A stretch of 64,000 nt of DNA from Actinomycetaceae bacterium zg-1166 (GTDB lineage: Bacteria; Actinomycetota; Actinomycetes; Actinomycetales; Actinomycetaceae). Where the stretch lies: positions 124,001 to 188,000 of the forward strand of contig CP064953.1 of assembly GCA_015679245.1 (NCBI GenBank). The letters run 5' to 3'. The notes under the pieces are model-generated. The model ran no database searches, was not told the DNA's origin, and worked only from the letters and a program-made list of their open reading frames with translations. Positions within the stretch are counted from its first letter, which is position 1; every line of letters starts with the position of its first letter. The position numbers were made by a program, and so were the translations under genes. Shown here in pieces: positions 1 through 64,000 of the stretch.

Positions 1-387
1 CTCCTGGTACTGCATTACCTGGCCATCCCACCAGTAAAGATCAATGTAGTAATCGGAGACGGCTGTTGAACCGTCATTCATATGCGGCCACTGAGAATCC
101 TTGAGAATCTGGTTAGCCACCACAGTTCCGGAGGAGATGAGTTCTTCGTCAAGATTCTTTACGAGCACACGTTGAAGCATTGTCACGGTGAGGGCACTCA
201 GGCTTGTGACTACTACAAGCATGAGTACGGTAAAGATCACCGTGAGGCGGAAGGAGAGCGTGCGCGTGAGTTTGATCCGCCCTGTCCTTCTTTTTCCTGT
301 ACGGTGTGCTCGTTGTTGCTCGGGTGCTGAGTCAACCGTGGGGGCAACAGTAGCAGATGGTACAGAGGAGGGTGTGTGCACAGACAC
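1..387 (-). CDS. Sensor histidine kinase, N-terminal part (runs off the left edge)
   Basis: On the minus strand, directly after the response regulator stop, an open frame runs 129 codons to the window edge with no stop. A basic, Ser/Pro-rich cytoplasmic start (about 45 residues) leads into one hydrophobic segment (about residues 50-72) and then an acidic extracytoplasmic stretch. This is the usual N-terminus of a membrane sensor kinase. The dimerisation and ATPase domains lie outside the window, so the kinase assignment rests on topology and on the adjacent response regulator. Start taken at GTG 387; a second in-frame GTG at 381 is equally possible and neither has a clear Shine-Dalgarno, which fits translational coupling to the regulator. 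Confidence 0.75.
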   Translation of the reverse strand, partial: MSVHTPSSVPSATVAPTVDSAPEQQRAHRTGKRRTGRIKLTRTLSFRLTVIFTVLMLVVVTSLSALTVTMLQRVLVKNLDEELISSGTVVANQILKDSQWPHMNDGSTAVSDYYIDLYWWDGQVMQYQE

Positions 388-395
388 GGAGGAAA

Positions 396-1145
396 CTACT
401 TTGCGCTGCGCAGCACGTATCCGATTCCCCGCTTGGTATGAATGAGCGGGACAATTGCGGCAGCTTCAGTGGGGTTAGTGATCCCGAGTGCTTCAGGTGA
501 ATCCACTTTGCGGCGCAGATAGGAGATGTAGGATTCGACGATCGAGATCTCACCTTCCCAGTTGTAATCCCATACGTGATCGAGGATCTGCATTTTCGAG
601 ACGACACGTTCGGAGTTAATCATGAGGTAGCGCAGCAGCTTAAATTCGGTGGGGGAGAGGTCAATCTCGTGGCCGGCTCTACGCACTTCGTAAGAATCCT
701 CGTTGAGTTCAAGATCCATGTAGCGCAACACAGCTGCATTTTCTTCCGCAGGTTGAGTGCGGCGCAGCACAGCGCGGATTCGGGCAACCACTTCTTCGAG
801 GGAGAAAGGCTTGGTGATGTAATCGTCGCCGCCAACAGTGAGACCTTGGATTTTATCCTTAACATCGTCGCGGGCGGTGAGAAAAAGTACGGGAAGTTCC
901 GGGTCGCGCTCACGCAGACGGCGCAGAACCTCAAAACCATCCATATCTGGGAGCATGACGTCGAGGACGGCGAGATCAATATGCCCAATTGCTTGGTGAT
1001 CGAGGGCTTCGTGCCCGTCGGCAGCAGTGAGGACTTTGAAGCCCGCAAAACGCAGCGAGGCCGAGAGGAGTTCGCGGATTGAGGGTTCGTCATCCACAAC
1101 TAGCAAAGTTGCTTCGGGAGTTGCGTTCTGAATACTCATGTCCAT
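396..1145 (-). CDS. OmpR/PhoB-family response regulator (TrcR-like)
   Basis: DNA-binding response regulator of about 249 residues. The receiver domain (about residues 13-125) shows the acidic pocket VDDEPS, the phospho-acceptor Asp in LDVMLPD, the Thr of FLTARD and the Lys of YITKPFS. A winged-helix domain fills the C-terminal half, with the family signature EFKLLRYL and a final GIGYVLR hairpin. The stretch GLTVGGDDYITKPFSLEE is typical of the mycobacterial TrcR group, as recalled. The longest frame begins at TTG 1151, but ATG codons at 1145 and 1139 are better candidates; no strong ribosome site separates them. The partner kinase follows after 8 bases, so the two are an operon. The signal is unknown. 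Confidence 0.9.
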   Translation of the reverse strand: MDMSIQNATPEATLLVVDDEPSIRELLSASLRFAGFKVLTAADGHEALDHQAIGHIDLAVLDVMLPDMDGFEVLRRLRERDPELPVLFLTARDDVKDKIQGLTVGGDDYITKPFSLEEVVARIRAVLRRTQPAEENAAVLRYMDLELNEDSYEVRRAGHEIDLSPTEFKLLRYLMINSERVVSKMQILDHVWDYNWEGEISIVESYISYLRRKVDSPEALGITNPTEAAAIVPLIHTKRGIGYVLRSAK

Positions 1146-1308
1146 ATTCAACGAAGGAAACCTGGGAGTTGTCTAGGAGTGAGCCGAATATGATAGTAGC
1201 TTCCCTATGCGTGTGATGGCCGCGTGTAAGGAGCTTGCGAGAGCCTGCCACGCCTCGTGATGTGTACACATCGAGATGGTGACAGTGAAGAAAAATACGT
1301 GGAACAAC

Positions 1309-1353
1309 GTAGAGGAGAGGGGTACGAGCAGTACCCGTACCCCTCTCCTCTAC
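1309..1353 (-). terminator. Long hairpin downstream of pspA
   Basis: Perfect 18-bp inverted repeat (1309-1326 with 1336-1353) around a 9-base loop, built from the motif GAGGAGAGGGGTAC. It lies 50 bases beyond the pspA stop on the minus strand. No tight T-run follows, so termination or mRNA stabilisation are both possible. Confidence 0.55.
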
Positions 1354-1404
1354 TCAAAAACTTAACCTGAGGAAGGAAGTATTCTTACGCGATCACCCAG
1401 GAGA

Positions 1405-2160
1405 TCAGTACGAAGTGAAATCACGCCCTTCGAGCTGAGCAGGTGGATTACCTGCCTTGAGTGCGGCCAGGCGCGCCTCGATCTCCACATCCTGAGTGTG
1501 ATCTTCTAGGGCGGCGAACTGCTCATCGAGGGAGGAGGCAGCAATCTCGGCTTTCCCTGCTGCAAGAGCTTCCTGACGGCGGATCTGCTCCTCGTAACGC
1601 CCGAGTTCGCTTGTGGGATCGAGAACGTTGATCGAGGAGATCGCGTCCTGAACCTGCATTTGAGCAGCAGCCGTCTTTTGGCGAGCCACGAGCTGATCGC
1701 GCTTGGACTTCAACTCCTCAAGTTTGCCACGCATCTGTTCGAGGCCGGACTTGAGCTTAGCGACGACTTCTTCCTGCGAATGAATCAGCGGCTCAGCGTC
1801 CTTAGCTTCCTTTTCGAACTGGAGCTGCTTGGAGATGGCAACCTTGGCGAGGTTATCGAACTTCAAGGCGTCTTCTTCCTTACCAGAAGAACGCATCTTG
1901 TCGGCCATCTGAGAAGCAGAAAGCGCCTTCTGCCCCCACTCAGCAGCAGTTTTGACGTCATCGGCGTAATCAGCTTGAGCAAGGCGGAGGTTCCCCACGG
2001 TCACTGCCACCGCATCCTGAGCTTCGGCAATGGAGTTCGTGTAATCGCGAACCATTTGATCGAGCATCTTCTGTGGATCTTCGGCGCGGTCAAGCAGGGC
2101 GTTGATATTTGCTTTGGCGAGCTGGGCCATGCGCCCAAGAATTGTCTGCTTCTCAGCCAT
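1405..2160 (-). CDS. pspA: PspA/IM30 family protein
   Basis: Protein of 251 residues and almost entirely charged alpha-helix, as in the PspA/Vipp1/IM30 family (usual length 220-270). The N-terminus (LGRMAQLAKANINALLDRAE) is the family's amphipathic membrane-binding helix and first hairpin. The signature QMVRDYTNSIAEAQDAVA follows, then a long coiled coil (about residues 60-190) rich in Glu, Lys and Gln. These proteins coat damaged inner-membrane patches and limit proton leak. ATG 2160 is preceded by AGAAAGG at good spacing. It lies 170 bases after a TPM-domain membrane protein on the same strand, a pairing consistent with an envelope-stress module. Confidence 0.92.
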   Translation of the reverse strand: MAEKQTILGRMAQLAKANINALLDRAEDPQKMLDQMVRDYTNSIAEAQDAVAVTVGNLRLAQADYADDVKTAAEWGQKALSASQMADKMRSSGKEEDALKFDNLAKVAISKQLQFEKEAKDAEPLIHSQEEVVAKLKSGLEQMRGKLEELKSKRDQLVARQKTAAAQMQVQDAISSINVLDPTSELGRYEEQIRRQEALAAGKAEIAASSLDEQFAALEDHTQDVEIEARLAALKAGNPPAQLEGRDFTSY

Positions 2161-2302
2161 GAGTGAGCCTTTCTTTCGTTATGTCGTTAAAGAGCGAATA
2201 ACCAGGGATTTTATCTTAAAACTGGAAGGAGGAACACGTAAGTTCTTTGAGAGTACTACAAGTACTACAGAGGAGTGGAGACCCATAGGGGCACAGCTTC
2301 GC

Positions 2303-2329
2303 GAGGAGAGAGTAGCTCCAGCTCTCCTC
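2303..2329 (-). terminator. Hairpin after the TPM-domain gene
   Basis: GAGGAGAG (2303-2310) pairs with CTCTCCTC (2322-2329) around an 11-base loop, immediately after the stop of the TPM-domain gene on the minus strand. There is no long T-tract, so it may only attenuate read-through into pspA. Confidence 0.4.
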
Positions 2330-4309
2330 TTAGAAGGAACCACCGAAACTACCACCTCCGCTGCTAGAGCTGCCTCCGCCGAAACCTCCGCCACCAAAAC
2401 CACCGAAGGATGCAGAGGAGAAACCACCACGGTTATTGCCTCCCGAAAGGATAGAACCCAAAATCATCCCACCGAGCATCGTTCCGAAATTGGAAGAATC
2501 ACTATCGCGGGGTCGGGTGATATCACGTTCAGATTCTGCCTTTGCCGTAAGAGCCTGCTGCCGTGCTTGTTCGTAGAGTTGAGCTTGATCGAAAGCATTG
2601 TTGCTGTGTTCGGCCTTTGTGAAGAGTGCTCGGGCATCAGCTAGGAGTGTACGACCACGAGTGGAGGCGTAGCGCGAGTAGCGGTTGATTGCAGCGTCAG
2701 CTTCGGAGATTGCGGTGCGTGCAAGTTCTCGGTTCACGTCGCGCATCTTCACCGCCTTGGATTCACGCTCCTCAGCTGAGCGCGCAGGGGCAAGAGCTGC
2801 GTCGAGAGCATTCTCCGCTTCGGTGAGCTTAGCGAGGGCGCGAACTGGATCCACGCGCTCGCCCGTGGCGTAGGCGATAGCCGCCTGAGCATCGCGGCTA
2901 CGCGCGGACACCACAGGATCACCCTTGCCTAAGCGTGCTGCATCCTTCACATCGGATCCGAGGGAGGCGAGAGCTGTGGGGAGTTTTTCCATTGCTTCTT
3001 CGAGGACGCTTCTCGCGTTTTCAAGCTGAGAGAGCAGAGAGCGTGCCTGTTCCACGGCTTCCTCAGACAGGCGTGCATAAGGTGCAGCTGCCGCTGTTTC
3101 TGAAGTACTTCCAGATCCCGCAACCTCGCGCGCCTTCCTCACATTCTTCTGTGCTGCCTGAAGCAACGTAGAGATCTGAGAGGGGATTGCCCAGAGAGTC
3201 TCAAGTGCCTCACCGGGATAAGTGAGTGCTAAGGAATCTAGGAGTGCGCGCGCTGGTTCAATCCTGTGTGAAAGCTCATCCATATGCCCCTCAAGTTCAT
3301 TGAGAAGTGTGGGCAGATGAGCAGCGAAATCGCGCAACTTCGCAAAAGCCGCTTCCTGTGAACTCACGGCCTCGTGCGCCTTTGCCGTCAAAGTGAGAAT
3401 CTGGGTATTCATCTCCTGGCGCTGAGCTGGAGTCTCAGGGATATCGTCGTCGAGACGCTTACGGATTTCAAAAGCCTTCTGGAGTGCTTCTTGAGCTTGA
3501 GCGAGGGCAGCAGTGAAAGGGCGTGTTGCTTCGACTCCGAACTGCGCCTTCGCGAATTCCACTTCACTTGCCGCAGCTCGCACACCGTTGTCGGTATCGA
3601 GAAGAGCTGCTGATGCGCGGCGTTCGAGATCGGCGAGGTTCTCTTGTGTTGACGCGGCTCGCTGTGCGCCAACTTTGACCTGGCGCCGTCGCGAGATCAG
3701 CACAACGAGGACGAGGATTGCAGCAACTATCGCGATTATTGCGGCAGGATTAAGCCAGGAAGCGCCTTCAATAGAGGAAGAAGTGCCACGCAGATTTTTG
3801 GTAAGCGCACTGATTCCTGCGAGCCACTTCCCTTCGTGCCACGGGCTTGTTACGGAGGAGTTGATGGCAGATTTAAGTTCGGATGTGGTGAACCCTTCTC
3901 CTCCTGCCCATACGGAGAACTGCTTTGTGTCGATCGCGATGGCGAGAAGGGAATCGGAGCGGGAGAAACCAGAAAGACGCGCACTCTTCTTCGCCCAATC
4001 ATCGGAAGAAGTGGAACCGAAATCGCGAACGAAGGCTACATGGAGAGCCTTCCCGCTCGCATTCTGGAGCGAGGAAAGTTCATTAGAGATATCCGTAATG
4101 TCAGCCACGCTTGCGGTGGAATCACTCGCGAGACCGCTCAGGCGCGAAGGTTCCTCGGCTTTCGCTGAGCTGGGAATTGTGAGGAAGGCGCCCATAAGGA
4201 GGAAGACAAGGAGCAAACTACAGGCTGCTCGCATACCGGATGTGCGTGTAGCCACCCACAAGTCTCGACCCAGCCACGAGTCCCGACGTACTAGGGAGGA
4301 AGAAATCAT
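2330..4309 (-). CDS. TPM-domain membrane protein with glycine-rich C-terminus
   Basis: About 659 residues. A signal-like hydrophobic segment (about residues 25-50) precedes an extracytoplasmic TPM domain (about 60-180), with the characteristic run ending in DSLLAIAIDTKQF and WAGGEGF. A second membrane helix (AAIIAIVAAILVLVVLIS) follows. The remainder is a long cytoplasmic coiled-coil region rich in Ala, Glu and Arg, ending in a Gly/Ser/Phe tail (repeats of GGF and GGGS). TPM domains occur in envelope maintenance proteins; the exact role here is not known. ATG 4309 was chosen because CGAGG lies 8 bases upstream; the ATG at 4333 has no ribosome site. Neighbouring pspA on the same strand supports a membrane-stress function. 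Confidence 0.85.
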   Translation of the reverse strand: MISSSLVRRDSWLGRDLWVATRTSGMRAACSLLLVFLLMGAFLTIPSSAKAEEPSRLSGLASDSTASVADITDISNELSSLQNASGKALHVAFVRDFGSTSSDDWAKKSARLSGFSRSDSLLAIAIDTKQFSVWAGGEGFTTSELKSAINSSVTSPWHEGKWLAGISALTKNLRGTSSSIEGASWLNPAAIIAIVAAILVLVVLISRRRQVKVGAQRAASTQENLADLERRASAALLDTDNGVRAAASEVEFAKAQFGVEATRPFTAALAQAQEALQKAFEIRKRLDDDIPETPAQRQEMNTQILTLTAKAHEAVSSQEAAFAKLRDFAAHLPTLLNELEGHMDELSHRIEPARALLDSLALTYPGEALETLWAIPSQISTLLQAAQKNVRKAREVAGSGSTSETAAAAPYARLSEEAVEQARSLLSQLENARSVLEEAMEKLPTALASLGSDVKDAARLGKGDPVVSARSRDAQAAIAYATGERVDPVRALAKLTEAENALDAALAPARSAEERESKAVKMRDVNRELARTAISEADAAINRYSRYASTRGRTLLADARALFTKAEHSNNAFDQAQLYEQARQQALTAKAESERDITRPRDSDSSNFGTMLGGMILGSILSGGNNRGGFSSASFGGFGGGGFGGGSSSSGGGSFGGSF

Positions 4310-4626
4310 GAGTACAACCTCGAAATAGATCATGCTGCAAAAAGAGTGCGAGCAGATAGCGCTTACACAGCGCCGCTAGCTCTCGCGTCTCTTGAGATGA
4401 GATCGCCGCAGCATCTGGCACAACGTTACCAAGAAAAACTGCATGAGAACTGGTGAAGTGACGTGTGCGCTGAGAGCGGATAACTCTGGGCTTCCATCTT
4501 CGTGCTTCGATAGAAGGCACAGTGAACGGGTAGACTGTGGTCCAGTATGTTTCTGGGGTGCTTGTCGCACGTCAGGCGAGGTCATGTTGTGTAATGCCGC
4601 CCTATGCGGCCAAAAGGAGAACTGCC
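4310..4626. other. Intergenic region between divergent TPM and cold-shock genes
   Basis: 317 bases carrying the promoters of the leftward TPM-domain gene and the rightward cold-shock gene. A TAGACT hexamer about 95 bases before the csp start could be a -10 element. I see no gene, RNA or repeat here. A long untranslated leader ahead of csp is plausible, as in other cold-shock genes. Confidence 0.4.
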
Positions 4627-5001
4627 GTGCCTACGGGTAAAGTGAAGTTTTTCGACGAGAGTAAGGGATTCGGTTTCGTCGCCGGCGACGATGGTGTGGA
4701 AGCCTACCTTCCTTCCTCAGCCCTGCCTCTGGGAACCAAACTCAGGGCGGGAATGAGAGTAGAGTACGGACTTGCAGAAACGCGCCGCGGCCCTCAGGTT
4801 CTCTCCCTCTCGGTGATTCAGAAGGTGGAATCTCTGGCGCGAAAGAATCGTCGTTCCCCTGAAGATCTTGTTCCTCTTATTGAAGATCTCATCAAGATTC
4901 TCGATAATTCTTCCACGCAGCTTCGCCGTGGGCGCTACCCCGAAGGTGGATCGCGTATCGCCCAAGCTCTGCGTACGTTAGCTGATGATTTCGATGCCTG
5001 A
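4627..5001 (+). CDS. Cold-shock domain protein with C-terminal extension
   Basis: 124 residues starting at GTG 4627, which has AAAGGAG upstream. The first 65 residues are a cold-shock domain with the RNA-binding patches GKVKFFDESKGFGFV and the second RNP-like strand diverged. The remaining 60 residues form a helical extension ending LADDFDA, found in the longer actinobacterial CspB-type proteins (about 130 residues) and absent from the 67-residue CspA type. It probably binds single-stranded RNA or DNA. Its last codons overlap the DUF3027 start, so the two are translationally coupled. Confidence 0.9.
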   Translation: MPTGKVKFFDESKGFGFVAGDDGVEAYLPSSALPLGTKLRAGMRVEYGLAETRRGPQVLSLSVIQKVESLARKNRRSPEDLVPLIEDLIKILDNSSTQLRRGRYPEGGSRIAQALRTLADDFDA

Positions 5002-5791
5002 TACTCCTCGAATTCAGCCCGTAAAGCCTGGAAGCAAGGAGAAGATCCTCGCTGGGGCTATCGATTTGGCACGTGACGCCCTTTCCGAATTCACCCATCC
5101 TGAGTGTGTGGGAGATCACGCCGGTATCGTCATAGAAGGCGAGCGTGTACTCACACACTGCTTCACTTGCCTCATGCCTGGCTATCTCGGCTGGTTCTGG
5201 ACGGTCACGTTGGCACGTATCCCGCGTTCCTCAAAGGTAACGATTAATGAGATGGCGCTACGTCCTGGTGAGGATTCCCTCCTCGCTCCCGCGTGGATAC
5301 CCTGGGCTTCGCGTCTAACTCCCTCCGACGTTCAACCTCACGATCGTCTTCCCTACCAGGCTGACGATCCACGCCTTCTCGAATCCTTCGAGGTTACTGG
5401 TGAGGATGCCGATCAGATAGAGAGTTTTGAGCTGGGTTTAGGGCGTAAGCGCGTCCTCTCCCCGGAAGGGCGCAACGAAGCCTTTGAACGTTGGTACTCT
5501 TCGGATCACGGACCGGAGAATCACGGTACTCGTGTGGCTAAAGCGACGTGTTCCACCTGCGGTTTCCTCATGTTAATGGCAGGTTCAGCGCGTAGCCTGT
5601 TCGGCGTGTGCGCGAATGAATGGTCGCCTTTCGATGGAAAGGTGGTCTCTTTCGATCATGGGTGCGGGGCACATTCGGAAACGGATACTCCTCCTTCGAC
5701 GAAAATGTGGGATCCGAGTGCGCCGGTGATGAATGAAGCTGACCTCGAAGTACTTCCAGACGGCCTCGCTCACTCCAGTGGTGATCGGTAG
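4985..5791 (+). CDS. DUF3027 family protein
   Basis: 268 residues; an actinobacterial family of unknown function (DUF3027). Recognisable features are the N-terminal ALSEF/GDHAG block, the GYLGWFWTVTLAR motif and the C-terminal cysteine cluster CSTCGF ... GVCANEWSP ... DHGCGAHSE, which looks able to bind a metal. The family is usually encoded directly after a CspB-type cold-shock gene, as here. The ATG at 4985 overlaps the end of the csp gene; ATG 4994 is an alternative, and either gives overlapping reading frames. No membrane segment. manA begins 5 bases later. Confidence 0.85.
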   Translation: MISMPDTPRIQPVKPGSKEKILAGAIDLARDALSEFTHPECVGDHAGIVIEGERVLTHCFTCLMPGYLGWFWTVTLARIPRSSKVTINEMALRPGEDSLLAPAWIPWASRLTPSDVQPHDRLPYQADDPRLLESFEVTGEDADQIESFELGLGRKRVLSPEGRNEAFERWYSSDHGPENHGTRVAKATCSTCGFLMLMAGSARSLFGVCANEWSPFDGKVVSFDHGCGAHSETDTPPSTKMWDPSAPVMNEADLEVLPDGLAHSSGDR

Positions 5792-5796
5792 GCTCC

Positions 5797-7119
5797 ATGC
5801 GCCGCCTCCAAGGTCAGATCCGCCATTATCCGTGGGGTTCGTCTCGTGCAATCCCGGAGTATTTCGGCTATCCGGGAGCCGAACAACCCGTGGCTGAGGT
5901 GTGGCTCGGGGCGCATCCTGACGATTCCGCATGTCTCGTCCACGAACCTGATTCCCCACTTTTTGATCGCTCCGAACTGGGTGCGCTGGACAAGGCGGTG
6001 CACAAACGTGGCGTGAGGCGTGCGGTGCACAAATTTCTCGCTACGCGGGAGGTTCATGAGCTAGCTTCTCACAGCACACCCCTGGCACGTGAGCGCCTCC
6101 TCGACGTTATTGCGGCTGACCCTGTGGGAGAGCTGGGCGAGGCTGTGGCCTCACGCTATGGCGGTGAACTCCCCTATCTCCTCAAAATCATTGCGCCGAA
6201 CGAACCGCTCTCTCTTCAAGTTCATCCTTCGCGAGCACAGGCTAGAGAAGGTTATGCGCGTGAGGATGCTGCGGGGATCCCTCGCGAATCTGCGCAGCGC
6301 AATTACAAAGATCGCAACCATAAGCCGGAGCTTACTTACGCACTTGCCCCTTTCGAGGCACTTGCTGGTTTTCGAGCACCCCGCAAGATTTGCGAGGTGC
6401 TCCGCGGCCTCAATGTGCCTGTGATTCGTATCGTCGATCAGATCGTTCGTGGGCAGGGGGTTTGCGAGGCCTTCCGCTACCTCGTCGACAAAGAAACACG
6501 CCCGAAGCCGAGTGAGGTTCATGCGGTGGTGGAAGCCTGTGCTGCGCGTGATCCTGAGGAGTCCCCTTCGCGCCGCGCAGATTCTTTCCTTCTACGTATC
6601 GCGGAAAAGTATCCGGGAGATCCGGGAGTTATTGCCTCACTTCTCCTTAATCCTGTCTCCTTGCGTCCGGGTGAGGCACTCTTCATTCCTGCTGGAACGA
6701 TCCATGCCTATCTCTCAGGCCTGGCGGTGGAGATCATGGCATCTTCGGATAATGTGCTGCGTGCAGGTCTGACACCTAAGCATATGGATGTCAGTGAGCT
6801 TCTCAATATCATTACGCCTGTGGCCGCTCCTCCTACACGCATTGCCGCTGAACGAATCTCTGCTTCAACGTCCACCTTTTATGTGCCAGTGGATGATTTT
6901 GAACTCTCAATTATCAAGGTTCGCGATACGGAATCATGGGAGCGCCTACGCGCCAAAGAAGGGCCGCGCACACTGGTGTGTATCGATGGGGCTTGCTATG
7001 TGCGTTCGGAGAAAGAGGATCTTCGTCTCCATGCCGGTCAGGCACTTTTTGTTAGCGATACCGATGGCTCAATTTCGGTGCGTGGATTTGGGCGGCTTAT
7101 TCTCGCTTCCGTGCCCTGA
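5797..7119 (+). CDS. manA: Mannose-6-phosphate isomerase, class I
   Basis: 440 residues; interconverts fructose-6-phosphate and mannose-6-phosphate, supplying mannose for cell-wall glycans or allowing growth on mannose. The type I cupin features are present: the N-terminal HYPWGS, the zinc-ligand motif LSLQVHPS, the conserved KPELTYALAPFEALAGFR, and the C-terminal zinc and active-site region ALFIPAGTIHAYLSG with AGLTPKHMDVSELL. Cytoplasmic and full length for the family. ATG 5797 lies only 5 bases after the DUF3027 stop, so csp, DUF3027 and manA look like one transcription unit. Confidence 0.95.
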   Translation: MRRLQGQIRHYPWGSSRAIPEYFGYPGAEQPVAEVWLGAHPDDSACLVHEPDSPLFDRSELGALDKAVHKRGVRRAVHKFLATREVHELASHSTPLARERLLDVIAADPVGELGEAVASRYGGELPYLLKIIAPNEPLSLQVHPSRAQAREGYAREDAAGIPRESAQRNYKDRNHKPELTYALAPFEALAGFRAPRKICEVLRGLNVPVIRIVDQIVRGQGVCEAFRYLVDKETRPKPSEVHAVVEACAARDPEESPSRRADSFLLRIAEKYPGDPGVIASLLLNPVSLRPGEALFIPAGTIHAYLSGLAVEIMASSDNVLRAGLTPKHMDVSELLNIITPVAAPPTRIAAERISASTSTFYVPVDDFELSIIKVRDTESWERLRAKEGPRTLVCIDGACYVRSEKEDLRLHAGQALFVSDTDGSISVRGFGRLILASVP

Positions 7120-7318
7120 TGGGGAATGTGGGTTCTCACTTACTCCACAAACTTTCGTGTGTGCATAGTCACATGTTGACTGAGGTGGCGATCTGACCAG
7201 TACTTTTCCGTGAATTGTTGGGTGAAATTACTGTCGGCAGGCTCACCTACCGAACGAACGGTGTCCAAATTGTGAAACAGTATGGACGAATAGCTGTCCA
7301 TTTAATGAGACTTATAGA

Positions 7319-8797
7319 GTGAGTGAAACACTGGTAAAGCCGGTAGACACAGCGCCGGCACACGCAGAACATCCTAGTTTTCTTGACTCCTTCTTCCACC
7401 TGAGCAAACGCGGTTCCACCGTTGCTCAGGAAATTCGCGGAGGATTCGTTACCTTCTTCGCGATGACCTACATCCTCGTCCTCAACCCCATTATTCTTTC
7501 TGGCCCCGATTCCACTGGCGCATTCCTCGGCGGAGGCTCCGGAGCTAACATTCCCGCCATCGCCGCAGGAACAGCGCTCGTTGCTGGAATCATGACAATC
7601 CTCATGGGTGCCTACGCCAACTACCCGATTGCTTTGGCCGCCGGCCTTGGACTCAACTCGATGGTAGCCTCCACGATTGTTCAACTGCCGGGCATGACAT
7701 GGGCTGACGGCATGGGCATTATCGTTCTCGAAGGTATCGTCGTCGTCCTCCTCGTGGTGACTGGACTGCGAGAAGCCATCTTCCGCGCCGTCCCCAAGTT
7801 CATGCGCACCGCGATTTCAGTAGGTATTGGCCTCTTCATCACCCTCATCGGCCTTGTCAATGCCGGTATCGTCCGCCCCGGCGTTGGAACTCCGCTGAGC
7901 TTTGCCGTCAATGGTTCAATTTCTACTCTCCCCCTCCTCGTCTTCATCGTGGGACTTTTTGTCACTGCGATCCTCATGGTCAAGCACATTAAAGGTGCCA
8001 TCCTCATCGGAATCCTCACCTCTACAGTGCTCGCCGTCGTTATTGAAGCAGTGGCAAAACTCGGCCCAGCTGGTGCTGAGAATGTGGGAGGTTGGGGTCT
8101 GACGGTTCCCTCCCTTTCCGGTGCTCCAGTAGCCTTGCCAGACCTGGCTACTCTCGGCCACTTTTCCCTCATTGGACCCTTCCAGAAGCTCGGCGTCATC
8201 TCCGTGGTGGTGCTCGCCTTCTCCGTCATGCTCGCTGACTTCTTCGATACGATGGGCACGATGGTGGCAGTAGGTAGTGAAGGTAACCTACTAGATGAGG
8301 ATGGCAACCCCTACAACACTGGCCGGATCCTCCTCGTCGATTCCCTTGCTGCTATCGCTGGCGGTGCTGGTGGCGTCTCCTCCAACACCTCTTTCGTTGA
8401 ATCCTCCACAGGCGTTGCAGATGGTGCCCGTACCGGCCTGGCCTCCATCGTCACAGGACTTGCCTTCCTCGCCTCCATGTTCCTCGCTCCAATTGTGGCT
8501 CTCGTACCGAACGAAGCTGCAGCTCCTGCACTCGTGGCCGTGGGCTTCCTTATGATCCAGCAGGTTGGCGATATTAAGTGGAACGAACTCTCCACTGCTA
8601 TCCCCGCTTTCCTTGCCATCGCTCTTATGCCCTTTGGATACTCGATTACCGTGGGGATTGGTGTGGGCTTCATCTCCTATGTGGTGATGGAAGCTGCCAC
8701 CGGGCGTTCCCGCAAGGTACACCCGCTCATGTGGGCTGTTGCGCTGCTCTTCGTGGTGTACTTCCTCCTTGGTCCGATTCAGAATCTGCTGAGTTGA
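7319..8797 (+). CDS. NCS2-type purine (adenine/guanine/hypoxanthine) permease
   Basis: 492 residues with about 12 to 14 membrane helices. The N-terminal motif GGFVTFFAMTYILVLNPIIL and the later blocks ADFFDTMGTMVAVG and VSSNTSFVESSTGVADGART are diagnostic of the AzgA/PbuG branch of the xanthine/uracil permease superfamily (COG2252 type). These are proton symporters for adenine, guanine or hypoxanthine; the exact substrate cannot be read from the sequence. The start is GTG 7319, with only a weak ribosome site. I could not fold the 199-base upstream region into a purine riboswitch. Confidence 0.93.
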   Translation: MSETLVKPVDTAPAHAEHPSFLDSFFHLSKRGSTVAQEIRGGFVTFFAMTYILVLNPIILSGPDSTGAFLGGGSGANIPAIAAGTALVAGIMTILMGAYANYPIALAAGLGLNSMVASTIVQLPGMTWADGMGIIVLEGIVVVLLVVTGLREAIFRAVPKFMRTAISVGIGLFITLIGLVNAGIVRPGVGTPLSFAVNGSISTLPLLVFIVGLFVTAILMVKHIKGAILIGILTSTVLAVVIEAVAKLGPAGAENVGGWGLTVPSLSGAPVALPDLATLGHFSLIGPFQKLGVISVVVLAFSVMLADFFDTMGTMVAVGSEGNLLDEDGNPYNTGRILLVDSLAAIAGGAGGVSSNTSFVESSTGVADGARTGLASIVTGLAFLASMFLAPIVALVPNEAAAPALVAVGFLMIQQVGDIKWNELSTAIPAFLAIALMPFGYSITVGIGVGFISYVVMEAATGRSRKVHPLMWAVALLFVVYFLLGPIQNLLS

Positions 8798-8825
8798 GAT
8801 TAGTTTCTACGACACAATTACGTAC

Positions 8826-8863
8826 AAGGAGAGGCTCCACTGCCAATAGTGGAGCCTCTCCTT
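8826..8863 (+). terminator. Rho-independent terminator of the purine permease gene
   Basis: A perfect 16-bp stem (8826-8841 with 8848-8863) around the loop GCCAAT, followed by TCTTTCCTTC. It starts 29 bases after the permease stop. The rest of the intergenic region to 9104 shows no other feature. Confidence 0.85.
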
Positions 8864-9104
8864 TCTTTCCTTCGTTGAGTTTCGTTTATGCTTTCTGGAC
8901 ATCGCACACTTTGCCTCCTAGGTATCGTGCCACTCTCTTCACATAGGAAAAGTTGTGCTGTGAGGAAAGATGTGAGGGGATAGACGCGGCAGCTCAAAGG
9001 ATTGTTGTATGGCTCATGGCACCTCATAAGAGTCAAGGATAGGGTGGGAACGGATATTTTCGCGGCCATGTGGATAACGTAGCCGCACACATGCGTAATG
9101 GGGG

Positions 9105-10445
9105 ATGAATAAGCTCGTGGGACGCACCTTTGCCAGCCTACGTTTCTATAACTATCGCATCTGGTTTTTCTCGGCACTTGTAGCTAATACCGGCACATGG
9201 ATGCAGCGTGTGGCTCAGGATTGGCTGGTGCTTGCCGTGCTCACTCACGATAATTCTTTTGCTGTAGGGGTGGTGACCGCGCTCCAATTCCTCCCCCTCC
9301 TCTTCATCACGCCCTTTGCCGGCACGTTTGCTGACCGCTTCGACAAACGCAAGATCCTCTACGCCACACAGAGCACTCAAGCTCTCCTAGCTTTCGGACT
9401 CGGGGTACTTGTGCTCCTTGGGCACGCCACCGTGGCTCACGTCTGCATCTTTGCCCTCCTCCTTGGCACAGCAGCCGCATTCGACGCACCACCACGCCAA
9501 GTATTCGTCTCTGAACTTGTACCCTCGCAGTCTCTCCCCAACGCTGTGGGCTTAAACTCGACGAGTTTTAATATCGCACGCCTCATCGGCCCTGGACTTT
9601 CTGGAATTCTCATCGCCTGGGTAGGTGCCGGTTGGGTGTTCATAATTAACGGCGTTTCCTTCGTAGCCACGATCATCGCTCTTGCTCTCATTAAAACCGA
9701 TCAGCTCTATCCACTCGCAGATGCCGCAAGCAAACGAGCTAAGCGTGGCGGCGTGTGGGAAGGCTTCGTGTATGTGCGCGGACGTGCGGATATCCTCATG
9801 ATTTTCCTCGTCACGGGAACCGTCTCCTGCCTGGGTCTCAACTTCCAACTCACCACTGCTTCGATGGCTAGGACGGTATTCGATAAGCAAGCTGGTGAAT
9901 ACGGTATGCTCGGGTCAATCCTCGCCATCGGATCGGTTGTGGGGGCTCTCCTCGCTGCTCGGCGTCGAAACCAACCGCGGGTGAGGCTCGTCGTCGGAAT
10001 GACCGCAGTGTTCGGCCTAGCTGAAGGTATCAACGCCCTCATGCCCACCTACCTCACCTATGCACTTTCGCTTATCCTGTGCGGTTTGGCGATGCTTATT
10101 CTTCTCACAGCGGCGAATACTGCGGTGCAGATGTCCACTGAGCCGCTCATGCGTGGGCGCGTTATGGCTCTCTATCAGACAGTGATGATGGGAAGCGCAC
10201 CGCTGGGAGCTTTCCTTGTGGGGTGGATCAGCCAAACGTTCAGCCCGCGCTGGGGGATTGGTATTGGCGCAATCGCCTCACTTCTTGTAGCGCTTGGAGT
10301 ATTCCTGTGGGGACGGCGCCACTGGCATGTGGAGGTACACTACCATGTTCGCTCGCGACCTCACGTGGAGATCATTGGCCCACGTGAACGTGCTGAGGCG
10401 GAAGTTCAGCCCACCTTACGCACCCCCGGCGATCAACCTCGCTGA
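9105..10445 (+). CDS. MFS transporter (EntS/MFS_3-like exporter)
   Basis: 446 residues with 12 predicted membrane helices. Motif A between helices 2 and 3 is GTFADRFDKRKILY. The N-terminus (FASLRFYNYRIWFFSALVAN) and the TWMQRVAQDWLVL motif are typical of the EntS-like branch, which exports siderophores or drugs. The substrate is unknown. The C-terminal tail of about 35 residues is cytoplasmic and His/Arg-rich. ATG 9105 is preceded by a run of five G. It converges on serC, 62 bases apart, with an imperfect direct repeat spanning the stop codon. Confidence 0.88.
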   Translation: MNKLVGRTFASLRFYNYRIWFFSALVANTGTWMQRVAQDWLVLAVLTHDNSFAVGVVTALQFLPLLFITPFAGTFADRFDKRKILYATQSTQALLAFGLGVLVLLGHATVAHVCIFALLLGTAAAFDAPPRQVFVSELVPSQSLPNAVGLNSTSFNIARLIGPGLSGILIAWVGAGWVFIINGVSFVATIIALALIKTDQLYPLADAASKRAKRGGVWEGFVYVRGRADILMIFLVTGTVSCLGLNFQLTTASMARTVFDKQAGEYGMLGSILAIGSVVGALLAARRRNQPRVRLVVGMTAVFGLAEGINALMPTYLTYALSLILCGLAMLILLTAANTAVQMSTEPLMRGRVMALYQTVMMGSAPLGAFLVGWISQTFSPRWGIGIGAIASLLVALGVFLWGRRHWHVEVHYHVRSRPHVEIIGPRERAEAEVQPTLRTPGDQPR

Positions 10446-10501
10446 AGCCGAGGTGCGGTTCGCCTTGTGCATCCCTCAGCGATCAACCTCGTTAAGGCCG
10501 A
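10429..10501. repeat. Imperfect 23-bp direct repeat between the MFS gene and serC
   Basis: GCGATCAACCTCG followed by a similar GCCGA end occurs at 10429-10451, across the MFS stop codon, and again at 10479-10501. There are three differences in 23 bases and a period of 50 bases. It looks like a local duplication. Confidence 0.6.
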
Positions 10502-10507
10502 CAACGC

Positions 10508-11755
10508 CTAGCTTTTCGCACCGACCTTGTTGTCCAGACACCAATCGAGGCAAGCGAGGAGAGCCTCTATATCGGCATAATCCACATTAGGGAAGGTGCC
10601 GATCCTCAATTGTGAACGTCCGAGGGAACGGTACGGCTCGATATCCATGATCCCCTCTCCGCGCAAGAACTGCGAGATCGCCACAGAATCTACCTTCATA
10701 TCGATTGTTGCCACCACCGGTGAACGATATTCCGGATTCACGACGAAGGGTCTAGCTTCCGGTCGCGCTTCTGCCCAGGAATAGATAGCAGCCGAAGAGC
10801 GAACACAGCGTTCGGCCATGGCGGCGAGTCCGCCGTTTTCCAGCATCCACTCCACCTGGTTGGCGAGCAAAATGAGGGAAGAAATTGCCGGAGTGTTGTA
10901 GGTCTGGTCTTTGCGTGAGGCAGTTACGGCGAGATTGAGATCAAGGATTGCAGGAATAGTACGCTCGGCACTGAGACGAGCAATACGTTCGAGTGCTTGT
11001 GGTGAGGCAATCGCTATCCACAGGCCGCCATCGGCTCCGAAACACTTCTGCGGTGAAAAATAATAGAAATCTGTCTGCGAGATATCCACGAGAACGCCAC
11101 CTGCGGCTGAGGTGGCGTCAACGATAGTGAGAGGAGCGCCAGGAACAGAACTCAGCCCTTCCTTACCTCCTCCATGAGGTGGTACAGGCGTGCCTGCCTC
11201 TGTTCCTTTCTCGCCTCCGTCGACTCTACCTTCGTCGATTCTCCGTACGGGGGAGATAACGCCGGTTGAGGTTTCATTGTGTGGGTAGAGGTAGACATCA
11301 GGGCGGGTGGGCACACAAGGATCGTCGGTCTCGTCGAAACTGCACACAGCAAGGCTGCCTGGCTCGGCACGATGGATATCCACACGACGAACCCAGGGCG
11401 AGCGTATGCAGGCAGTGGCAGCTTTCTCGGAAAATGCACCACAAACGGCGGCTTGGACGTGGACTTCGGCTAAGTTCCAGGCGATTGCGTCCCACAATAG
11501 GCTTGCTCCACCATTGCCGAGAAGCACCTCGTAGCCGTCGGGAAGACTGAAGAGTTCGGTAAGTCCACGGCGAATCTCCCCGACGAGGCTTATGACATTC
11601 GGTTTGCGATGAGACTGGCCGAGTGGAGCAAGTGGAGCGACAAGAGCATGAGCCTGCTCAGGGCGCACCTTCGAAGGACCTGAGCCAAAGCGCCCATCGA
11701 CAGGAAGAATACTCAGAGGCAGGTGGGGGACGGACGGGTGATGTGGAGTGGACAT
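10508..11755 (-). CDS. serC: Phosphoserine transaminase (actinobacterial type)
   Basis: 415 residues; class V PLP-dependent aminotransferase converting 3-phosphohydroxypyruvate and glutamate to phosphoserine in serine synthesis. The N-terminus LPVDGRFGSGPSKVRPEQ is characteristic of the actinobacterial SerC subgroup. Other family marks are LLGNGGASLLWDAIAWNL, HNETSTGV, VDATSAAGG, and the PLP lysine in YYFSPQKCFGADGGLW. A Gly/Glu-rich loop (about residues 180-215) interrupts the core and is longer than usual. Upstream, CACAAT lies 6 bases before the ATG, which may be a leaderless promoter. Confidence 0.93.
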   Translation of the reverse strand: MSTPHHPSVPHLPLSILPVDGRFGSGPSKVRPEQAHALVAPLAPLGQSHRKPNVISLVGEIRRGLTELFSLPDGYEVLLGNGGASLLWDAIAWNLAEVHVQAAVCGAFSEKAATACIRSPWVRRVDIHRAEPGSLAVCSFDETDDPCVPTRPDVYLYPHNETSTGVISPVRRIDEGRVDGGEKGTEAGTPVPPHGGGKEGLSSVPGAPLTIVDATSAAGGVLVDISQTDFYYFSPQKCFGADGGLWIAIASPQALERIARLSAERTIPAILDLNLAVTASRKDQTYNTPAISSLILLANQVEWMLENGGLAAMAERCVRSSAAIYSWAEARPEARPFVVNPEYRSPVVATIDMKVDSVAISQFLRGEGIMDIEPYRSLGRSQLRIGTFPNVDYADIEALLACLDWCLDNKVGAKS

Positions 11756-12042
11756 GCTCCCATTGTGCCGCTCCCAGTAGGGAAGCGGTTCGAGCGTCCA
11801 TCATCACCCCTGGAACCTACGACTTTTTCCTGATGGAACCCGCCTTACCTTTCTCCTGTGGAGTCAGCTCTGTGTCGTGGGTTTTCTCAGACATGCGGTA
11901 TCGGAAATAGCAAACAATTTCTTCGTGTATATATCGTGTAGGTGTTGTTGGTGAACGTCCTGCTCTAGGGTGGAAAGTGCTTCGCGATCTGCGGGGCTAT
12001 CAACTCGCTCGCAGCGAAGCTACAGGCAACAGGAGGAATGGC

Positions 12043-12729
12043 ATGAGCGGCGATCTCGTCGACACCACCGAAATGTACCTCAAGGCGATCTACGAGCTCG
12101 AAGAAGAAGGCGTGCCACCTTTGCGGGCACGCTTGGTGGAGCGCCTTGGACAATCCAAACCCACTGTCTCAGAGACTGTGGCTCGACTTCAACGCGATGG
12201 CCTCCTCACGATCGTCGGTTCGCGCACTATTGAGCTTTCGGAAGAGGGGCGTGCGCAGGCAACAAAAGTTATGCGCAAACACCGCCTCGCAGAGCGTCTC
12301 CTCCTTGAGGTTCTCCGAGTGGAATGGTCCGATATCCACGAAGAAGCCTGCCGCTGGGAGCACGTAATTTCAGACAACGTTGAAGTCAAGATCGCCGAAC
12401 TTCTTGGAAAGGTCGAGGTAGATCCCTTCGGTAACCCCATTCCCAAGGACGGGGAAGCAGGCCCTGGGAAGCTCGCATCCAAACCATCTGGGCTTCAACG
12501 CCTGGTGGATTTCGTGGCGGCACATCCCGAAGGGGGAAAGTGCCAACTTGAGCGGATCGGTGAAGTCCTTCAGACAGATACAGATCTGCTTCGGAAGTTT
12601 GAGAAAGCAGGGATCCTCGCAGGTAAACAAGTGCAAGTGGAACCTGAAGGTGACGCATGGGTGATCCATGGAGAATCAGGAAAGCTAGATCTTACCGAGT
12701 GGCTTCAAGGACATTTGCTCGTCAAATGA
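12043..12729 (+). CDS. DtxR/IdeR-family metal-dependent repressor
   Basis: 228 residues from ATG 12043, chosen because AGGAGG sits 7 bases upstream; longer frames lack a ribosome site. An N-terminal winged helix (VDTTEMYLKAIYELEEEG ... PTVSETVARLQRDGLL) is followed by the metal-binding dimerisation domain (HRLAERLLLEV ... EEACRWEHVISDNVE, with Glu, Cys and His ligands) and a C-terminal SH3-like domain. In the presence of ferrous iron, or manganese in the MntR branch, such proteins repress uptake genes. The Cys-Arg-Trp-Glu-His site is that of iron-type DtxR/IdeR. No DtxR box was found beside a plausible target in this window. Confidence 0.93.
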   Translation: MSGDLVDTTEMYLKAIYELEEEGVPPLRARLVERLGQSKPTVSETVARLQRDGLLTIVGSRTIELSEEGRAQATKVMRKHRLAERLLLEVLRVEWSDIHEEACRWEHVISDNVEVKIAELLGKVEVDPFGNPIPKDGEAGPGKLASKPSGLQRLVDFVAAHPEGGKCQLERIGEVLQTDTDLLRKFEKAGILAGKQVQVEPEGDAWVIHGESGKLDLTEWLQGHLLVK

Positions 12730-12792
12730 GAATAGCTGCCAGCGCAGGTCAACACATATCAATAGATGTCGAAGAAATGGTGTGTCAGCACC

Positions 12793-12832
12793 AGGAGGCT
12801 CGGAGTTCAATGCGTAACTCCGAGCCTCTTTC
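12793..12832 (+). terminator. Terminator of the dtxR-family gene
   Basis: Stem GAGGCTCGGAGTT (12795-12807) with AACTCCGAGCCTC (12816-12828), an 8-base loop, then TTTCTT. It lies 66 bases downstream of the regulator. Confidence 0.85.
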
Positions 12833-13034
12833 TTGTGATCGGGATAGGTTAGGCTCATAGGCTAAAATGACCAACCAAAAACTCGCCTCAAACGAGTTCA
12901 ATATCCACTTTTAGGCTTCACAACAACGACAAACAGCCCCAAAAACCAACGCGAAATGGCCAATAAGTCTGAACCCCTGTGGTTGAACAGTTCTGATGCG
13001 AAGGGAGTGTCATGAGTCAGAAGACTAAGGAGCG
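12833..13034. other. AT-richer intergenic spacer
   Basis: About 200 bases between two convergent terminators. It contains TAGGTTAGGCT near 12846-12856, which matches the left half of a DtxR box but lacks the right half and has no gene to control. I see no coding signal. Confidence 0.4.
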
Positions 13035-13066
13035 AAAAACCCCAGAAACATTAGGTTTCTGGGGTT
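13035..13066 (-). terminator. Terminator of tRNA-Ser(UGA)
   Basis: A 12-bp stem AACCCCAGAAAC / GTTTCTGGGGTT (13038-13066) followed on the minus strand by a T-run, immediately behind the tRNA. Confidence 0.85.
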
Positions 13067-13072
13067 CTGGTG

Positions 13073-13160
13073 CGGAAGGTAAGGGATTCGAACCCTTGGT
13101 GCGGGGTTGCCGCACAACGGTTTTCAAGACCGTCACATTCGGCCGCTCTGTCAACCTTCC
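13073..13160 (-). tRNA. tRNA-Ser (anticodon UGA)
   Basis: 88 bases. Acceptor stem GGAAGGT / ACCTTCC, D-arm with GAGCGGCCGAA, anticodon loop CTTGAAA giving anticodon UGA, long class II variable arm (TGTGCGGCAACCCCGCAC) and T-arm GGGTTCGAATCCC. The discriminator base is G, as expected for serine. CCA is not encoded directly after it. Confidence 0.97.
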
Positions 13161-13296
13161 TTTGGCGAGCGAAATGCTCACACAATCACCATAGTCTAAT
13201 CGATTGTAATTCGGTGGCGCCAGGAGCTTCACGCCACATATGTTCACCTTGCGGCATGAACCTCGAACTTAAGTGATTTTTCCAGCTCCTCAGCTT

Positions 13297-14205
13297 CTAC
13301 AGTAGTGCTTCAAGAATTTCGGCGAGGCCGTCTTCATCCACACTAGCTCCGACGAAATCTGCACTTGCCTGAACATCAGCTGATGAGCCACCCATCGCTA
13401 CACCCACGTGTGCCCACATGAGCATGTCGATGTCGTTGCCACCGTCACCTACGGCAAGAGTGGCTTCAGCTCCCATTCCAAGAGCTTTGCGTATACGCTC
13501 CAATGCTGCGGCCTTGGTAACACCTGCTGGAGTGATATCCAACCATGCCGTCCATCCCACCGCATAGTCCACGCCGCGAAGTCCTAGCTTAGCGATTGCG
13601 TCAAGCAACTCTTGGGAGCTCATCTCTGGGGCGCGCACGGTGAAGCGTGTAGCGTCAGTAATCGCAATCTCGCTGGCGGGGAGTACGAGGTTCGGACCGG
13701 TCAGTTCGCCGGGAGGGAACTCTTGGGTCACTCGGCGCGGGCCATCAATCGCTTCGACTGCCAGCAAAGCCTCCGGCAAAGCGGCATGAACACTCATCAC
13801 TTCCTTTGATGGATCAAAGGTATGGACATCGATCACTGTATAAGCGGGAAAGCCCTCGCGTGAGGGGAAAGTGAGGTCTTCATTGTCGGAAAATGATGCA
13901 GTGGTGGAGGTGAAGGAAGGGAGTTCGTATTCACCAAAGGTGATGGTGAGCGCACCGTTGGAGCAGACAGCTACCCCGGATTCAATCCCGAGCTGGTTCA
14001 GGGCTACAAGTGTGGCGTAGGTACCGCGTCCGGTGGCGAGCACGATCTGGGTACCGCGCGCCTGATGGGCATGGATTGCCTGTGCTACGCGTGGCGTAAG
14101 AGAGGTGTCGTGGTGGAGGATCGTCCCATCAATATCTAGAGCGAGGAGGAGCTCGGATCCGGCGAGAGGAAGCCGAGCTCGGAGTTCGTCAAGAAAGAGG
14201 CTCAT
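13297..14205 (-). CDS. HAD-superfamily hydrolase, Cof type
   Basis: 302 residues; HAD phosphatase with a C2B cap. Motif I is ALDIDGTIL (nucleophile and acid-base Asp), motif II is VLATGRG, the lysine of motif III sits near the C-terminal third, and motif IV is VGDGGNDIDMLMWAHVGVAMG. Cof-type enzymes dephosphorylate sugar phosphates, pyridoxal phosphate or riboflavin intermediates; the substrate cannot be assigned. The gene lies 12 bases after serS on the same strand and is probably co-transcribed with it. Confidence 0.9.
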   Translation of the reverse strand: MSLFLDELRARLPLAGSELLLALDIDGTILHHDTSLTPRVAQAIHAHQARGTQIVLATGRGTYATLVALNQLGIESGVAVCSNGALTITFGEYELPSFTSTTASFSDNEDLTFPSREGFPAYTVIDVHTFDPSKEVMSVHAALPEALLAVEAIDGPRRVTQEFPPGELTGPNLVLPASEIAITDATRFTVRAPEMSSQELLDAIAKLGLRGVDYAVGWTAWLDITPAGVTKAAALERIRKALGMGAEATLAVGDGGNDIDMLMWAHVGVAMGGSSADVQASADFVGASVDEDGLAEILEALL

Positions 14206-14217
14206 GTGGGGTGAAAA

Positions 14218-15492
14218 TCAGCGCGATACGGGTTCGATCACCTCACGCCCACCCAGGTAGGGGCGCATAGCTTCGGGCACATAGAGCGAGCCGTCGGCTT
14301 GCTGGTGATTTTCGAAGAGGGCGACGAGCCAGCGTGTGGTGGCTAGTGTGCCGTTGAGGGTGGCGACGATCCTATTCTCACCTTCGAATCGTTCGCGCAC
14401 GTTGAGGCGGCGTGCCTGATAGGTAGTGCAATTCGAGGTGGAGGTGACTTCCATGAAGCGGTTCTGTGTGGGAAGCCAGGCTTCGCAGTCAAATTTCTGG
14501 GCGGCGGAGGAGCCCAGATCTCCAGCGGCAGTATTAATCACACGGTAGGGAAGTTCGACCTTGGCGAGCATTTCCTCTTCCCAGGCGAGGAGGCGTTTGT
14601 GCTCGTCTATTGAATCCTCTGGGCGGCAGTAGGAGAACATCTCCACTTTGTTGAACTGGTGGACGCGGATGATCCCACGGGTGTCCTTGCCATATGAGCC
14701 TGCCTCGCGGCGGTAGCACGAGGACCATCCCGAATAGCGTTTTGGCCCGGTGGAGAGATCGATGATCTCGTCCTTATGGAAGCCAGCAAGAGCCACTTCT
14801 GAGGTGCCGACGAGGTACTGGTCGTCGGCTGGGAGGTAGTAGATTTCGTCGGAGTGTGCGCCGAGGAATCCGGTTCCGGCCATGATCTCGGGGTTGACGA
14901 GGGTGGGAGTGACCATCAATGTGAAGCCGTTGGCTTCTGCCTGGTCTGCTGCCATTGTAAGTAGAGCTAACTCCAGGCGTGCACCAATGCCGGTGAGGTA
15001 GTAGAAGCGTGAGCCGGAGACTTTCGTTCCGCGTGCCATATCGAGGGCACCGAGTCCTTCGGCGATGTCGAGATGATCTTTGGGTTCAAAGCCTTCAGCT
15101 GCGAAGTTACGGATCTCTCCAACGTGGCGAAGAACCTCGTAATCGTTCTCACCACCAGCAGGAACGCTGTCGAGGACGATGTTTTGGATAGCGCGATTGG
15201 CCGCTTCGTATTCTACTTCTGCCTGGTCTGCTGCGGCTTCAAGCTGCTTGACCTGCTCGGAGAGTTCCTTTGCTTTAGCGAGGATAGCAGGGCGCTCGTC
15301 GGGGCTTGCTTTTCCGATTGAGCGCGAAATCTCCTTCTGGGAAGCACGGGCATTCTCGAAGGTTTGAAGCGCGCGGCGACGAGCATCGTCGGCAGCGAGA
15401 AGTGCATCAACGGTGGTTTCATCGTTTCCGCGACGACGCTGGGATTCGCGCACGAGGTCAGGGTTTTCGCGGACAAATCGGATGTCAATCAT
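14218..15492 (-). CDS. serS: Seryl-tRNA synthetase
   Basis: 424 residues; charges tRNA-Ser with serine. The N-terminal coiled-coil arm that grips the tRNA's long variable loop spans about residues 30-105. The class II core follows, with motif 2 ([20 protein letters not shown], including the ATP-binding Arg) and motif 3 ([20 protein letters not shown]). Serine-recognition residues TSEVALA and [15 protein letters not shown] are present. Full length. ATG 15492 begins [12 protein letters not shown], the standard family start. It is followed by the Cof-type phosphatase gene. Confidence 0.97.
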
Positions 15493-15686
15493 GCCTTCTA
15501 TGGTACGAGGGATTGGCCTGTGGGGGAGAATCGTGTGGCGAGATGGGACGAGGGAGGGTGAAATGCTGTGTTTATTCGTAGGATTGAAGAGGAAAGAGCC
15601 GCCTACTTTTATAGGGAAAGGCTCAGATGAGAGGGCACGAGTGTAAGGTTGTGCGCGGAATCTTGGTGGATTCTCGTGAGGTGAGT

Positions 15687-16631
15687 TTAACTCTCCTCAC
15701 TGCGCAGGCCTGCTACCCAGCGGCGAGCCGAGATAAAGTCAGAATCAGAGGTGCCGGGAAGCGGGCGGATTTTCTTTCCATTCGAAGCCGGATACGAGCC
15801 GAGGAAGGTCACCGAGGGGCACACGCGGTGCAAGCCGATGAGAACTGCCTGCATACGTTCGTCATCGAGATGCCCTTCAGCATCAATGGAGAATGCGTAG
15901 CGCCCCAAAGCATCTCCTACAGGGCGAGATTCAATTCGTGAGAGATTTACCCCACGTGCAGAGAACTGTTCAAGCATGGAGAGAAGTGAGCCAGCAGCAT
16001 CTGAAGCAAGCTGCACCATAAGAGTGGTCTTATCCGCACCTGTGCGTTCGGGTTGGCGCCCTGGAAGGGCACAGAGAATAAAACGCGTAACGGCATTGGG
16101 GTTATCGGCAACATTATCACTGCGCACCTCAAGGCCATATTCGTGTGCAGTGGGCACGGGGCACAGCGCCGCCTCAAAACCGGGGTCAGCAATATCGGAG
16201 GCGAGCACAGCGGCACCGGCAGCGGTGGAAGTAGCAGGAACATGCACGACATCCCCAAGATTCTCCGCGATCCACCCACGGCACTGCGCCCAGGCATGTG
16301 GATGTGTAGAGATCCGGCGAATCGTTGTTGTACCAGGGCGCACGGCGAGAGCAAAACGGATTGGCACCAGCATCTCTGCCTTGATTTCCAGACGTCGCCC
16401 GTGCGTGAGCGAGTCGAGTGTAGCGTTCACTCCGCCTTCCACAGAGTTCTCAATCGGAACCACAGCGTAATCCACGCTTCCCTCACGCACTTTGCGCAGA
16501 GCGGAGGGAACATCAAGAGCAGGGACGAGCTCTGCGCTCTCGTCAGCTACTTGGAGAAGAGCTGCATGGCAGAAGGTGCCGTGTGGGCCGAGAAAGGAGA
16601 ACCGCAACTTCCCCTCGTCGTTCATACTCAC
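15687..16631 (-). CDS. pheA: Prephenate dehydratase
   Basis: 314 residues; converts prephenate to phenylpyruvate for phenylalanine synthesis. The catalytic domain opens with [15 protein letters not shown] and has [16 protein letters not shown]. The TRF motif, with its essential Thr, appears as [11 protein letters not shown]-terminal ACT domain (about 205-285) carries the feedback-inhibition signature [21 protein letters not shown]. It is the monofunctional form without chorismate mutase, as is usual in Actinobacteria. Start is GTG 16631, or ATG 16625 two codons later; a GAGGGGG tract upstream could serve both. Confidence 0.95.
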
Positions 16632-16854
16632 GTGTCCCCCTCTTCTCCAGTGTGAATCGCTGGCTTTATGGCTTCATACGGACTCTATGCGCGTGGTTTA
16701 TGATCCAGTGAAAGCTCTTCATACCCAGCGTAGAATCATTACTCTGCGTGAGAACTCTCCACATGCGCGAGTACTACGAGTATTGCAAGCTACCACGCAT
16801 ACCCTACCGGGTCGGCTCTCAGCTCCTAGAAGCATACCGAAGCATGGAACCGGT

Positions 16855-16860
16855 TAGGCT
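16855..16860 (+). promoter_or_regulatory. Leaderless -10 element (TAGGCT) of the 794-residue membrane protein gene
   Basis: TAGGCT, then 6 bases, then ATG 16867, with no ribosome site. This is one of about ten examples of the same arrangement in the window. Confidence 0.6.
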
Positions 16861-16866
16861 AAAGAC

Positions 16867-19251
16867 ATGTTCCAACGGCGATCGCTCACCCTCACCATCA
16901 CGAGTCTCATCCTCGTTCTGATATGGGTGTGCACCTTGGCTACGCCTGGAAAGGCGCTCGGTGGAGTTCACTCTGCTTCTAGTGCAACACAGTTGAAAGA
17001 TGCGGGTGAAGGAAGCCCACGTGGGCAGCTCGTTATCATGGGAATCTCGGGGCTTCGCTGGGAATGGGTGACACAGGAGAATGCACCCGCGCTTACGGTA
17101 TGGGCACGTTCGGCAACTGCTGCGAATAGCGTGGTACGCACAGTGGGCGACTCCACCTGCCCAGCCGAAGGCTGGCTCACACTAGGGGCAAGTCAACGTG
17201 TCCAGGATTTTGTGCATTGCCGTGAACTCGCCGCCCCCAAAGGTGAGAACCTCTCAGAGTGGGCGGCGATTTCTCGCTCGAACTCCTCAAACCCTTATAG
17301 CCCACACCTTGGTGTGCTCGGTGAAACACTCACACAGGCTGGGGTAACATCCGCTGCCCTCGGGCCAGGAGCAGCTCTTGCTTTAGCTGATTCTACGGGG
17401 CATCTTGCCTCTTCTTATGCGGATGTTGCACCTCTGCCCAATGCTGCTCTTATGGATCCTGCTGCTGATGTTCCAGATGATCCAGGCCGGACTGAGGCCA
17501 GCGAAGCATATACGCGAGTCGGTGCGAACGCAGATCTCGTCGTGGCTGATCTTGGCTCAATCCGTTACCCGAATTACGCTCTTGTCTCCCCAGAGGAACA
17601 GGTGCGGCGAAGTCCACTTTCCACTTTCGACCGTCTTGCCGCTTCCTTTGCTACACCGGAACCCACACCTCAAAGTGTTCTCGCTCAAGTGCGTGCGGCT
17701 GATGCGCGTTTTTCCTCGCTACTCAATGCTGTTATGCAGGCTAACCCTGAGGCCAAAGTGATTGTGACATCCCTGGCAGATGCCACAGATACAGCAGCAC
17801 TTGGATTTTTTGCTATGGGAAATGCTACGGCTTTAGGCACATCTGGTTTTGCCACAACTGAATCCACCCGCCACATGGGTCTCATCCAAATCTTTGATGT
17901 GAGTGCCCATATCCTCGCCCATACGGCTCAAGATTCGCAGGCATTGACCTCCTCGCTCGGAGCGAGGATTGAAGAAGCGAGAGTTGCCAGTGCCGACGAA
18001 GTAGTATCCAGGCTCACTGATGAAGCTGCACGATCCCAAGCGGTGCGTCCTCTCATTGGTTCCTTTTATCTGGGATTGGGAATCCTAGTCATTATTCTCT
18101 TCTCTGTGGCGATGAAGGAATGGTGGAAGCCGCAAGCGGATCAAGATACCAAAGAAGGTAAAGCTCGTACACATAGGCGGCTTCGCCTATTGACTCACAT
18201 GAGTGCATGGGTTGCCAGCCTGCCGGTGGCTTCTTTCCTTGTTAATCTCATGCCGTGGTGGCGCTTCGAGCGCCCAGGTGCCGGGCTCTTTGCTGGAATC
18301 GCGGTAATTTCTTGCATTATCGCTGGATGTGCTCTTGCCCTTGCTCGTTTCCTCCCCGCAGCACCGTATATTCTCATCGGAGGAATTTCTGCCCTCACTC
18401 TCCTCGTCGATGTCCTGTGCGGCACAGATTCCAAATATCCACTTCAGTTTTCTTCCCTCTTAGGGAGTCAGCCGCAGGTGGGTGGTCGTTTCTATGGCTT
18501 CTCGAATGCCCCTTTTGCTCTCTTTACTGCGGCACTCCTCATAATGGCTACACCTATGGCTCAAGCTCTGCGCATACGATGTGGGCGTATCGCTGCTCTC
18601 CTTAGCCTCGTTTTTATCGCTGGAGTGGGAGCGTATGTCGATGGTGCCCCATCCCTTGGTGCCGACTTCGGTGGACCTCCTGCACTTGTCGTCGGTTTTC
18701 TTATCCTCGCCTTCCTTGTGTGGGGCGTGCGCCTCGCGTTTTCCCGTTTTGTGTTTGTGTGTGCCCTTGGGATCGCTGGGGTGGGTGTGTTCTGCTACAT
18801 TGACTACCTCAAACCTCCAACTCAACGTTCCCATCTGGGACGTTTTGTTGAATCGCTGAACAACGGTGAGGCACTCAATACTGTCTCTCGAAAGCTCTCC
18901 GATCTTGTATTCGGCTTGCCTCTGCCCCTTGCAGTTGTGCTTCTCGCCCTGGCGTGTGCACTGATCGGCTGTGCCTTCTGGTTCCTACGCTGTCACAGCG
19001 ATTCTAGAAACTCTTTCATCCACGTGCGGGCAGCGTGGAAGGATGTTCCAGAATTTCGGATGAGTGCGACGAGCGTGCTGTGCGCACTCGCAGTAGGTAT
19101 GGTTCTCAACGACTCTGGCGTGGTGATTCTCTTCGTTGGCCTTGTTCTTGCTTTCCCACTCTGGGTTATCTCTGTTGCACGTACGAGGAGAAATCCTGCG
19201 GTTATTCCGGAGCTTTCAGCTCAGGTTGAGGGATCGGTGTGCGCAAATTAG
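16867..19251 (+). CDS. Large polytopic membrane protein with N-terminal alkaline-phosphatase-like ectodomain
   Basis: 794 residues. A signal-anchor helix (about residues 8-30) leads into an extracytoplasmic domain of about 360 residues. Its opening (VIMGISGLRWEWV ... TCPAEGWLTLGASQR) resembles alkaline-phosphatase/sulfatase-superfamily domains of actinobacterial membrane proteins, although I cannot see a full set of metal ligands. From about residue 395 there are roughly ten membrane helices. The loop QPQVGGRFYGFSNAPFALF is conserved in this uncharacterised family, as far as I recall. The gene converges on a glycosyltransferase with overlapping stop codons. A role in envelope glycolipid or polymer handling is an inference only. 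Confidence 0.75.
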   Translation: MFQRRSLTLTITSLILVLIWVCTLATPGKALGGVHSASSATQLKDAGEGSPRGQLVIMGISGLRWEWVTQENAPALTVWARSATAANSVVRTVGDSTCPAEGWLTLGASQRVQDFVHCRELAAPKGENLSEWAAISRSNSSNPYSPHLGVLGETLTQAGVTSAALGPGAALALADSTGHLASSYADVAPLPNAALMDPAADVPDDPGRTEASEAYTRVGANADLVVADLGSIRYPNYALVSPEEQVRRSPLSTFDRLAASFATPEPTPQSVLAQVRAADARFSSLLNAVMQANPEAKVIVTSLADATDTAALGFFAMGNATALGTSGFATTESTRHMGLIQIFDVSAHILAHTAQDSQALTSSLGARIEEARVASADEVVSRLTDEAARSQAVRPLIGSFYLGLGILVIILFSVAMKEWWKPQADQDTKEGKARTHRRLRLLTHMSAWVASLPVASFLVNLMPWWRFERPGAGLFAGIAVISCIIAGCALALARFLPAAPYILIGGISALTLLVDVLCGTDSKYPLQFSSLLGSQPQVGGRFYGFSNAPFALFTAALLIMATPMAQALRIRCGRIAALLSLVFIAGVGAYVDGAPSLGADFGGPPALVVGFLILAFLVWGVRLAFSRFVFVCALGIAGVGVFCYIDYLKPPTQRSHLGRFVESLNNGEALNTVSRKLSDLVFGLPLPLAVVLLALACALIGCAFWFLRCHSDSRNSFIHVRAAWKDVPEFRMSATSVLCALAVGMVLNDSGVVILFVGLVLAFPLWVISVARTRRNPAVIPELSAQVEGSVCAN

Positions 19252-20018
19252 AAAGCCGTATAGGGTTCGAAATCCACGCTTGTCCCTTTCCTCTTTGAGC
19301 GTGGGACACGGACACGACGAAGCGCTCGCGATATCACTGCCAAGCGTACATCTTTATACTGCCCGACACGGTGAAGGTAACCGACAATATTATTTGCCGT
19401 AGGGCGGTGGCGCAGGGCGCAGGGAACCTCTTGGATAGTGAGGCCAGCGACGAGGAGATCAATCGTCATACCCACTTCCACTCCCCAGCCTGTAGCGAGA
19501 GGGCGTGCAGTGTCGAACGCTTCGCGGGTGAGACAACGCTGGCCTGAGAGGGGCTGGCGCGGGTGCCACCCCGTTGCCTTCTCAATTGCCTTTCGTCCCA
19601 GGCCTGTGACAAATCCGAATCCACCGGCTCCCGCCTGAGGGGGAAGTGCAGCGATTGCGCAATCAGCGATTCCCGCAGCCACAGGAGTGACGAGAGGTGC
19701 CGTCTCTACGGCTGATTCACCGAGGTCAGCATCGAGAAAGAGTAGAAGGCGTGAGGGAATACCTGCAACATCACGCATTGCCACAACTGAGGCACCTGTT
19801 TCCATAGCCGAGGCTTTGCCACGATTGACGGAGTGGCGTACCACCGTAGCTCCGGCATGGCGCGCAGCGTTGGCAGTCTCGTCGGTGGATCCATCATCCA
19901 CGACGACGACGAGGTCAACGTGCGGAATCGCCCGAGCAGCACGAATCGTCGCACTGATACGATCTTCCTCATCTTTGGCAGGAATAATGACGGCAACCCG
20001 TTGACCCTGTACGCTCAC
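19248..20018 (-). CDS. Family 2 glycosyltransferase (GT-A fold)
   Basis: 256 residues. The GT2 core shows the nucleotide-binding start VAVIIPAKDEEDRI, the strand VVVVDDGSTDET and the metal-binding DxD in LLFLDADLG. The region ATGWHPRQPLSGQRCLTREA matches the acceptor loop seen in glucosyl-3-phosphoglycerate synthase-like enzymes, but this protein is shorter (GpgS is about 320 residues), so the donor and acceptor are uncertain. No membrane helix. The start is GTG 20018, 6 bases behind a TAGGCT -10 element. Its last 4 bases overlap the end of the convergent 794-residue membrane protein gene. Confidence 0.88.
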   Translation of the reverse strand: MSVQGQRVAVIIPAKDEEDRISATIRAARAIPHVDLVVVVDDGSTDETANAARHAGATVVRHSVNRGKASAMETGASVVAMRDVAGIPSRLLLFLDADLGESAVETAPLVTPVAAGIADCAIAALPPQAGAGGFGFVTGLGRKAIEKATGWHPRQPLSGQRCLTREAFDTARPLATGWGVEVGMTIDLLVAGLTIQEVPCALRHRPTANNIVGYLHRVGQYKDVRLAVISRALRRVRVPRSKRKGTSVDFEPYTAF

Positions 20019-20024
20019 GTACCT

Positions 20025-20030
20025 AGCCTA
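20025..20030 (-). promoter_or_regulatory. Leaderless -10 element (TAGGCT) of the glycosyltransferase gene
   Basis: On the minus strand TAGGCT is followed by 6 bases and GTG 20018; no Shine-Dalgarno is present. Confidence 0.6.
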
Positions 20031-20178
20031 TAACCAACTCTCGGAAAATCTTGGCAGAGTTTCAAAAATGCGAGGAGAGTTTCACATCTTTGCCAGTATT
20101 AGGAACCGCAATTGAGAATTCTGTGGTTGTTCACGTAACGGAAATCCCTTGGAAGAGGTAACAATCCGCGTCTTTCGC

Positions 20179-20221
20179 AGTGGAGAGGTGACCTCTCTGG
20201 AAGGGGAGTCACCTCCTCACT
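20179..20221 (-). terminator. Hairpin downstream of the DUF5926 gene
   Basis: AGTGGAGAGGTGAC (20179-20192) pairs with GTCACCTCCTCACT (20208-20221) with two mismatches and a 15-base loop, 51 bases beyond the DUF5926 stop. No clear T-run follows. Confidence 0.5.
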
Positions 20222-20272
20222 ACGGACACGTTGACTCAAGTCGCTATCGTGATTATCGGGTGGTTACCCATC

Positions 20273-21136
20273 TCAACGCAGTGTTACCTGGCGCGAGACG
20301 ATTCCTGCACGGGCGCGCTTCTGTTCTGGGGTGAGTGCCTGGGTTGATGCGAGAGCTTCCTCAAACTTTGGAAGGAACTGCGCGAGTGGGTCATTGAGTT
20401 CGTCGGCTTCGGTTCCACGATCGAGTTCCCATACGGGGATGGAGAGACCCTGGGCGCGGAAAGCTCCCACGAACTTGGCATCGGTGAAGGCTTCTTCTCC
20501 CTTTGCGCGCAGGCGAGCAAGCGCGTCGAGCACGGTATCGCGAGGTTCGGGGCGCACCCAGCGCAGGAACTCACGTGACATCCGGCACCAGTATGCGCCC
20601 TTCTGCCCAGGAACCTCTCGTGTGGGAATGAGCTGTTCGCGGGCGTTGTGCAGTGCCTCTTGGTTTGTGGGCTTCTCGGCTTCCTCGGGAGTCATCCAGA
20701 AAGTTGGTTCCTCATGAAGGTCAAGTTCGCTGAAGTTCTCCGGGTCGAGAATGTCCTGGAGGCGTGGGCCAGGCTCGGGTAGCTCAGAGAGTGAGAGTGC
20801 TTGGCCGGGTTCGAGTTCGAGAGCGAGGAGAATCGAATTGGCCACATCACGTGAGGCATCTCCGGAACTCATAATTGTCTGGAGGGCGACGAGCACTTCG
20901 CCGTCCTCGCGTCGTATTCCCGCGGACATCTGAGGAAGAATTGTGGCGAGAGTGACCTCGGCTTCGCCATATTCCTTACTCGTGCGCACCTTCATTGTGG
21001 CAAGAGGAAGAATCTCGCGCATTGCAACGAGATCAGGCTCCACGCGCATTCCTTCGAAAGGACGCTCAACGAAGGGAACCTCCTGGCGTTTGACTTTTGG
21101 TGTCGCATTTTTGGCACGACGATTCTTCTTCGACAT
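20273..21136 (-). CDS. DUF5926 family protein
   Basis: 287 residues; an uncharacterised actinobacterial family (DUF5926). The first 20 residues are strongly basic (KKNRRAKNATPKVKRQ), which suggests nucleic-acid or ribosome contact. The rest is acidic and globular, with the conserved blocks PFVERPFEGMRVEPDLVAM, REDGEVLVALQT and EEPTFWMTPEE. There is no membrane segment and no recognisable catalytic motif. ATG 21136 is preceded by AAAGGA at good spacing. It follows the alpha/beta hydrolase by 15 bases and probably shares its transcript. Confidence 0.82.
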   Translation of the reverse strand: MSKKNRRAKNATPKVKRQEVPFVERPFEGMRVEPDLVAMREILPLATMKVRTSKEYGEAEVTLATILPQMSAGIRREDGEVLVALQTIMSSGDASRDVANSILLALELEPGQALSLSELPEPGPRLQDILDPENFSELDLHEEPTFWMTPEEAEKPTNQEALHNAREQLIPTREVPGQKGAYWCRMSREFLRWVRPEPRDTVLDALARLRAKGEEAFTDAKFVGAFRAQGLSIPVWELDRGTEADELNDPLAQFLPKFEEALASTQALTPEQKRARAGIVSRQVTLR

Positions 21137-21151
21137 GAAGATCCTTTCGTT

Positions 21152-22207
21152 TCACGAAATTTCAGGATTCTCGCGTAGCTTTTCACACTCGCGAATGTGA
21201 CGCATGGCCCATGTTACTGTCTCGCGCGTGTAGATCTCGCGGCTCGGTTTACGCGAGAGAGCAAGATCGTGGCGCCCGTGGGGGATCTCAAGAAGTTCCA
21301 CATTCTCGGAGAGCAAGGGTGCTAGGCGCTTCATATCTTCCACATTCAGCACGACATCTGAGGAAGCAAGTTCATCAGAGCTAGGATGGCGGAAATTTCC
21401 CGAGTGCGAGGAATGAGCCACAAGTACTGGGCAGCTGATCCGCACGTTTGCGCGCGCAATTTCAGCGTGAGCATGTCGCACTGTGCGGAAGAAACCAGCG
21501 TACACAGGAGCTGGATAGAGCACCTTGTGTACGGGGTTAAAGTAGAACTCTCCACCGAAATCACGATGGAGAGATCGCGCATACGAAGGTAAGAGCCGGG
21601 CGATTTTCAAGCGTGGGGCATATTTTCCAATATGGTCGAGAGTCTTGGTAAGTACTGTGCGTACGAACTGGCTACCACCCTGGTCAAGCCAGGGTGAGTT
21701 GAGGATGAGGGCATCGATGCTCCCAGGGTGGTGAGAAGCCCACAGTGCAGCCTGCAAACCCCCAGTGGAATGACCGATGAGAATAATACGGCGAGCGCCG
21801 AGATTGCGCAGGTAACCGAGAGCAGTAGAAATTTCCTCCTCGCGCACGCCAAGGTCGCGTATATCGTCGCGTGAGGCTTCGAGGCGAAGGGCGCGTCCGC
21901 CGCGTCGGAAATCCAGGCCAACGAGGGGGACACCTACGGAACGCCAGGCTGCGGCTTGCTCGGTGTGGAAGAAGGTGTCTTGGAAACCAGGAAGGTAAAG
22001 GGCTGCGGTGTGTGATGTGGAGATAAGGTCGGCAGCATCAGACTCGTGGACAATCACAGCTACATCTGGCCGTCCGGCTGGAGCGCCGCCATCGTCAGTA
22101 GTGAGGAAGATAGTGCGAGCCTGCCATGTGGAACCCAAATAATCTGGGTGAGGAGAGCTAATCCACGGGTGGGAAGGCTTCTCCTGGGTATTCCTTACAC
22201 GACTCAT
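21152..22207 (-). CDS. Alpha/beta hydrolase
   Basis: 351 residues from ATG 22207. The nucleophile elbow GHSTGG, the upstream oxyanion segment ALYLPGFQDTFFH, and a late HGRHDLALSRKPS carrying the catalytic His make up an alpha/beta hydrolase of the lysophospholipase-like group. The substrate is unknown. The ATG overlaps the upp stop (TGATG), so translation is coupled to uracil phosphoribosyltransferase. No signal peptide is visible, so it should be cytoplasmic. Confidence 0.85.
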   Translation of the reverse strand: MSRVRNTQEKPSHPWISSPHPDYLGSTWQARTIFLTTDDGGAPAGRPDVAVIVHESDAADLISTSHTAALYLPGFQDTFFHTEQAAAWRSVGVPLVGLDFRRGGRALRLEASRDDIRDLGVREEEISTALGYLRNLGARRIILIGHSTGGLQAALWASHHPGSIDALILNSPWLDQGGSQFVRTVLTKTLDHIGKYAPRLKIARLLPSYARSLHRDFGGEFYFNPVHKVLYPAPVYAGFFRTVRHAHAEIARANVRISCPVLVAHSSHSGNFRHPSSDELASSDVVLNVEDMKRLAPLLSENVELLEIPHGRHDLALSRKPSREIYTRETVTWAMRHIRECEKLRENPEIS

Positions 22208-22845
22208 CAATCAACCACGCCGTAGAGACGGTCTCCGGCATCACCAAGGCCAGGAACGATGTAGCCATTTTCGTTGAGATGATCGTCCACGGCAGCTACG
22301 ACGATCGTAACTTCGGCACGATCGCCCACAGCCTTGTGAATATTTTCCAGACCTTCAGGAGCAGCGAGGATGCAGACACAGGTAACGTCCCGTGCCCCTC
22401 GTTCAAGAAGATATTCAATCGAGGCAATAAGTGTGTGTCCTGTGGCGAGCATGGGATCGAGTACGTAGCACTGGCGCCCGGAGAGATCTTCGGGTAAACG
22501 GTTGGCGTAGGTGACTGCTTCGAAGGTTGTTTCATCGCGTTTCATCCCGAGGAAGCCAATTTCAGCGGAGGGGAGGAGCTTCGACATGCCTTCGAGCATC
22601 CCAAGGCCAGCACGCAGGATTGGAACGACGATTGGGCGAGGTTCGGTGAGCTTAGTGCCGGTGGCTTTTGCCACGGGGGTGGTGATCTCCACAGTCTCTG
22701 TACGCACATCATGTGTGGCTTCGTAAGCCAGGAGTGTGACGAGTTCGTCGACAAGCTGACGGAAAACAGGGGAGGGAGTACGGGAATCGCGGAGAAGGGT
22801 AAGTTTGTGGGCAACGAGGGGATGTTCAATAACCTGAGTGCGCAT
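22207..22845 (-). CDS. upp: Uracil phosphoribosyltransferase
   Basis: 212 residues; makes UMP from uracil and PRPP. Family motifs are [14 protein letters not shown], the PRPP loop [13 protein letters not shown] and the uracil-binding tail [19 protein letters not shown]. Full length, cytoplasmic. A TAAATT -10 element ends 6 bases before ATG 22845, indicating a leaderless transcript. It heads an operon with the hydrolase and DUF5926 genes. Confidence 0.97.
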
Positions 22846-22851
22846 GGCTCC

Positions 22852-22857
22852 AATTTA
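22852..22857 (-). promoter_or_regulatory. Leaderless -10 element (TAAATT) of upp
   Basis: TAAATT on the minus strand, 6 bases before ATG 22845, with no Shine-Dalgarno. Confidence 0.5.
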
Positions 22858-22919
22858 CCAGTGTTCAACTGGTTTACTAGTGCTGGAGAAGCTGGATGTG
22901 AAGTTAGCTCAGACAGTCG

Positions 22920-23411
22920 GTGGTTGAGGCGAATGTGGAAGAAAGTAGGGTGGCGAGGGTGTACGACGAGGAACGGCAGTGGATCTGGCGTGCCAGGGAA
23001 CTCGCTGAGTACGCGGCTCAGAGTGGAGATGTTCCCGTGGGAGCACTTGTTGTGCGCTCGGGTGAAGTTCTGGGCAAGGGCTGGAATACGCGCGAGGTGG
23101 CACAGGATCCGGTGGGACATGCTGAGATCATGGCTCTTCGTGAGGCGGCACAACGCGTGGGAAGTTGGCGCCTTCCTGGCTGTGACCTCTACGTGACGCT
23201 TGAACCTTGCACGATGTGTGCGGGAGCTATCGTCGCGGCGAGGGTACGGCGCGTGGTATTTGGAGCTTGGGATGCGAAAGCGGGTGCGGCGGGATCTCTT
23301 CGCGATGTGCTCCGTGATTCACGCCTCAACCATCATGTTGAGGTGGTGGGTGGTATCTGTGAGGAGGAGTGTGCTGCCCAGCTTGCGGAGTTTTTCTCTT
23401 CACGACGATGA
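22920..23411 (+). CDS. tadA: tRNA-specific adenosine deaminase
   Basis: 163 residues; deaminates adenosine-34 to inosine in tRNA-Arg(ACG). The zinc deaminase motifs are DPVGHAEIMALREA (His ligand and catalytic Glu) and LEPCTMCAGAI (two Cys ligands). The C-terminal LNHHVEVVGGI region is typical of TadA. The longest start is GTG 22920; GTG 22950 and 22959 would give a protein closer to the family's usual 150 residues, and no ribosome site decides between them. It is divergent from upp. Confidence 0.93.
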   Translation: MVEANVEESRVARVYDEERQWIWRARELAEYAAQSGDVPVGALVVRSGEVLGKGWNTREVAQDPVGHAEIMALREAAQRVGSWRLPGCDLYVTLEPCTMCAGAIVAARVRRVVFGAWDAKAGAAGSLRDVLRDSRLNHHVEVVGGICEEECAAQLAEFFSSRR

Positions 23412-23565
23412 TGCTGTCTCAATGAGTCTGGGTGGCTCGGGGTAACGTGTGGGTGGCTTGGGATGGCGGAACGTCTAGGTGACGTGTGAGTGGGATGGGG
23501 CCAGTAATTCATCTCACCGGAGCTAAATTCGCGCTCGTATGGCATCTGGTTGTACGATTGGCGGC

Positions 23566-23654
23566 GGTAGCGTGTCCGAGCGGCCGAAGGTGCAGCACTC
23601 GAAATGCTGTGTGGTTAATAGCCACCGCGGGTTCAAATCCCGCCGCTACCGCCA
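23566..23654 (+). tRNA. tRNA-Ser (anticodon CGA)
   Basis: 89 bases including encoded CCA. Acceptor GGTAGCG / CGCTACC with discriminator G, D-arm TCCGAGCGGCC, anticodon loop CTCGAAA, long variable arm and T-arm GGGTTCAAATCCC. Anticodon CGA reads UCG. Confidence 0.97.
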
Positions 23655-23660
23655 GACTTT

Positions 23661-23705
23661 CCCCGGTATTAAGCATAAAAACTTATGTGCCGGGGAAAAT
23701 CTTTT
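23661..23705 (+). terminator. Terminator of tRNA-Ser(CGA)
   Basis: CCCCGG (23661-23666) pairs with CCGGGG (23690-23695), with a weak inner stem, followed by AAAATCTTTT. Confidence 0.75.
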
Positions 23706-24336
23706 AGTTATTTGTTATTTTCGACTGCTATATGGCTAGAGAAATCAGTACCCCTCCCTTGCATCTTTATCGTGCTTGTGCCTCTCTTCTTGCCCTATAA
23801 GCTCCTCTTCATTCCCTGTACTCTCCCGACGATGGTTGTCTGCTTGTCGCCCAGGGGTGTATCTGAACCTTACTTTCTTACTCTCTCGGCGATGGGCTGC
23901 CGCATCCCCATTTGTGCACTAACTGCATCCTCTAAACGTTTGTGCCACAACACTGCTTCAACCCTATATAGGCGACGTTATGACCACCTTTTGACAAGCA
24001 TTTTCATACGAAATACACCCAATTTCTACGTGAGCGGTGTTGTGGCTCTATCAACATATGTGGGGCGAAGCATCCACTCCTTCTGACGTAGATATATCAG
24101 TGAAACCGCACAAACTCCGTCTCTACTTTCGTGCATCGTGTTCACTTTTCATCAGCTTTCTTGCCACTTCCTCGGCAACTTTGAAACACTCAAATTTCAG
24201 CTGAAAGAGAGGAGTGGGTCTATCTCATCGCATCTAGTTGCCACATTTGCGTGGGAAATACGAGAGGGGATCGTTCGCCCTTGCGCTGACCTATTCTGAG
24301 AGAAGTCATGCGGACGACACAGGGAGGTGAGTACCC
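23706..24336. other. 631-base gap upstream of the GatD-like gene
   Basis: No credible gene; small frames here lack ribosome sites and recognisable protein. The region is AT-richer than its flanks. It contains a possible promoter (TTGACA at 23991-23996, 17 bases, TACACC at 24014) and the perfect palindrome TTTCAGCTGAAA (24195-24206), 130 bases before the dehydrogenase start. A regulated leader for the catabolic cluster is the likeliest content. Confidence 0.4.
24195..24206. promoter_or_regulatory. Perfect 12-bp palindrome, possible operator
   Basis: TTTCAGCTGAAA lies upstream of the dehydrogenase gene. It could bind the SorC-family regulator encoded two genes along; no second copy was noticed. 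Confidence 0.3.
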
Positions 24337-25386
24337 ATGACGAAAATGACGGCAGTTGTCATGTATGCGCCGGGAGATATCCGGCTTGAAGAAGTTGAGA
24401 AACCTGTTGCTGGTCCTGGTGAAGCGTTGCTCAAGGTAGCAGCCTGCGGTGTCTGTGGTTCAGATATGGCACGTATGTTTAAGAAGGGACCACATAAGCT
24501 GCCCCTTATCTGCGGCCACGAATTTTCTGCTGTAGTAGAGGAAGTTGGCGAAGGTGTCACGAGCGTGGCTCCCGGCGACCACGTCACTGTCCCTCCGATG
24601 ATCCCCTGCTTTAAGTGTGGCCCTTGTACCGCTGGTCATTACTCACTCTGTGAGGACTACGATTACTACGGTTCGCGCTGCAACGGCGCATACGCCGATT
24701 ATGTGGCTGGCCCAGCTGATCTTCTCCTCAAGGTTCCTGAGGATTTGGATTTGCGTGCCGCAGCGATGGTAGACCCGTCAGCGATTGCCCTGCACGGTAT
24801 TTTGCGTACGAAGCTCACAGTAGGTTCACGTGTAGCCGTTATGGGTGGTGGTGGTCCTATTGGCCTCTTCGCGATTCAGTGGGCAAAGATCATGGGTGCC
24901 AGCGAAGTCGTTTCCTTCGATGTCTCAGAGGAAAAGAAGCGCCTCGCCCTCGAAGCTGGTGCCACGGCTGCTCCTCTTACCGACGAAGAAAAGGCAGAGA
25001 TCGTCGGCCTTGGATTCGACGTCATTGTGGATACAACAGGTGCGAAGTCCGTTCCGGATTCCTCAGTGGGAATGATTGCCCGACATGGAGAGCTTGTGTT
25101 GATCGGTATTCCCAATGCCGACATTACGATCTCAGACAAGAGCTGGGCTCGCCTCATGCGCCTTGAGGCTGGAGTCCTTGGATCGTGGAATTCCTTCTCG
25201 GCTCCTTTCCCTGGCAAGGAATGGCGTGTGAGCGTGGAGAAGATGCATTCAGGAGAACTCAAGTGGGAGTTCATGATTACTCACGAACTCGGGCTAGAAA
25301 AGGTTGCGCAAACAATCCGCGCTATGAGTGAACGCACCATTCATTCGTCAAAGGTCATCTTTATGCCGGAGAAGACAACGAAGTAG
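24337..25386 (+). CDS. Zinc-dependent polyol dehydrogenase, galactitol-1-phosphate dehydrogenase-like
   Basis: 349 residues; medium-chain dehydrogenase. The catalytic zinc site is CGVCGSD with GHEF, the structural zinc lobe is CFKCGPCTAGHYSLC, and the NAD(P)-binding loop is VAVMGGGGPIGLF. The pattern CGSDMARMFKKGPHKLPLICGHEF and the C-terminal VLGSWNSFSAPFPGKEW closely match recalled GatD, which oxidises galactitol-1-phosphate to tagatose-6-phosphate. Related enzymes act on other polyols, so the substrate is inferred. GGGAGG precedes ATG 24337. It is the first gene of a cluster with a SorC regulator and an FGGY kinase. No sugar transporter gene is adjacent. Confidence 0.87.
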   Translation: MTKMTAVVMYAPGDIRLEEVEKPVAGPGEALLKVAACGVCGSDMARMFKKGPHKLPLICGHEFSAVVEEVGEGVTSVAPGDHVTVPPMIPCFKCGPCTAGHYSLCEDYDYYGSRCNGAYADYVAGPADLLLKVPEDLDLRAAAMVDPSAIALHGILRTKLTVGSRVAVMGGGGPIGLFAIQWAKIMGASEVVSFDVSEEKKRLALEAGATAAPLTDEEKAEIVGLGFDVIVDTTGAKSVPDSSVGMIARHGELVLIGIPNADITISDKSWARLMRLEAGVLGSWNSFSAPFPGKEWRVSVEKMHSGELKWEFMITHELGLEKVAQTIRAMSERTIHSSKVIFMPEKTTK

Positions 25387-25542
25387 GTGTGTCCACATAG
25401 GTGGGCTTACGCGTTTACAAAGGTTGCTAGGCTGTGGCGGCGCATATGTACGAGTGGAATAAGCCGGCGCCCACTACTGGTGTACATGCAGGCCACAGCC
25501 AGGCTCGTCTTAACGGAAAGTTCTAAGAAGGTGGGGGAGACG

Positions 25543-26505
25543 ATGGTATCTGGGCGAACCCAGCGCCGGGATGAAATCCTACGTGTATGCGAATTGAGCT
25601 ACCTGCGTGGATGGACGCAGCAGCGTATCGCTTCTCATACTGGGTTTTCCCGTTGGAAGGTAGCACGCCTCCTTGCCGCCGGACTAGAGGAAGGTTACGT
25701 TCATATCCGTATCCAGGATCCCTTCGCTCGCGACGCCGATCTAGAAGCAAAGCTCACGCGCCGCTACGGCCTTGACGAAGCCGTAGTGGTGCGTGAGCGT
25801 TCCACGGTGGAACTCACCATCGAAGCGGTGAGTGCCCAAGCAGCACGCCTACTTGAGCAGATCCGCCCAAATCCAGAAATTGTGGGAATTTCGTGGGGAC
25901 GCACGCTTGCTGAAGTCTCTGCCCAACTTGGTGAAAGCTGGGCAGAACATCCCCAGATCGTCCAGCTTAACGGCGGAGTAGCCAACATGAATAAAGCCAC
26001 CTCGATGCACACGGTCACCACATTTGCACGTAAGGCTCACGGTAGGGCGTACATTGTTCCTTGCCCGGCGATCGTCGGCTCACAAGAACTAGCTATGGCA
26101 CTGCGGGAGGATCGCACAGTCAAGGATGTGCTAGAGGCTGGGCAGTGTGCCCAGGTGGCGCTTTTCTCTCTTGGTGCGCTGCGCAGTGATTCCGTTCTTG
26201 TTGAGTCAGGTTGCCTCACTCAGGCTGATGTGAGCCGCTTGCGAGCCTCAGGTGGCGTGGGCGATATCCTTGGCCATTTTATCAACGGGGTGGGAGAGAT
26301 CGTCGACGAGGGGATTGAGGCACGCACTATCGGAATTCATCTTTCGGATCTACGTGCGATTCCTCATTCGATCGCTGTGGCTGTAGGGAGACAGAAGGGA
26401 GCAATTACACGGGCAGCACTCTTGGGTTCTTACGCGAAAATTTTGGTAACAAGCGCGTCTACGGCGCGTGATGTCCTTGCCGACGACGAAGATGCTCACC
26501 TTTAG
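25543..26505 (+). CDS. SorC/DeoR-type sugar-responsive transcriptional regulator
   Basis: 320 residues from ATG 25543, which has GGGGGAG upstream; the frame is open further 5' but without a start signal. An N-terminal helix-turn-helix (LRGWTQQRIASHTGFSRWKVARLLAAGLEEGYV) is followed by the SorC sugar-binding domain (about 60-315), with LGISWGRT-like and LGALRSDSVLVESG blocks. SorC proteins respond to phosphorylated sugars and control nearby catabolic genes. It sits between the polyol dehydrogenase and the kinase, so those two are the probable targets. Confidence 0.9.
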   Translation: MVSGRTQRRDEILRVCELSYLRGWTQQRIASHTGFSRWKVARLLAAGLEEGYVHIRIQDPFARDADLEAKLTRRYGLDEAVVVRERSTVELTIEAVSAQAARLLEQIRPNPEIVGISWGRTLAEVSAQLGESWAEHPQIVQLNGGVANMNKATSMHTVTTFARKAHGRAYIVPCPAIVGSQELAMALREDRTVKDVLEAGQCAQVALFSLGALRSDSVLVESGCLTQADVSRLRASGGVGDILGHFINGVGEIVDEGIEARTIGIHLSDLRAIPHSIAVAVGRQKGAITRAALLGSYAKILVTSASTARDVLADDEDAHL

Positions 26506-26671
26506 TGGGGTATGCCAATCTGTATTCGCTTTACCGCGAGTTCTCGGTAGGGCGAATGCGTGAGCGTCGTCGGAAAAAGTAAGAAAAACGGAGCTACTGG
26601 CCTGGTGCTGGTGGCTAGAGAAAAATTGAGACGGCGGTGACAATGACAGTTGGCGCCGGGTGAAACGAACA

Positions 26672-26687
26672 CAAACAACGTTGTTTG
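26672..26687. promoter_or_regulatory. Perfect 16-bp palindrome overlapping the kinase translation start region
   Basis: CAAACAACGTTGTTTG ends 10 bases before ATG 26698 and abuts its GAGGAG ribosome site. The position suits an operator for a repressor such as the adjacent SorC protein, or an RNA hairpin covering the ribosome site. Confidence 0.45.
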
Positions 26688-26697
26688 AGGAGTAGCA

Positions 26698-28236
26698 ATG
26701 GCAGAAAAACTTGTTCTTGGAGTAGATGTCGGTACGGGTGGCGTGCGTGTGGCGCTCGTCGATCCGAAGGGACACATGGAGGCTACCGCTTCTGTCGCGG
26801 TGGCAACAGCGACCCCACGCCCAGCATGGGCGGAGCAAGAACCGATGGACTGGTGGAATGGCCTTAGAGAGGCACTCTCTCAGGTTTTGACGAAGGTGGA
26901 TGCAAAGCGAATCGTTGGCATGAGCGTTGATGGTACTTCCGCCACCGTTGTTGCCTGCGATCGCAATGGTAAACCCTTGCGCCCCGCTCTGCTCTGGATG
27001 GATGTACGTGCGGCTGAAGAAGCTGTGGAGCTGACGAATACTGGCGATCCTGCGCTTAAGTATGCGGGGCAAAACACCGTTTCGGCTGAATGGGGTTTAC
27101 CCAAACTTATGTGGCTCAAGCGCCATGAGCCAGACGTGTACGAAAAAGCAGAAGTCTTTGCCGATTCGATGGATTGGCTCACCCACCGCCTTACAGGCGA
27201 ATGGGCGATGTCGGTGTGTTCAGCGACGTGTAAGTTCTTCTATGACTCAAATTGGTCGGGTTGGCCGACGAATCTCTATACGAAAGCAGGTGTTGGCGAG
27301 GCTCTCGGAAAACTTCCGTCAACCGTTCTGAACATGGGTGAAGTTGCGGGTACACTCACGGCGAGTGCTGCGAAAGAACTTGGCCTCACCCCTGGAATCA
27401 CTGTAGCCATGGGCGGCATTGATGCCCATGTGGGAGCCATTGGACTTGGTGTGGTAGAGCCGGGTTCGCTTGCACTCATTACAGGTTCTTCGCATGTGAT
27501 GTTGGGACAGACGGATCAAGCGATCTATTCCAAGGGAATTTGGGGTTCGTATTTCGACGCTATTATTCCGGGTCAATATACGGTGGAGGCTGGCCAGATT
27601 TCCTCTGGCTCTGTCAATAGTTGGTGGGTGAAGAACTACACGCTCAAAGCTCACGAGGAAGCTGCTCGTGAAGGTGTTGAGCTCTATGAGATTCTCAATC
27701 GCGGAGCCAAGGAAATTCCGATTGGTTCTGATGGCGTGATTGTGCTTGACCATTTCCAGGGGAATCGTTCGCCTTTCTCCGATCCGTTCTCCCGCGGAGC
27801 AATTACAGGACTCACGCTCTCCCATACGGAGAACCACATTTATCGTGCGATTCTTGAAGGTGTATGTTTTGGTACGCGCATCATCTTCGATACATTCCGT
27901 GAAAAGGGAATGAATCCGACAACCGTTGTCGTTTCCGGCGGACCAACGAAGGCTGAATTCTGGATGCAGATGCACGCCGATGTGACAGGTGTGGCGCTGC
28001 GTATTCCGGCTAATACTGAAGGGCCACTTATGGGTAGTGCGATTCTGGCAACTGTTGGCGCCGGTTTACATTCAAGTATCGGTGAAGCTGCCAAGGAGAT
28101 GACAAGCGTGGCGCGAATCATCGAACCGAATATGGAGGCCTACGAAGCATACGACTTCTACTATCGCCGCTATGTGGATCTCTATTCGGCTCTCGCACCG
28201 ATTTCACAAGAGGTCGCAAAACACGTGGCAGAGTAA
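26698..28236 (+). CDS. FGGY-family carbohydrate kinase
   Basis: 512 residues; phosphorylates a sugar or polyol with ATP. The N-terminal FGGY domain starts VLGVDVGTGGVRVALVD and includes SVDGTSATVVACD and LLWMDVRA. The catalytic base is the Asp in GGIDAHVGAIG. The C-terminal domain carries the FGGY signature region VVSGGPTKAEFWMQMHADV. The block HFQGNRSPFSDPFSRGAI is typical of the ribulokinase/tetrulose-kinase side of the family rather than of xylulokinase or glycerol kinase. The exact substrate is unknown. GAGGAG precedes ATG 26698. Confidence 0.9.
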   Translation: MAEKLVLGVDVGTGGVRVALVDPKGHMEATASVAVATATPRPAWAEQEPMDWWNGLREALSQVLTKVDAKRIVGMSVDGTSATVVACDRNGKPLRPALLWMDVRAAEEAVELTNTGDPALKYAGQNTVSAEWGLPKLMWLKRHEPDVYEKAEVFADSMDWLTHRLTGEWAMSVCSATCKFFYDSNWSGWPTNLYTKAGVGEALGKLPSTVLNMGEVAGTLTASAAKELGLTPGITVAMGGIDAHVGAIGLGVVEPGSLALITGSSHVMLGQTDQAIYSKGIWGSYFDAIIPGQYTVEAGQISSGSVNSWWVKNYTLKAHEEAAREGVELYEILNRGAKEIPIGSDGVIVLDHFQGNRSPFSDPFSRGAITGLTLSHTENHIYRAILEGVCFGTRIIFDTFREKGMNPTTVVVSGGPTKAEFWMQMHADVTGVALRIPANTEGPLMGSAILATVGAGLHSSIGEAAKEMTSVARIIEPNMEAYEAYDFYYRRYVDLYSALAPISQEVAKHVAE

Positions 28237-28353
28237 GCCGTATAGTTTTGCACAATGTAGGTGGGGTGGTTCTCTGTGAAGTGCTTCCCAGAAGAAGGAA
28301 CTGAATAAACCAGTCCAACTTAAGGGAAGGGTTCTCTGCTGGGATCACCCCGC

Positions 28354-29142
28354 CTACTCCAGGTTGACAATAACAGGTACGTGATCTGAGGCTCCTTGGC
28401 CTTTGCGTTCCTCACGGTCGATATGTGCACTGCGCACGCGCCCGGCGAGAGTGGGAGAGGCCCAGGCGAAGTCGATACGCATTCCCTCATTTTTAGGGAA
28501 ACGCATTCGTTGGTAATCCCAGAATGTGTATGTGGCACCTTCTGCTTTTCTGGTTACCTCAATAAATCCTGCTTCTGCGAAAGCCTCGAAAGCGGCACGT
28601 TCTTCGGCGGTCACATAGATATTGTCAGCAAATGCTTTGATATCCCAGACATCACTATCGCGTGGAGCAACGTTCCAGTCACCAGCCAACAGGATTGGTG
28701 CATTTGGCTGCTGAACTAACCACTGTGCGCTAACTTCTCGAAGGCGATTGAGGAAGTCCAGCTTGTAGATATAGTGCGGATCTCCGATAGCACGGCCATT
28801 GGGCACATAGAGGCTCCACACTTCCACTCCTCCACAGACGGCACCCAGTGCACGTGGCTCCACTACGGGGGCGCTCTTCTTCGAGAAACCAGGTTGGCCA
28901 GGGAAAGAGGTACGCAGATTCTCAATTCCCACACGAGAGAGAATTGCCACGCCGTTCCACTGATTGAGTCCTACAGCTGCTACCTCATAACCGGCCTCCT
29001 CGAAAGGAGCAGTGGGGAACTGCTCTGGTGTGCACTTCGTCTCCTGGAGAAGGAGCACGTCCAGATCCCAGCGCTTGAGTACGCCGAGGGCACGCTCGCT
29101 ACGTGCCCGGATGGAGTTGATGTTCCACGTTGCGATCTTCAT
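28354..29142 (-). CDS. xth: Exodeoxyribonuclease III
   Basis: 262 residues; apurinic/apyrimidinic endonuclease and 3'-exonuclease in base-excision repair. Family motifs: KIATWNINSIRAR (Asn), LLLQETKC (metal-binding Glu), WSLYVPNGR (catalytic Tyr), LLAGDWNVAP (Asp and Asn) and the terminal ASDHVPVIV (catalytic His). Cytoplasmic, full length. A TAGGCT element precedes ATG 29142 by 6 bases, so it is probably leaderless. Confidence 0.95.
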   Translation of the reverse strand: MKIATWNINSIRARSERALGVLKRWDLDVLLLQETKCTPEQFPTAPFEEAGYEVAAVGLNQWNGVAILSRVGIENLRTSFPGQPGFSKKSAPVVEPRALGAVCGGVEVWSLYVPNGRAIGDPHYIYKLDFLNRLREVSAQWLVQQPNAPILLAGDWNVAPRDSDVWDIKAFADNIYVTAEERAAFEAFAEAGFIEVTRKAEGATYTFWDYQRMRFPKNEGMRIDFAWASPTLAGRVRSAHIDREERKGQGASDHVPVIVNLE

Positions 29143-29148
29143 GGTGCC

Positions 29149-29154
29149 AGCCTA
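29149..29154 (-). promoter_or_regulatory. Leaderless -10 element (TAGGCT) of xth
   Basis: TAGGCT on the minus strand followed by GGCACC and ATG 29142. Confidence 0.6.
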
Positions 29155-29402
29155 GCGTGTGGGAGTGCACGTGAGATTCATCAGAGCTTTCTCGTCGCCT
29201 TGTCAGAGTGTCACTCTGGGCTTATCGTCTCTTTCCTTCCCGAATCTTCCTGAATCTCTGCCGACGAGTTTGCGTGTGGGGTGCAGGCTTTGGCTTTGTA
29301 GATACATGTGTGTGAGTGTTGACCCTGGCTTTGCTAGCGAGTTAAGTGGAGTATTGAGCCTGGCTTCGTCGACGAATTCGTTGTTCTAGAGACTTCAGGC
29401 GT

Positions 29403-29408
29403 TAGGCT
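29403..29408 (+). promoter_or_regulatory. Leaderless -10 element (TAGGCT) of the SDR gene
   Basis: TAGGCT, 7 bases, ATG 29416; a possible -35 TTGTTC lies 16 bases upstream. Confidence 0.6.
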
Positions 29409-29415
29409 TGGAGGC

Positions 29416-30186
29416 ATGGGAAGCGCACTTATCACGGGCGCCACTTCAGGGATTGGGCTTGAACTCGCCTGGGAGTTGGCTGCCGAACGCAATGATCTTG
29501 TCCTCGTCGCGCGTGGGCTCGAACGCCTCGAATCCGTAGCTGAACAGATTCGCCAGAAAGCTGGCGTGCAGGTAGAACTCCTCCCTGCCGACCTTGCCAC
29601 TGAAGAAGGTGCGCGCGCTGTGGCTGCGCGCCTATATGCAGAGAATAAGCCAATAGGAATCCTCGTCAATAATGTTGGATTCGGGCTGAGTCAAGAATTC
29701 GTGGGGGGAGATCTGGAGCGTGAACTGTACGGACTCGATGCGATGGTACGCGCAACACTCATCACCTGCCATGCTGCTGCTGAAGTAATGGCACGACGTG
29801 GCTATGGAGCAATTCTCAACATTTCCTCCATGGCTTCGCTCACCGCACAGGGCACGTATTCGGCACATAAAGCATGGGTGCGTACTTTCACCGAAGGTCT
29901 AGCAGTGGATCTCAAGGGAAGTGGCGTAGCAGTGGCAGCTATCTGTCCAGGGCTCGTTCACACAGATTTTCACTCAAGTGCAGGTGTTGATGCTGGCCAG
30001 TGGCCGGAATACTTCTTCACCACCCCGGCTCACGTGGCACGTGTCAGCTTGAACGCTCTACGCCACGGTCGCGTGATCGTCACACCAACCCTGCGCTATA
30101 AGACATTGGCGGCACTTCTCAAGGTAGCACCGCGTGCACTTGTCCGTGCCGTGGCCGGCCCCGAGATGTCCGGGCGCCCGGCATGA
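29416..30186 (+). CDS. Short-chain dehydrogenase/reductase
   Basis: 256 residues; classical SDR. The cofactor loop TGATSGIG, the NNVG motif (VNNVGFG) and the catalytic Ser, Tyr and Lys (NISSMASL, then TYSAHKAW) are all present. The C-terminus has the CPGLVHTDFH segment. The cofactor is probably NADP(H), judging by the RGLERLE stretch after strand 2. The substrate is unknown. It is a stand-alone gene with its own leaderless promoter; a hypothetical gene follows 16 bases later. Confidence 0.9.
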   Translation: MGSALITGATSGIGLELAWELAAERNDLVLVARGLERLESVAEQIRQKAGVQVELLPADLATEEGARAVAARLYAENKPIGILVNNVGFGLSQEFVGGDLERELYGLDAMVRATLITCHAAAEVMARRGYGAILNISSMASLTAQGTYSAHKAWVRTFTEGLAVDLKGSGVAVAAICPGLVHTDFHSSAGVDAGQWPEYFFTTPAHVARVSLNALRHGRVIVTPTLRYKTLAALLKVAPRALVRAVAGPEMSGRPA

Positions 30187-30202
30187 GCATAAAGTGAGTG
30201 AT

Positions 30203-31297
30203 ATGAGGGAGGTTTTTAGCACAGAAAGCATGTCTCACGATCGTGGCATTTCTGGCGATGATTCCCTTCTCACCCCTGAATCAGCTCGGCTCGATGTTGA
30301 TCTCGTGGAAATCGTCGGGATCGGAGCATTTACACACGGTGATAATATTGCCTCCCTAGCGAAAGCGCCGCTCGCGAACTCCACTGCCGAGGAGCAGACG
30401 GATGGGGAACCTAGCCAGACGAAACTCGTTGCTACCAATATGAACAGTAGTGCCAGGCAGGAAAAAAATTCTTTTACACCTACCCCTAAGTTCACTCCCA
30501 CGCCCCACCCATGGGAGGCCGTGCTCCCAGCAGTCCCAGGGGCAGATTTCTCAACGATACCCAGGAAGAGCCTAACTGTTCTTGCGGGTGAGGGGCGCAC
30601 GGTACGTCAGCGCCTCGATTTGGTGGGTAACTGGGATCGGGTTGTCGCATGTGCAACCTATGAGGAATCTCCTGGTCAAATAATACGACTGCTCAACGGC
30701 GTGGCTTATATTTTTCTTACGCCGCAAGCACTCGCGGCAGCTCTTCCCAATCCTGCGGCTGTGGGGATTCGCATGACGAAGGTGCGCCTACTTACACTAC
30801 TGAGCGAGAGCCTGGAAACTTCAGACTTTATAGGAACCTGGATATTTGGACTCAGCGAGGAGCGCCCATATTTTCTCCCGAAAGCTGACCTTGAACCTAT
30901 GGGTGAACTTCTCAATTCACTGCTCGTGCTAGCGCGCGCCCACGCAGGTGTACTTTCACCGGCTCAGGCCTACGAGGAACTGCGGGATCGGAGTTTCTTC
31001 TGCGCTGGAGCTTGGGATTCACACGAGGGAGAACAACATCACTTTCCCCTTTACCTCTCGCCACTACACCTCATTCACGCCGGAGGAAGCGGGAATGTAT
31101 CTACACTGAAGCTCAGGGAGGCTGCCGCCCTACTCGCAACAGACAAGGGACTCGTTGACTCCCATGGTTCTCAGAGTGAAATAGGCGAAGGTAGGGGAGG
31201 CGCCCTCGTCGTCGAACCCACGCAACCCTATGCTCTCTATCTCCCGTATGACGTGTTCAAAGTAGAAGGAAAAGAAGAACCACTCACTGTTACATGA
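30203..31297 (+). CDS. Unknown protein with disordered N-terminus
   Basis: 364 residues; not recognised. The first 110 residues are Ser/Thr/Glu-rich and low-complexity. The rest is globular, with blocks such as GNWDRVVACATYEE, LLNGVAYIFLTPQALA and FIGTWIFGLSEERPYFLPK. A regular helical C-terminus (LREAAALLATDKG) ends in a proline-containing tail. There is no signal peptide or membrane helix. ATG 30203 was chosen because TAAAGT lies 7 bases upstream in the leaderless arrangement; the frame is open further 5', inside the SDR gene. It borders the decayed island that starts just downstream. Confidence 0.65.
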   Translation: MREVFSTESMSHDRGISGDDSLLTPESARLDVDLVEIVGIGAFTHGDNIASLAKAPLANSTAEEQTDGEPSQTKLVATNMNSSARQEKNSFTPTPKFTPTPHPWEAVLPAVPGADFSTIPRKSLTVLAGEGRTVRQRLDLVGNWDRVVACATYEESPGQIIRLLNGVAYIFLTPQALAAALPNPAAVGIRMTKVRLLTLLSESLETSDFIGTWIFGLSEERPYFLPKADLEPMGELLNSLLVLARAHAGVLSPAQAYEELRDRSFFCAGAWDSHEGEQHHFPLYLSPLHLIHAGGSGNVSTLKLREAAALLATDKGLVDSHGSQSEIGEGRGGALVVEPTQPYALYLPYDVFKVEGKEEPLTVT

Positions 31298-31678
31298 GTG
31301 TAGAAAGTGATCCAAGGGCACACGATGCAGGCCTGATGGACACCCACGGAGGTTTCCCGCTCTGGGCTCGCACCTGACCTAGCTAGCCTGATCCACGTAT
31401 GTGATCTATAACTGGCTACAGTAATGGCTACAGTCGGGCATATCAGGGCATGTGTTGTGATGCTGGAATATCGAGGCATTCATCGCGCTACCATGCCGAA
31501 AATTTTAGCCAATGAATGCACAGTTATCTAGCTAATCGATTCACACAAGGTGATATATAGTTTCTGAAGTTTGAGTATGGGTTTCGGAAGTTTGAGCTAA
31601 TGAAGTGGGTTTCCTCATATTGTGTCCTTCTGTAAAACAGTAAGTATCTCAGTTCTGTTGATGGGAAGGCTGGAAACA
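31298..31678. other. Non-coding, AT-richer left margin of the accessory island
   Basis: About 380 bases with no gene. Short direct repeats occur: TGGCTACAGT at 31413-31422 and 31425-31434, and TTTCTGAAGTTTGAG / TTTCGGAAGTTTGAG at 31561-31575 and 31582-31596 (21-base period). Confidence 0.5.
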
Positions 31679-32579
31679 CTAATTATTCATCTGGAAAGCT
31701 GAGGTTAGTTCATTGATGGAAAGATTCCTATTATTTTGGCTCAACTTTTTAAGAATTATGTCAAAACCACGATATGCACTAAAACCGAGCATGTATATAG
31801 ATACAATCATCGACATATTTTCTGACATGTCTTTATAAGCTGCAGCTCTTTCCTTTATGTGGCCATAGACGGTATCATGTGGTGTTTTAGTGGCGATATG
31901 TGGCGATATTCCTTTCGTTTAACTTCCTCTACGACATGAGGTAAAGCCATACAGATGTTGAAAAATGCGTCGGTTTGCCCTGTGACACTCGTATAAAACT
32001 CATCAATGTTCACTCTCCTTATCTGTGCATGGGACGTTTTTCGTTTATCGACCGTAGTCTCCCATAGGATATTTTGTGAGCGACGTGCTATTGCCTCTAC
32101 CAAGAAGCAAGCACAATCATCATCTTTCAGGAGTTGATCCTGCATTTTAATGTACGTCTTGCTGGTAGCAGAAGAATCATTGTATTATGCTTATTCTTCA
32201 TCTCTACATAAATCTTGTGAAGTGTATTATTCTCGTCTAGTACACAACCAGAAGGTACGTCATAAATCACATCCCATCCGCCTTCTTTCCCGTTGAGCGG
32301 TACATGGTAGTCTTTCATAAACTCAAATAAACGCTGATGAAAGTAGCCAATCTCATTTGTATTTGACTTATCTCGTTGGTGGAAGATCTCATTCGAAATA
32401 ATTGTCGTCCAGTCTTCACCATAAACGGCTTTGTCGAAAATCATCTTTATGGGATCGATAAGATTAGTGTTGAACTTATCGATGTTGTATGGTTCTAATT
32501 TCTCCCCCTAATGTGCAATTGTCTTGCGTACGTGTTCCTTAAAATCATCATACGAGATGAAATCTATAATCCATTCCAT
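31679..32579 (-). pseudogene. Broken Eco47II/Sau96I-type restriction endonuclease
   Basis: Reassembled across frames, the protein matches the recalled Eco47II restriction endonuclease family (GGNCC specificity): NEIFHQRDKSNTNEIGYFHQ, VEMKNKHNTM, MQDQLLKDDDCACFLVEA and the tail DTVYGHIKERAAAYKDMSE. Lesions visible: a TAG at codon 24 (32508-32510); loss of one base near 32177, where restoring an A gives MNSSATSKTYIKMQ; and another frame change near 31890-31910, beside a tandem 10-base duplication (GTGGCGATAT twice). ATG 32579 still has an AAGGAT ribosome site. The gene follows its methyltransferase remnant on the same strand. It cannot make active enzyme as read. Confidence 0.85.
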
Positions 32580-32593
32580 GCCCACATCCTTTC

Positions 32594-32860
32594 TCAATTT
32601 TGTTCACAACGTTGTAAGGCATGAAAAATCTCTACACCCACACGTTGAGCGAGTTCAATAGGCACAGCGTTGCCTATCTGTTTGTATTGTTCACTACGGC
32701 TTCTCACGAACTCCCACTCATCAGGAAAATTTGGATACGCGCATACTCGCGTACTGTAAACGGTCGAGTCTCATCAGGATGGCAGCGCTCGGTCTGTTTC
32801 TGTGACGGTGAGGCGGCACCCAATCCACATGAACACCGCACCGGCTACGTCACGTAGTCG
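32594..32860 (-). pseudogene. C-terminal remnant of a DNA cytosine-5 methyltransferase
   Basis: About 85 codons ending 14 bases before the restriction gene start. The first frame reads SPSQKQTERCHPDETRPFTV then REYARIQ; after a one-base loss near 32724 the next frame reads FPDEWEF, SRSEQYKQIGNAVPIELA and a stop. This is motif IX to X of C5 methyltransferases of the Sau96I/Eco47II type. The catalytic Pro-Cys motif and the cofactor site are missing, so the gene is both truncated and frameshifted. A 60-codon frame just upstream (ATG 32956) has a ribosome site but no methyltransferase similarity that I can see. Confidence 0.82.
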
Positions 32861-33126
32861 TCGTTGTTGTGGTTCAACTTGGCTATTTACGTTTTCTTGG
32901 ATCGAAATGTGAAGAGTTTGAGATTCGGATGGGGATGGATTAGATGACATATTCATCTTTTTCTCCCCTCTTCTGTCAAATTGAACGGACTATCTTTCAC
33001 ATTAGAAAATAATTCTGACTAACGAAAACAAAAAGCTGCCCGAATCAGACCAAGCCATGGATATAATGAAACGAGAACAATAAAAGTACCCTCTATCCTC
33101 TTCTAATCATTTGTTAAACTCGGAAC

Positions 33127-33339
33127 TCACAAGAGAACATGTATAACAAGCAAAAATAGAATCGCCGGTGCGACCACATGGTCTACGATGTTCCTCTTAG
33201 CCTCTTGGTGTTGCGGAAGATCAAGGTAAGGACTTCTTTTAGCGAAGCACCCCACTACAAATGCTGGAACAACAATGAGAGAAAATGTATCAGCTTCACC
33301 CTGTACCACGCTAGCAAACAATAAAATTAACATAGGCAC
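33127..33339 (-). CDS. Small hydrophobic protein, possible membrane-gene remnant
   Basis: 70 codons with two hydrophobic stretches (PMLILLFASVV and APAILFLLVIHVLL) around a short charged loop. GTG 33339 or ATG 33333 could start it. A neighbouring frame just upstream also ends in a hydrophobic run, so this may be the tail of a frameshifted membrane protein rather than a gene in its own right. Family not recognised. Confidence 0.3.
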   Translation of the reverse strand: MPMLILLFASVVQGEADTFSLIVVPAFVVGCFAKRSPYLDLPQHQEAKRNIVDHVVAPAILFLLVIHVLL

Positions 33340-33476
33340 TATCTGCTACAACAAAACAAAAATTCTTTCTTTTCATAGTTTTCACTACACTTTCACTATC
33401 GCGCCAACTGCTGTTCATCCCAACATCAACTTCATTTGATGAAGTTGGTAACCTATTTTTCTTGGGCAGTGTCTCT

Positions 33477-34421
33477 TTAGTTAAATGATCTCCATTGCAA
33501 CGGTAGACCAAGAGCTTGACGGGTGACGAGTGGGTTGGGAAGAAACTCGTTATTGATAAGTGCAGCAACTTTCTCAGGCCAAGATGAATCTGGCGAGTAG
33601 GTCTTGAGGAGATGGTTGATGAAAACCAGGGAACCGAAAATTCTCATGCTTTCTCGTTCAGGCAGGTCGTCCATTCCTGAGATTTGCCGTACTGGTTCAG
33701 TTGGTGCAGTAGTAAACGAGCGGTTCCAGCATCGAGCATGATGAGCTTCAGTGTTTCTTACAACGGTTAGTTGTTCATACCATCTCACGCTTGGTGATTC
33801 TTTTAGAAAATTGCGACGGGTGGAGTGCGTCAGATCATCAAGATCAACGACTATGCCGAGACGCTCATCGATAGCTCGTTGATCTGACCGGCGTAGACCT
33901 TGAAACATTAGTGAGATATCACGGAAGTCAAGGACTTCAGACAAAACCCATAAAGGGAACTGGGATTCATAGTGATCCGAATAATGTTTAATTGCAGAAT
34001 TGCTACTTTCGCTGCGCCGGATGCGTCGGCTAATTCGCTTCTTCCATTCGTCGTATCCAAACGAGGGACGAAATACGTCTTTATTCAGATATCTGAGCGG
34101 GTCTGGGACACATAACTGTTGGCATATGTGAGCACGTAAGCCTACTTCGACCCGTTCAATCCCATCATGTAGGAGGGTACGAAGTTTTCGATCCGCCTCA
34201 TAAAGTGCTGTAACGTCACTAAACCGTGTTCCTGGGACGTATGTGTCACGACGCTGCCCATCAACACTCATCCGTGCTGGATACGAGTATGCTGACAAAC
34301 GGTAATAACCCACGCTAGAGAGCCACTGTATGGCCTCGTCTTCATTGACTTCCATACCACGTTGCTGCATCAAGTCAATTTGCTCCTGCAACATTGTTCC
34401 TGGCTTCAGCGTTCGCACCAC
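33477..34421 (-). CDS. Abi family protein (Abi_2; AbiD/AbiF type)
   Basis: 314 residues; abortive-infection protein of the Abi_2 family. The N-terminus (LMQQRGMEVNEDEAIQWLSS then VGYYRLSAY) and the block LYEADRKLRTLLHDGIERVE are hallmarks. The HEPN-type ribonuclease motif R-N-x3-H appears as VVRNTEAHHARCW. The family is thought to stop phage growth by cleaving RNA or blocking translation, killing the infected cell. The frame is intact over its full length, unlike everything else in this island. Start is GTG 34421 or 34418, with AAGGGGG upstream. A terminator-like hairpin lies just 5' of it. Confidence 0.88.
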   Translation of the reverse strand: MVRTLKPGTMLQEQIDLMQQRGMEVNEDEAIQWLSSVGYYRLSAYSYPARMSVDGQRRDTYVPGTRFSDVTALYEADRKLRTLLHDGIERVEVGLRAHICQQLCVPDPLRYLNKDVFRPSFGYDEWKKRISRRIRRSESSNSAIKHYSDHYESQFPLWVLSEVLDFRDISLMFQGLRRSDQRAIDERLGIVVDLDDLTHSTRRNFLKESPSVRWYEQLTVVRNTEAHHARCWNRSFTTAPTEPVRQISGMDDLPERESMRIFGSLVFINHLLKTYSPDSSWPEKVAALINNEFLPNPLVTRQALGLPLQWRSFN

Positions 34422-34445
34422 CGCCCCCTTCGCCGTAAAAGAGGA

Positions 34446-34480
34446 TCAGCCCACTCCCGACGAATGCCGGGGCGGGCTGA
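34446..34480 (-). terminator. Terminator-like hairpin just upstream of the Abi gene
   Basis: TCAGCCC / GGGCTGA with an inner CCCG / CGGG stem, followed on the minus strand by TCCTCTTTTA. It could end transcription arriving from the insertion element before it reaches the Abi gene. Confidence 0.5.
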
Positions 34481-34580
34481 CCTGTTGCGTTCATTCTATC
34501 ACCGATATACAACGGACAGAAGCTCTCTGGAAGTCATGGGAAGACACTCGCGCTGACCCTATGACCGGGTTAATAGATAA

Positions 34581-35641
34581 AGTATGGGTCTGGTGATCGG
34601 GTTTTTCGTTGGTATGACGGTGGAAAGTTGTTGTTATTGAGGTTAAGGCGGTTAGTGTGCTTGCTTCGTTGATATCTCCGGGATTACGTGTATGGGGTGA
34701 AGGATCTCAGCCCGTGTGCCCGTACCTGCCCCATCTGTGCTCAGCCATGGAAGACGAAGGGCTACACAAGTGCCGGTAAACGACGCTGGTAGTGCAAGGA
34801 GTGCCGGCATGGCTTCACTGCCGGCCAGGCTCACCAAGCACGGATCACACAATTTCGTCACTTCCAAGGCTACGTCACCGACACTGTCCCTAAACACCGC
34901 TTGACCGGTTCGAATCACACCTGGGATCGAGACCAGGCCTGGTGCTGGCAGACAGCCCCGATCTGGGAAGTCACCGGAGAGGTCTAACCAGGTCTTCATC
35001 GACGGGACCTACATCGGCTACGGCTGGTGCACCCTCACCGCCGCCACCACCGATGCACTGATCGCTTATCAGCTATGCAACAAAGAGACCAAAGCTGCCT
35101 ACACCGCCTCGCGTAGGGAAGATCCCACCCCCACTAGTAGTCACCACCGACGGAGAGCGTGGGGCACTAGCTGCCATCAAAACCTGCTGGCCAACTACCC
35201 GCATCCAACGCTGCATGGTCCACATCCAACGCAATATCCGCACCATAACCACCGCCCGACCCAAAACCCGGGCGCACAAAGCCCTGTACAAACTTGGTCT
35301 GAACCTCACCAAAGTCACCACTCCCGAGCAAGCCATCACTTGGCAAAAAGCCTTGGCTGCCTTCCACGATCTCTACGACGAATGGCTTGTACGGGCGCAC
35401 CTACAAAAACAGCGTGCCACTCTCCCAGATCCCACGTTTTGCCCAGAACAACAAGTCCTGGTGGTACACCCACCACGCAACAAGACGCTTAATGCGATCC
35501 TTAGACGGGTATATCAAGACCGGGGTGCTCTTCACCTACCTCGACCCCACCACTGACGCAAACACGCCCCCAGGAAAGCAGCCTGACCACCCGAAAAGAT
35601 GGACCCAAAACTAACGACACGCCAGCATCAGACCCACATTT
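34581..35641 (+). mobile_element. Degenerate IS1249-like element (IS256 superfamily)
   Basis: About 1.06 kb bounded by imperfect terminal inverted repeats: AGTATGGGTCTGGTGATCGG at 34581-34600, and at 35621-35641 the minus strand reads AATGTGGGTCTGATGCTGGC. Between them lies a wrecked IS1249-type transposase. The element is shorter than IS1249 (about 1.4 kb as recalled), so it has lost internal DNA as well as its reading frame. I could not identify a target-site duplication. Confidence 0.7.
34682..35624 (+). pseudogene. IS1249-family transposase remnant
   Basis: Reading across frames gives a zinc ribbon (TCPICAQPWKTKGYTS ... CKECRHGF), then the catalytic core FIDGTYIGYGWC, VVTTDGERGALAAIK and TRIQRCMVHIQRN, and near the end GYIKTGVLFTYLDP. 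Damage includes TAG at 34790, TAA near 34985, a frame change near 35115 and another near 35385. An internal deletion between the ribbon and the catalytic domain is likely, because the two are only about 80 codons apart. It cannot encode an active transposase. Confidence 0.85.
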
Positions 35642-35683
35642 TGCCTATTAAACCCAACATTGCTCGCCGCGCCCAGGTAAAGT

Positions 35684-35713
35684 AAAACCCCCGGAATCGG
35701 CTAGATTCCAGGG
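35684..35713 (-). terminator. Terminator of tRNA-Thr(CGU)
   Basis: GGAATC / GATTCC core extended by C/G pairs (35688-35698 with 35704-35713), with a T-run on the minus strand. Confidence 0.75.
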
Positions 35714-35734
35714 AAATCTCTCTGTTCAATTGCG

Positions 35735-35807
35735 AGCCACCTGAGAGAATCGAACTCTCGACCTATTCATTACGAGTGAATCGCTCTGCCGACTGAGCTA
35801 AGGTGGC
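35735..35807 (-). tRNA. tRNA-Thr (anticodon CGU)
   Basis: 73 bases: acceptor GCCACCT / AGGTGGC with discriminator T, D-arm TAGCTCAGTCGGCAGAGC, anticodon loop CTCGTAA, T-arm GAGAGTTCGATTCTCTC. CCA is not encoded. It marks the right border of the decayed island and could be an old integration site. Confidence 0.97.
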
Positions 35808-35970
35808 GTCGTTGCGTTTCCACAACGTCGGATACTCTACCGAAGCAGAACAGGAACCCGCAAGCTGGTGTTTGTGACACCTCCCTCATCGCTACTCTCA
35901 CCTCCATAAAAGGGTCGTATATTCCCCTAATGTGTATGCCCTTACTTCCATGGCAGCCGTATTCCAGTGC

Positions 35971-36018
35971 ATGGAGAGGGGTGTGCGTACTACACTCAGT
36001 ACGCACACCCCTCTCCAT
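35971..36018 (-). terminator. Perfect 21-bp hairpin between fba and tRNA-Thr
   Basis: 35971-35991 pairs without mismatch with 35998-36018 around a 6-base loop. It lies 78 bases beyond the fba stop and is the likely end of that transcript, although no T-run follows. The motif GGAGAGGGGTGTGCG recalls the hairpin at 1309-1353. Confidence 0.55.
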
Positions 36019-36095
36019 ATCACCGTGACATTCAGTGCATAGCGGTATCTGCGCAGGCAAGAGCTACATTAAAGTAGGTAGCTTTACGTGTAGGC

Positions 36096-37124
36096 TCACT
36101 TCATCTTCGTACCGGCAGAGCCGAGGCGTTCACATGCTTCAACCACACGGGCAGCCATGCCTGCTTCGGCGACCTTACCCCAAGCGCGAGGATCGTAGGT
36201 CTTCTTGTTGCCTACTTCGCCGTCGATCTTGAGCACGCCGTCGTAGTTCTTGTACATCCAGTCAGCCACTGGGCGGGTGTAGGCATACTGAGTATCTGTA
36301 TCCACGTTCATCTTGATGACACCGTTAGCCACAGCCAGAGCGATTTCTTCTTCAGTGGAACCCGAACCGCCGTGCATGACGAGGTCGAATGGACGATCTG
36401 TATCGAGGCCGTAGTGAGCTGCGACTTCCGTCTGGATTGTGCCAAGGAGTTCGGGACGGAGCTTAACGTGGCCAGGCTTGTAAGCGCCGTGCACGTTGCC
36501 GAAGGTGAGAGCCGTGAGGTAGCGACCCTTCTCACCCAGGCCAAGAGCTTCGACTGTCTTAATGGCATCAGCGGTAGTGGTGTAAAGTTTCTCGTTGATT
36601 TCGCCTACAACGCCGTCTTCTTCGCCGCCTACGGCACCAACCTCAATCTCAAGGATGGTGCGTGCGGCAACCGCCTTATCCAGGAGACGCTTGGCGATCT
36701 CAAGGTTTTCGTCGAGCGGAATGGCTGAGCCATCCCACATGTGCGACTGGTACCAGGGGAGGCGGCCAGCCTTTACCTCTTCAGCTTCCATCTCCATGAT
36801 GGCTTCGGTCCACGACTCAAGATTCTGCTTAGCGCAGTGATCGGTGTGGAGAGCCACGGTGACGTTGTAGTTCTTAGCAATCTCGCGAGCATAGGCAGCC
36901 ATAGCGAGTGTGCCGGCGATACGATCCTTGATTGTGGAGCCAGACCAGTATTCGGCTCCACCAACGGAGACCTGGATGATGCCATCGGATTCGGCATCGG
37001 CGAAACCGCGGATTGCTGCGGTCAGAGTTTGGGAGGATGTTACATTGATCGCGGGGTAGGCAAACTTGCCAGCCTTTGCGCGGTCGAGCATCTCAGCGTA
37101 AACCTCGGGGGTTGCGATAGGCAC
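36096..37124 (-). CDS. fba: Fructose-bisphosphate aldolase, class II
   Basis: 342 residues; cleaves fructose-1,6-bisphosphate in glycolysis. Zinc and active-site motifs are present: TVALHTDHCAK (catalytic Asp, zinc His), the Glu cluster EIEVGAVGGEEDG, GNVHGAYKPG, and LVMHGGSGSTEEEI with KMNVDTDTQYA at the phosphate site. GTG 37124 is the start, with AAAGGAG upstream; the frame extends further 5' without a signal. The start MPIATPEVYAEML is the standard actinobacterial form. Confidence 0.96.
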   Translation of the reverse strand: MPIATPEVYAEMLDRAKAGKFAYPAINVTSSQTLTAAIRGFADAESDGIIQVSVGGAEYWSGSTIKDRIAGTLAMAAYAREIAKNYNVTVALHTDHCAKQNLESWTEAIMEMEAEEVKAGRLPWYQSHMWDGSAIPLDENLEIAKRLLDKAVAARTILEIEVGAVGGEEDGVVGEINEKLYTTTADAIKTVEALGLGEKGRYLTALTFGNVHGAYKPGHVKLRPELLGTIQTEVAAHYGLDTDRPFDLVMHGGSGSTEEEIALAVANGVIKMNVDTDTQYAYTRPVADWMYKNYDGVLKIDGEVGNKKTYDPRAWGKVAEAGMAARVVEACERLGSAGTKMK

Positions 37125-37563
37125 AGGAACTCTCCTTTGATTGAGACCAGGACTTTCCCATTCTCTCACTTTCGCCCCGATTGACGAAAAGCCTTTTGAC
37201 CCTGAATTTCTGCCAGCTAGCGTGGTGCGAACCACATAATTTTCCTGTGAGGCAAGGATTCTGCGCACTTTCACATTTCCCTTCCCTGCTTCCTATTTAT
37301 AGAACACTCATGCCCTTCTCATCGCTCACCACTTCCACTTTTTCTTTCTCGTCCGCCCGCCAAAATTCCCACACCACCAACGCAACTCCCGCACCACCGA
37401 CAAAAAGCTAGAAGTGTGGAATATCCGAGAGGTATGCCCTGTTTCAGAAAATCGGCACGCCGACGTGAGTCTCAAAGGTGCGAGTGAGACGAAGCTCCTG
37501 AGTTTCAGAAATTTCGCGCATTGAAGCGAAGGCGTGGTTTTGTCGTTGTGGATGAGTAGCGAT
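37125..37563. other. 439-base region upstream of fba
   Basis: No gene seen. It holds the fba promoter, with a possible TATAAA-like -10 near 37298, and probably the end of the trmH-type transcript. GTTTCAGAAA occurs at 37441-37450 and again at 37502-37511. Confidence 0.4.
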
Positions 37564-38409
37564 TTAGGAAGCCATGGAGCGAGGGGCAGGGCGATGGCGC
37601 ACCATCCACGAGTGCATTGCTATCGCGGCTGCGGCGGCTACGTTGAGTGAGCGAGTGGAGCCATACTGTTCAATGCGCACAGCCTGCTCACACACAGCTT
37701 GGAGTTGGGGTGAAATCCCTGCCGACTCCTGACCGAACACAAGAAGGCACTTTTCTGGAAGTTCGGCGTACTCAAGGGGCTGCGATTGGGGAGGATTATC
37801 GACGGCGACGAGGATGTATCCATGCTCGTGAGTCCAGGCAGCTAGACTCTCGGGGGTAGGGTGATAGTGGATGTCGATGTAACGATCGGTCACCATAGCC
37901 CCGCGCTTGTTCCAGCGTCGTCGCCCCACAATGTGCACTCCGCCCACATTGAAGGCATTACCTGAGCGCACAATGGAACCAATATTGAGGTCATGTTCGA
38001 GGTTTTCGATTGCGATGTGGAGCGCACTTCGGTCTGTGGCCAGGTCAGCATGAATCGCCTCGACACTCCAATAACGATACTTGTCGAGGACATTTCGGTG
38101 ATCGCCAAAGGCAAGAAGTTCACGGTCGAGGCGTGGATCTTCTGGCCAAGGTTCAGGCATGGGACCCACGCCAATTTCGCGAGCGCCAGGGCGGCGTTCG
38201 TAAGCTGGATCATCCACGTCTGTGGAAGCACGACGGACTTGCACAAGTGCTTCCTGGGTAGGTGGTGCTTCCTGGGCAAGAGATGCGACCTCGGTAGGTG
38301 CGTCTTGGGTAAGCATTGCCGTAATGTTGTCCTCAGTTGTGAACGTGGAGATCTCGGACGGGAGCTCTCTTTCATGTGTGCAGGCGCCATCGTCGGGAGA
38401 AGGAATCAT
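37564..38409 (-). CDS. SpoU/TrmH-family RNA 2'-O-methyltransferase
   Basis: 281 residues from ATG 38409, just after the pyrE stop. The SPOUT core occupies the C-terminal 160 residues: motif 1 IENLEHDLNIGSIVRSGNAF, motif 2 CLLVFGQESAGIS and motif 3 GSTRSLNVAAAAAIAMHSW, which form the knot and bind S-adenosylmethionine. The first 85 residues are Glu/Thr/Pro-rich and probably disordered, unusual for the family and possibly partly untranslated. The target tRNA or rRNA position cannot be assigned. Confidence 0.87.
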   Translation of the reverse strand: MIPSPDDGACTHERELPSEISTFTTEDNITAMLTQDAPTEVASLAQEAPPTQEALVQVRRASTDVDDPAYERRPGAREIGVGPMPEPWPEDPRLDRELLAFGDHRNVLDKYRYWSVEAIHADLATDRSALHIAIENLEHDLNIGSIVRSGNAFNVGGVHIVGRRRWNKRGAMVTDRYIDIHYHPTPESLAAWTHEHGYILVAVDNPPQSQPLEYAELPEKCLLVFGQESAGISPQLQAVCEQAVRIEQYGSTRSLNVAAAAAIAMHSWMVRHRPAPRSMAS

Positions 38410-38413
38410 GTCC

Positions 38414-38986
38414 TCACACCTGCGGTTCGAGGCCGAGATCCTCAAGGTGCACGGCTGCGAGGTAAGGCACGCCGTAAGCCTCGATCTTCTCCTTCGCGCC
38501 GGTGTTACGATCCACCACTACGGCCACTGCCAGCACATTCGCACCTGCTGCCCGTGCAGCTTCGAGAGCTTGAATGGGTGAACCTCCAGTGGTGGACGTG
38601 TCCTCGAGGATGACGACATTGCGTTCGGCAATATCAGGGCCTTCGATCTGGCGCTTCATCCCGTGGTCTTTCGCTTCCTTGCGCACGACGAAAGCGTCGA
38701 TATCTAACCCGCGTGAAGCTGCGGCGTGAAGAATCGCAGTGGATACAGGATCGGCACCCATCGTGAGGCCGCCCACGGCATCGGCTACACCGGCACCACA
38801 TCCGGCTTCTTCCAGGACATCAAGCATGACATGGCCGATAAGTGGGCCTGCTTCATGGTGTAGTGTGGCTCGACGCATATCCACGTAATACGAGGAGGTG
38901 CGACCCGAGGCGAGGGTGAAGGTGCCACGCTGGATGGCGAGTTCGTCGATAAGCTCAATGAGGCGCTTGCGCTGAGAATCATTCAC
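38414..38986 (-). CDS. pyrE: Orotate phosphoribosyltransferase
   Basis: 190 residues; makes OMP from orotate and PRPP in pyrimidine synthesis. The PRPP-binding motif VVILEDTSTTGGSPIQA, the flexible catalytic loop KEAKDHGMKRQIEG and the region FTLASGRTSSYYVDMR are all present. GTG 38986 is 6 bases behind TAGGCT, implying a leaderless mRNA. The RNA methyltransferase gene follows within 4 bases. Confidence 0.95.
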   Translation of the reverse strand: MNDSQRKRLIELIDELAIQRGTFTLASGRTSSYYVDMRRATLHHEAGPLIGHVMLDVLEEAGCGAGVADAVGGLTMGADPVSTAILHAAASRGLDIDAFVVRKEAKDHGMKRQIEGPDIAERNVVILEDTSTTGGSPIQALEAARAAGANVLAVAVVVDRNTGAKEKIEAYGVPYLAAVHLEDLGLEPQV

Positions 38987-38992
38987 GGCACT

Positions 38993-38998
38993 AGCCTA
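38993..38998 (-). promoter_or_regulatory. Leaderless -10 element (TAGGCT) of pyrE
   Basis: TAGGCT on the minus strand, AGTGCC, then GTG 38986. Confidence 0.6.
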
Positions 38999-39019
38999 AC
39001 GTGAGGTCTGCCCCCATAC

Positions 39020-40183
39020 TTAACGGCGGCTCTTTCTCCGCACAGTTTCGCGCCAGCGAGTAAGGAGTTCGAAGCCATCGTGACCACTGATGAGAGGAAT
39101 GTGTTCGGGACGGCGAGGGAGCATGGGATGCATCGCTTCAAAGGTCGAAGTCATTCCTGATGAGAGTACCTGCTCCACCGAATTGAGGCGCCGTAGGGCG
39201 ATCGCCGCCACAGCTGAGGGATGTTCGCGGGCAAGTTCGTCGTAGATCATCGGATCGTGTTGACCATCATCACCCACGAGAACCCACTCGATCCCAGGGA
39301 AAGTGATGAGGAGGTTGCGCAACTGAGTGCGTTTGTGCTCCTGACCTGAACGGAAAAGACCCGTGGGAGTTGGCCCCCAATCAGTGAGGAGGAGCGGGCC
39401 GAGCGGAAGGCGATTAGCCTGGATAAAGGCCTGCATTGCGGGAAGTGTATTCCAAGCGCCGGTGGAGAGGTAGAACACAGGTGCCTCTGGGTGCCCTTTG
39501 AGTACTTCGTCGAAGAATTCCGTCATGCCAGGAACGGGTATGCGCGCGTCAGTGCGCAGTACGAAAGCATTCCATGCGGCGATGAACATGCGAGGAAGCC
39601 ACGTCACGACGATGGTGTCGTCGATATCGCAGATCACGCCGCGTTGAGCCTGAGGATCTACGACGAGGACAGGTGCCTCAGCAGATGTGCCAGCCGCTGG
39701 GACAATCTGGGCAGTGTGCCAGCCGGGAGTGAGGCCATGGTTCGTCACTATGACATCGACGTATCCGTTGGAATCTGTACGAGTAGTAAATTCACGCCCG
39801 GCGATCTTCACCGTGACGGGGAGATTGCCGATCTGAGTGGTGAAAAATTGACGCCAACCACGCTGAGCCTTTGTGGCGGCATCTGTAGCGATCTCCACAA
39901 AGTCATCCATAGCTTGTGCGGCTTTGGAATGCGTGTCGAAAAGATGAGTGACGGGGCGCGTGATTGGTTTACCTGAGGCTGCGTGCGGCAGAAACGTGAA
40001 AGAAAAGGGCTTCTCAGCATCCGGAGGTGCCATGACTGCTCGCCCGATGACGTGCAGGGTTGAGGATGAGCCATATCCTGTATATGGGAGGATCTGGGGA
40101 AGCCATCCACGGGCGCGAAGGCGCACAATACCGCGTTTATTTGCTGAGTTCTCGATCGCGCGTGCAATATCTGCCAGTGCCAC
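39020..40183 (-). CDS. App1/DUF2183 family phosphatase-like protein
   Basis: 387 residues. The C-terminal half is a HAD-like App1 (DUF2183) domain: the aspartate motif VICDIDDTIVVTWL, FYLSTGAWN as motif II, and WVLVGDDGQHDPMIY as the last acidic motif. Yeast App1 is a phosphatidate phosphatase; bacterial members are uncharacterised. The N-terminal half (about 1-180) is beta-rich and unassigned. GTG 40183 has TAACCT 6 bases upstream, so probably leaderless. Confidence 0.85.
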   Translation of the reverse strand: MALADIARAIENSANKRGIVRLRARGWLPQILPYTGYGSSSTLHVIGRAVMAPPDAEKPFSFTFLPHAASGKPITRPVTHLFDTHSKAAQAMDDFVEIATDAATKAQRGWRQFFTTQIGNLPVTVKIAGREFTTRTDSNGYVDVIVTNHGLTPGWHTAQIVPAAGTSAEAPVLVVDPQAQRGVICDIDDTIVVTWLPRMFIAAWNAFVLRTDARIPVPGMTEFFDEVLKGHPEAPVFYLSTGAWNTLPAMQAFIQANRLPLGPLLLTDWGPTPTGLFRSGQEHKRTQLRNLLITFPGIEWVLVGDDGQHDPMIYDELAREHPSAVAAIALRRLNSVEQVLSSGMTSTFEAMHPMLPRRPEHIPLISGHDGFELLTRWRETVRRKSRR

Positions 40184-40189
40184 ACTCCT

Positions 40190-40195
40190 AGGTTA
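40190..40195 (-). promoter_or_regulatory. Leaderless -10 element (TAACCT) of the App1 gene
   Basis: TAACCT on the minus strand followed by 6 bases and GTG 40183. Confidence 0.5.
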
Positions 40196-40390
40196 GCTGG
40201 TGAAGCTGACGAGACTCTGAGTGTCCCAACAACGGGGATCCTGGTGCGAACGGTCACTTTACCAAGGCACATAAAGGAATCCGGGGAGACAAAATACACG
40301 GCTGAGTAGGGGATATCGGCCTACGGGGTAGGAGTATCGACCTAGCTTCGTCAACACGCGTAGGGCAGTGTGACTTGTATGGACACAACG

Positions 40391-40449
40391 AATGCGACTC
40401 GGCCAGAAAAGACGAGCATTCCTCGTACTTGACTGAACCGAGTCGCGTT
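40391..40449 (-). terminator. Probable gnd terminator
   Basis: AATGCGACTCGG (40391-40402) pairs with CCGAGTCGCGTT (40438-40449), one G-T pair, enclosing a small GACGAG/CTCGT hairpin. It begins 44 bases after the gnd stop. The rest of the gap to 40184 shows nothing else. Confidence 0.6.
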
Positions 40450-40493
40450 CCCTGCAGTAAGTAGACGTGGAAAATTACCTGTGAAAGCGAGTT

Positions 40494-41951
40494 TTACCCC
40501 TGTTTCTCCTGGGATCGATCTCCACTCCAGAGAGTGTGGTAAATGCCGGGCTTATCAGTGCGCAGATAAGTGTGAGCGCCAAAAAAGTCGCGCTGACCCT
40601 GGATAAGGTTCGCTGGGAGGTTCTCCGCACGAACGCCGTCGTAGTAGGAAAGGGAAGAAGCGAAAGCCGGAACAGGGATCCCATTGAGTGCCGCATAGGA
40701 GACTACCCAACGCCAGGATTGGACGGCATTGGAAGCCTCACCAGCAAAGTAAGGATCAGCTAGGAGAAGCGGGAGTCTGGCATCGCGCTCGAAGGCTTCT
40801 GTGATGCGGTTGAGGAACACTGCACGAATGATGCATCCACCACGCCAGATCCGTGCCATCGCGCCCATATCTACGTTCCATCCGTATTCGGCTGAGGCTG
40901 AACGGATAAGTTCGAACCCCTGAGAGTAGGCCACCATCTTCGAGGCGTAGAGTGCCTGGCGGATCGCCTCAATGAAGGCTGTGGAATCATCAAGTGGCGT
41001 ATCGATAGTGTGTGCCTCAAGCATGTCGCGAGCAGCCTCACGCTGAGCTAGGCCACCAGAGAGTGAGCGCGCGAAAGTGGCCTCAGCGATACCCGTCACG
41101 GGAACGCCCAATTCGGCGGCGTTCTGAACTGTCCAGGCACCTGTGCCCTTTTGTGAAGCGCGATCGAGAATGACATCCACGAGTGGTTTGCCCGTATCAG
41201 GATCGACATGCTGGAGCACATCAGCTGTGATCTCGATGAGGTAGGAACCTAGTTCAGTCTTATTCCACTCCTCGAAAACCTTCCCTATCTCTGGAGCGCT
41301 CATGCCTAGTGCCTTGCGCATGAGATCATAGGCCTCTGCGATGAGCTGCATATCCGAGTATTCGATGCCGTTATGTACCATTTTGACGAAATGGCCTGCA
41401 CCGTCAGGACCCACATGTGTACAGCAGGGAACCCCATCCACATGCGCTGAAATCTTCTCGAACATGGGGCCGAGGCGACGGTAGGAATCTTCCGTCCCAC
41501 CAGGCATGATTGAAGGACCTTTGAGGGCACCTTCTTCCCCGCCGGAAACGCCAGCACCGACGAAGTGTAGGCCGCGGGCGCGGATCGCCTCTTCCCGACG
41601 GCGTGTATCGTGGTAGTTCGCGTTTCCGCAATCAACGATAATGTCGCCTGGTTCCATGAGATCTGCAAGTTCGTCGATCACAGCGTCGGTGGCAGCTCCA
41701 GCCTTGACCATAATGATTGCCACGCGGGGCACAGAGAGTGAGGCGACGAAATCCGCCATCGATTCGCAAGGGAAGAACTCTCCTTCACTACCGTGAGAGG
41801 CCATGACGGCTTGCGTCTTGGTGGCTGTGCGGTTGTGGATCGCTACCTTGAAACCCTTGTGGGCGAGGTTACGTGCAAGGTTGGAACCCATCACGGCCAT
41901 TCCAGTGACACCAATATCAGCGATGCCACGCCCAGGTGCGGGGATGTTCAC
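40494..41951 (-). CDS. gnd: 6-phosphogluconate dehydrogenase (decarboxylating)
   Basis: 485 residues; oxidative pentose phosphate pathway, producing ribulose-5-phosphate, CO2 and NADPH. The cofactor loop is GVTGMAVMGSNLARNLA with HNRT after strand 2, which favours NADP. The substrate motif is FVGAGVSGGEEGALKGPSIM, and the catalytic Lys and active-site block is HFVKMVHNGIEYSDMQLIAE. The C-terminal swap helix includes QRDFFGAHTYLRTD. Full length. ATG 41951 is the first plausible start; there is no strong ribosome site. Confidence 0.96.
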   Translation of the reverse strand: MNIPAPGRGIADIGVTGMAVMGSNLARNLAHKGFKVAIHNRTATKTQAVMASHGSEGEFFPCESMADFVASLSVPRVAIIMVKAGAATDAVIDELADLMEPGDIIVDCGNANYHDTRRREEAIRARGLHFVGAGVSGGEEGALKGPSIMPGGTEDSYRRLGPMFEKISAHVDGVPCCTHVGPDGAGHFVKMVHNGIEYSDMQLIAEAYDLMRKALGMSAPEIGKVFEEWNKTELGSYLIEITADVLQHVDPDTGKPLVDVILDRASQKGTGAWTVQNAAELGVPVTGIAEATFARSLSGGLAQREAARDMLEAHTIDTPLDDSTAFIEAIRQALYASKMVAYSQGFELIRSASAEYGWNVDMGAMARIWRGGCIIRAVFLNRITEAFERDARLPLLLADPYFAGEASNAVQSWRWVVSYAALNGIPVPAFASSLSYYDGVRAENLPANLIQGQRDFFGAHTYLRTDKPGIYHTLWSGDRSQEKQG

Positions 41952-42083
41952 ATGAACTCCTTATGTTTAGTTGTGCTGCGGAAGAAGTCTGACATGCCAC
42001 ACATGTATGTGGGTGAAATCTGGATTTTCGACGAGATTCGCTCAAGGCTCTGAGCGAAACCATCGGATATATCGTCGTGGTTC

Positions 42084-43814
42084 CTACTTGCCGAGCGCGG
42101 CGGTGACGAGTGTTTTTGCAGAATCCTGGACGTCGGCCAGATGCTCTGAGCTGAGGAAGGATTCGGCATAGATCTTGTACACGTCTTCGGTTCCCGAGGG
42201 GCGCGCGGCAAACCATGCGTTCTCCGTGGTGACCTTGAGGCCACCGATTGCCGCACCATTACCGGGAGCGGCAGTGAGTGCCGCTGTGATTGCTTCACCG
42301 GCCAGGTGCGTGGCGGTGATATCGGCGGGAGAGAGCTTGGAAAGTTTCACCTTCTCCTCTTTCGAGGCAGCAGCGTCGATACGGGCGTAGGAAGAATCTC
42401 CGTAACGCTCCACTTGCTCGCGGTGAAGCTGAGAAGGACTCTTTCCTGTTACGGCAAGGATTTCAGCAGCAAGGAGATCCATAACGAGACCATCTTTATC
42501 TGTGGTCCATACGCTCCCATCCATGCGTAGGAAGGAGCCTCCTGCTGACTCCTCGCCGCCGAAGCCGAGAGAACCCGAGAGCAGACCGGGAACGAACCAC
42601 TTGAACCCTACGGGAACTTCCACAATCTCACGGCATATTCCCGCTACAACACGGTCGATAAGAGAGGAGGAGACGAGGGTTTTTCCCACTCCGGCGTCCT
42701 TTGCCCAACCGGGGCGGTGAGTGAAGAGATATTCGATAGCAACAGCGAGGTAGTGATTCGGGTTCATGAGGCCGCCGTCTGGAGTGACGATTCCATGTCG
42801 ATCCGAATCAGCATCATTACCGGTAGCAATGTCGAAGGGGACGCTTCCATCGCACGTGGGCAGCATACGCTCGCGTAGGGAAGCCATAGCGTAAGGGGAG
42901 GAGCAGTCCATACGGATCTTGCCATCCCAATCCAAGGTCATAAAGGGCCAGCGGGGATCGACCTTTGGATTCACCACGGTGAGGTCAATATTGTAGTAGC
43001 TGGCGATCTCACTCCAGTATTCGGCTGAGGCACCCCCCATAGGATCCGCACCGATGCGCACACCAGCACGACGGATCGCCTCAAAGTCAATCATCTGCGC
43101 GAGGGATTCCACATAGAGTGCGCGGAAATCAAAACTTGTGACTTGTGTTTTGGCTTCCTCATAGGGCACTCGTGCAATTTTCTCCCATCCTTGCGCCAAG
43201 AGCTCATTCGCGCGAGCAGCGATCACTGACGTGGCTTCCGTACCAGCAGGACCACCCGTGGGAGGGTTGTACTTGAAGCCACCATCTCGCGGTGGATTGT
43301 GAGAGGGAGTGATGACGATACCATCGGCAAGGCCGGAGCGTACACAGGTGCAACTTTCCGTTGTGCCAGAAGCAAGGGCGACTGCGTCGGGGCGCACACC
43401 CTCAGGGCTACCAGCTCCATTTGCGACGAGTATCGCCAGGGAAATCGCGGGCGTGGGAGTGTAGGAACCGCGCGAATCGACGCGCACATCTACGCCGTTG
43501 GCTACGAGTACTTCGACGGCTGTGCGTTCAGCTGGTTCGGAGAGAGCATGTGTGTCACGACCAATGAAGAGAGGGCCGTCAAAGCCCTGAGCCCGGCGGT
43601 ATTCGACGATTGCTTGCGTAGTAGCAGCAATATGAGCCTCGTTAAAGGCTGCGTCAAAAGCTGAACCGCGGTGACCAGAGGTACCGAACATAACTTGCTG
43701 AGCAGGGTTGGAAGGATCGGGAGTGAGGGAGTAGTAGGCAGCGATGAGGGCATCGACATCGATGAGATCCTCAGGGCCTGCGGGCATTCCTGCGCGTTCG
43801 TTCATGTCTCCCAT
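42084..43814 (-). CDS. pgm: Phosphoglucomutase (alpha-D-glucose-phosphate-specific)
   Basis: 576 residues; interconverts glucose-1- and glucose-6-phosphate for glycogen and cell-wall precursors. The catalytic phosphoserine loop is [10 protein letters not shown]-like ([20 protein letters not shown]), the metal loop is DADSDRHG, the sugar-binding loop is [11 protein letters not shown] and the phosphate-binding site is [14 protein letters not shown]. An insertion of about 25 residues with two cysteines ([11 protein letters not shown]) sits just before the catalytic loop and is absent from the E. coli enzyme as recalled. Start ATG 43814 or ATG 43805; both have weak purine tracts. Confidence 0.94.
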
Positions 43815-43974
43815 TCTTCCACGAACGCAGCATGGATGGGGAAGTAGATGGAATCTGGGGGAAGAAAGCCAGGGAGCGGGAGAAGAGGAGTTTTCTCCCT
43901 CTCAGCAGCGTCAACGAAAAACAACTTTTCGATTGGCGACGACGACGCTACCTGCTGGGTTAAAGCTGCCGAGT

Positions 43975-44352
43975 TTACACGTCGAGAAACACACGAGTGA
44001 AGTAACTGCCAATAAAGAAAAAGGCGGCAGCGGAAGCAAAGTTGCCCAGGAGGAGAGAAAAAGCAGCGATGATGCGTTTTTGTGCGAGCATACGTGCTGC
44101 ATCGAGCATTGCTGAGGAGAAAGTGGTGAAGCCTCCGCAGAAGCCTGTGAGTATGACGGTGACGAGTTCAGGGGAGAGAGCGGTGGAATTGAGCGCGGCG
44201 GTGCTGATCGCACCGAAAATACAACTGCCAAGAACATTGACTGTGAAGATACCCGCAGGCCAGGAAGATACACGTGCATTTACTCCCGAATCAACGCGAG
44301 CACGGATAAGGGAGCCAAAGCCTCCTGCGAGGGTAACGCAAAGGAGGATCAT
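43975..44352 (-). CDS. crcB: CrcB/Fluc fluoride channel subunit
   Basis: 125 residues with four membrane helices; exports fluoride as a dual-topology or paired dimer. Signature residues: GGFGSLIRARVD in helix 1, NVLGSCIFGA (pore Asn) and TGFCGGFTTFSSAM (central Phe box and sodium site). Its ATG overlaps the stop of the second crcB gene upstream by 4 bases, so the two are co-translated and probably form a heterodimer with opposite topologies. Confidence 0.92.
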   Translation of the reverse strand: MILLCVTLAGGFGSLIRARVDSGVNARVSSWPAGIFTVNVLGSCIFGAISTAALNSTALSPELVTVILTGFCGGFTTFSSAMLDAARMLAQKRIIAAFSLLLGNFASAAAFFFIGSYFTRVFLDV

Positions 44353-44792
44353 GCTGTTTCCCTTCCTAACCTCGGGTTCTCAACCTCACGACAAGGAGAA
44401 GCCCAACGTGCACGCGTTCCTATGGCAAGACCTACGAAGGCGAAAAGGAGTCCAAGAAAGAGATTCGCCCCCGGATAGAGGAGGTAGGCGAGTCCGTGAG
44501 TTCCGAGAGTTTCAGCTACGAGGGTGGAGTAGGTGGTAAAGCCACCGAGAAATCCAGTTCCCAGGCCACAGTAGAGCAGTTTGTTCGCAGAAGATACACG
44601 ACGTGAGGTGAGGCCAGCGAGGATCCCTAGAGCGAACGCGCCCAGAAGATTGACCGCGAGACTCGCCCAGGAAAAGTGATACCCCGAAACGGGGAGGATC
44701 TGAGTGAGGAGATAGCGAAGGGCACTTCCTGCCCCACCGCCACAGAAAATAAGGGCAAGGCCAGTGAAGTTGCGAGTAAAAGAGTCACACAC
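44349..44792 (-). CDS. crcB: CrcB/Fluc fluoride channel subunit, partner
   Basis: 147 residues with four helices: GGGAGSALRYLLTQ, NLLGAFALGILAG and GTGFLGGFTTYSTLVAE carry the channel residues. The C-terminal tail is basic (GTRARWASPCREVENPR), which would orient this subunit opposite to its partner. It is the first gene of the crcB pair. I searched the 212 bases upstream by eye for the fluoride riboswitch and did not find it. Confidence 0.92.
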   Translation of the reverse strand: MCDSFTRNFTGLALIFCGGGAGSALRYLLTQILPVSGYHFSWASLAVNLLGAFALGILAGLTSRRVSSANKLLYCGLGTGFLGGFTTYSTLVAETLGTHGLAYLLYPGANLFLGLLFAFVGLAIGTRARWASPCREVENPRLGRETA

Positions 44793-45004
44793 ATCTCAAT
44801 TTTAGGGTTGTGTAGAAATCTTACGAATCCTGCCTGACGTGCATCCGACTCGTGATCGATAGAGCAGAGTCGCATACGTCGAAGTTAATCCTGGGGCCAC
44901 GCAGGCGAGAGGTGTGATGTTCTTTATGGCGGAGGGAAGGTAGAGATGGCAGAGGAGGTGGCGGTGGAGGGAGAGGAGACCATGTGGCAACTTACCTACT
45001 GGGA

Positions 45005-47734
45005 TTAAATAATCTCCTTCTTCTGGCTACGGCGCAGGGCGAACCACCCTAACGGGATACGTATCCAGAAGGTGAGGAGGCGGAAAAGGAGCGCTGTGGA
45101 GAAGGCAATCGAATAGGGCACGCCCGCTGCGGTAAGCCCCACGGTGAGAGCCGCTTCCACGGGGCCGATTCCGCCGGGGGAAGGAACGATTGAACCCACG
45201 GAATTCGAGACAAGATAGGTGACGGTGAGGGTGACTATCGGTAGTTGGTAGCCGAAGGCTCCGAGCGCAAAACCAAAGGCCGTGACGTAACCGGCCGTCT
45301 GAATGAGGGAGCCGAGGAAGCCGTAGACGAGGCGAATGGGATGTGTTCCTAGCCAAACGAGGCGTGGCCATATCTGTTCCCCGATGGGGCGAAGTTTGGC
45401 CAGTACCCAACGACGTACCTGTGGTACAGCGAAACACACTGCCAAGACGAGGGCGATAATCGCAAGGGATATAAGTACGGCATTGGAGGGAACTGCGAAG
45501 GATCCCACATCTCCCGTGATGAGACTCAATACAAGGAGTAAAAGAATAGTTGTGACAAACTGCGCAACTTGAACTAGAGAAACGGTGGCTACTGCCACTG
45601 CAGTGGGAACTTTTTTCTTGTGAAGGTAGCGCAAATTGAGGGCAGCCGGTCCGATTCCCGCAGGAGCAACAAGCGCCACTACTGAGGCAGCAAGCTGTAC
45701 AGTCGTCGCTTCGCGTAGCATAAGTTTCTCTGCCGTGTAGGCCTGGAGCACCACGGCTGCTCCGAAGAATGAGGCCATCGAGGCTAGGAAACTCGCCACC
45801 ATCCACACGGGCTGGGCACCCTTGATTGTGAGGATGAGATCTTCCATATTGATTGAGGCGAGAAGGAGATAGACCGCTACCACGCCAATCGAGAGAGTGA
45901 CCACGGTGCGCGGGGAGAAACGGCGCAGTTCCACAGGGGAGACTTCGCGAGCTTGTGGAACTGATTCAGCGAGTGCTTCGCGTAGGTGCTGCATATCCTT
46001 GCGATCGGCGAATTGGGCGAGAGTAGAGGAAGGGACGATCGCCTTTTGAAGTACAGGGGCGAGAGTGAGGAGCTGATCGGTGGAGAGATTGCGCCTAGCT
46101 GAAGTGAGAGCACGCTCAATTCCAAGATGTGCAGCAAGGGCTGCAATCGCCTGCGCTAGGTCGATGCGGCGGCTCATTTCTGAGGAGGCAAGAGCTCCTT
46201 TACCCCAATGAATAAGACCGACAATTCCTTCACGTACCACGATTGAACGTGCAGTGATATTTCCGTGAGATATTCCGCGGGCGTGTGCCCGACCGAGGAT
46301 TGCCCACAAGTTGTCGAGGTTCTCGTCGGTGAGAATTTCCGGGTTAGCGAGGTTTTCCAGGGAGTATTCTCCCGTTACTTCGCCGGCGATGAGCATGGAT
46401 TTGTGCCCACGAGCCACACGCATGGAGCGTTCTGGCATGAGATTCGCATTTGCTGCGACGAGTTCCATGAGAACATGGCGATCAGCAGCACTATCCACCG
46501 AACGTTGAGAACGCCACGTGGTTGTGGTCAAAATGAAACGTTTCCACGCCGAGGAAAGAGCATCGAGGATCTGGCGATCCGTATCGAGGAGACTCACGTG
46601 GAAATGGGTGCCGTCGGCTGCTGTGACAAGGTAGTTTCGGGAGATATCCGCTGCCAGAGGGGGATGAAACTTCTCGCGTAACTGTGCACAGAGGCGCCCT
46701 GGATCCACGCTCGCATCGATCGTCATCTTACCGATGATGGGAGTTGAATCCTCTACGGGGGCGAAGAGTTCGTCGAGAGATTCCTCCCCAGGTTCAGCGA
46801 GGAGTTCACGGAGCTGGGCAAGGTCGAAGCGATCGGTGTATCCCAAAGGAAGTTTCGTGAAGGTGCGCCAGGCATAGAGGGGGCTTTCGCCATGAGCATC
46901 AAGACGCACGATGGAAGTGGCGTCAATTCCGGCGCGACGAATTGTGGCGATAAGGTGAGTTCCGGTGGCGCGTTCAGGAATGTCGCCAGCAATATAACGT
47001 GCGAGCGTTCCGCAGAGGATTCCAAGAAGAATCGTGATGAGAGCACCCGGTAGGGTTTGGTTTCCCTTCAATATAGAACCAACGATGGCCACGAGGAGGA
47101 GGAGCCAGCCCCACGAAGTTGCCTTCCATGTGTGCCCGGTGCTCGTGACAGTGAGAAGTGCCGCGATAACAGCCACGTAGGGGATAAGGAGTACGAAGGA
47201 TTGTTCTGCGATGGAATCGGAGAGTTGGCGGGTAATTTGTGCCAGCGGGAAGCTCTTTTCACAGATCCACAAGAAAATGTGTGCTGAGGCGATGGCTGCG
47301 AGTGCTGCACATAAGGAGGCGAATAACTTACGCCACTGGCGGTGCCACATGAGGTCGGCGGCGATGAGGATGGGGAGGAAGAAACTGAGGGCACCTTCCA
47401 CGACATTAATAGGGATAAAGAGGAGGGTTTCTAGGATATCCTGTGTGGCTGTGCGCACGTCGGTGGTGAGTGCGAGCGTAGTGGCCGAGGCGTAGGCCGC
47501 GAGCAGAAGGACGAATCCGATGGCGATGATCGTAAGTGCGGCAAGGTAAAGATCACGTGGTAGGTGCATCCACCGTGCGATCTCATCGACAAGTAAGACT
47601 TCGCGGATGTTTTCCGGTTCTGCTGTGTCGTCCACGTTTTCTACGAGTGGGAGGCAGCTGGGTTCTTCTTCAGGAGACGAGGGAGAGACGGGCATCTCAT
47701 CAGCACCGTTACTCATCTCCATCTCCTCACTCAC
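45005..47734 (-). CDS. Flippase-like (LPG synthase TM domain) protein with kinase-like insert
   Basis: 909 residues. The acidic N-terminal tail (about 1-55) is followed by about six membrane helices (60-265). A cytoplasmic region (270-600) reads like a degraded protein kinase: ILGRAHARGISHGNITARSI resembles the catalytic-loop HRD segment with His-Gly-Asn in place of His-Arg-Asp, and GLIHWGKGALA stands where DFG would be. The last 300 residues are an LPG-synthase-type membrane domain (UPF0104-like) with GPAALNLRYLHKKKVPTAVA and the hallmark SIVPSPGGIGPVEAALT. Homologues are thought to move lipids or modify phospholipid head groups. GTG 47734 follows a TAAGAT leaderless -10. Confidence 0.8.
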   Translation of the reverse strand: MSEEMEMSNGADEMPVSPSSPEEEPSCLPLVENVDDTAEPENIREVLLVDEIARWMHLPRDLYLAALTIIAIGFVLLLAAYASATTLALTTDVRTATQDILETLLFIPINVVEGALSFFLPILIAADLMWHRQWRKLFASLCAALAAIASAHIFLWICEKSFPLAQITRQLSDSIAEQSFVLLIPYVAVIAALLTVTSTGHTWKATSWGWLLLLVAIVGSILKGNQTLPGALITILLGILCGTLARYIAGDIPERATGTHLIATIRRAGIDATSIVRLDAHGESPLYAWRTFTKLPLGYTDRFDLAQLRELLAEPGEESLDELFAPVEDSTPIIGKMTIDASVDPGRLCAQLREKFHPPLAADISRNYLVTAADGTHFHVSLLDTDRQILDALSSAWKRFILTTTTWRSQRSVDSAADRHVLMELVAANANLMPERSMRVARGHKSMLIAGEVTGEYSLENLANPEILTDENLDNLWAILGRAHARGISHGNITARSIVVREGIVGLIHWGKGALASSEMSRRIDLAQAIAALAAHLGIERALTSARRNLSTDQLLTLAPVLQKAIVPSSTLAQFADRKDMQHLREALAESVPQAREVSPVELRRFSPRTVVTLSIGVVAVYLLLASINMEDLILTIKGAQPVWMVASFLASMASFFGAAVVLQAYTAEKLMLREATTVQLAASVVALVAPAGIGPAALNLRYLHKKKVPTAVAVATVSLVQVAQFVTTILLLLVLSLITGDVGSFAVPSNAVLISLAIIALVLAVCFAVPQVRRWVLAKLRPIGEQIWPRLVWLGTHPIRLVYGFLGSLIQTAGYVTAFGFALGAFGYQLPIVTLTVTYLVSNSVGSIVPSPGGIGPVEAALTVGLTAAGVPYSIAFSTALLFRLLTFWIRIPLGWFALRRSQKKEII

Positions 47735-47741
47735 ATGCTAA

Positions 47742-47747
47742 ATCTTA
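47742..47747 (-). promoter_or_regulatory. Leaderless -10 element (TAAGAT) of the flippase-like gene
   Basis: TAAGAT on the minus strand, 7 bases, then GTG 47734. A CTTGGNNCCAAG palindrome lies 15 bases upstream, over the -35 region. Confidence 0.5.
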
Positions 47748-47762
47748 CGTGGATGTGCCCCC

Positions 47763-47866
47763 CTTGGTGCCAAGATGTGAGGGAGAACCTTGCTGCAGGG
47801 AGACAGCGGGGAGACAATAGCGCGGGCGGGTGAAGGTCTTGGTGCCAAGATGTGTGCCAAGATGTA
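47763..47866. repeat. Repeated CTTGGTGCCAAG palindromes upstream of the flippase-like gene
   Basis: CTTGGTGCCAAGATGTG occurs at 47763-47779 and 47838-47854, and a third partial copy GTGCCAAGATGTA at 47854-47866. Each full copy holds the inverted repeat CTTGG-N2-CCAAG. The first overlaps the expected -35 region of the flippase gene promoter, so these are operator candidates. Confidence 0.6.
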
Positions 47867-47936
47867 GGGGAGGCTCGCAGTCGTTATCGCTGAGAGGGCG
47901 TGAGAGGAAAGGTCTGCTCCCTTATTCCTCTATTCG

Positions 47937-49511
47937 TCACTTCTCCTCATCGAAGCGCAGGTTCACATCCACATGTCCGGTTGTGCCGAATTCGAAGCTG
48001 AGATCTGTAGGTGCCCCGCGTTCAGGCTGCGTAAGATTCTGGCGCAGAGCTTCGAGCACATGGAAAGCTGCTGTAGGTAGACGTGGGATTGGGATATAAG
48101 CATCCTCACCCGTCAATGTTTGCGCAGCTTGTGTGTCTGCGGGTGTGGCATGTGCACCTCCCTTGCCCACTCGCGCACGCGCAGCGAAGCGAATACGGCG
48201 CTCACCTTTCATATGGATGTGCAGGTCAATCTCTTCCCATCCCGTCGGCGCTACATGAGCAAGAAGAAGAGCGAGAGTAGAGAGGAGATCTGGAGTAGAA
48301 GTGGAAAGTTCCTTCTCGCTTTCCACACTCACGAGATCGTGTACATCCCAACGCTGCGGTATCCACTTGCATACGGATTGCTCGGCAAGCTCTGCAAGTG
48401 GGCGTAGAGCAGTGAAAACTCCCTGTGTGAGGCGTGTGTAACCGAGCGCCTGAGCTAACGGAGCATCCACAAGTAGAGGCGTCACGTAGGCCATGAGTTG
48501 TGAGGACGAACCCTGCGTGCTTGGCTCCATACTGACGTTCACCCTGCGAGGTTCCTTCACATCCCCGTTTCCATCCCTCTGTGTGCTCTGGGAGGGTGTG
48601 CCCATGTTGAGGATACGGAGAATCCGTACGGGAATGCCACGGTCGCGGGCAAAGAGGGAATATTCGAAAATTTCAGATTCGCCCGCACGTTCACCGGCGG
48701 CTGCCGCCTCATTCTCAGATTCGGTGGCAGCTTCGCTTACGCAGGCACGTTTAGGTTCAATACGCTTGGCCCAGAGTCCCGAAGCAAGAAGTTCGAAACC
48801 TTCTTCATTTTGCGGTAATTGTGGGGCGACGAGCGTGGCGGCATGGAGTTGATTTCCTCGCGTATGTACGTCTGCGGCGACGATTCCCCACGGGCGGCGA
48901 AGTACAGGGCCGGTGAAGATGGATGGCGGTGCAGCAATAAAATTTCTCTTGGAGGTTTGATCCTCTGCTGGAGTGGAATCGTCGGTTTGAGTGGGGGCGT
49001 CTCCCTCGGTTCCATACGTCTCACCACCATGTGTGGCTCCGAATTCCCACCCCCATGCGAGGCCGTGATATGTGGCGAGGTGATGTGAAACATATCCCTG
49101 TGATTCCTGTGCTTTGGGGCGAAGTTGCCAGAGTTCTGATCCAGGAACCAGGCGTGTCGGTTCAATCCACAGAAGATGCGCGACATGGCTCTCACCCCAG
49201 TGCGTGAGCCCCGATCCATCAAAATCTCCTGTCTCTACGATCCCACCAAGGAGAGAATGCGGGTGGAGAGGCCCCACTGCTTTGCGTGCTCGAACGAAGG
49301 GAGAAGCTGGCAGGCGAAGGATGAAGAGCTCGTGCTCGGGGTAAGGAGTACCTTCCATGCCGCCGCCACTTAGGCGCACCAGTCCGGCAAAATCCTCTAC
49401 CCCTTGTAATTCGTGTGCATCGACGGCAAAGCCACCGCCGATGTCAAAACCTGTGCGGTAAGAATCGACGAGTGAGCGAGGAAGGAGAAGCTGATAGACA
49501 AGTTCTCCCAC
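47937..49511 (-). CDS. Unknown protein coupled to purB
   Basis: 524 residues; not recognised. It is globular and acidic, with no signal peptide or membrane helix. Visible features are an N-terminal GLVRLSGGGMEGTPYPEHELF block, two low-complexity segments (about 170-195, Thr/Asp-rich; and about 265-285, Glu/Ala-rich), a long central beta-rich region and a C-terminal end that reads TDLSFEFGTTGHVDVNLRFD. GTG 49511 starts one base after the purB stop, with GGAAG upstream, so its translation is coupled to purB. A link to purine metabolism is suggested only by position. Confidence 0.65.
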   Translation of the reverse strand: MGELVYQLLLPRSLVDSYRTGFDIGGGFAVDAHELQGVEDFAGLVRLSGGGMEGTPYPEHELFILRLPASPFVRARKAVGPLHPHSLLGGIVETGDFDGSGLTHWGESHVAHLLWIEPTRLVPGSELWQLRPKAQESQGYVSHHLATYHGLAWGWEFGATHGGETYGTEGDAPTQTDDSTPAEDQTSKRNFIAAPPSIFTGPVLRRPWGIVAADVHTRGNQLHAATLVAPQLPQNEEGFELLASGLWAKRIEPKRACVSEAATESENEAAAAGERAGESEIFEYSLFARDRGIPVRILRILNMGTPSQSTQRDGNGDVKEPRRVNVSMEPSTQGSSSQLMAYVTPLLVDAPLAQALGYTRLTQGVFTALRPLAELAEQSVCKWIPQRWDVHDLVSVESEKELSTSTPDLLSTLALLLAHVAPTGWEEIDLHIHMKGERRIRFAARARVGKGGAHATPADTQAAQTLTGEDAYIPIPRLPTAAFHVLEALRQNLTQPERGAPTDLSFEFGTTGHVDVNLRFDEEK

Positions 49512-49512
49512 G

Positions 49513-50943
49513 TTACTTCCGATCCACGTAAGTGACGAGGTCGGCAGCTAGACCCGTGTAGGTTGCCGGAGTGAGGGAGAGCAACCTCGCTTCCACGTCA
49601 GAGGGAATACCAAGCCCAGCAATGAACTCACGCATGGCGGCTTCGTCGATCTTCCTTCCCCGTGTGAGCTTCTTGAGGCGTTCGTAAGGTTCAGCCATTC
49701 CCGTGGCACCTGCTACGTGAGCTGCACGCATTGCTTGCTGTACAGCTTCACCCAGTACTTCCCATGCCGTGTCGAGATCAGCGGCTAGACGCTGAGGGTT
49801 GGGATCTACGCCCGCCATTCCTGCATGTAGATTCTCTAGAGCAAGCAGTGAATGGCCTAGTGCTACGCCGATATTGCGCTGTGTGGAGGAATCGGTGAGG
49901 TCGCGCTGGAATCGCGAAGTGACAAGTGTAGTGGCGAGAGAATCGAGGAGTGCCCCTGAAACTTCAAGATTTGCCTCGGCGTTCTCGAAGCGGATCGGAT
50001 TGACCTTGTGCGGCATTGTGGAAGATCCCGTGGAACCTTGAGCTGTGAGGTTCTGGTGGAAATAATCTAACGAAATGTAGAACCACATGTCGGTGGCGAG
50101 GTTATGCGCGATTCGTCCAGCGTGGGCGATATCGGCGTAGAGGTCAGCCTGCCAATCGTGCGGCTCGATCTGGGTAGTGAGCGGGTTCCATGTCAAACCC
50201 ATATGCTCGACGAACTCACGCGAGATTGCTATCCAGTCCGCCTCGGGTACAGAAAAAGAATGAGCGCCAAAGGTTCCCGTGGCTCCGGAGAATTTCCCCA
50301 AATATTCTGCACTTTCAATGCGGCGAAGTTGCCGGTTGAAACGCGAGGCAAAGACGGCCATTTCCTTACCGAGTGTAGTAGGTGTGGCAGTTTGTCCATG
50401 TGTGCGTGCGAGCATGGGGAGCTTGGCATGGGTGTGAGCGAGGCTGGCAAGTTGATCGGCTAGAGCACGTGCGGCGGGAAGCCACACGTGGGTGATACCA
50501 CCTTTGATATTGATGGCATATGCGAGATTGTTGATGTCCTCGCTGGTGGCGAAGATATGCACAAGCTCGCCAATTGTGGGAAGGATAGTGGCTTCACCCA
50601 GATGTGTGGGAGCCTCACGGAGGCGACGTTTGAGGAAGTATTCAACAGCCTTGACATCGTGGCGGGTTTCGGCTTCGATCTGAGAAAGTTCAGCGATCTC
50701 ACAGGCACCGAAAGTCTCGGGGATTGAACGGAGGTAGGCATCTTCGTCGTCGGAAAGAACAGGTGCTCCGGGGAGAATTCTCGCCTGGGTAAGGAAAATA
50801 AGCCACTCCACTTCCACACGAATGCGCGCACGGTTAAGGGCAGCTTCAGAGAAAAAATCGACGAGGGGTGCTACCTGGTGGCGATAACGTCCGTCGAGTG
50901 GCCCGAGGGTAATCGCGGGGGTGAGAGAGGCAAGTGAAACCAT
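49513..50943 (-). CDS. purB: Adenylosuccinate lyase
   Basis: 476 residues from ATG 50943; acts twice in purine synthesis, releasing fumarate from SAICAR and from adenylosuccinate. The fumarase/aspartase-superfamily signature is GSSTMPHKVNPIRFENAE. Catalytic His regions are ETRHDVKAVEYFLK and ARTHGQTATPTTLGKEMA. Near the start, ITLGPLDGRYRHQV is the usual PurB opening, which supports this start over the longer frame. CACAAT lies 6 bases upstream, possibly a leaderless -10. The next gene begins within 2 bases. Confidence 0.96.
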   Translation of the reverse strand: MVSLASLTPAITLGPLDGRYRHQVAPLVDFFSEAALNRARIRVEVEWLIFLTQARILPGAPVLSDDEDAYLRSIPETFGACEIAELSQIEAETRHDVKAVEYFLKRRLREAPTHLGEATILPTIGELVHIFATSEDINNLAYAINIKGGITHVWLPAARALADQLASLAHTHAKLPMLARTHGQTATPTTLGKEMAVFASRFNRQLRRIESAEYLGKFSGATGTFGAHSFSVPEADWIAISREFVEHMGLTWNPLTTQIEPHDWQADLYADIAHAGRIAHNLATDMWFYISLDYFHQNLTAQGSTGSSTMPHKVNPIRFENAEANLEVSGALLDSLATTLVTSRFQRDLTDSSTQRNIGVALGHSLLALENLHAGMAGVDPNPQRLAADLDTAWEVLGEAVQQAMRAAHVAGATGMAEPYERLKKLTRGRKIDEAAMREFIAGLGIPSDVEARLLSLTPATYTGLAADLVTYVDRK

Positions 50944-51062
50944 AAGAACATTGTGGCATGTCACCCTGGGCGGCAAGTTATCCGGGCACTAGGGAAGCTC
51001 CACACCTTATGTTCTACGAAGCACTTACGTGTGGGTGTGAGGAAATTTTCCTCATGACGGCT

Positions 51063-51440
51063 TTACCTTACGAGGGTGCTAACGGCGTCACATACTCGAT
51101 TGACCACGGCGAAGATAATGCTGGCGAGAACTGCCCACCATAGGCTCGTAAAGCCGATACCGAAGCCGATAGCGTGGCTCAAGGGTGCGGCAGCTAGGAG
51201 CACAAAGGCATTGATAAGGAAATAGAACAAACCCAGGGTAACGACTATCGCTGGGATGGAGAGAATAACGACGATTGGGCGGAGGATTATATTTGCCATG
51301 GCGAAAACAGTGCCTGCACCCAGATAGTAGAGGAGAGGAGTGTGGAGGGACTCCGGGCTGGTGAGTGTGACTCCAGCTAGAAGCTGCACGCACAGCCAGA
51401 GTACGGCGGCGTTTGCCGCAATGCGAAGGAGGAATCTCAT
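51063..51440 (-). CDS. Phage holin family (four-helix) membrane protein
   Basis: 125 residues from ATG 51440; the longer frame upstream lacks a start signal. Four hydrophobic helices; the family's conserved NIILRPIVVILSIPAIVVTLGLFYFLINA segment is present (shown in part: IILRPIVVILSIP). Such proteins (COG1950 type) are small inner-membrane proteins of unknown role and not true phage lysis proteins despite the family name. It stands alone, divergent from the aminotransferase gene. Confidence 0.87.
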   Translation of the reverse strand: MRFLLRIAANAAVLWLCVQLLAGVTLTSPESLHTPLLYYLGAGTVFAMANIILRPIVVILSIPAIVVTLGLFYFLINAFVLLAAAPLSHAIGFGIGFTSLWWAVLASIIFAVVNRVCDAVSTLVR

Positions 51441-51675
51441 AAACCCACTATAGGTGGCTGCAGTAAAAAGGGGCTGTGAGCTTGACCCAGCCGCGTGTGT
51501 GAAGTGTTCGGTGTAGGGCGCGCGGCGGGGCGGCAGCGTGCAGCTTGACTCAGCCACGCGTACGAAGCGTGGAGTGGTGTTCGTCTGTGGTGAAGGCTCA
51601 TCGCTTGCGTTGAGTGGGAGTCCGTGCAGTGGTGTGTCCTGCACGGATCGCCTCTGGCAGGGCACACTTGAGGGT

Positions 51676-52788
51676 ATGGATAATGCCAGCCACACCAGTT
51701 CTCATCGTGATCTGCATCCTAGCCACGCCTGGTTCCGCCCGGAAGTTTTTTCCTTGCCTTCGTATGTGCCGGGAAAACCTGCTGCGCTGGGCACTATCAA
51801 GCTCGCCTCGAACGAAGTTCCCTTCCCCACTCTTTCCCCTGTTCAGGCGGCTGTGGCGGGCGCGTTGGGGAAACTGGCCCGCTATCCGGATATGGCTGCC
51901 CACGAGTTGACGAGTGCTCTTGCTTCTTCCTTTGGTTGGCCCGACGATGGAGTGGTGCTCGGTAACGGCTCCACGGCACTTATCGAGAAGATTCTCCACG
52001 CCACCCTGCTCCCAGGGAGCGAAGCGATACTCGCCTGGCGTTCCTTTGAGGCTTACCCTATTGCTATTCAGGCAGCCGGAGGTGTGGCGGTGAAGGTGCC
52101 TCTCTTGCGCGATGGATCTCATGATCTGCGAGCTATGGCTAAAGCTGTTACCCCACACACCCGCGCAATCCTCCTCTGTTCCCCCAATAATCCCACCGGT
52201 GTCGCCTTCACTCACGAGGCACTCGCAGCCTTTCTTGCGCAGATTCCTGCTTCTATCCCTGTTGTGCTCGACGAGGCCTATATTCACTTTGTTCGGATGG
52301 ATGACCCTGTGCGCTCTCTTGAACTTCTCACTCTCCATGAGAATCTCATCGTGTTGCGTACTTTTTCCAAGGCTTATGGGCTTGCTGGGTTGCGCTGTGG
52401 TTTCGCTCTCTGCTCTCCCACTATGGCTCAAGGCTTACGTGCGATTGCCACACCTTTTGGTGTTAATTCCCTTGCCCAGGTGGCGGCAGTAGCCGCACTT
52501 CGCGCTCAGGATGCAGTGAAGGAACAGGTGGAGATAGTTATCGCTGAACGTGAAAGACTTACTTCAGCATTGGCTGCGCAGGATTGGCACCTTCCCGCCT
52601 CGAATGCAAACTTTCTCTGGTTTGAGTTGGGCAAGCTCAGCAGGCGTATGGAGGAGTTGTGTAGGGACGAGGGCGTGATAGTGCGACGTTTTGCTGACGA
52701 AGGTGTGCGTGTCACTGTTGCAGAGCCTGAAGGCTCACTGCGCTTACTTCGCGCTTTGGCACGTCTACGCGCTGAGCGTCAAGGCTAG
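51676..52788 (+). CDS. Histidinol-phosphate / aromatic aminotransferase
   Basis: 370 residues from ATG 51676, with GAGGG just upstream. Class I/II PLP enzyme: N-terminal KLASNEVPFPTLSP, VVLGNGSTALIEKIL, the cofactor contacts CSPNNPTGV and VLDEAYIHF, the PLP lysine in RTFSKAYGLAGLRCGF, and a C-terminal Arg in GSLRLLRAL. It belongs to the HisC subgroup; the actinobacterial HisC2/Pat branch also transaminates phenylpyruvate and related aromatic keto acids. It is not in a his operon, so an aromatic or dual role is plausible, with pheA also in this window. Confidence 0.9.
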   Translation: MDNASHTSSHRDLHPSHAWFRPEVFSLPSYVPGKPAALGTIKLASNEVPFPTLSPVQAAVAGALGKLARYPDMAAHELTSALASSFGWPDDGVVLGNGSTALIEKILHATLLPGSEAILAWRSFEAYPIAIQAAGGVAVKVPLLRDGSHDLRAMAKAVTPHTRAILLCSPNNPTGVAFTHEALAAFLAQIPASIPVVLDEAYIHFVRMDDPVRSLELLTLHENLIVLRTFSKAYGLAGLRCGFALCSPTMAQGLRAIATPFGVNSLAQVAAVAALRAQDAVKEQVEIVIAERERLTSALAAQDWHLPASNANFLWFELGKLSRRMEELCRDEGVIVRRFADEGVRVTVAEPEGSLRLLRALARLRAERQG

Positions 52789-52927
52789 GGGCGCGCATAG
52801 GTTAACGTTTTTTCCTAGCGTGGTTGAGAAGACAAGCCCACAAGACTAGCGTGTGCGAGGTCAGCGCTCACCCTAAGGGGGAGGGTATCCTCGCCATTTC
52901 TGCCACCCGATCTACCTGATCTGGAAT

Positions 52928-53908
52928 TTAGAATGTGTGCGCTTCGGCGCGGCGGATCGTGAAGCCGTGCCCAGACAGGGCGCTCCAACATTCAACTCCA
53001 CGAGTACGATCAGCGGTACAGGCGAAGTCTCCATGCGTAATCGTCGCCCCATACGGAGCAATTACTGAGGAGTTGTATTCCACGTCGCAATCGGCGCGTA
53101 CGTCTCCGGCACGCTCTAGATGGTAAGTAGCGGTGTAGCCCTCACAGCCTGGTGGAGAAACGTAATCGTAGGTGTAGATCGAGCAGGCCACTGAGGAATC
53201 GCCGAACTGGCAGCGGATGTTATTTGCTTCTGTGGTGAATTCGGTTGAGTTGATCGCATTTTCTGGGATTGCGCGCACAATATGTTTCCATGTGGGGCTG
53301 AGGGAGATGCGTGAAGCTGTGGGATTCGTGGATGTGTGTAGAGCCTTCTCTATTGCCACGGTGTAGTCTGCGCCGCACTGAGCTGAGAGTTGGGTGAGTG
53401 TGGAGAGGAAAAGATCTTCGTCGGAGGCGGTGAAGTCTGCACGTGAAGCAAAGGAGATGAGAGTGTTTGCCGCTGTGGTGGCTTCGTTGCAGTTGGGAGA
53501 GGAGAGAAGGTCGGTTACCGCGTTGCGTGCACGTGTCTCCTCGTCAGGTTCAACGTGTACATTCGGTGTAGGAGTTGAACTCTGAGCCGATGGCGTCGCT
53601 GGGAAAGATTTCGTATTCCCGCCTACGAGAGAGCGCCCTACCTGGAAGGAGCGCACCATAAAGATGACGAGGATGACAGCGAGGAGAAAAATAGCGGCAC
53701 CGATAAGGAAATAGAGGGGGCCGCGTGAGGAAGGAGTGGTTCCTGGAAGAGACGACAGGGAGGCAAAGTTGCCTTGATCTGTGCCGAAACTTCCTTCAGC
53801 AAAGTGTGATTCCTCGAAGCTCGTTACGTGAGATTCGCCGAGGGGCTGGGCTTGTCCGGCCTCAGATTTACGAGGCTGGAACCCCTTTGAGGAATTCTGC
53901 TCGGACAT
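52928..53908 (-). CDS. Unknown single-pass membrane protein
   Basis: 326 residues. A 75-residue Ser/Gln-rich cytoplasmic N-terminus is followed by one membrane helix (FLIGAAIFLLAVILVIFMV) and an extracytoplasmic region. The linker after the helix is Ser/Thr/Pro-rich, then comes a helical segment (about 125-200) and a Cys-containing beta-rich end (CQFGDSSVACSIYTYD, GCEGYTATYHLE, DFACTADRTRGVECWS). Three cysteine pairs suggest disulphides. Family not recognised; similar anchored proteins are common in Actinomycetaceae. Start ATG 53908. Confidence 0.7.
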   Translation of the reverse strand: MSEQNSSKGFQPRKSEAGQAQPLGESHVTSFEESHFAEGSFGTDQGNFASLSSLPGTTPSSRGPLYFLIGAAIFLLAVILVIFMVRSFQVGRSLVGGNTKSFPATPSAQSSTPTPNVHVEPDEETRARNAVTDLLSSPNCNEATTAANTLISFASRADFTASDEDLFLSTLTQLSAQCGADYTVAIEKALHTSTNPTASRISLSPTWKHIVRAIPENAINSTEFTTEANNIRCQFGDSSVACSIYTYDYVSPPGCEGYTATYHLERAGDVRADCDVEYNSSVIAPYGATITHGDFACTADRTRGVECWSALSGHGFTIRRAEAHTF

Positions 53909-54273
53909 GTGTGTCCTCTCGTCTCATCGGCCACCACTGAACCGATCTGGCATGTGGGATAGCGAACTCCGATGAGCGCTGTCACGGGAGGCTGTGCAGG
54001 TTGCAGCCTTTTCTCCTCGCACATGGTATGGGCATAACCCCCTCCACGCTACCGGACTTGGTGAAAATGGGCGAGCGAGATCGCGGAAAATAATGAAAGA
54101 GCAACCAAATTGTTACCAAATGTTCATAATTTGATATTTTGCGCCAATCTGAACAGTGGTGGGATTCTCTTTCATGAGTGATCGGATTCGCCTTTGTCCA
54201 TGGTTGGATTCTCCCACGTATTTAATGATGAAGCTCTCTTATTATCGGAATGCCATGGGCTGGATTCTTTCTT
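53909..54273. other. 365-base gap between a membrane-protein gene and the Nudix gene
   Basis: No gene seen. The part around 54095-54140 is notably AT-rich and may hold the promoter of the leftward membrane-protein gene. No terminator could be identified for the Nudix gene. Confidence 0.35.
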
Positions 54274-55038
54274 TTACTGTGAGAAAAATGCCGCGAGGGC
54301 AGGGAGCATCTGGAAGTCCCCAGGGAGCCATTCGAGGCATCTTGCTTCCTCCCATGTGAGCCAGGTGAGAGCATCGTGGCTCGAACCGGGAAGGAGTGTG
54401 GGAAGCCCGGCGTAGTCGTCGTTCCCTTGTGGTGAGATTTCTACTGTATTTGTTGCAGAGTCATGGGTATCGTGGCCGTAGTGATTGACGACATCCTCAT
54501 ATCGGGAGCTACTCACGTCGTGAGAGTGAGGGATAAGCTGTGCGAGCCAGAGGCGCATGTAGTACCCGTTGGGAAGGAGCCAATCTCCCTCATCCACAAA
54601 TGGCTGGGAGGCCGCATGAGTGTGTCTTTGTGTGGATCCACCCAAACAGATTTGTGCATCCTCGTCGCCCTTCCCTAGGGCTGTTTTCGTCTGCTCACTT
54701 GCCCTACTCGGGAGGTTCATGCGGTGGCGAATCTGACTTCCTGTAGGAATGCTCGTGTTGGTGGAGTGTGCGGGCGGGGTGAGATCTGCCCGCACACGCG
54801 AACCGATCCGAATGCGTACACCGAGTTCTTCCCAGATTTCGCGATGAAGTGCATCTTCAGGCAGCTCTTTAGCTTCGACTTTTCCGCCAGGGAACTCCCA
54901 TTTCCCGCGAAGGTGTGGTGGATAGGCTCGCTGGGCAGCGAGGAGAACATGAGGGTGAATGAGAGAATCGACGATCGCAGCTCCCACAACGAGCTTCCGG
55001 GGAAGAGAGAGGGTGGTATTGGGGGTGTTGAGACTCAC
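54274..55038 (-). CDS. Nudix hydrolase (MutT-like) with long internal insertion
   Basis: 254 residues, against the usual 130-150 for MutT. The Nudix box is complete (GGKVEAKELPEDALHREIWE then ELGV), preceded by KWEFPGG as in 8-oxo-dGTPases. The fold resumes only near the C-terminus (ALTWLTWEEARCLEWLPGD). Between them lie about 110 extra residues rich in Ser, Thr and His, including HRMNLPSRA, HTHAASQPFVDEGDW and HYGHDTHDSA. The role is probably sanitising oxidised nucleotides; the insert is unexplained. Start GTG 55038, divergent from the UPF0261 gene. Confidence 0.85.
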   Translation of the reverse strand: MSLNTPNTTLSLPRKLVVGAAIVDSLIHPHVLLAAQRAYPPHLRGKWEFPGGKVEAKELPEDALHREIWEELGVRIRIGSRVRADLTPPAHSTNTSIPTGSQIRHRMNLPSRASEQTKTALGKGDEDAQICLGGSTQRHTHAASQPFVDEGDWLLPNGYYMRLWLAQLIPHSHDVSSSRYEDVVNHYGHDTHDSATNTVEISPQGNDDYAGLPTLLPGSSHDALTWLTWEEARCLEWLPGDFQMLPALAAFFSQ

Positions 55039-55289
55039 CCACTCAGTATTTCATGGTGCAGTGTAGGGTTCTCTCCCTGGTGCGCGCTGATCTGCTCCGT
55101 GGCGTGTAGCCCCTGCGCCTACCTTGCTACTTCACAGTTGCGAGAGTGGTAACACGGCTCATCCGGTCTAGGTGCGTCGATGGTTCCTCCTCATTCCCTC
55201 TTCCCTTTCCTATATCTGAACATAAGCACAAGAAGGACGAAGATAAACCCATTCACATCTCCTCTCATAGCAGCGAGGATTGAAAGCGT

Positions 55290-55303
55290 AGGCATCGATG
55301 CCT
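55290..55303. promoter_or_regulatory. Perfect 14-bp palindrome upstream of the UPF0261 gene
   Basis: AGGCATCGATGCCT ends 30 bases before ATG 55334. It is a candidate operator, or a hairpin in the leader, for the two-gene cluster. Confidence 0.4.
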
Positions 55304-55333
55304 GCGGGTGTACATCGTCGTACAGGAGGATAT

Positions 55334-56596
55334 ATGACCACACTTGCCATAGTTGGAACCTTCGACACGAAAGGCGAAGAGTTCCGCTTTATTCAGAGCC
55401 TCGCACATGAGCGTGGCCTCGATACACTGATGATCGATACTGGCGTCTTTGAGCCAACCTTTACTCCCGATATTACGAACGCGCAGGTGGCCGAGGCCGC
55501 AGGTGCACGCATTGAAGAGATCGTCGCCAAGGGTGATCGATCTGAAGGAACACATACCCTTGCGACAGGGATTGCGACGTTACTTCCACAGCTTTACAAG
55601 GAAGGGCGTTTTGACGGCGTCATTTCTTTGGGTGGCTCGGGTGGCACGTCGATTGCTACAGCCGGTATGCGCAAACTTCCCCTGGGCGTTCCAAAGGTCA
55701 TGGTTTCAACAATGGCCTCCGGGATGGTGGCGCAGTATGTGGGTACGAGCGATATTGTGATGATCCCTTCGATCGTCGATGTTGCTGGCCTCAATAAGAT
55801 CTCGCGCCTCGTCTTTACCAATGCTGTGTCCGCAGTGGCTGGAATGCTCGGAGCACATCTGGCACCAGGCCATTCGTACGTAGGTACGGGTGAAGCTGGC
55901 GGCGATGCCTCCACCAGCCAGTCCGAGGAACGTCCCCTCATTGCCGCAACGATGTTTGGTGTAACAACCCCATGCATTACGAAAGCAAAGGAATACCTTG
56001 AGAACGCCGGTTACGACGTCATGGTATTCCATGCCACTGGCATAGGCGGGCGCACAATGGAGGATCTTATCGACAACGGTTTCTTCGCCGGAGTCCTCGA
56101 TATCACCACAACCGAGTGGTGCGACGAAGTCGTGGGCGGAGTACTTGCGGCTGGCTCCGAGCGTTGCAGTGCAGCTGGACGGGCGGGAATTCCGCAGGTT
56201 GTATCTGTGGGTGCACTCGATATGGTGAACTTCGGCCCGCGTGAATCGGTGCCAACGCAGTTTGAGGGGCGAAACTTTTACCAGCACAATCCCACAGTGA
56301 CGCTCATGCGCACCACAGGCGAGGAGCTGCGTGAGATCGCTCGGCGTATCGCCGCCAATCTCAACACTGCCACTGGCCCTACGCTCATGCTCATTCCACA
56401 TTTCGGTGTCTCTATGCTCGACTGTGAGGGTGGAGCATTCTGGGATCCAGAGGCACAAGCCAGCCTCGTTGAGGAATTGAGCACCAGACTTGATCCCGCA
56501 CGTGTGCCGATGGAATTCCTCGATGCACACATTAACGACGACGAATTCGCCCTCACGGCTGCGAAGCGTCTGGTCGATTTTATAGAGCAGAAATGA
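55334..56596 (+). CDS. UPF0261 / Tm-1-like ATP-binding domain protein
   Basis: 420 residues from ATG 55334, chosen for the AGGAGG 8 bases upstream. The UPF0261 family is recognised from the start LAIVGTFDTKGEEF, the glycine loop GVISLGGSGGTSIATAGM, STMASGMVAQYVGTSDI, VFHATGIGGRTMEDLI and ERCSAAGRAGIPQVVSVGA. The N-terminal half of tomato Tm-1 is a homologue that binds ATP and blocks tobamovirus replicase. The bacterial function is unknown, though enzyme chemistry is likely. A TIM-barrel gene follows after 185 bases; the same two domains are fused in Tm-1. Confidence 0.92.
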   Translation: MTTLAIVGTFDTKGEEFRFIQSLAHERGLDTLMIDTGVFEPTFTPDITNAQVAEAAGARIEEIVAKGDRSEGTHTLATGIATLLPQLYKEGRFDGVISLGGSGGTSIATAGMRKLPLGVPKVMVSTMASGMVAQYVGTSDIVMIPSIVDVAGLNKISRLVFTNAVSAVAGMLGAHLAPGHSYVGTGEAGGDASTSQSEERPLIAATMFGVTTPCITKAKEYLENAGYDVMVFHATGIGGRTMEDLIDNGFFAGVLDITTTEWCDEVVGGVLAAGSERCSAAGRAGIPQVVSVGALDMVNFGPRESVPTQFEGRNFYQHNPTVTLMRTTGEELREIARRIAANLNTATGPTLMLIPHFGVSMLDCEGGAFWDPEAQASLVEELSTRLDPARVPMEFLDAHINDDEFALTAAKRLVDFIEQK

Positions 56597-56661
56597 AGAA
56601 ACAACGATCACGCGGGAAAGTGGAGGACGTGATCTCTATGTGAACCTGCGGATCGGAAAAA

Positions 56662-56770
56662 TTGACAACTCAGGTGCGGGCTCACCGTACACAAAATGTG
56701 CGGCACCCGCCGAAGAAAACAACAGAACAGTACAGCGGCACAAGCCGCACATATAAGACACATATAAGAA
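56662..56770 (+). promoter_or_regulatory. Regulatory region of the TIM-barrel gene
   Basis: TTGACA at 56662-56667 is a candidate -35. The inverted repeat ATGTGCGGC (56696-56704) / GCCGCACAT (56744-56752) and a tandem repeat ACATATAAGA (56749-56758, 56760-56769) follow. The repeats end just before the ribosome site and are candidates for the AraC-type regulator encoded opposite. Confidence 0.45.
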
Positions 56771-56781
56771 AGGACAGCGCA

Positions 56782-57612
56782 ATGCTGCGTAAGACTCGTT
56801 CCGAAATTCTCGCTGACTTTAAGAAGCAGACCGAAGCTGGCAAGATCCTCGTCGGTGTGGGCGCAGGCACAGGCATTACTGCTAAGTGCTCGGAGAAGGC
56901 CGACGTCGATATGCTCATCATCTACAACTCAGGTCGCTTCCGCATGGCTGGGCGCGGATCGCTCTCTGGAATCCTCTCCTATGGCGATGCCAACAAGATC
57001 GTGCAGGAGATGGGTCAGGAAGTACTCCCAATTGTGCAAAAGACACCCGTGCTTGCTGGTGTCTGTGGCACGGATCCCTTCCGAATCATGGATATTTTCC
57101 TCAAGCAACTCAAGGATCAGGGCTTTAACGGTGTTCAGAACTTCCCAACCGTTGGCCTTATCGACGGTGTTTTCCGCGCAAACCTTGAGGAAACTGGGAT
57201 GGGATACGGCCTCGAAGTGGAGATGATTCGTGAGGCGCATAAGCTTGATATGCTCACCTGCCCTTACGTTTTCGATCCTCAGCAAGCCCGCGATATGGCT
57301 GAGGCTGGTGCTGATATTCTCGTCGCCCATATGGGCTTGACGACGAAGGGTTCCATCGGTGCGGAAACGGCTCTCACTCTTGACGATTGTTGCGAGCGTA
57401 TCCGTGAGATCATCGCTGCTGGGCGCGAGGTGCGCCCCGACATTATGGTGATCTGCCACGGCGGACCGATTGCGGATCCAGAGGATGCGGCCTACGTGAT
57501 CGGAAAGGTGCCTGAACTCGATGGCTTCTTCGGTGCTTCGTCGATTGAACGCCTGGCATCCGAGCGTGGAATGACGACGCAGGCAGCGGCCTTCAAAGCA
57601 ATTTCGAAGTGA
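56782..57612 (+). CDS. PEP-hydrolase-family TIM-barrel enzyme
   Basis: 276 residues from ATG 56782 (GAAAGGA upstream). Matches the PEP_hydrolase / TIM-barrel signal-transduction family: ILVGVGAGTGITAK, LIIYNSGRFRMAGRGSLSG, NFPTVGLIDGVFR, AHMGLTTKGSIGA, and near the end ICHGGPIADPEDA and GFFGASSIERL. The name comes from similarity to phosphoenolpyruvate hydrolase, but the true substrate of this branch is unknown. It corresponds to the C-terminal half of plant Tm-1. It shares orientation with the UPF0261 gene and faces a regulator carrying a second copy of the domain. Confidence 0.92.
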   Translation: MLRKTRSEILADFKKQTEAGKILVGVGAGTGITAKCSEKADVDMLIIYNSGRFRMAGRGSLSGILSYGDANKIVQEMGQEVLPIVQKTPVLAGVCGTDPFRIMDIFLKQLKDQGFNGVQNFPTVGLIDGVFRANLEETGMGYGLEVEMIREAHKLDMLTCPYVFDPQQARDMAEAGADILVAHMGLTTKGSIGAETALTLDDCCERIREIIAAGREVRPDIMVICHGGPIADPEDAAYVIGKVPELDGFFGASSIERLASERGMTTQAAAFKAISK

Positions 57613-57710
57613 GATTTAGTTAAAGTTGCGCCGCCTCACGAAGAATCCGATATGCGACGAGTCGAGTACAACGTGACTGTGTAGGCGTGACTTTGCTCTA
57701 GAGGTATCAA

Positions 57711-57760
57711 CGTGGAGGTGCGGGGAAGATGGATTCATCATGTGCCCCACACCTCCACGT
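57711..57760. terminator. Bidirectional terminator-like hairpin
   Basis: CGTGGAGGTG (57711-57720) pairs with CACCTCCACG (57750-57759), extended by GGGG/CCCC after a bulge. It sits midway between the convergent TIM-barrel and AraC-type genes. Confidence 0.6.
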
Positions 57761-57811
57761 CCAGGTGGAAATCTGGATCGGCAACTGTCGCTGGCAGAAG
57801 TACTCGTCGCG

Positions 57812-59014
57812 TTAGGCGTGTGCCGTAGACGTTGCACGGAAACGAAAAGCTGTGGGAGTCTCGCCCACTGTCTTCTTGAATGTGCGCGAGAACTGCGCTG
57901 GATCAGGGTATCCCACAGATTCAGCGATACTTTTTATCGGGTAGGTTGTGCCGCCTAGAAGTCTTTTCGCAATCTCCATCCTCACCTGGATGAGGTAGCG
58001 TGTGAAAGTGGTTCCCATCTCTGCGGAGAAAATCGTGGATAGACGCGAGGAAGAGATGTGGAGGAGATCGGCTATATCACCGAGGCGAATATCGAGGGCG
58101 TAATTCTCTGCGATATAACTCGTCACCACATCCGCATGATCCGCAGCACTCATAGCTTTCCCTGCCATGCGTGAGAGTACCTTTTCGGTGATGTTGTCAC
58201 CGCCGCTCTTAAAATCAATAGCTGCCTGAAGAATGGCATTCTCGGAAGGAATTCGGTCGAACACAGAACCACCGATATATCCCTGACAGGCTGTGTGCGC
58301 ATAAAGGTAGCGCATTGCTTCCGGGGTGGCGGCTGGCCCCGAATAGATCATGCGGATAACTTCATGCTCCTCGCAAGCAGTGAATATTCCGCGCGCAATG
58401 TCCACCCCTCGCGAGATAGAGATTCCTCGCCCACGCCCAATGAAACCGCCGCGAGTGAGACCCAAGTGTGCACAAAGTATGTGCGCACCTGCTTTCACCA
58501 TCGCTCTTGCCTCGTCGGGATTGCTCGCAAAAGCGAGGGTAAGCATACCGTTCTTGCGTGCCAGGCGAATGGCTTCTACTTCCCGACTGTAGGAGGTACC
58601 TTCTTCCTCAAGAGCCATGCGAAACTTACCATCCACAAGACTCAAGGTGGGGTAATTGACCACCCCGGCAAAGCCGAGTTCACGCAGGTGGGGGATATAG
58701 GTTGAGAGTTCGATTGTCGGATCAGAAGCAAAAAGTCCAAAGAATACGGGAATCTCTCCAGCCATCGGAAGAATTTCCGGCGTGGCAAATTCTTCGACGA
58801 GGGCGTTGGAGTTCCCGTACCCCAGGTAGGAGGCGAGGGAGCCGAGCCCCGCCTGGCGAAAGCGACCAGCTGAGAGGGCAAGAATCATATCGATCCCAGC
58901 CATGCGCGCGAACTTGGCAGTGAGCCCGGAGCCAACAGCAGCACCGATGAGATAGGTATCGGCAGCTGCTCCTTCGCGCAGGTAGCGGAGTGCCTCTTCA
59001 GTATTTTTTCTCAC
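57812..59014 (-). CDS. AraC-type regulator with PEP-hydrolase-like TIM-barrel sensor
   Basis: 400 residues. Residues about 10-275 are a diverged copy of the neighbouring TIM-barrel protein: AAVGSGLTAKFARMAG, LSAGRFRQAGLGSLASYLG, NYPTLSLVDGKFRMALEEEG, AHLGLTRGGFIGR and QGYIGGSVFDRIP. Residues about 295-395 are a double helix-turn-helix AraC domain (IADLLHISSSRLSTIFSAEM, then IAESVGYPDPAQFSRTFKK). The enzyme's CHGGP is YSGPA here, so it probably binds ligand without turnover. GTG 59014 has AGGAGG upstream. It starts 36 bases after the DHA2 exporter gene on the same strand. Confidence 0.9.
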   Translation of the reverse strand: MRKNTEEALRYLREGAAADTYLIGAAVGSGLTAKFARMAGIDMILALSAGRFRQAGLGSLASYLGYGNSNALVEEFATPEILPMAGEIPVFFGLFASDPTIELSTYIPHLRELGFAGVVNYPTLSLVDGKFRMALEEEGTSYSREVEAIRLARKNGMLTLAFASNPDEARAMVKAGAHILCAHLGLTRGGFIGRGRGISISRGVDIARGIFTACEEHEVIRMIYSGPAATPEAMRYLYAHTACQGYIGGSVFDRIPSENAILQAAIDFKSGGDNITEKVLSRMAGKAMSAADHADVVTSYIAENYALDIRLGDIADLLHISSSRLSTIFSAEMGTTFTRYLIQVRMEIAKRLLGGTTYPIKSIAESVGYPDPAQFSRTFKKTVGETPTAFRFRATSTAHA

Positions 59015-59050
59015 TGCACTGCCTCCTACCTCGCACTATACCTTCGTAGC

Positions 59051-60778
<1,728 letters not shown>

Positions 60779-60877
60779 CTATTTCTTCGTGCCTCATGTC
60801 TGGCTACTCCACAGAGGGAGGTGCCACAGTGGTTAGGGTGGTAGCGCTGGACGTGTAGACGTGAGTAAGTAAGGAAT

Positions 60878-61639
60878 TTAGTCCGCCTTGCGGGTGCTTA
60901 TGGGCTGCGAACTTCTTCGTGAGGAAACCTCATGCGGATGAGTATGTGTGGTGATCTCGCTGAAGGCTGCGATTACTCGATCGAGAGCAGCGTAGAGATC
61001 TAAGGTGTTCTTTTCTTCATCGTTTTCAGTGTTGAGGCCATGGAAGGAGCTGGTGGTGGATTCTCTAGTTGTGTGGGCTTCGTCGGGAAGGAACGGGCAG
61101 ATGCCAGGTGTGGCAGAGTTGCGCATCCAATCTGCGATTGCAGCACGCTCAACAGCCTGAGCTAGTTGGACTGCAGCGGTAACGCGGGGATCTGTTTCCT
61201 CAGTGTTGAATCGGCGTGCATAGCTGTGGCGGAGGTCTGCTGTGTTGCGGTGGAGGTAATCGTCAAGCACAGAGCGTACTTCTGGGTTGTGAGCGAGGAT
61301 GTCCTTGAAAGCGCGGAAGTAGCGCATGTTGAGGGGCGTGTGAGCGAAGCGTATTCGTAGTGTCTGGTTAAGCCCTTCAAAGAAAGGGAGTGAGGAGTCC
61401 TCGATGAGGGCGGCTTCAGTGGGGGAAAGTGGCTGAGGTAGCACGCCGAGCATGTCGGACTTGGAAGGAAAATAGTTGAAGATTGTGCGGCGCGAGACTC
61501 CGGCACGCTCAGCGATGTCCTCGACGGTTACTGCCGAGTAACCGCGTTCGGTGATGAGTTCGAAGGCGGCACGGCGGATGATTTCTGTGCGGCGTTCTTT
61601 GAGCGGCTTTCGCTCGGAATCTTCACGTATCTGACTCAC
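60878..61639 (-). CDS. TetR-family transcriptional repressor
   Basis: 253 residues from GTG 61639, the start favoured by a TAATCT -10 element 7 bases upstream; a much longer open frame has no start signal. The N-terminal TetR helix-turn-helix is FELITERGYSAVTVEDIAER with AGVSRRTIFNYFPSK. The C-terminal ligand domain is typical in size, with an extra Ser/Thr/His-rich tail of about 50 residues. It probably represses itself and the downstream DHA2 exporter gene, with an operator over its own promoter. Confidence 0.9.
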   Translation of the reverse strand: MSQIREDSERKPLKERRTEIIRRAAFELITERGYSAVTVEDIAERAGVSRRTIFNYFPSKSDMLGVLPQPLSPTEAALIEDSSLPFFEGLNQTLRIRFAHTPLNMRYFRAFKDILAHNPEVRSVLDDYLHRNTADLRHSYARRFNTEETDPRVTAAVQLAQAVERAAIADWMRNSATPGICPFLPDEAHTTRESTTSSFHGLNTENDEEKNTLDLYAALDRVIAAFSEITTHTHPHEVSSRRSSQPISTRKAD

Positions 61640-61646
61640 TCCCCCA

Positions 61647-61682
61647 AGATTACACTCAGTGCAAAAATGCACGAAGTGCAAG
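61647..61682 (-). promoter_or_regulatory. tetR promoter with nested operator-like inverted repeats
   Basis: The -10 TAATCT (61652-61647) lies 7 bases before GTG 61639. Just upstream, TGCAC-GAA-GTGCA (61669-61681) and GTGCA-AAAA-TGCAC (61659-61672) form overlapping inverted repeats of the same half-site across the spacer and -35 region, as expected for TetR autorepression. Confidence 0.55.
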
Positions 61683-61868
61683 TCGTGTGAGGTCTGTAAC
61701 TTCTCGGTGAGAGCTAGGAAATGATGGATCGTGAGGGGGGATCGTGAAGGGGCTGGCGGAATGTGAGAGCTGATGAAGTGTGAGAGGTTGGTACGTAGGG
61801 AAAGCGAGCGAACGTATCCCACGCATCGCTAGTGGAAGGTCCTAGCGCGGGCGTGGGAGAATAACCCT

Positions 61869-62606
61869 ATGAGTTATACCCTTGTACTGCTCCGCCACGG
61901 CGAGAGCGAATGGAATGCAAAGAATCTCTTCACTGGCTGGGTTGATGTGCCCCTTTCGGAGAAAGGCCAGGCCGAGGCACGCCACGGTGGTGAGCTACTC
62001 AAGGAAGCCGGTGTGCTCCCCGAAAAGCTCTACACGTCGATGCTTCGTCGTGCCATCATGACGGCGAACCTCGCCCTCGATTCGGCTGACCGCCACTGGA
62101 TCCCTGTCGAGCGTAACTGGCGCCTCAATGAGCGCCATTACGGTGCTCTCCAAGGCAAGAACAAGAAAGAGATCCGCGACGAATACGGCGAGGATCAGTT
62201 CATGCAGTGGCGCCGTTCCTATGATGTGCCACCGCCCGCTATCGAAGCTGGTTCCGAGTTCTCTCAGGATTCCGACCCGCGCTACGCTGGTGAACCGATC
62301 CCTGCAACCGAGTGCCTTAAGGACGTTCTTGAGCGCCTTCTGCCTTATTGGAACGAGGTTATCGTCCCGGATATTAAGACCGGAAAGACGATCATGATTG
62401 CCGCCCACGGCAACTCGCTGCGCGCCATCGTCAAGCACCTTGACGAGATTTCTGACGACGACATTGCAGGAGTGAATATTCCTACGGGTATTCCACTTGT
62501 CTACGAACTTGACGAGGAAACTCTCAAACCTGTGAAGAAAGGCGGAACCTATCTGGATCCCGAAGCTGAGGCCAAGATTGCCGCAGTAGCCAACCAGGGT
62601 AAGTGA
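61869..62606 (+). CDS. gpmA: 2,3-bisphosphoglycerate-dependent phosphoglycerate mutase
   Basis: 245 residues; interconverts 3- and 2-phosphoglycerate in glycolysis. Phosphohistidine loop [10 protein letters not shown], substrate loop [17 protein letters not shown], catalytic Glu nearby and second active-site His in [15 protein letters not shown]. Full length for the dPGM type. ATG 61869 begins [12 protein letters not shown]. It is divergent from tetR and followed by a strong terminator. Confidence 0.96.
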
Positions 62607-62653
62607 TTTCAGAACTGCCGGTCTGTTGCCTTTGCTAGGTGTTGAGGTAGACG

Positions 62654-62691
62654 AGACGAGGTGAGATAGGTGAGTCTATCCCACCTCGTCT
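62654..62691 (+). terminator. Terminator of gpmA
   Basis: A 16-bp stem with one mismatch (62654-62669 with 62676-62691), core AGACGAGGTG / CACCTCGTCT, 6-base loop, followed by GTGTTTCTG. No other feature was seen before carD. Confidence 0.8.
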
Positions 62692-62897
62692 GTGTTTCTG
62701 TGGTCACTCGCGGGTGGGGTTTGCGCCACCTGGAGTCTCACGGTGGGGAGCTTTCTGAGAAGGGATAGTGCAAGGGAAAGTTTTCTTTTGTCCCTTAACC
62801 CTTTCTTTTCCGCCAGAAGAATCCGCGAGAATCGGCCTCTTATGGGGCCGTGGTAGAATAGGTGAGCCGAAAAGGACTTCACGGAGGGTATAAAGGT

Positions 62898-63446
62898 ATG
62901 GGTTTCACAGTCGGTGAGACAGTCGTCTATCCTCACCACGGCGCCGCTTACATTGAGGATGTTTCCACGAAGAAGATTCGCGGCGAAGAGAAGCTCTACC
63001 TCACACTTCGCGTGATGCAGGGGGATCTCGTCATCCAAGTTCCCGCCGATAAGGTAGAGGAAGTGGGTGTGCGTGATGTCTCCAATGATTCCCAGCTCGA
63101 ACATGTCTTTAGTGTTCTTCGTGCCGAGGATGTGGAAGAGCCGTCTAACTGGTCGCGCCGCTACAAAGCTAACTCCGAAAAACTCACTTCTGGCGATGTT
63201 GTCAAGGTAGCTGAGGTAGTGCGTGATCTCACCCGTCGTGATAACGGTCGAGGCCTTTCTGCTGGTGAAAAGCGTATGCTCTCCCAGGCGCGTCAAATCC
63301 TTGGATCCGAAGTGGCACTCGCACGCAACGTGAGCGACGAGGAAGCCATGGGGATTCTTGACGAGATTCTTGTCGAATCTGTGGCGATTGCTAAGGCAGC
63401 AGAAGCTGCTGCTGAAGTAGAAGTATCGGCCTCAAGCACTGAATAA
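62898..63446 (+). CDS. carD: CarD-family transcription regulator
   Basis: 182 residues from ATG 62898, preceded by GGAGGG. The N-terminal RNA-polymerase-interaction domain (Tudor-like) opens with [20 protein letters not shown], including the family's VVYP and HHG motifs. The C-terminal helical DNA-binding domain contains [13 protein letters not shown] with the conserved Trp that stabilises open promoter complexes. A Glu/Ala tail of about 20 residues extends the usual length of 160. CarD activates rRNA and other promoters. ispD follows, the standard actinobacterial order. Confidence 0.95.
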
Positions 63447-63517
63447 TCTGGAGACATTCCACCTGCCACACCTCTTACCGCGTGATCGCATCAATCGCGA
63501 GGAAGCGAGCTGAGTTC

Positions 63518-64000
63518 ATGAGCGTTGTCGCCGTTATTGCTGCCGCAGGGCTCGGAACACGCCTGGGTTCACGTGATCCGAAAGCTCTTGTCACTCTTGC
63601 TGGACAGCCGCTCGTTGTTCACGCTGTGCGTTCCATGTACGCCTCCGCTGTGGTTGATCGAGTGGTCGTTATTGCTCCAGAAGACGCATGCTCCCAATTT
63701 GCCCGCATCATCAGTGAAGCAGGATTCGAGGCAAGGGTGGTTCCCGGAGGTATCACTCGTCAGGCCTCTGTTGCTTCGGGGCTTGCTGCAGTTGGTCAAG
63801 CTGATTTTGTGCTCATTCATGATGCCGCACGTGCTCTCACGCCCCCTTCCCAGATTCGGCGTGTTGTGGCAGCACTCAAAGCTGGACATGTGGCGGTGGT
63901 GCCAGCTCTGCGCGTGGTCGATACCGTGAAGGAAGTAGGTTCGGCTCTGCCAGATGGCACCGAACCTGTGTGTGCCACACTTAATCGTGGACGTCTGCGC
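63518..64000 (+). CDS. ispD: 2-C-methyl-D-erythritol 4-phosphate cytidylyltransferase, N-terminal part (runs off the right edge)
   Basis: 161 codons to the window end. Catalyses CTP-dependent activation of methylerythritol phosphate in non-mevalonate isoprenoid synthesis. The CTP-binding start VAVIAAAGLGTRLGSRDPKA, the substrate region PGGITRQASVASGL and the conserved FVLIHDAARALTP with DTVKEV are clear. ATG 63518 was chosen; an in-frame GTG at 63482 is possible. It follows carD by 71 bases. Confidence 0.93.
   Translation, partial: MSVVAVIAAAGLGTRLGSRDPKALVTLAGQPLVVHAVRSMYASAVVDRVVVIAPEDACSQFARIISEAGFEARVVPGGITRQASVASGLAAVGQADFVLIHDAARALTPPSQIRRVVAALKAGHVAVVPALRVVDTVKEVGSALPDGTEPVCATLNRGRLR

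Follow-up and report, generated by a model that had tools for sequence, protein, structure and literature searches.

A predicted AraC-type activator with an enzyme-like TIM barrel as putative sensor next to a bacterial Tm-1-like gene pair

What does a DNA-binding regulator sense if the domain fused to it belongs to the family of an enzyme encoded next door? This question is raised by three genes in the window, i.e. the stretch of 64,000 nucleotides analysed here. An earlier note had described them as a UPF0261 gene, a gene for a PEP_hydrolase TIM barrel and a convergent gene fusing a second such barrel to an AraC domain, and Pfam agrees with this order. The first gene (55334..56596, + strand, 420 aa) carries the N and C domains of UPF0261 (6.8e-61 with 205.7 bits and 4.8e-93 with 310.8 bits, against a cut-off of 27 in either case). 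The second (56782..57612, + strand, 276 aa), with its ATG at 56782, is covered entirely by PF09370 (4.8e-124; 413.3 bits, cut-off 33.8) and contains CHGGP as well as His225. The third (57812..59014, - strand) encodes PF09370 at residues 9-270 (58205-58990, 6.4e-87) and a DNA-binding domain at about residues 290-391 (57842-58147), with the Pfam match to the AraC helix-turn-helix at 314-391 (3e-22). HTH_18 scored 79.1 bits and HTH_AraC matched in two stretches, as for a C-terminal double helix-turn-helix; the fold of this domain matches 3lsg and 6swi, and the model of the regulator reaches a pLDDT of 83.5. No sigma-54 interaction domain was found behind the barrel by Pfam, the AraC domain being in its place. 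The Pfam scores exclude chance for the three assignments. The host genome contains just these two PF09370 genes and one UPF0261 gene.

In the earlier note, the first two genes were equated with the halves of Tm-1, a virus-resistance protein of plants. This agrees with their solved relatives, 3wry for UPF0261 and 2p10 for the barrel, and with PMC5028733, according to which Tm-1 consists of a UPF0261 half and a PEP_hydrolase (TBST) half, the pair being found in bacteria, archaea and fungi and, in fused form, in plants. In the window the halves are two separate genes accompanied by a regulator. Between the convergent genes, a strong hairpin with an 11-pair outer stem (57710..57760, assigned to neither strand) may act as a two-way terminator; the folding z of region 57613-57760 is -4.5, with none of 200 shuffles equally low, and the hairpin is absent from the list of the terminator scan. 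A consensus scan gave GTGACA-16-TATAGT (59035..59062, - strand) as a possible promoter of the regulator gene, a type of match no commoner than in shuffles.

The fused regulator had also been expected to go with the pair, and the tabulated neighbourhoods bear this out; a lack of conservation across genomes, which would have spoken against it, was not seen. Among the matches listed, 28 of 29 AraC fusions with readable surroundings adjoin the UPF0261 and barrel genes, with a common operator (see below); the lone exception, L215, is a fusion genome without UPF0261. Barrels in front of sigma-54 activators, likewise mentioned in the earlier note, were found, too, and lie beside the same two genes in L046, L097, L098, L129 and L209-L213. 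There are at least 30 distinct barrel-AraC fusions among the matches listed, most of them in Bacillota, and the three-gene neighbourhood was found again in other phyla. The scan of named genomes took in 80 of 221 relatives, making the fusion counts lower bounds; in the phylum sample PF09370 occurred in 30 of 396 genomes (long frame G513:C214 left out). Conserved extra pathway genes near the AraC fusions were rejected as a candidate: besides the trio, no gene cluster occurred in more than 3 of 27 loci (ORFs of at least 80 aa; L077 is a second copy of L020), and those reaching three comprised L020/L077/L022 or ABC ATPases in L078/L095/L135. The regulator appears to have travelled between distantly related bacteria in company with the gene pair and a common DNA site. 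Our literature searches found no paper describing the barrel-AraC fusion.

In front of the UPF0261 gene we predicted an operator (55219..55262, + strand), a direct repeat of CATAAGCACA (55221-55230) and GATAAACCCA (55242-55251) with a 21-bp period. The underlying matrix comes from 20 loci outside the host bacterium's own family (here: host family); the core-promoter register was moved upstream and, with each locus free to slide locally by at most 3 bases, the matrix was then trained. The window operator scored 21.1 (0/1000 shuffles) and was the best site on both strands of the 64 kb (20.7 in that scan, next 10.3). With the out-of-family matrix, the operator was found before UPF0261 in all five host-family loci with fusion (0/1000 shuffles each), although their convergent regulator gene lies a long way off. 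Among these five, window/L016 and L020/L022 are close pairs or share a genus, and since the register start was picked after the all-locus motif was known, the test is independent in letters, not in register choice. Three further fusion genomes outside the training set have the operator, too (0/300 shuffles each), and no operator was detected with a related matrix from 24 loci in 13 host-family loci lacking the fusion. L216, a locus without fusion, stood high against its own shuffles (6/300) at a score of -4.6 with the AraC matrix. When each of the 24 loci was left out in turn, no shuffle out of 200 reached the score of the locus in 16 cases, one did so for L020, two each for L089 and L090 and six for L083; four (L079, L093, L095, L148) did not stand out. 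For L083 the site assigned in training was poor and a better one (22.4) lies where the regulator gene ends. The top scan scores of L020 stem from stretches of N treated as A, as verified for one of them. A motif search in the 20 out-of-family loci converged on the core promoter and missed the host-family sites; once coding sequence was added, it picked up conserved AraC codons.

The second half-site abuts TTCACA (55252-55257), the putative -35 of a weak promoter (55252..55280, + strand) assigned by eye, with a spacer of 17 bp and a weak -10, GAGGAT (55275-55280). A plain sigma-70 scan of the window missed it; most training loci show, by eye, hexamers like TATGAT, TAGAAT or TATAAT at the same distance. 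A tandem half-site adjoining the -35 together with a poor -10 is the usual layout of class II activators, and at sequence level the window follows it, its direct-repeat operator lying right beside the target's -35. E. coli AraC binds at araI1-I2 to two half-sites with a 21-bp period, the second at -35. The window operator resembles this arrangement, whereas the sensor domain of E. coli AraC is unrelated. From this layout we infer an activator. A half-site abutting the -35 hexamer would suit a repressor as well, which would occupy the site without ligand and leave it on ligand binding; we consider this rather unlikely, as the layout is that of class II activators and the sigma-54 fusions, which share the sensor branch, come from an activator family, too.

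The activator may serve the pair alone. An operator pattern, itself written from sites at the pair's promoters, gave 20 matches in 16 of the 27 fusion genomes, 14 of them at the pair's own promoter, including all 11 with at most one mismatch. The six matches elsewhere all had two mismatches, and the reversed pattern as control gave 15 matches. In the host genome, one site fits the pattern exactly and three more deviate from it at 3 positions (reversed control 1), and there was no match in four host-family genomes. We therefore claim no further target. As for the regulator controlling its own gene, only L084 and L085 of 25 loci had an operator upstream of that gene scoring above every one of 100 shuffles. 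Cre-like sites with up to 2 mismatches occurred in 10 of 20 gaps (shuffles: mean 1.6, at most 5); since they partly overlap the operator, catabolite control is only hinted at.

What the barrel contributes can be read in part from one residue. Column counts revealed a histidine at one position in 99 of 99 stand-alone barrels (His225; codon 57457-57459 in the window) and in none of 35 regulator barrels, and it is missing from 8 of 8 further ones. In the window regulator it is replaced by Tyr224 (codon 58343-58345), located at the end of strand 7 in the structure model. The clean split between His and Tyr/Glu points to the catalytic residue of the enzyme. Regulator barrels retain phosphate-loop residues, several pocket-type residues and many conserved enzyme columns. 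The kept pocket-type residues and phosphate loops argue for ligand binding, and the regulator barrel is probably a dead enzyme relative serving as sensor. They also make it quite unlikely that the barrel binds no metabolite and reads the state of the enzyme through mixed oligomers with the enzyme barrel, a reading to which the six chains in the 2p10 entry would lend themselves, as would the presence of just a single fused barrel and a single stand-alone one in 23 of 24 fusion genomes searched (21 AraC, 3 sigma-54; the remaining one has an extra stand-alone barrel). A trigger enzyme still catalysing the reaction would explain the many conserved enzyme columns of the regulator, but with the invariant histidine lost in every regulator barrel counted we regard it as very unlikely.

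The earlier note derived the regulator from a duplicate of the enzyme it watches, and in this point it has to be revised. In our trees, AraC-fused and sigma-54-fused barrels split jointly from the stand-alone barrels (branch 99/90), placing the regulator barrel on a separate sensor branch common to the sigma-54 fusions. A recent local duplication of the neighbouring enzyme gene, suggested by the common family and 38% identity of the two barrels, is hardly conceivable and was rejected under the models used, given this branch and a tree 147 log units worse when AraC barrels and partner enzymes were forced into one clade (AU p 1.6e-5). A set of 11 loci forms a clade for the enzyme and the regulator barrels, not for UPF0261 or the AraC domain, which counts against the model given below.

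The sigma-54 fusions thus resemble the window fusion in their side of the tree, their neighbours and the lost histidine, and differ in their output, a sigma-54 AAA activator. A good -24/-12 element before UPF0261 was present in 3 of 13 such loci, nothing convincing was found in 8, and L210 and L211 gave weak matches. A convincing AraC operator before UPF0261 was missing in 11 of the 13; scored with the AraC matrix, L098 (0/300, score 7.2) and L045 (3/300, score -4.8) exceeded all or nearly all of their own shuffles. The AraC/sigma-54 exchange clearly illustrates how output domains are swapped on a single sensor. AraC regulators with other sensors are known, e.g. XylR, the Xylose operon regulatory protein (4fe7), which has its AraC domain behind a ligand-binding fold as in the window regulator, and some have DJ-1/PfpI-like sensor domains. 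Unlike in these types, the sensor in the window is a TIM barrel from the enzyme family of the target operon itself.

For the nature of the signal, the UPF0261 relative 9mpy is informative, as its structure contains bound acetovanillone. Acetovanillone catabolism in the same organism begins with a single-component kinase, MarK, according to PMC13101465, and 9mpy may be MarK. Both together suggest that UPF0261 acts as a small-molecule kinase and that a phosphorylated intermediate is the signal. The stand-alone barrel is proposed to act on a phosphorylated compound; hydrolysis of phosphoenolpyruvate or phosphonopyruvate is only the family name of PEP_hydrolase, and the title of 2p10 says putative. 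In the literature found, no physiological reaction was assigned to the UPF0261-barrel pair.

We consider the following model as a whole probable. UPF0261 would add phosphate to a small compound, whose phosphorylated form would then be converted by the barrel enzyme. The compound between both steps is the likeliest signal, bound by the regulator barrel, which would have kept most of the pocket and the phosphate-binding loops it has in common with the enzyme, and with it the enzyme's ligand. With ligand bound, the AraC domain would settle on both direct repeats, which lie 21 bp apart with the second one in contact with the -35, and turn on the UPF0261-barrel operon as its dedicated activator in the manner of class II AraC proteins. 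A broader picture is more tentative and may well turn out otherwise: an ancient pseudoenzyme branch of the Tm-1 barrel family used as exchangeable metabolite sensor with either a sigma-54 or an AraC output, with the promoter type following the output domain, the two enzymes, operator and regulator crossing phyla as a single cassette and the signal being a phospho-intermediate made by UPF0261 and consumed by the barrel. If true, the regulator would be a ready-made biosensor for the natural substrate of the Tm-1 pair. With a dedicated regulator very likely binding the pair's ligand and a defined operator, the discovery of this substrate would become a reporter screen.

In the 1.92-Mb genome of zg-1166, which consists of one contig, a UPF0261 gene (55334-56596) and a gene for a stand-alone PEP_hydrolase (PF09370) barrel (56782-57612, start ATG) are followed on the opposite strand by a gene joining a second such barrel to an AraC DNA-binding domain (57812-59014). 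Relatives with solved structures are, for UPF0261, plant Tm-1 (3wry) and 9mpy and, for both barrels, 2p10. The 185-bp gap between UPF0261 and the stand-alone barrel (56597-56781) exceeds that of most relatives, and its RNA folds well (z -3.4 for 56597-56730), with differential expression of the two genes being possible.

PF09370 is present in 18 of 213 Actinomycetaceae genomes and the AraC fusion in five (the window and loci L016, L019, L020 and L022). A scan of named genomes gave at least 23 AraC-fusion loci, including a second copy of L020 (L077); together with the family these amount to at least 27 distinct fusions, 5 in the family, 21 in Bacillota and 1 in the gammaproteobacterium Lonepinella (L083). 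UPF0261 and the barrel gene adjoin the fusion in 26 of 26 of these loci apart from L082, where the contig stops 110 bases past the fusion gene; in L078 the UPF0261 start lies 2.5 kb from the fusion. Outside the family regulator, UPF0261 and barrel follow each other on a single strand; within it the regulator gene runs convergently to the other two. Among 398 genomes sampled from the phylum of a Paenibacillus carrier (carrier counted), 38 contained PF09370. Thirteen stretches of this sample were read, including every match in an open frame of at least 380 aa except the carrier's own, plus one from the genome of L082. The sample stretches held five sigma-54 fusions of the barrel, all adjoining the pair (L209-L213), and three new AraC fusions, of which L207 and L208 adjoin the pair and L215 does not. 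L215 (5489-7665) comprises the fusion and an adjoining barrel with CCGQQ where others have CHGGP; since its genome (G694) also gave no UPF0261 match, it is probably a decaying copy. Thus, the conserved neighbourhood by which the earlier note had proposed to judge the link between regulator and pair was found in 28 of 29 assessable cases (at least 30 distinct fusions). Among the 27 AraC loci compared, any other gene cluster recurred in 3 at most. AraC fusion and pair are a self-contained cassette.

Upstream of UPF0261 in the AraC loci we detected a motif (Gibbs total 341; six shuffled sets, run with fewer starts, reached no more than 227), a predicted operator. Training a matrix on 20 non-family loci (Lonepinella and 19 from Bacillota) yielded the pattern AACATAAACACAA-n-ACATAAAAACATTTACT, with two half-sites spaced 21 bp. 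The matrix matches a site before UPF0261 in all five family loci, each beating all 1000 shuffles (window 21.1, L016 20.4, L020 9.0, L022 8.0, L019 8.5; the window and L016 are closely related, as are L020 and L022). Over both strands of the whole 64 kb, nothing scores higher than the window site at 55219 (20.7, next 10.3). Among non-training loci, L207 (27.5; regulator barrel 90% identical to one of the training set), L208 (13.0) and L220 (19.5) scored above all 300 shuffles, L220 being a separate contig of the L082 genome that begins just upstream of UPF0261. In 13 fusion-less family loci, drawn from 11 of the 13 family genomes without the fusion, a 24-locus matrix including the family found no comparable site (at least 21 of 200 shuffles as high, 7 in the lowest, L018). 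Five further fusion-less loci gave 6 of 300 shuffles for L216 and at least 134 for the others with the outside matrix. Self-similarity at 21 bp was 6.3 of 10, compared with 3.3 for 2000 shuffles, the highest of which gave 4.1. For training sites this similarity is partly built in; the five family sites alone gave 6.0, the next value being 4.6. By eye, hexamers resembling a -10 element lie at near-constant distance downstream in most training loci.

Sigma-54 fusions of Bacillota occupy the same position ahead of UPF0261 as the AraC fusions, an apparent swap of the output domain. A -24/-12 element with at most two mismatches precedes UPF0261 in L212, L098 and L129 (0, 3 and 2 of 300 shuffles as good), and weaker ones in L210 (6) and L211 (10); in the remaining 8 of the 13 sigma-54 loci this search gave no convincing hit. 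With the outside operator matrix, none of 300 shuffles reached the score of L098 and 3 reached that of L045, the remaining 11 of 13 being unremarkable (22 to 154 of 300 as high).

Among positions whose conservation in a core set of 71 stand-alone barrels is 95% or more, only His225 (226 when numbered from the ATG), within CHGGP, is both invariant in 99 of 99 stand-alone barrels and absent from all regulators. All 27 AraC barrels have Tyr instead, and the eight sigma-54 barrels have Glu (five) or Tyr (three). Further loci agree: 16 of 17 stand-alone barrels keep His, the decayed L215 neighbour being the sole exception, and 3/3 AraC and 5/5 sigma-54 barrels have Tyr. Active-site residues of such barrels sit at strand ends, and in the regulator model (pLDDT 83.5, pTM 0.68) Tyr224 is the final residue of strand 7 (220-224). 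Regulators keep G227 and S252 (35/35) and G250 (34/35, enzyme numbers). The fold search gave 2p10 as best match (Z 35.8), followed by folds that included several phosphate-binding barrels, e.g. indole-glycerol-phosphate synthase (Z about 20), and a phosphonopyruvate hydrolase at Z 18. We infer that the regulator pocket still binds a phosphorylated ligand, without catalysis.

Barrel domains were compared in a large tree (134 sequences: 27 AraC, 8 sigma-54, 99 stand-alone; the duplicate L077 left out) and a careful tree of 92, with 12 rows (long ones and partners) removed and other enzymes thinned. In both, unrooted, one branch separates regulator from stand-alone barrels (99/90 in the careful tree). 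AraC barrels form a single group (100/98); sigma-54 barrels were monophyletic in 16% of bootstrap trees of the careful tree. A clade of 25 AraC barrels with 24 partner enzymes was rejected (147 log units worse, AU p 1.6e-5). One set of 11 loci (four from the family, six from Bacillota, and Lonepinella) forms a cluster both in the tree of the enzyme (100/99) and in that of the regulator barrel (100/98), and is not a single branch in the UPF0261 or AraC-domain tree. These groupings fit the arrival of the cassette in Actinomycetaceae by transfer, with Bacillota as the probable donor. Across 26 loci, the four parts have correlated distance matrices (r 0.45-0.83, matched by no more than 1 of 999 permutations), a signal that includes shared species history.

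Other arrangements of the pair were observed. ABC transporter genes adjoin it in Thermomicrobium and in two rhizobia bearing sigma-54 fusions, and an ABC transporter ATPase domain is fused ahead of UPF0261 in L102 (7687-9981) and L124 (7776-9935). A RuBisCO-like protein and an amidohydrolase adjoin UPF0261 and barrel in L018 (5604-10031). Two family loci, L171 (5609-8476, G173) and L172 (5048-8014, G149), have two different barrels and UPF0261 in operon-like rows. Degenerate barrel parts of 195-240 aa stand alone in L045 (6057-6644; scanned against Pfam), L046 (5984-6664), L120 (8031-8621), L150 (3384-4031) and L144 (2396-3118), divergent from UPF0261 in the first three. Seven verrucomicrobial barrel-UPF0261 pairs (L101, L107, L108, L119, L128, L139, L146) have a divergent AraC-type regulator gene; the one scanned, L101, carries an AraC_binding sensor of the conventional type.

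Searches of the open-access literature turned up no account of a PEP_hydrolase-AraC regulator. Because the barrel-sigma-54 architecture is already present in database records, the AraC form is a variant of a recorded kind of barrel regulator.

COG5441 is the COG of UPF0261, and COG5564 is what we take to be that of the barrel family. The record 9mpy is titled 'Saro_1862, a UPF0261 domain protein ... with bound acetovanillone'. According to PMC13101465, acetovanillone catabolism in the same species opens with MarK, a single-component kinase, which is likely the 9mpy protein. Two further papers report that the UPF0261 and barrel families co-evolve (PMC5028733) and list COG5441 and COG5564 as a co-occurring pair in fungi (PMC8963296). 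On these grounds we propose that UPF0261 would be a kinase, that the barrel enzyme would work on its phosphorylated product, and that this product would be the ligand of the regulator. The substrate of the window pair may be other than acetovanillone; cre-like sites, present in 10 of the 20 non-family promoters, hint at a carbon source that is catabolised.
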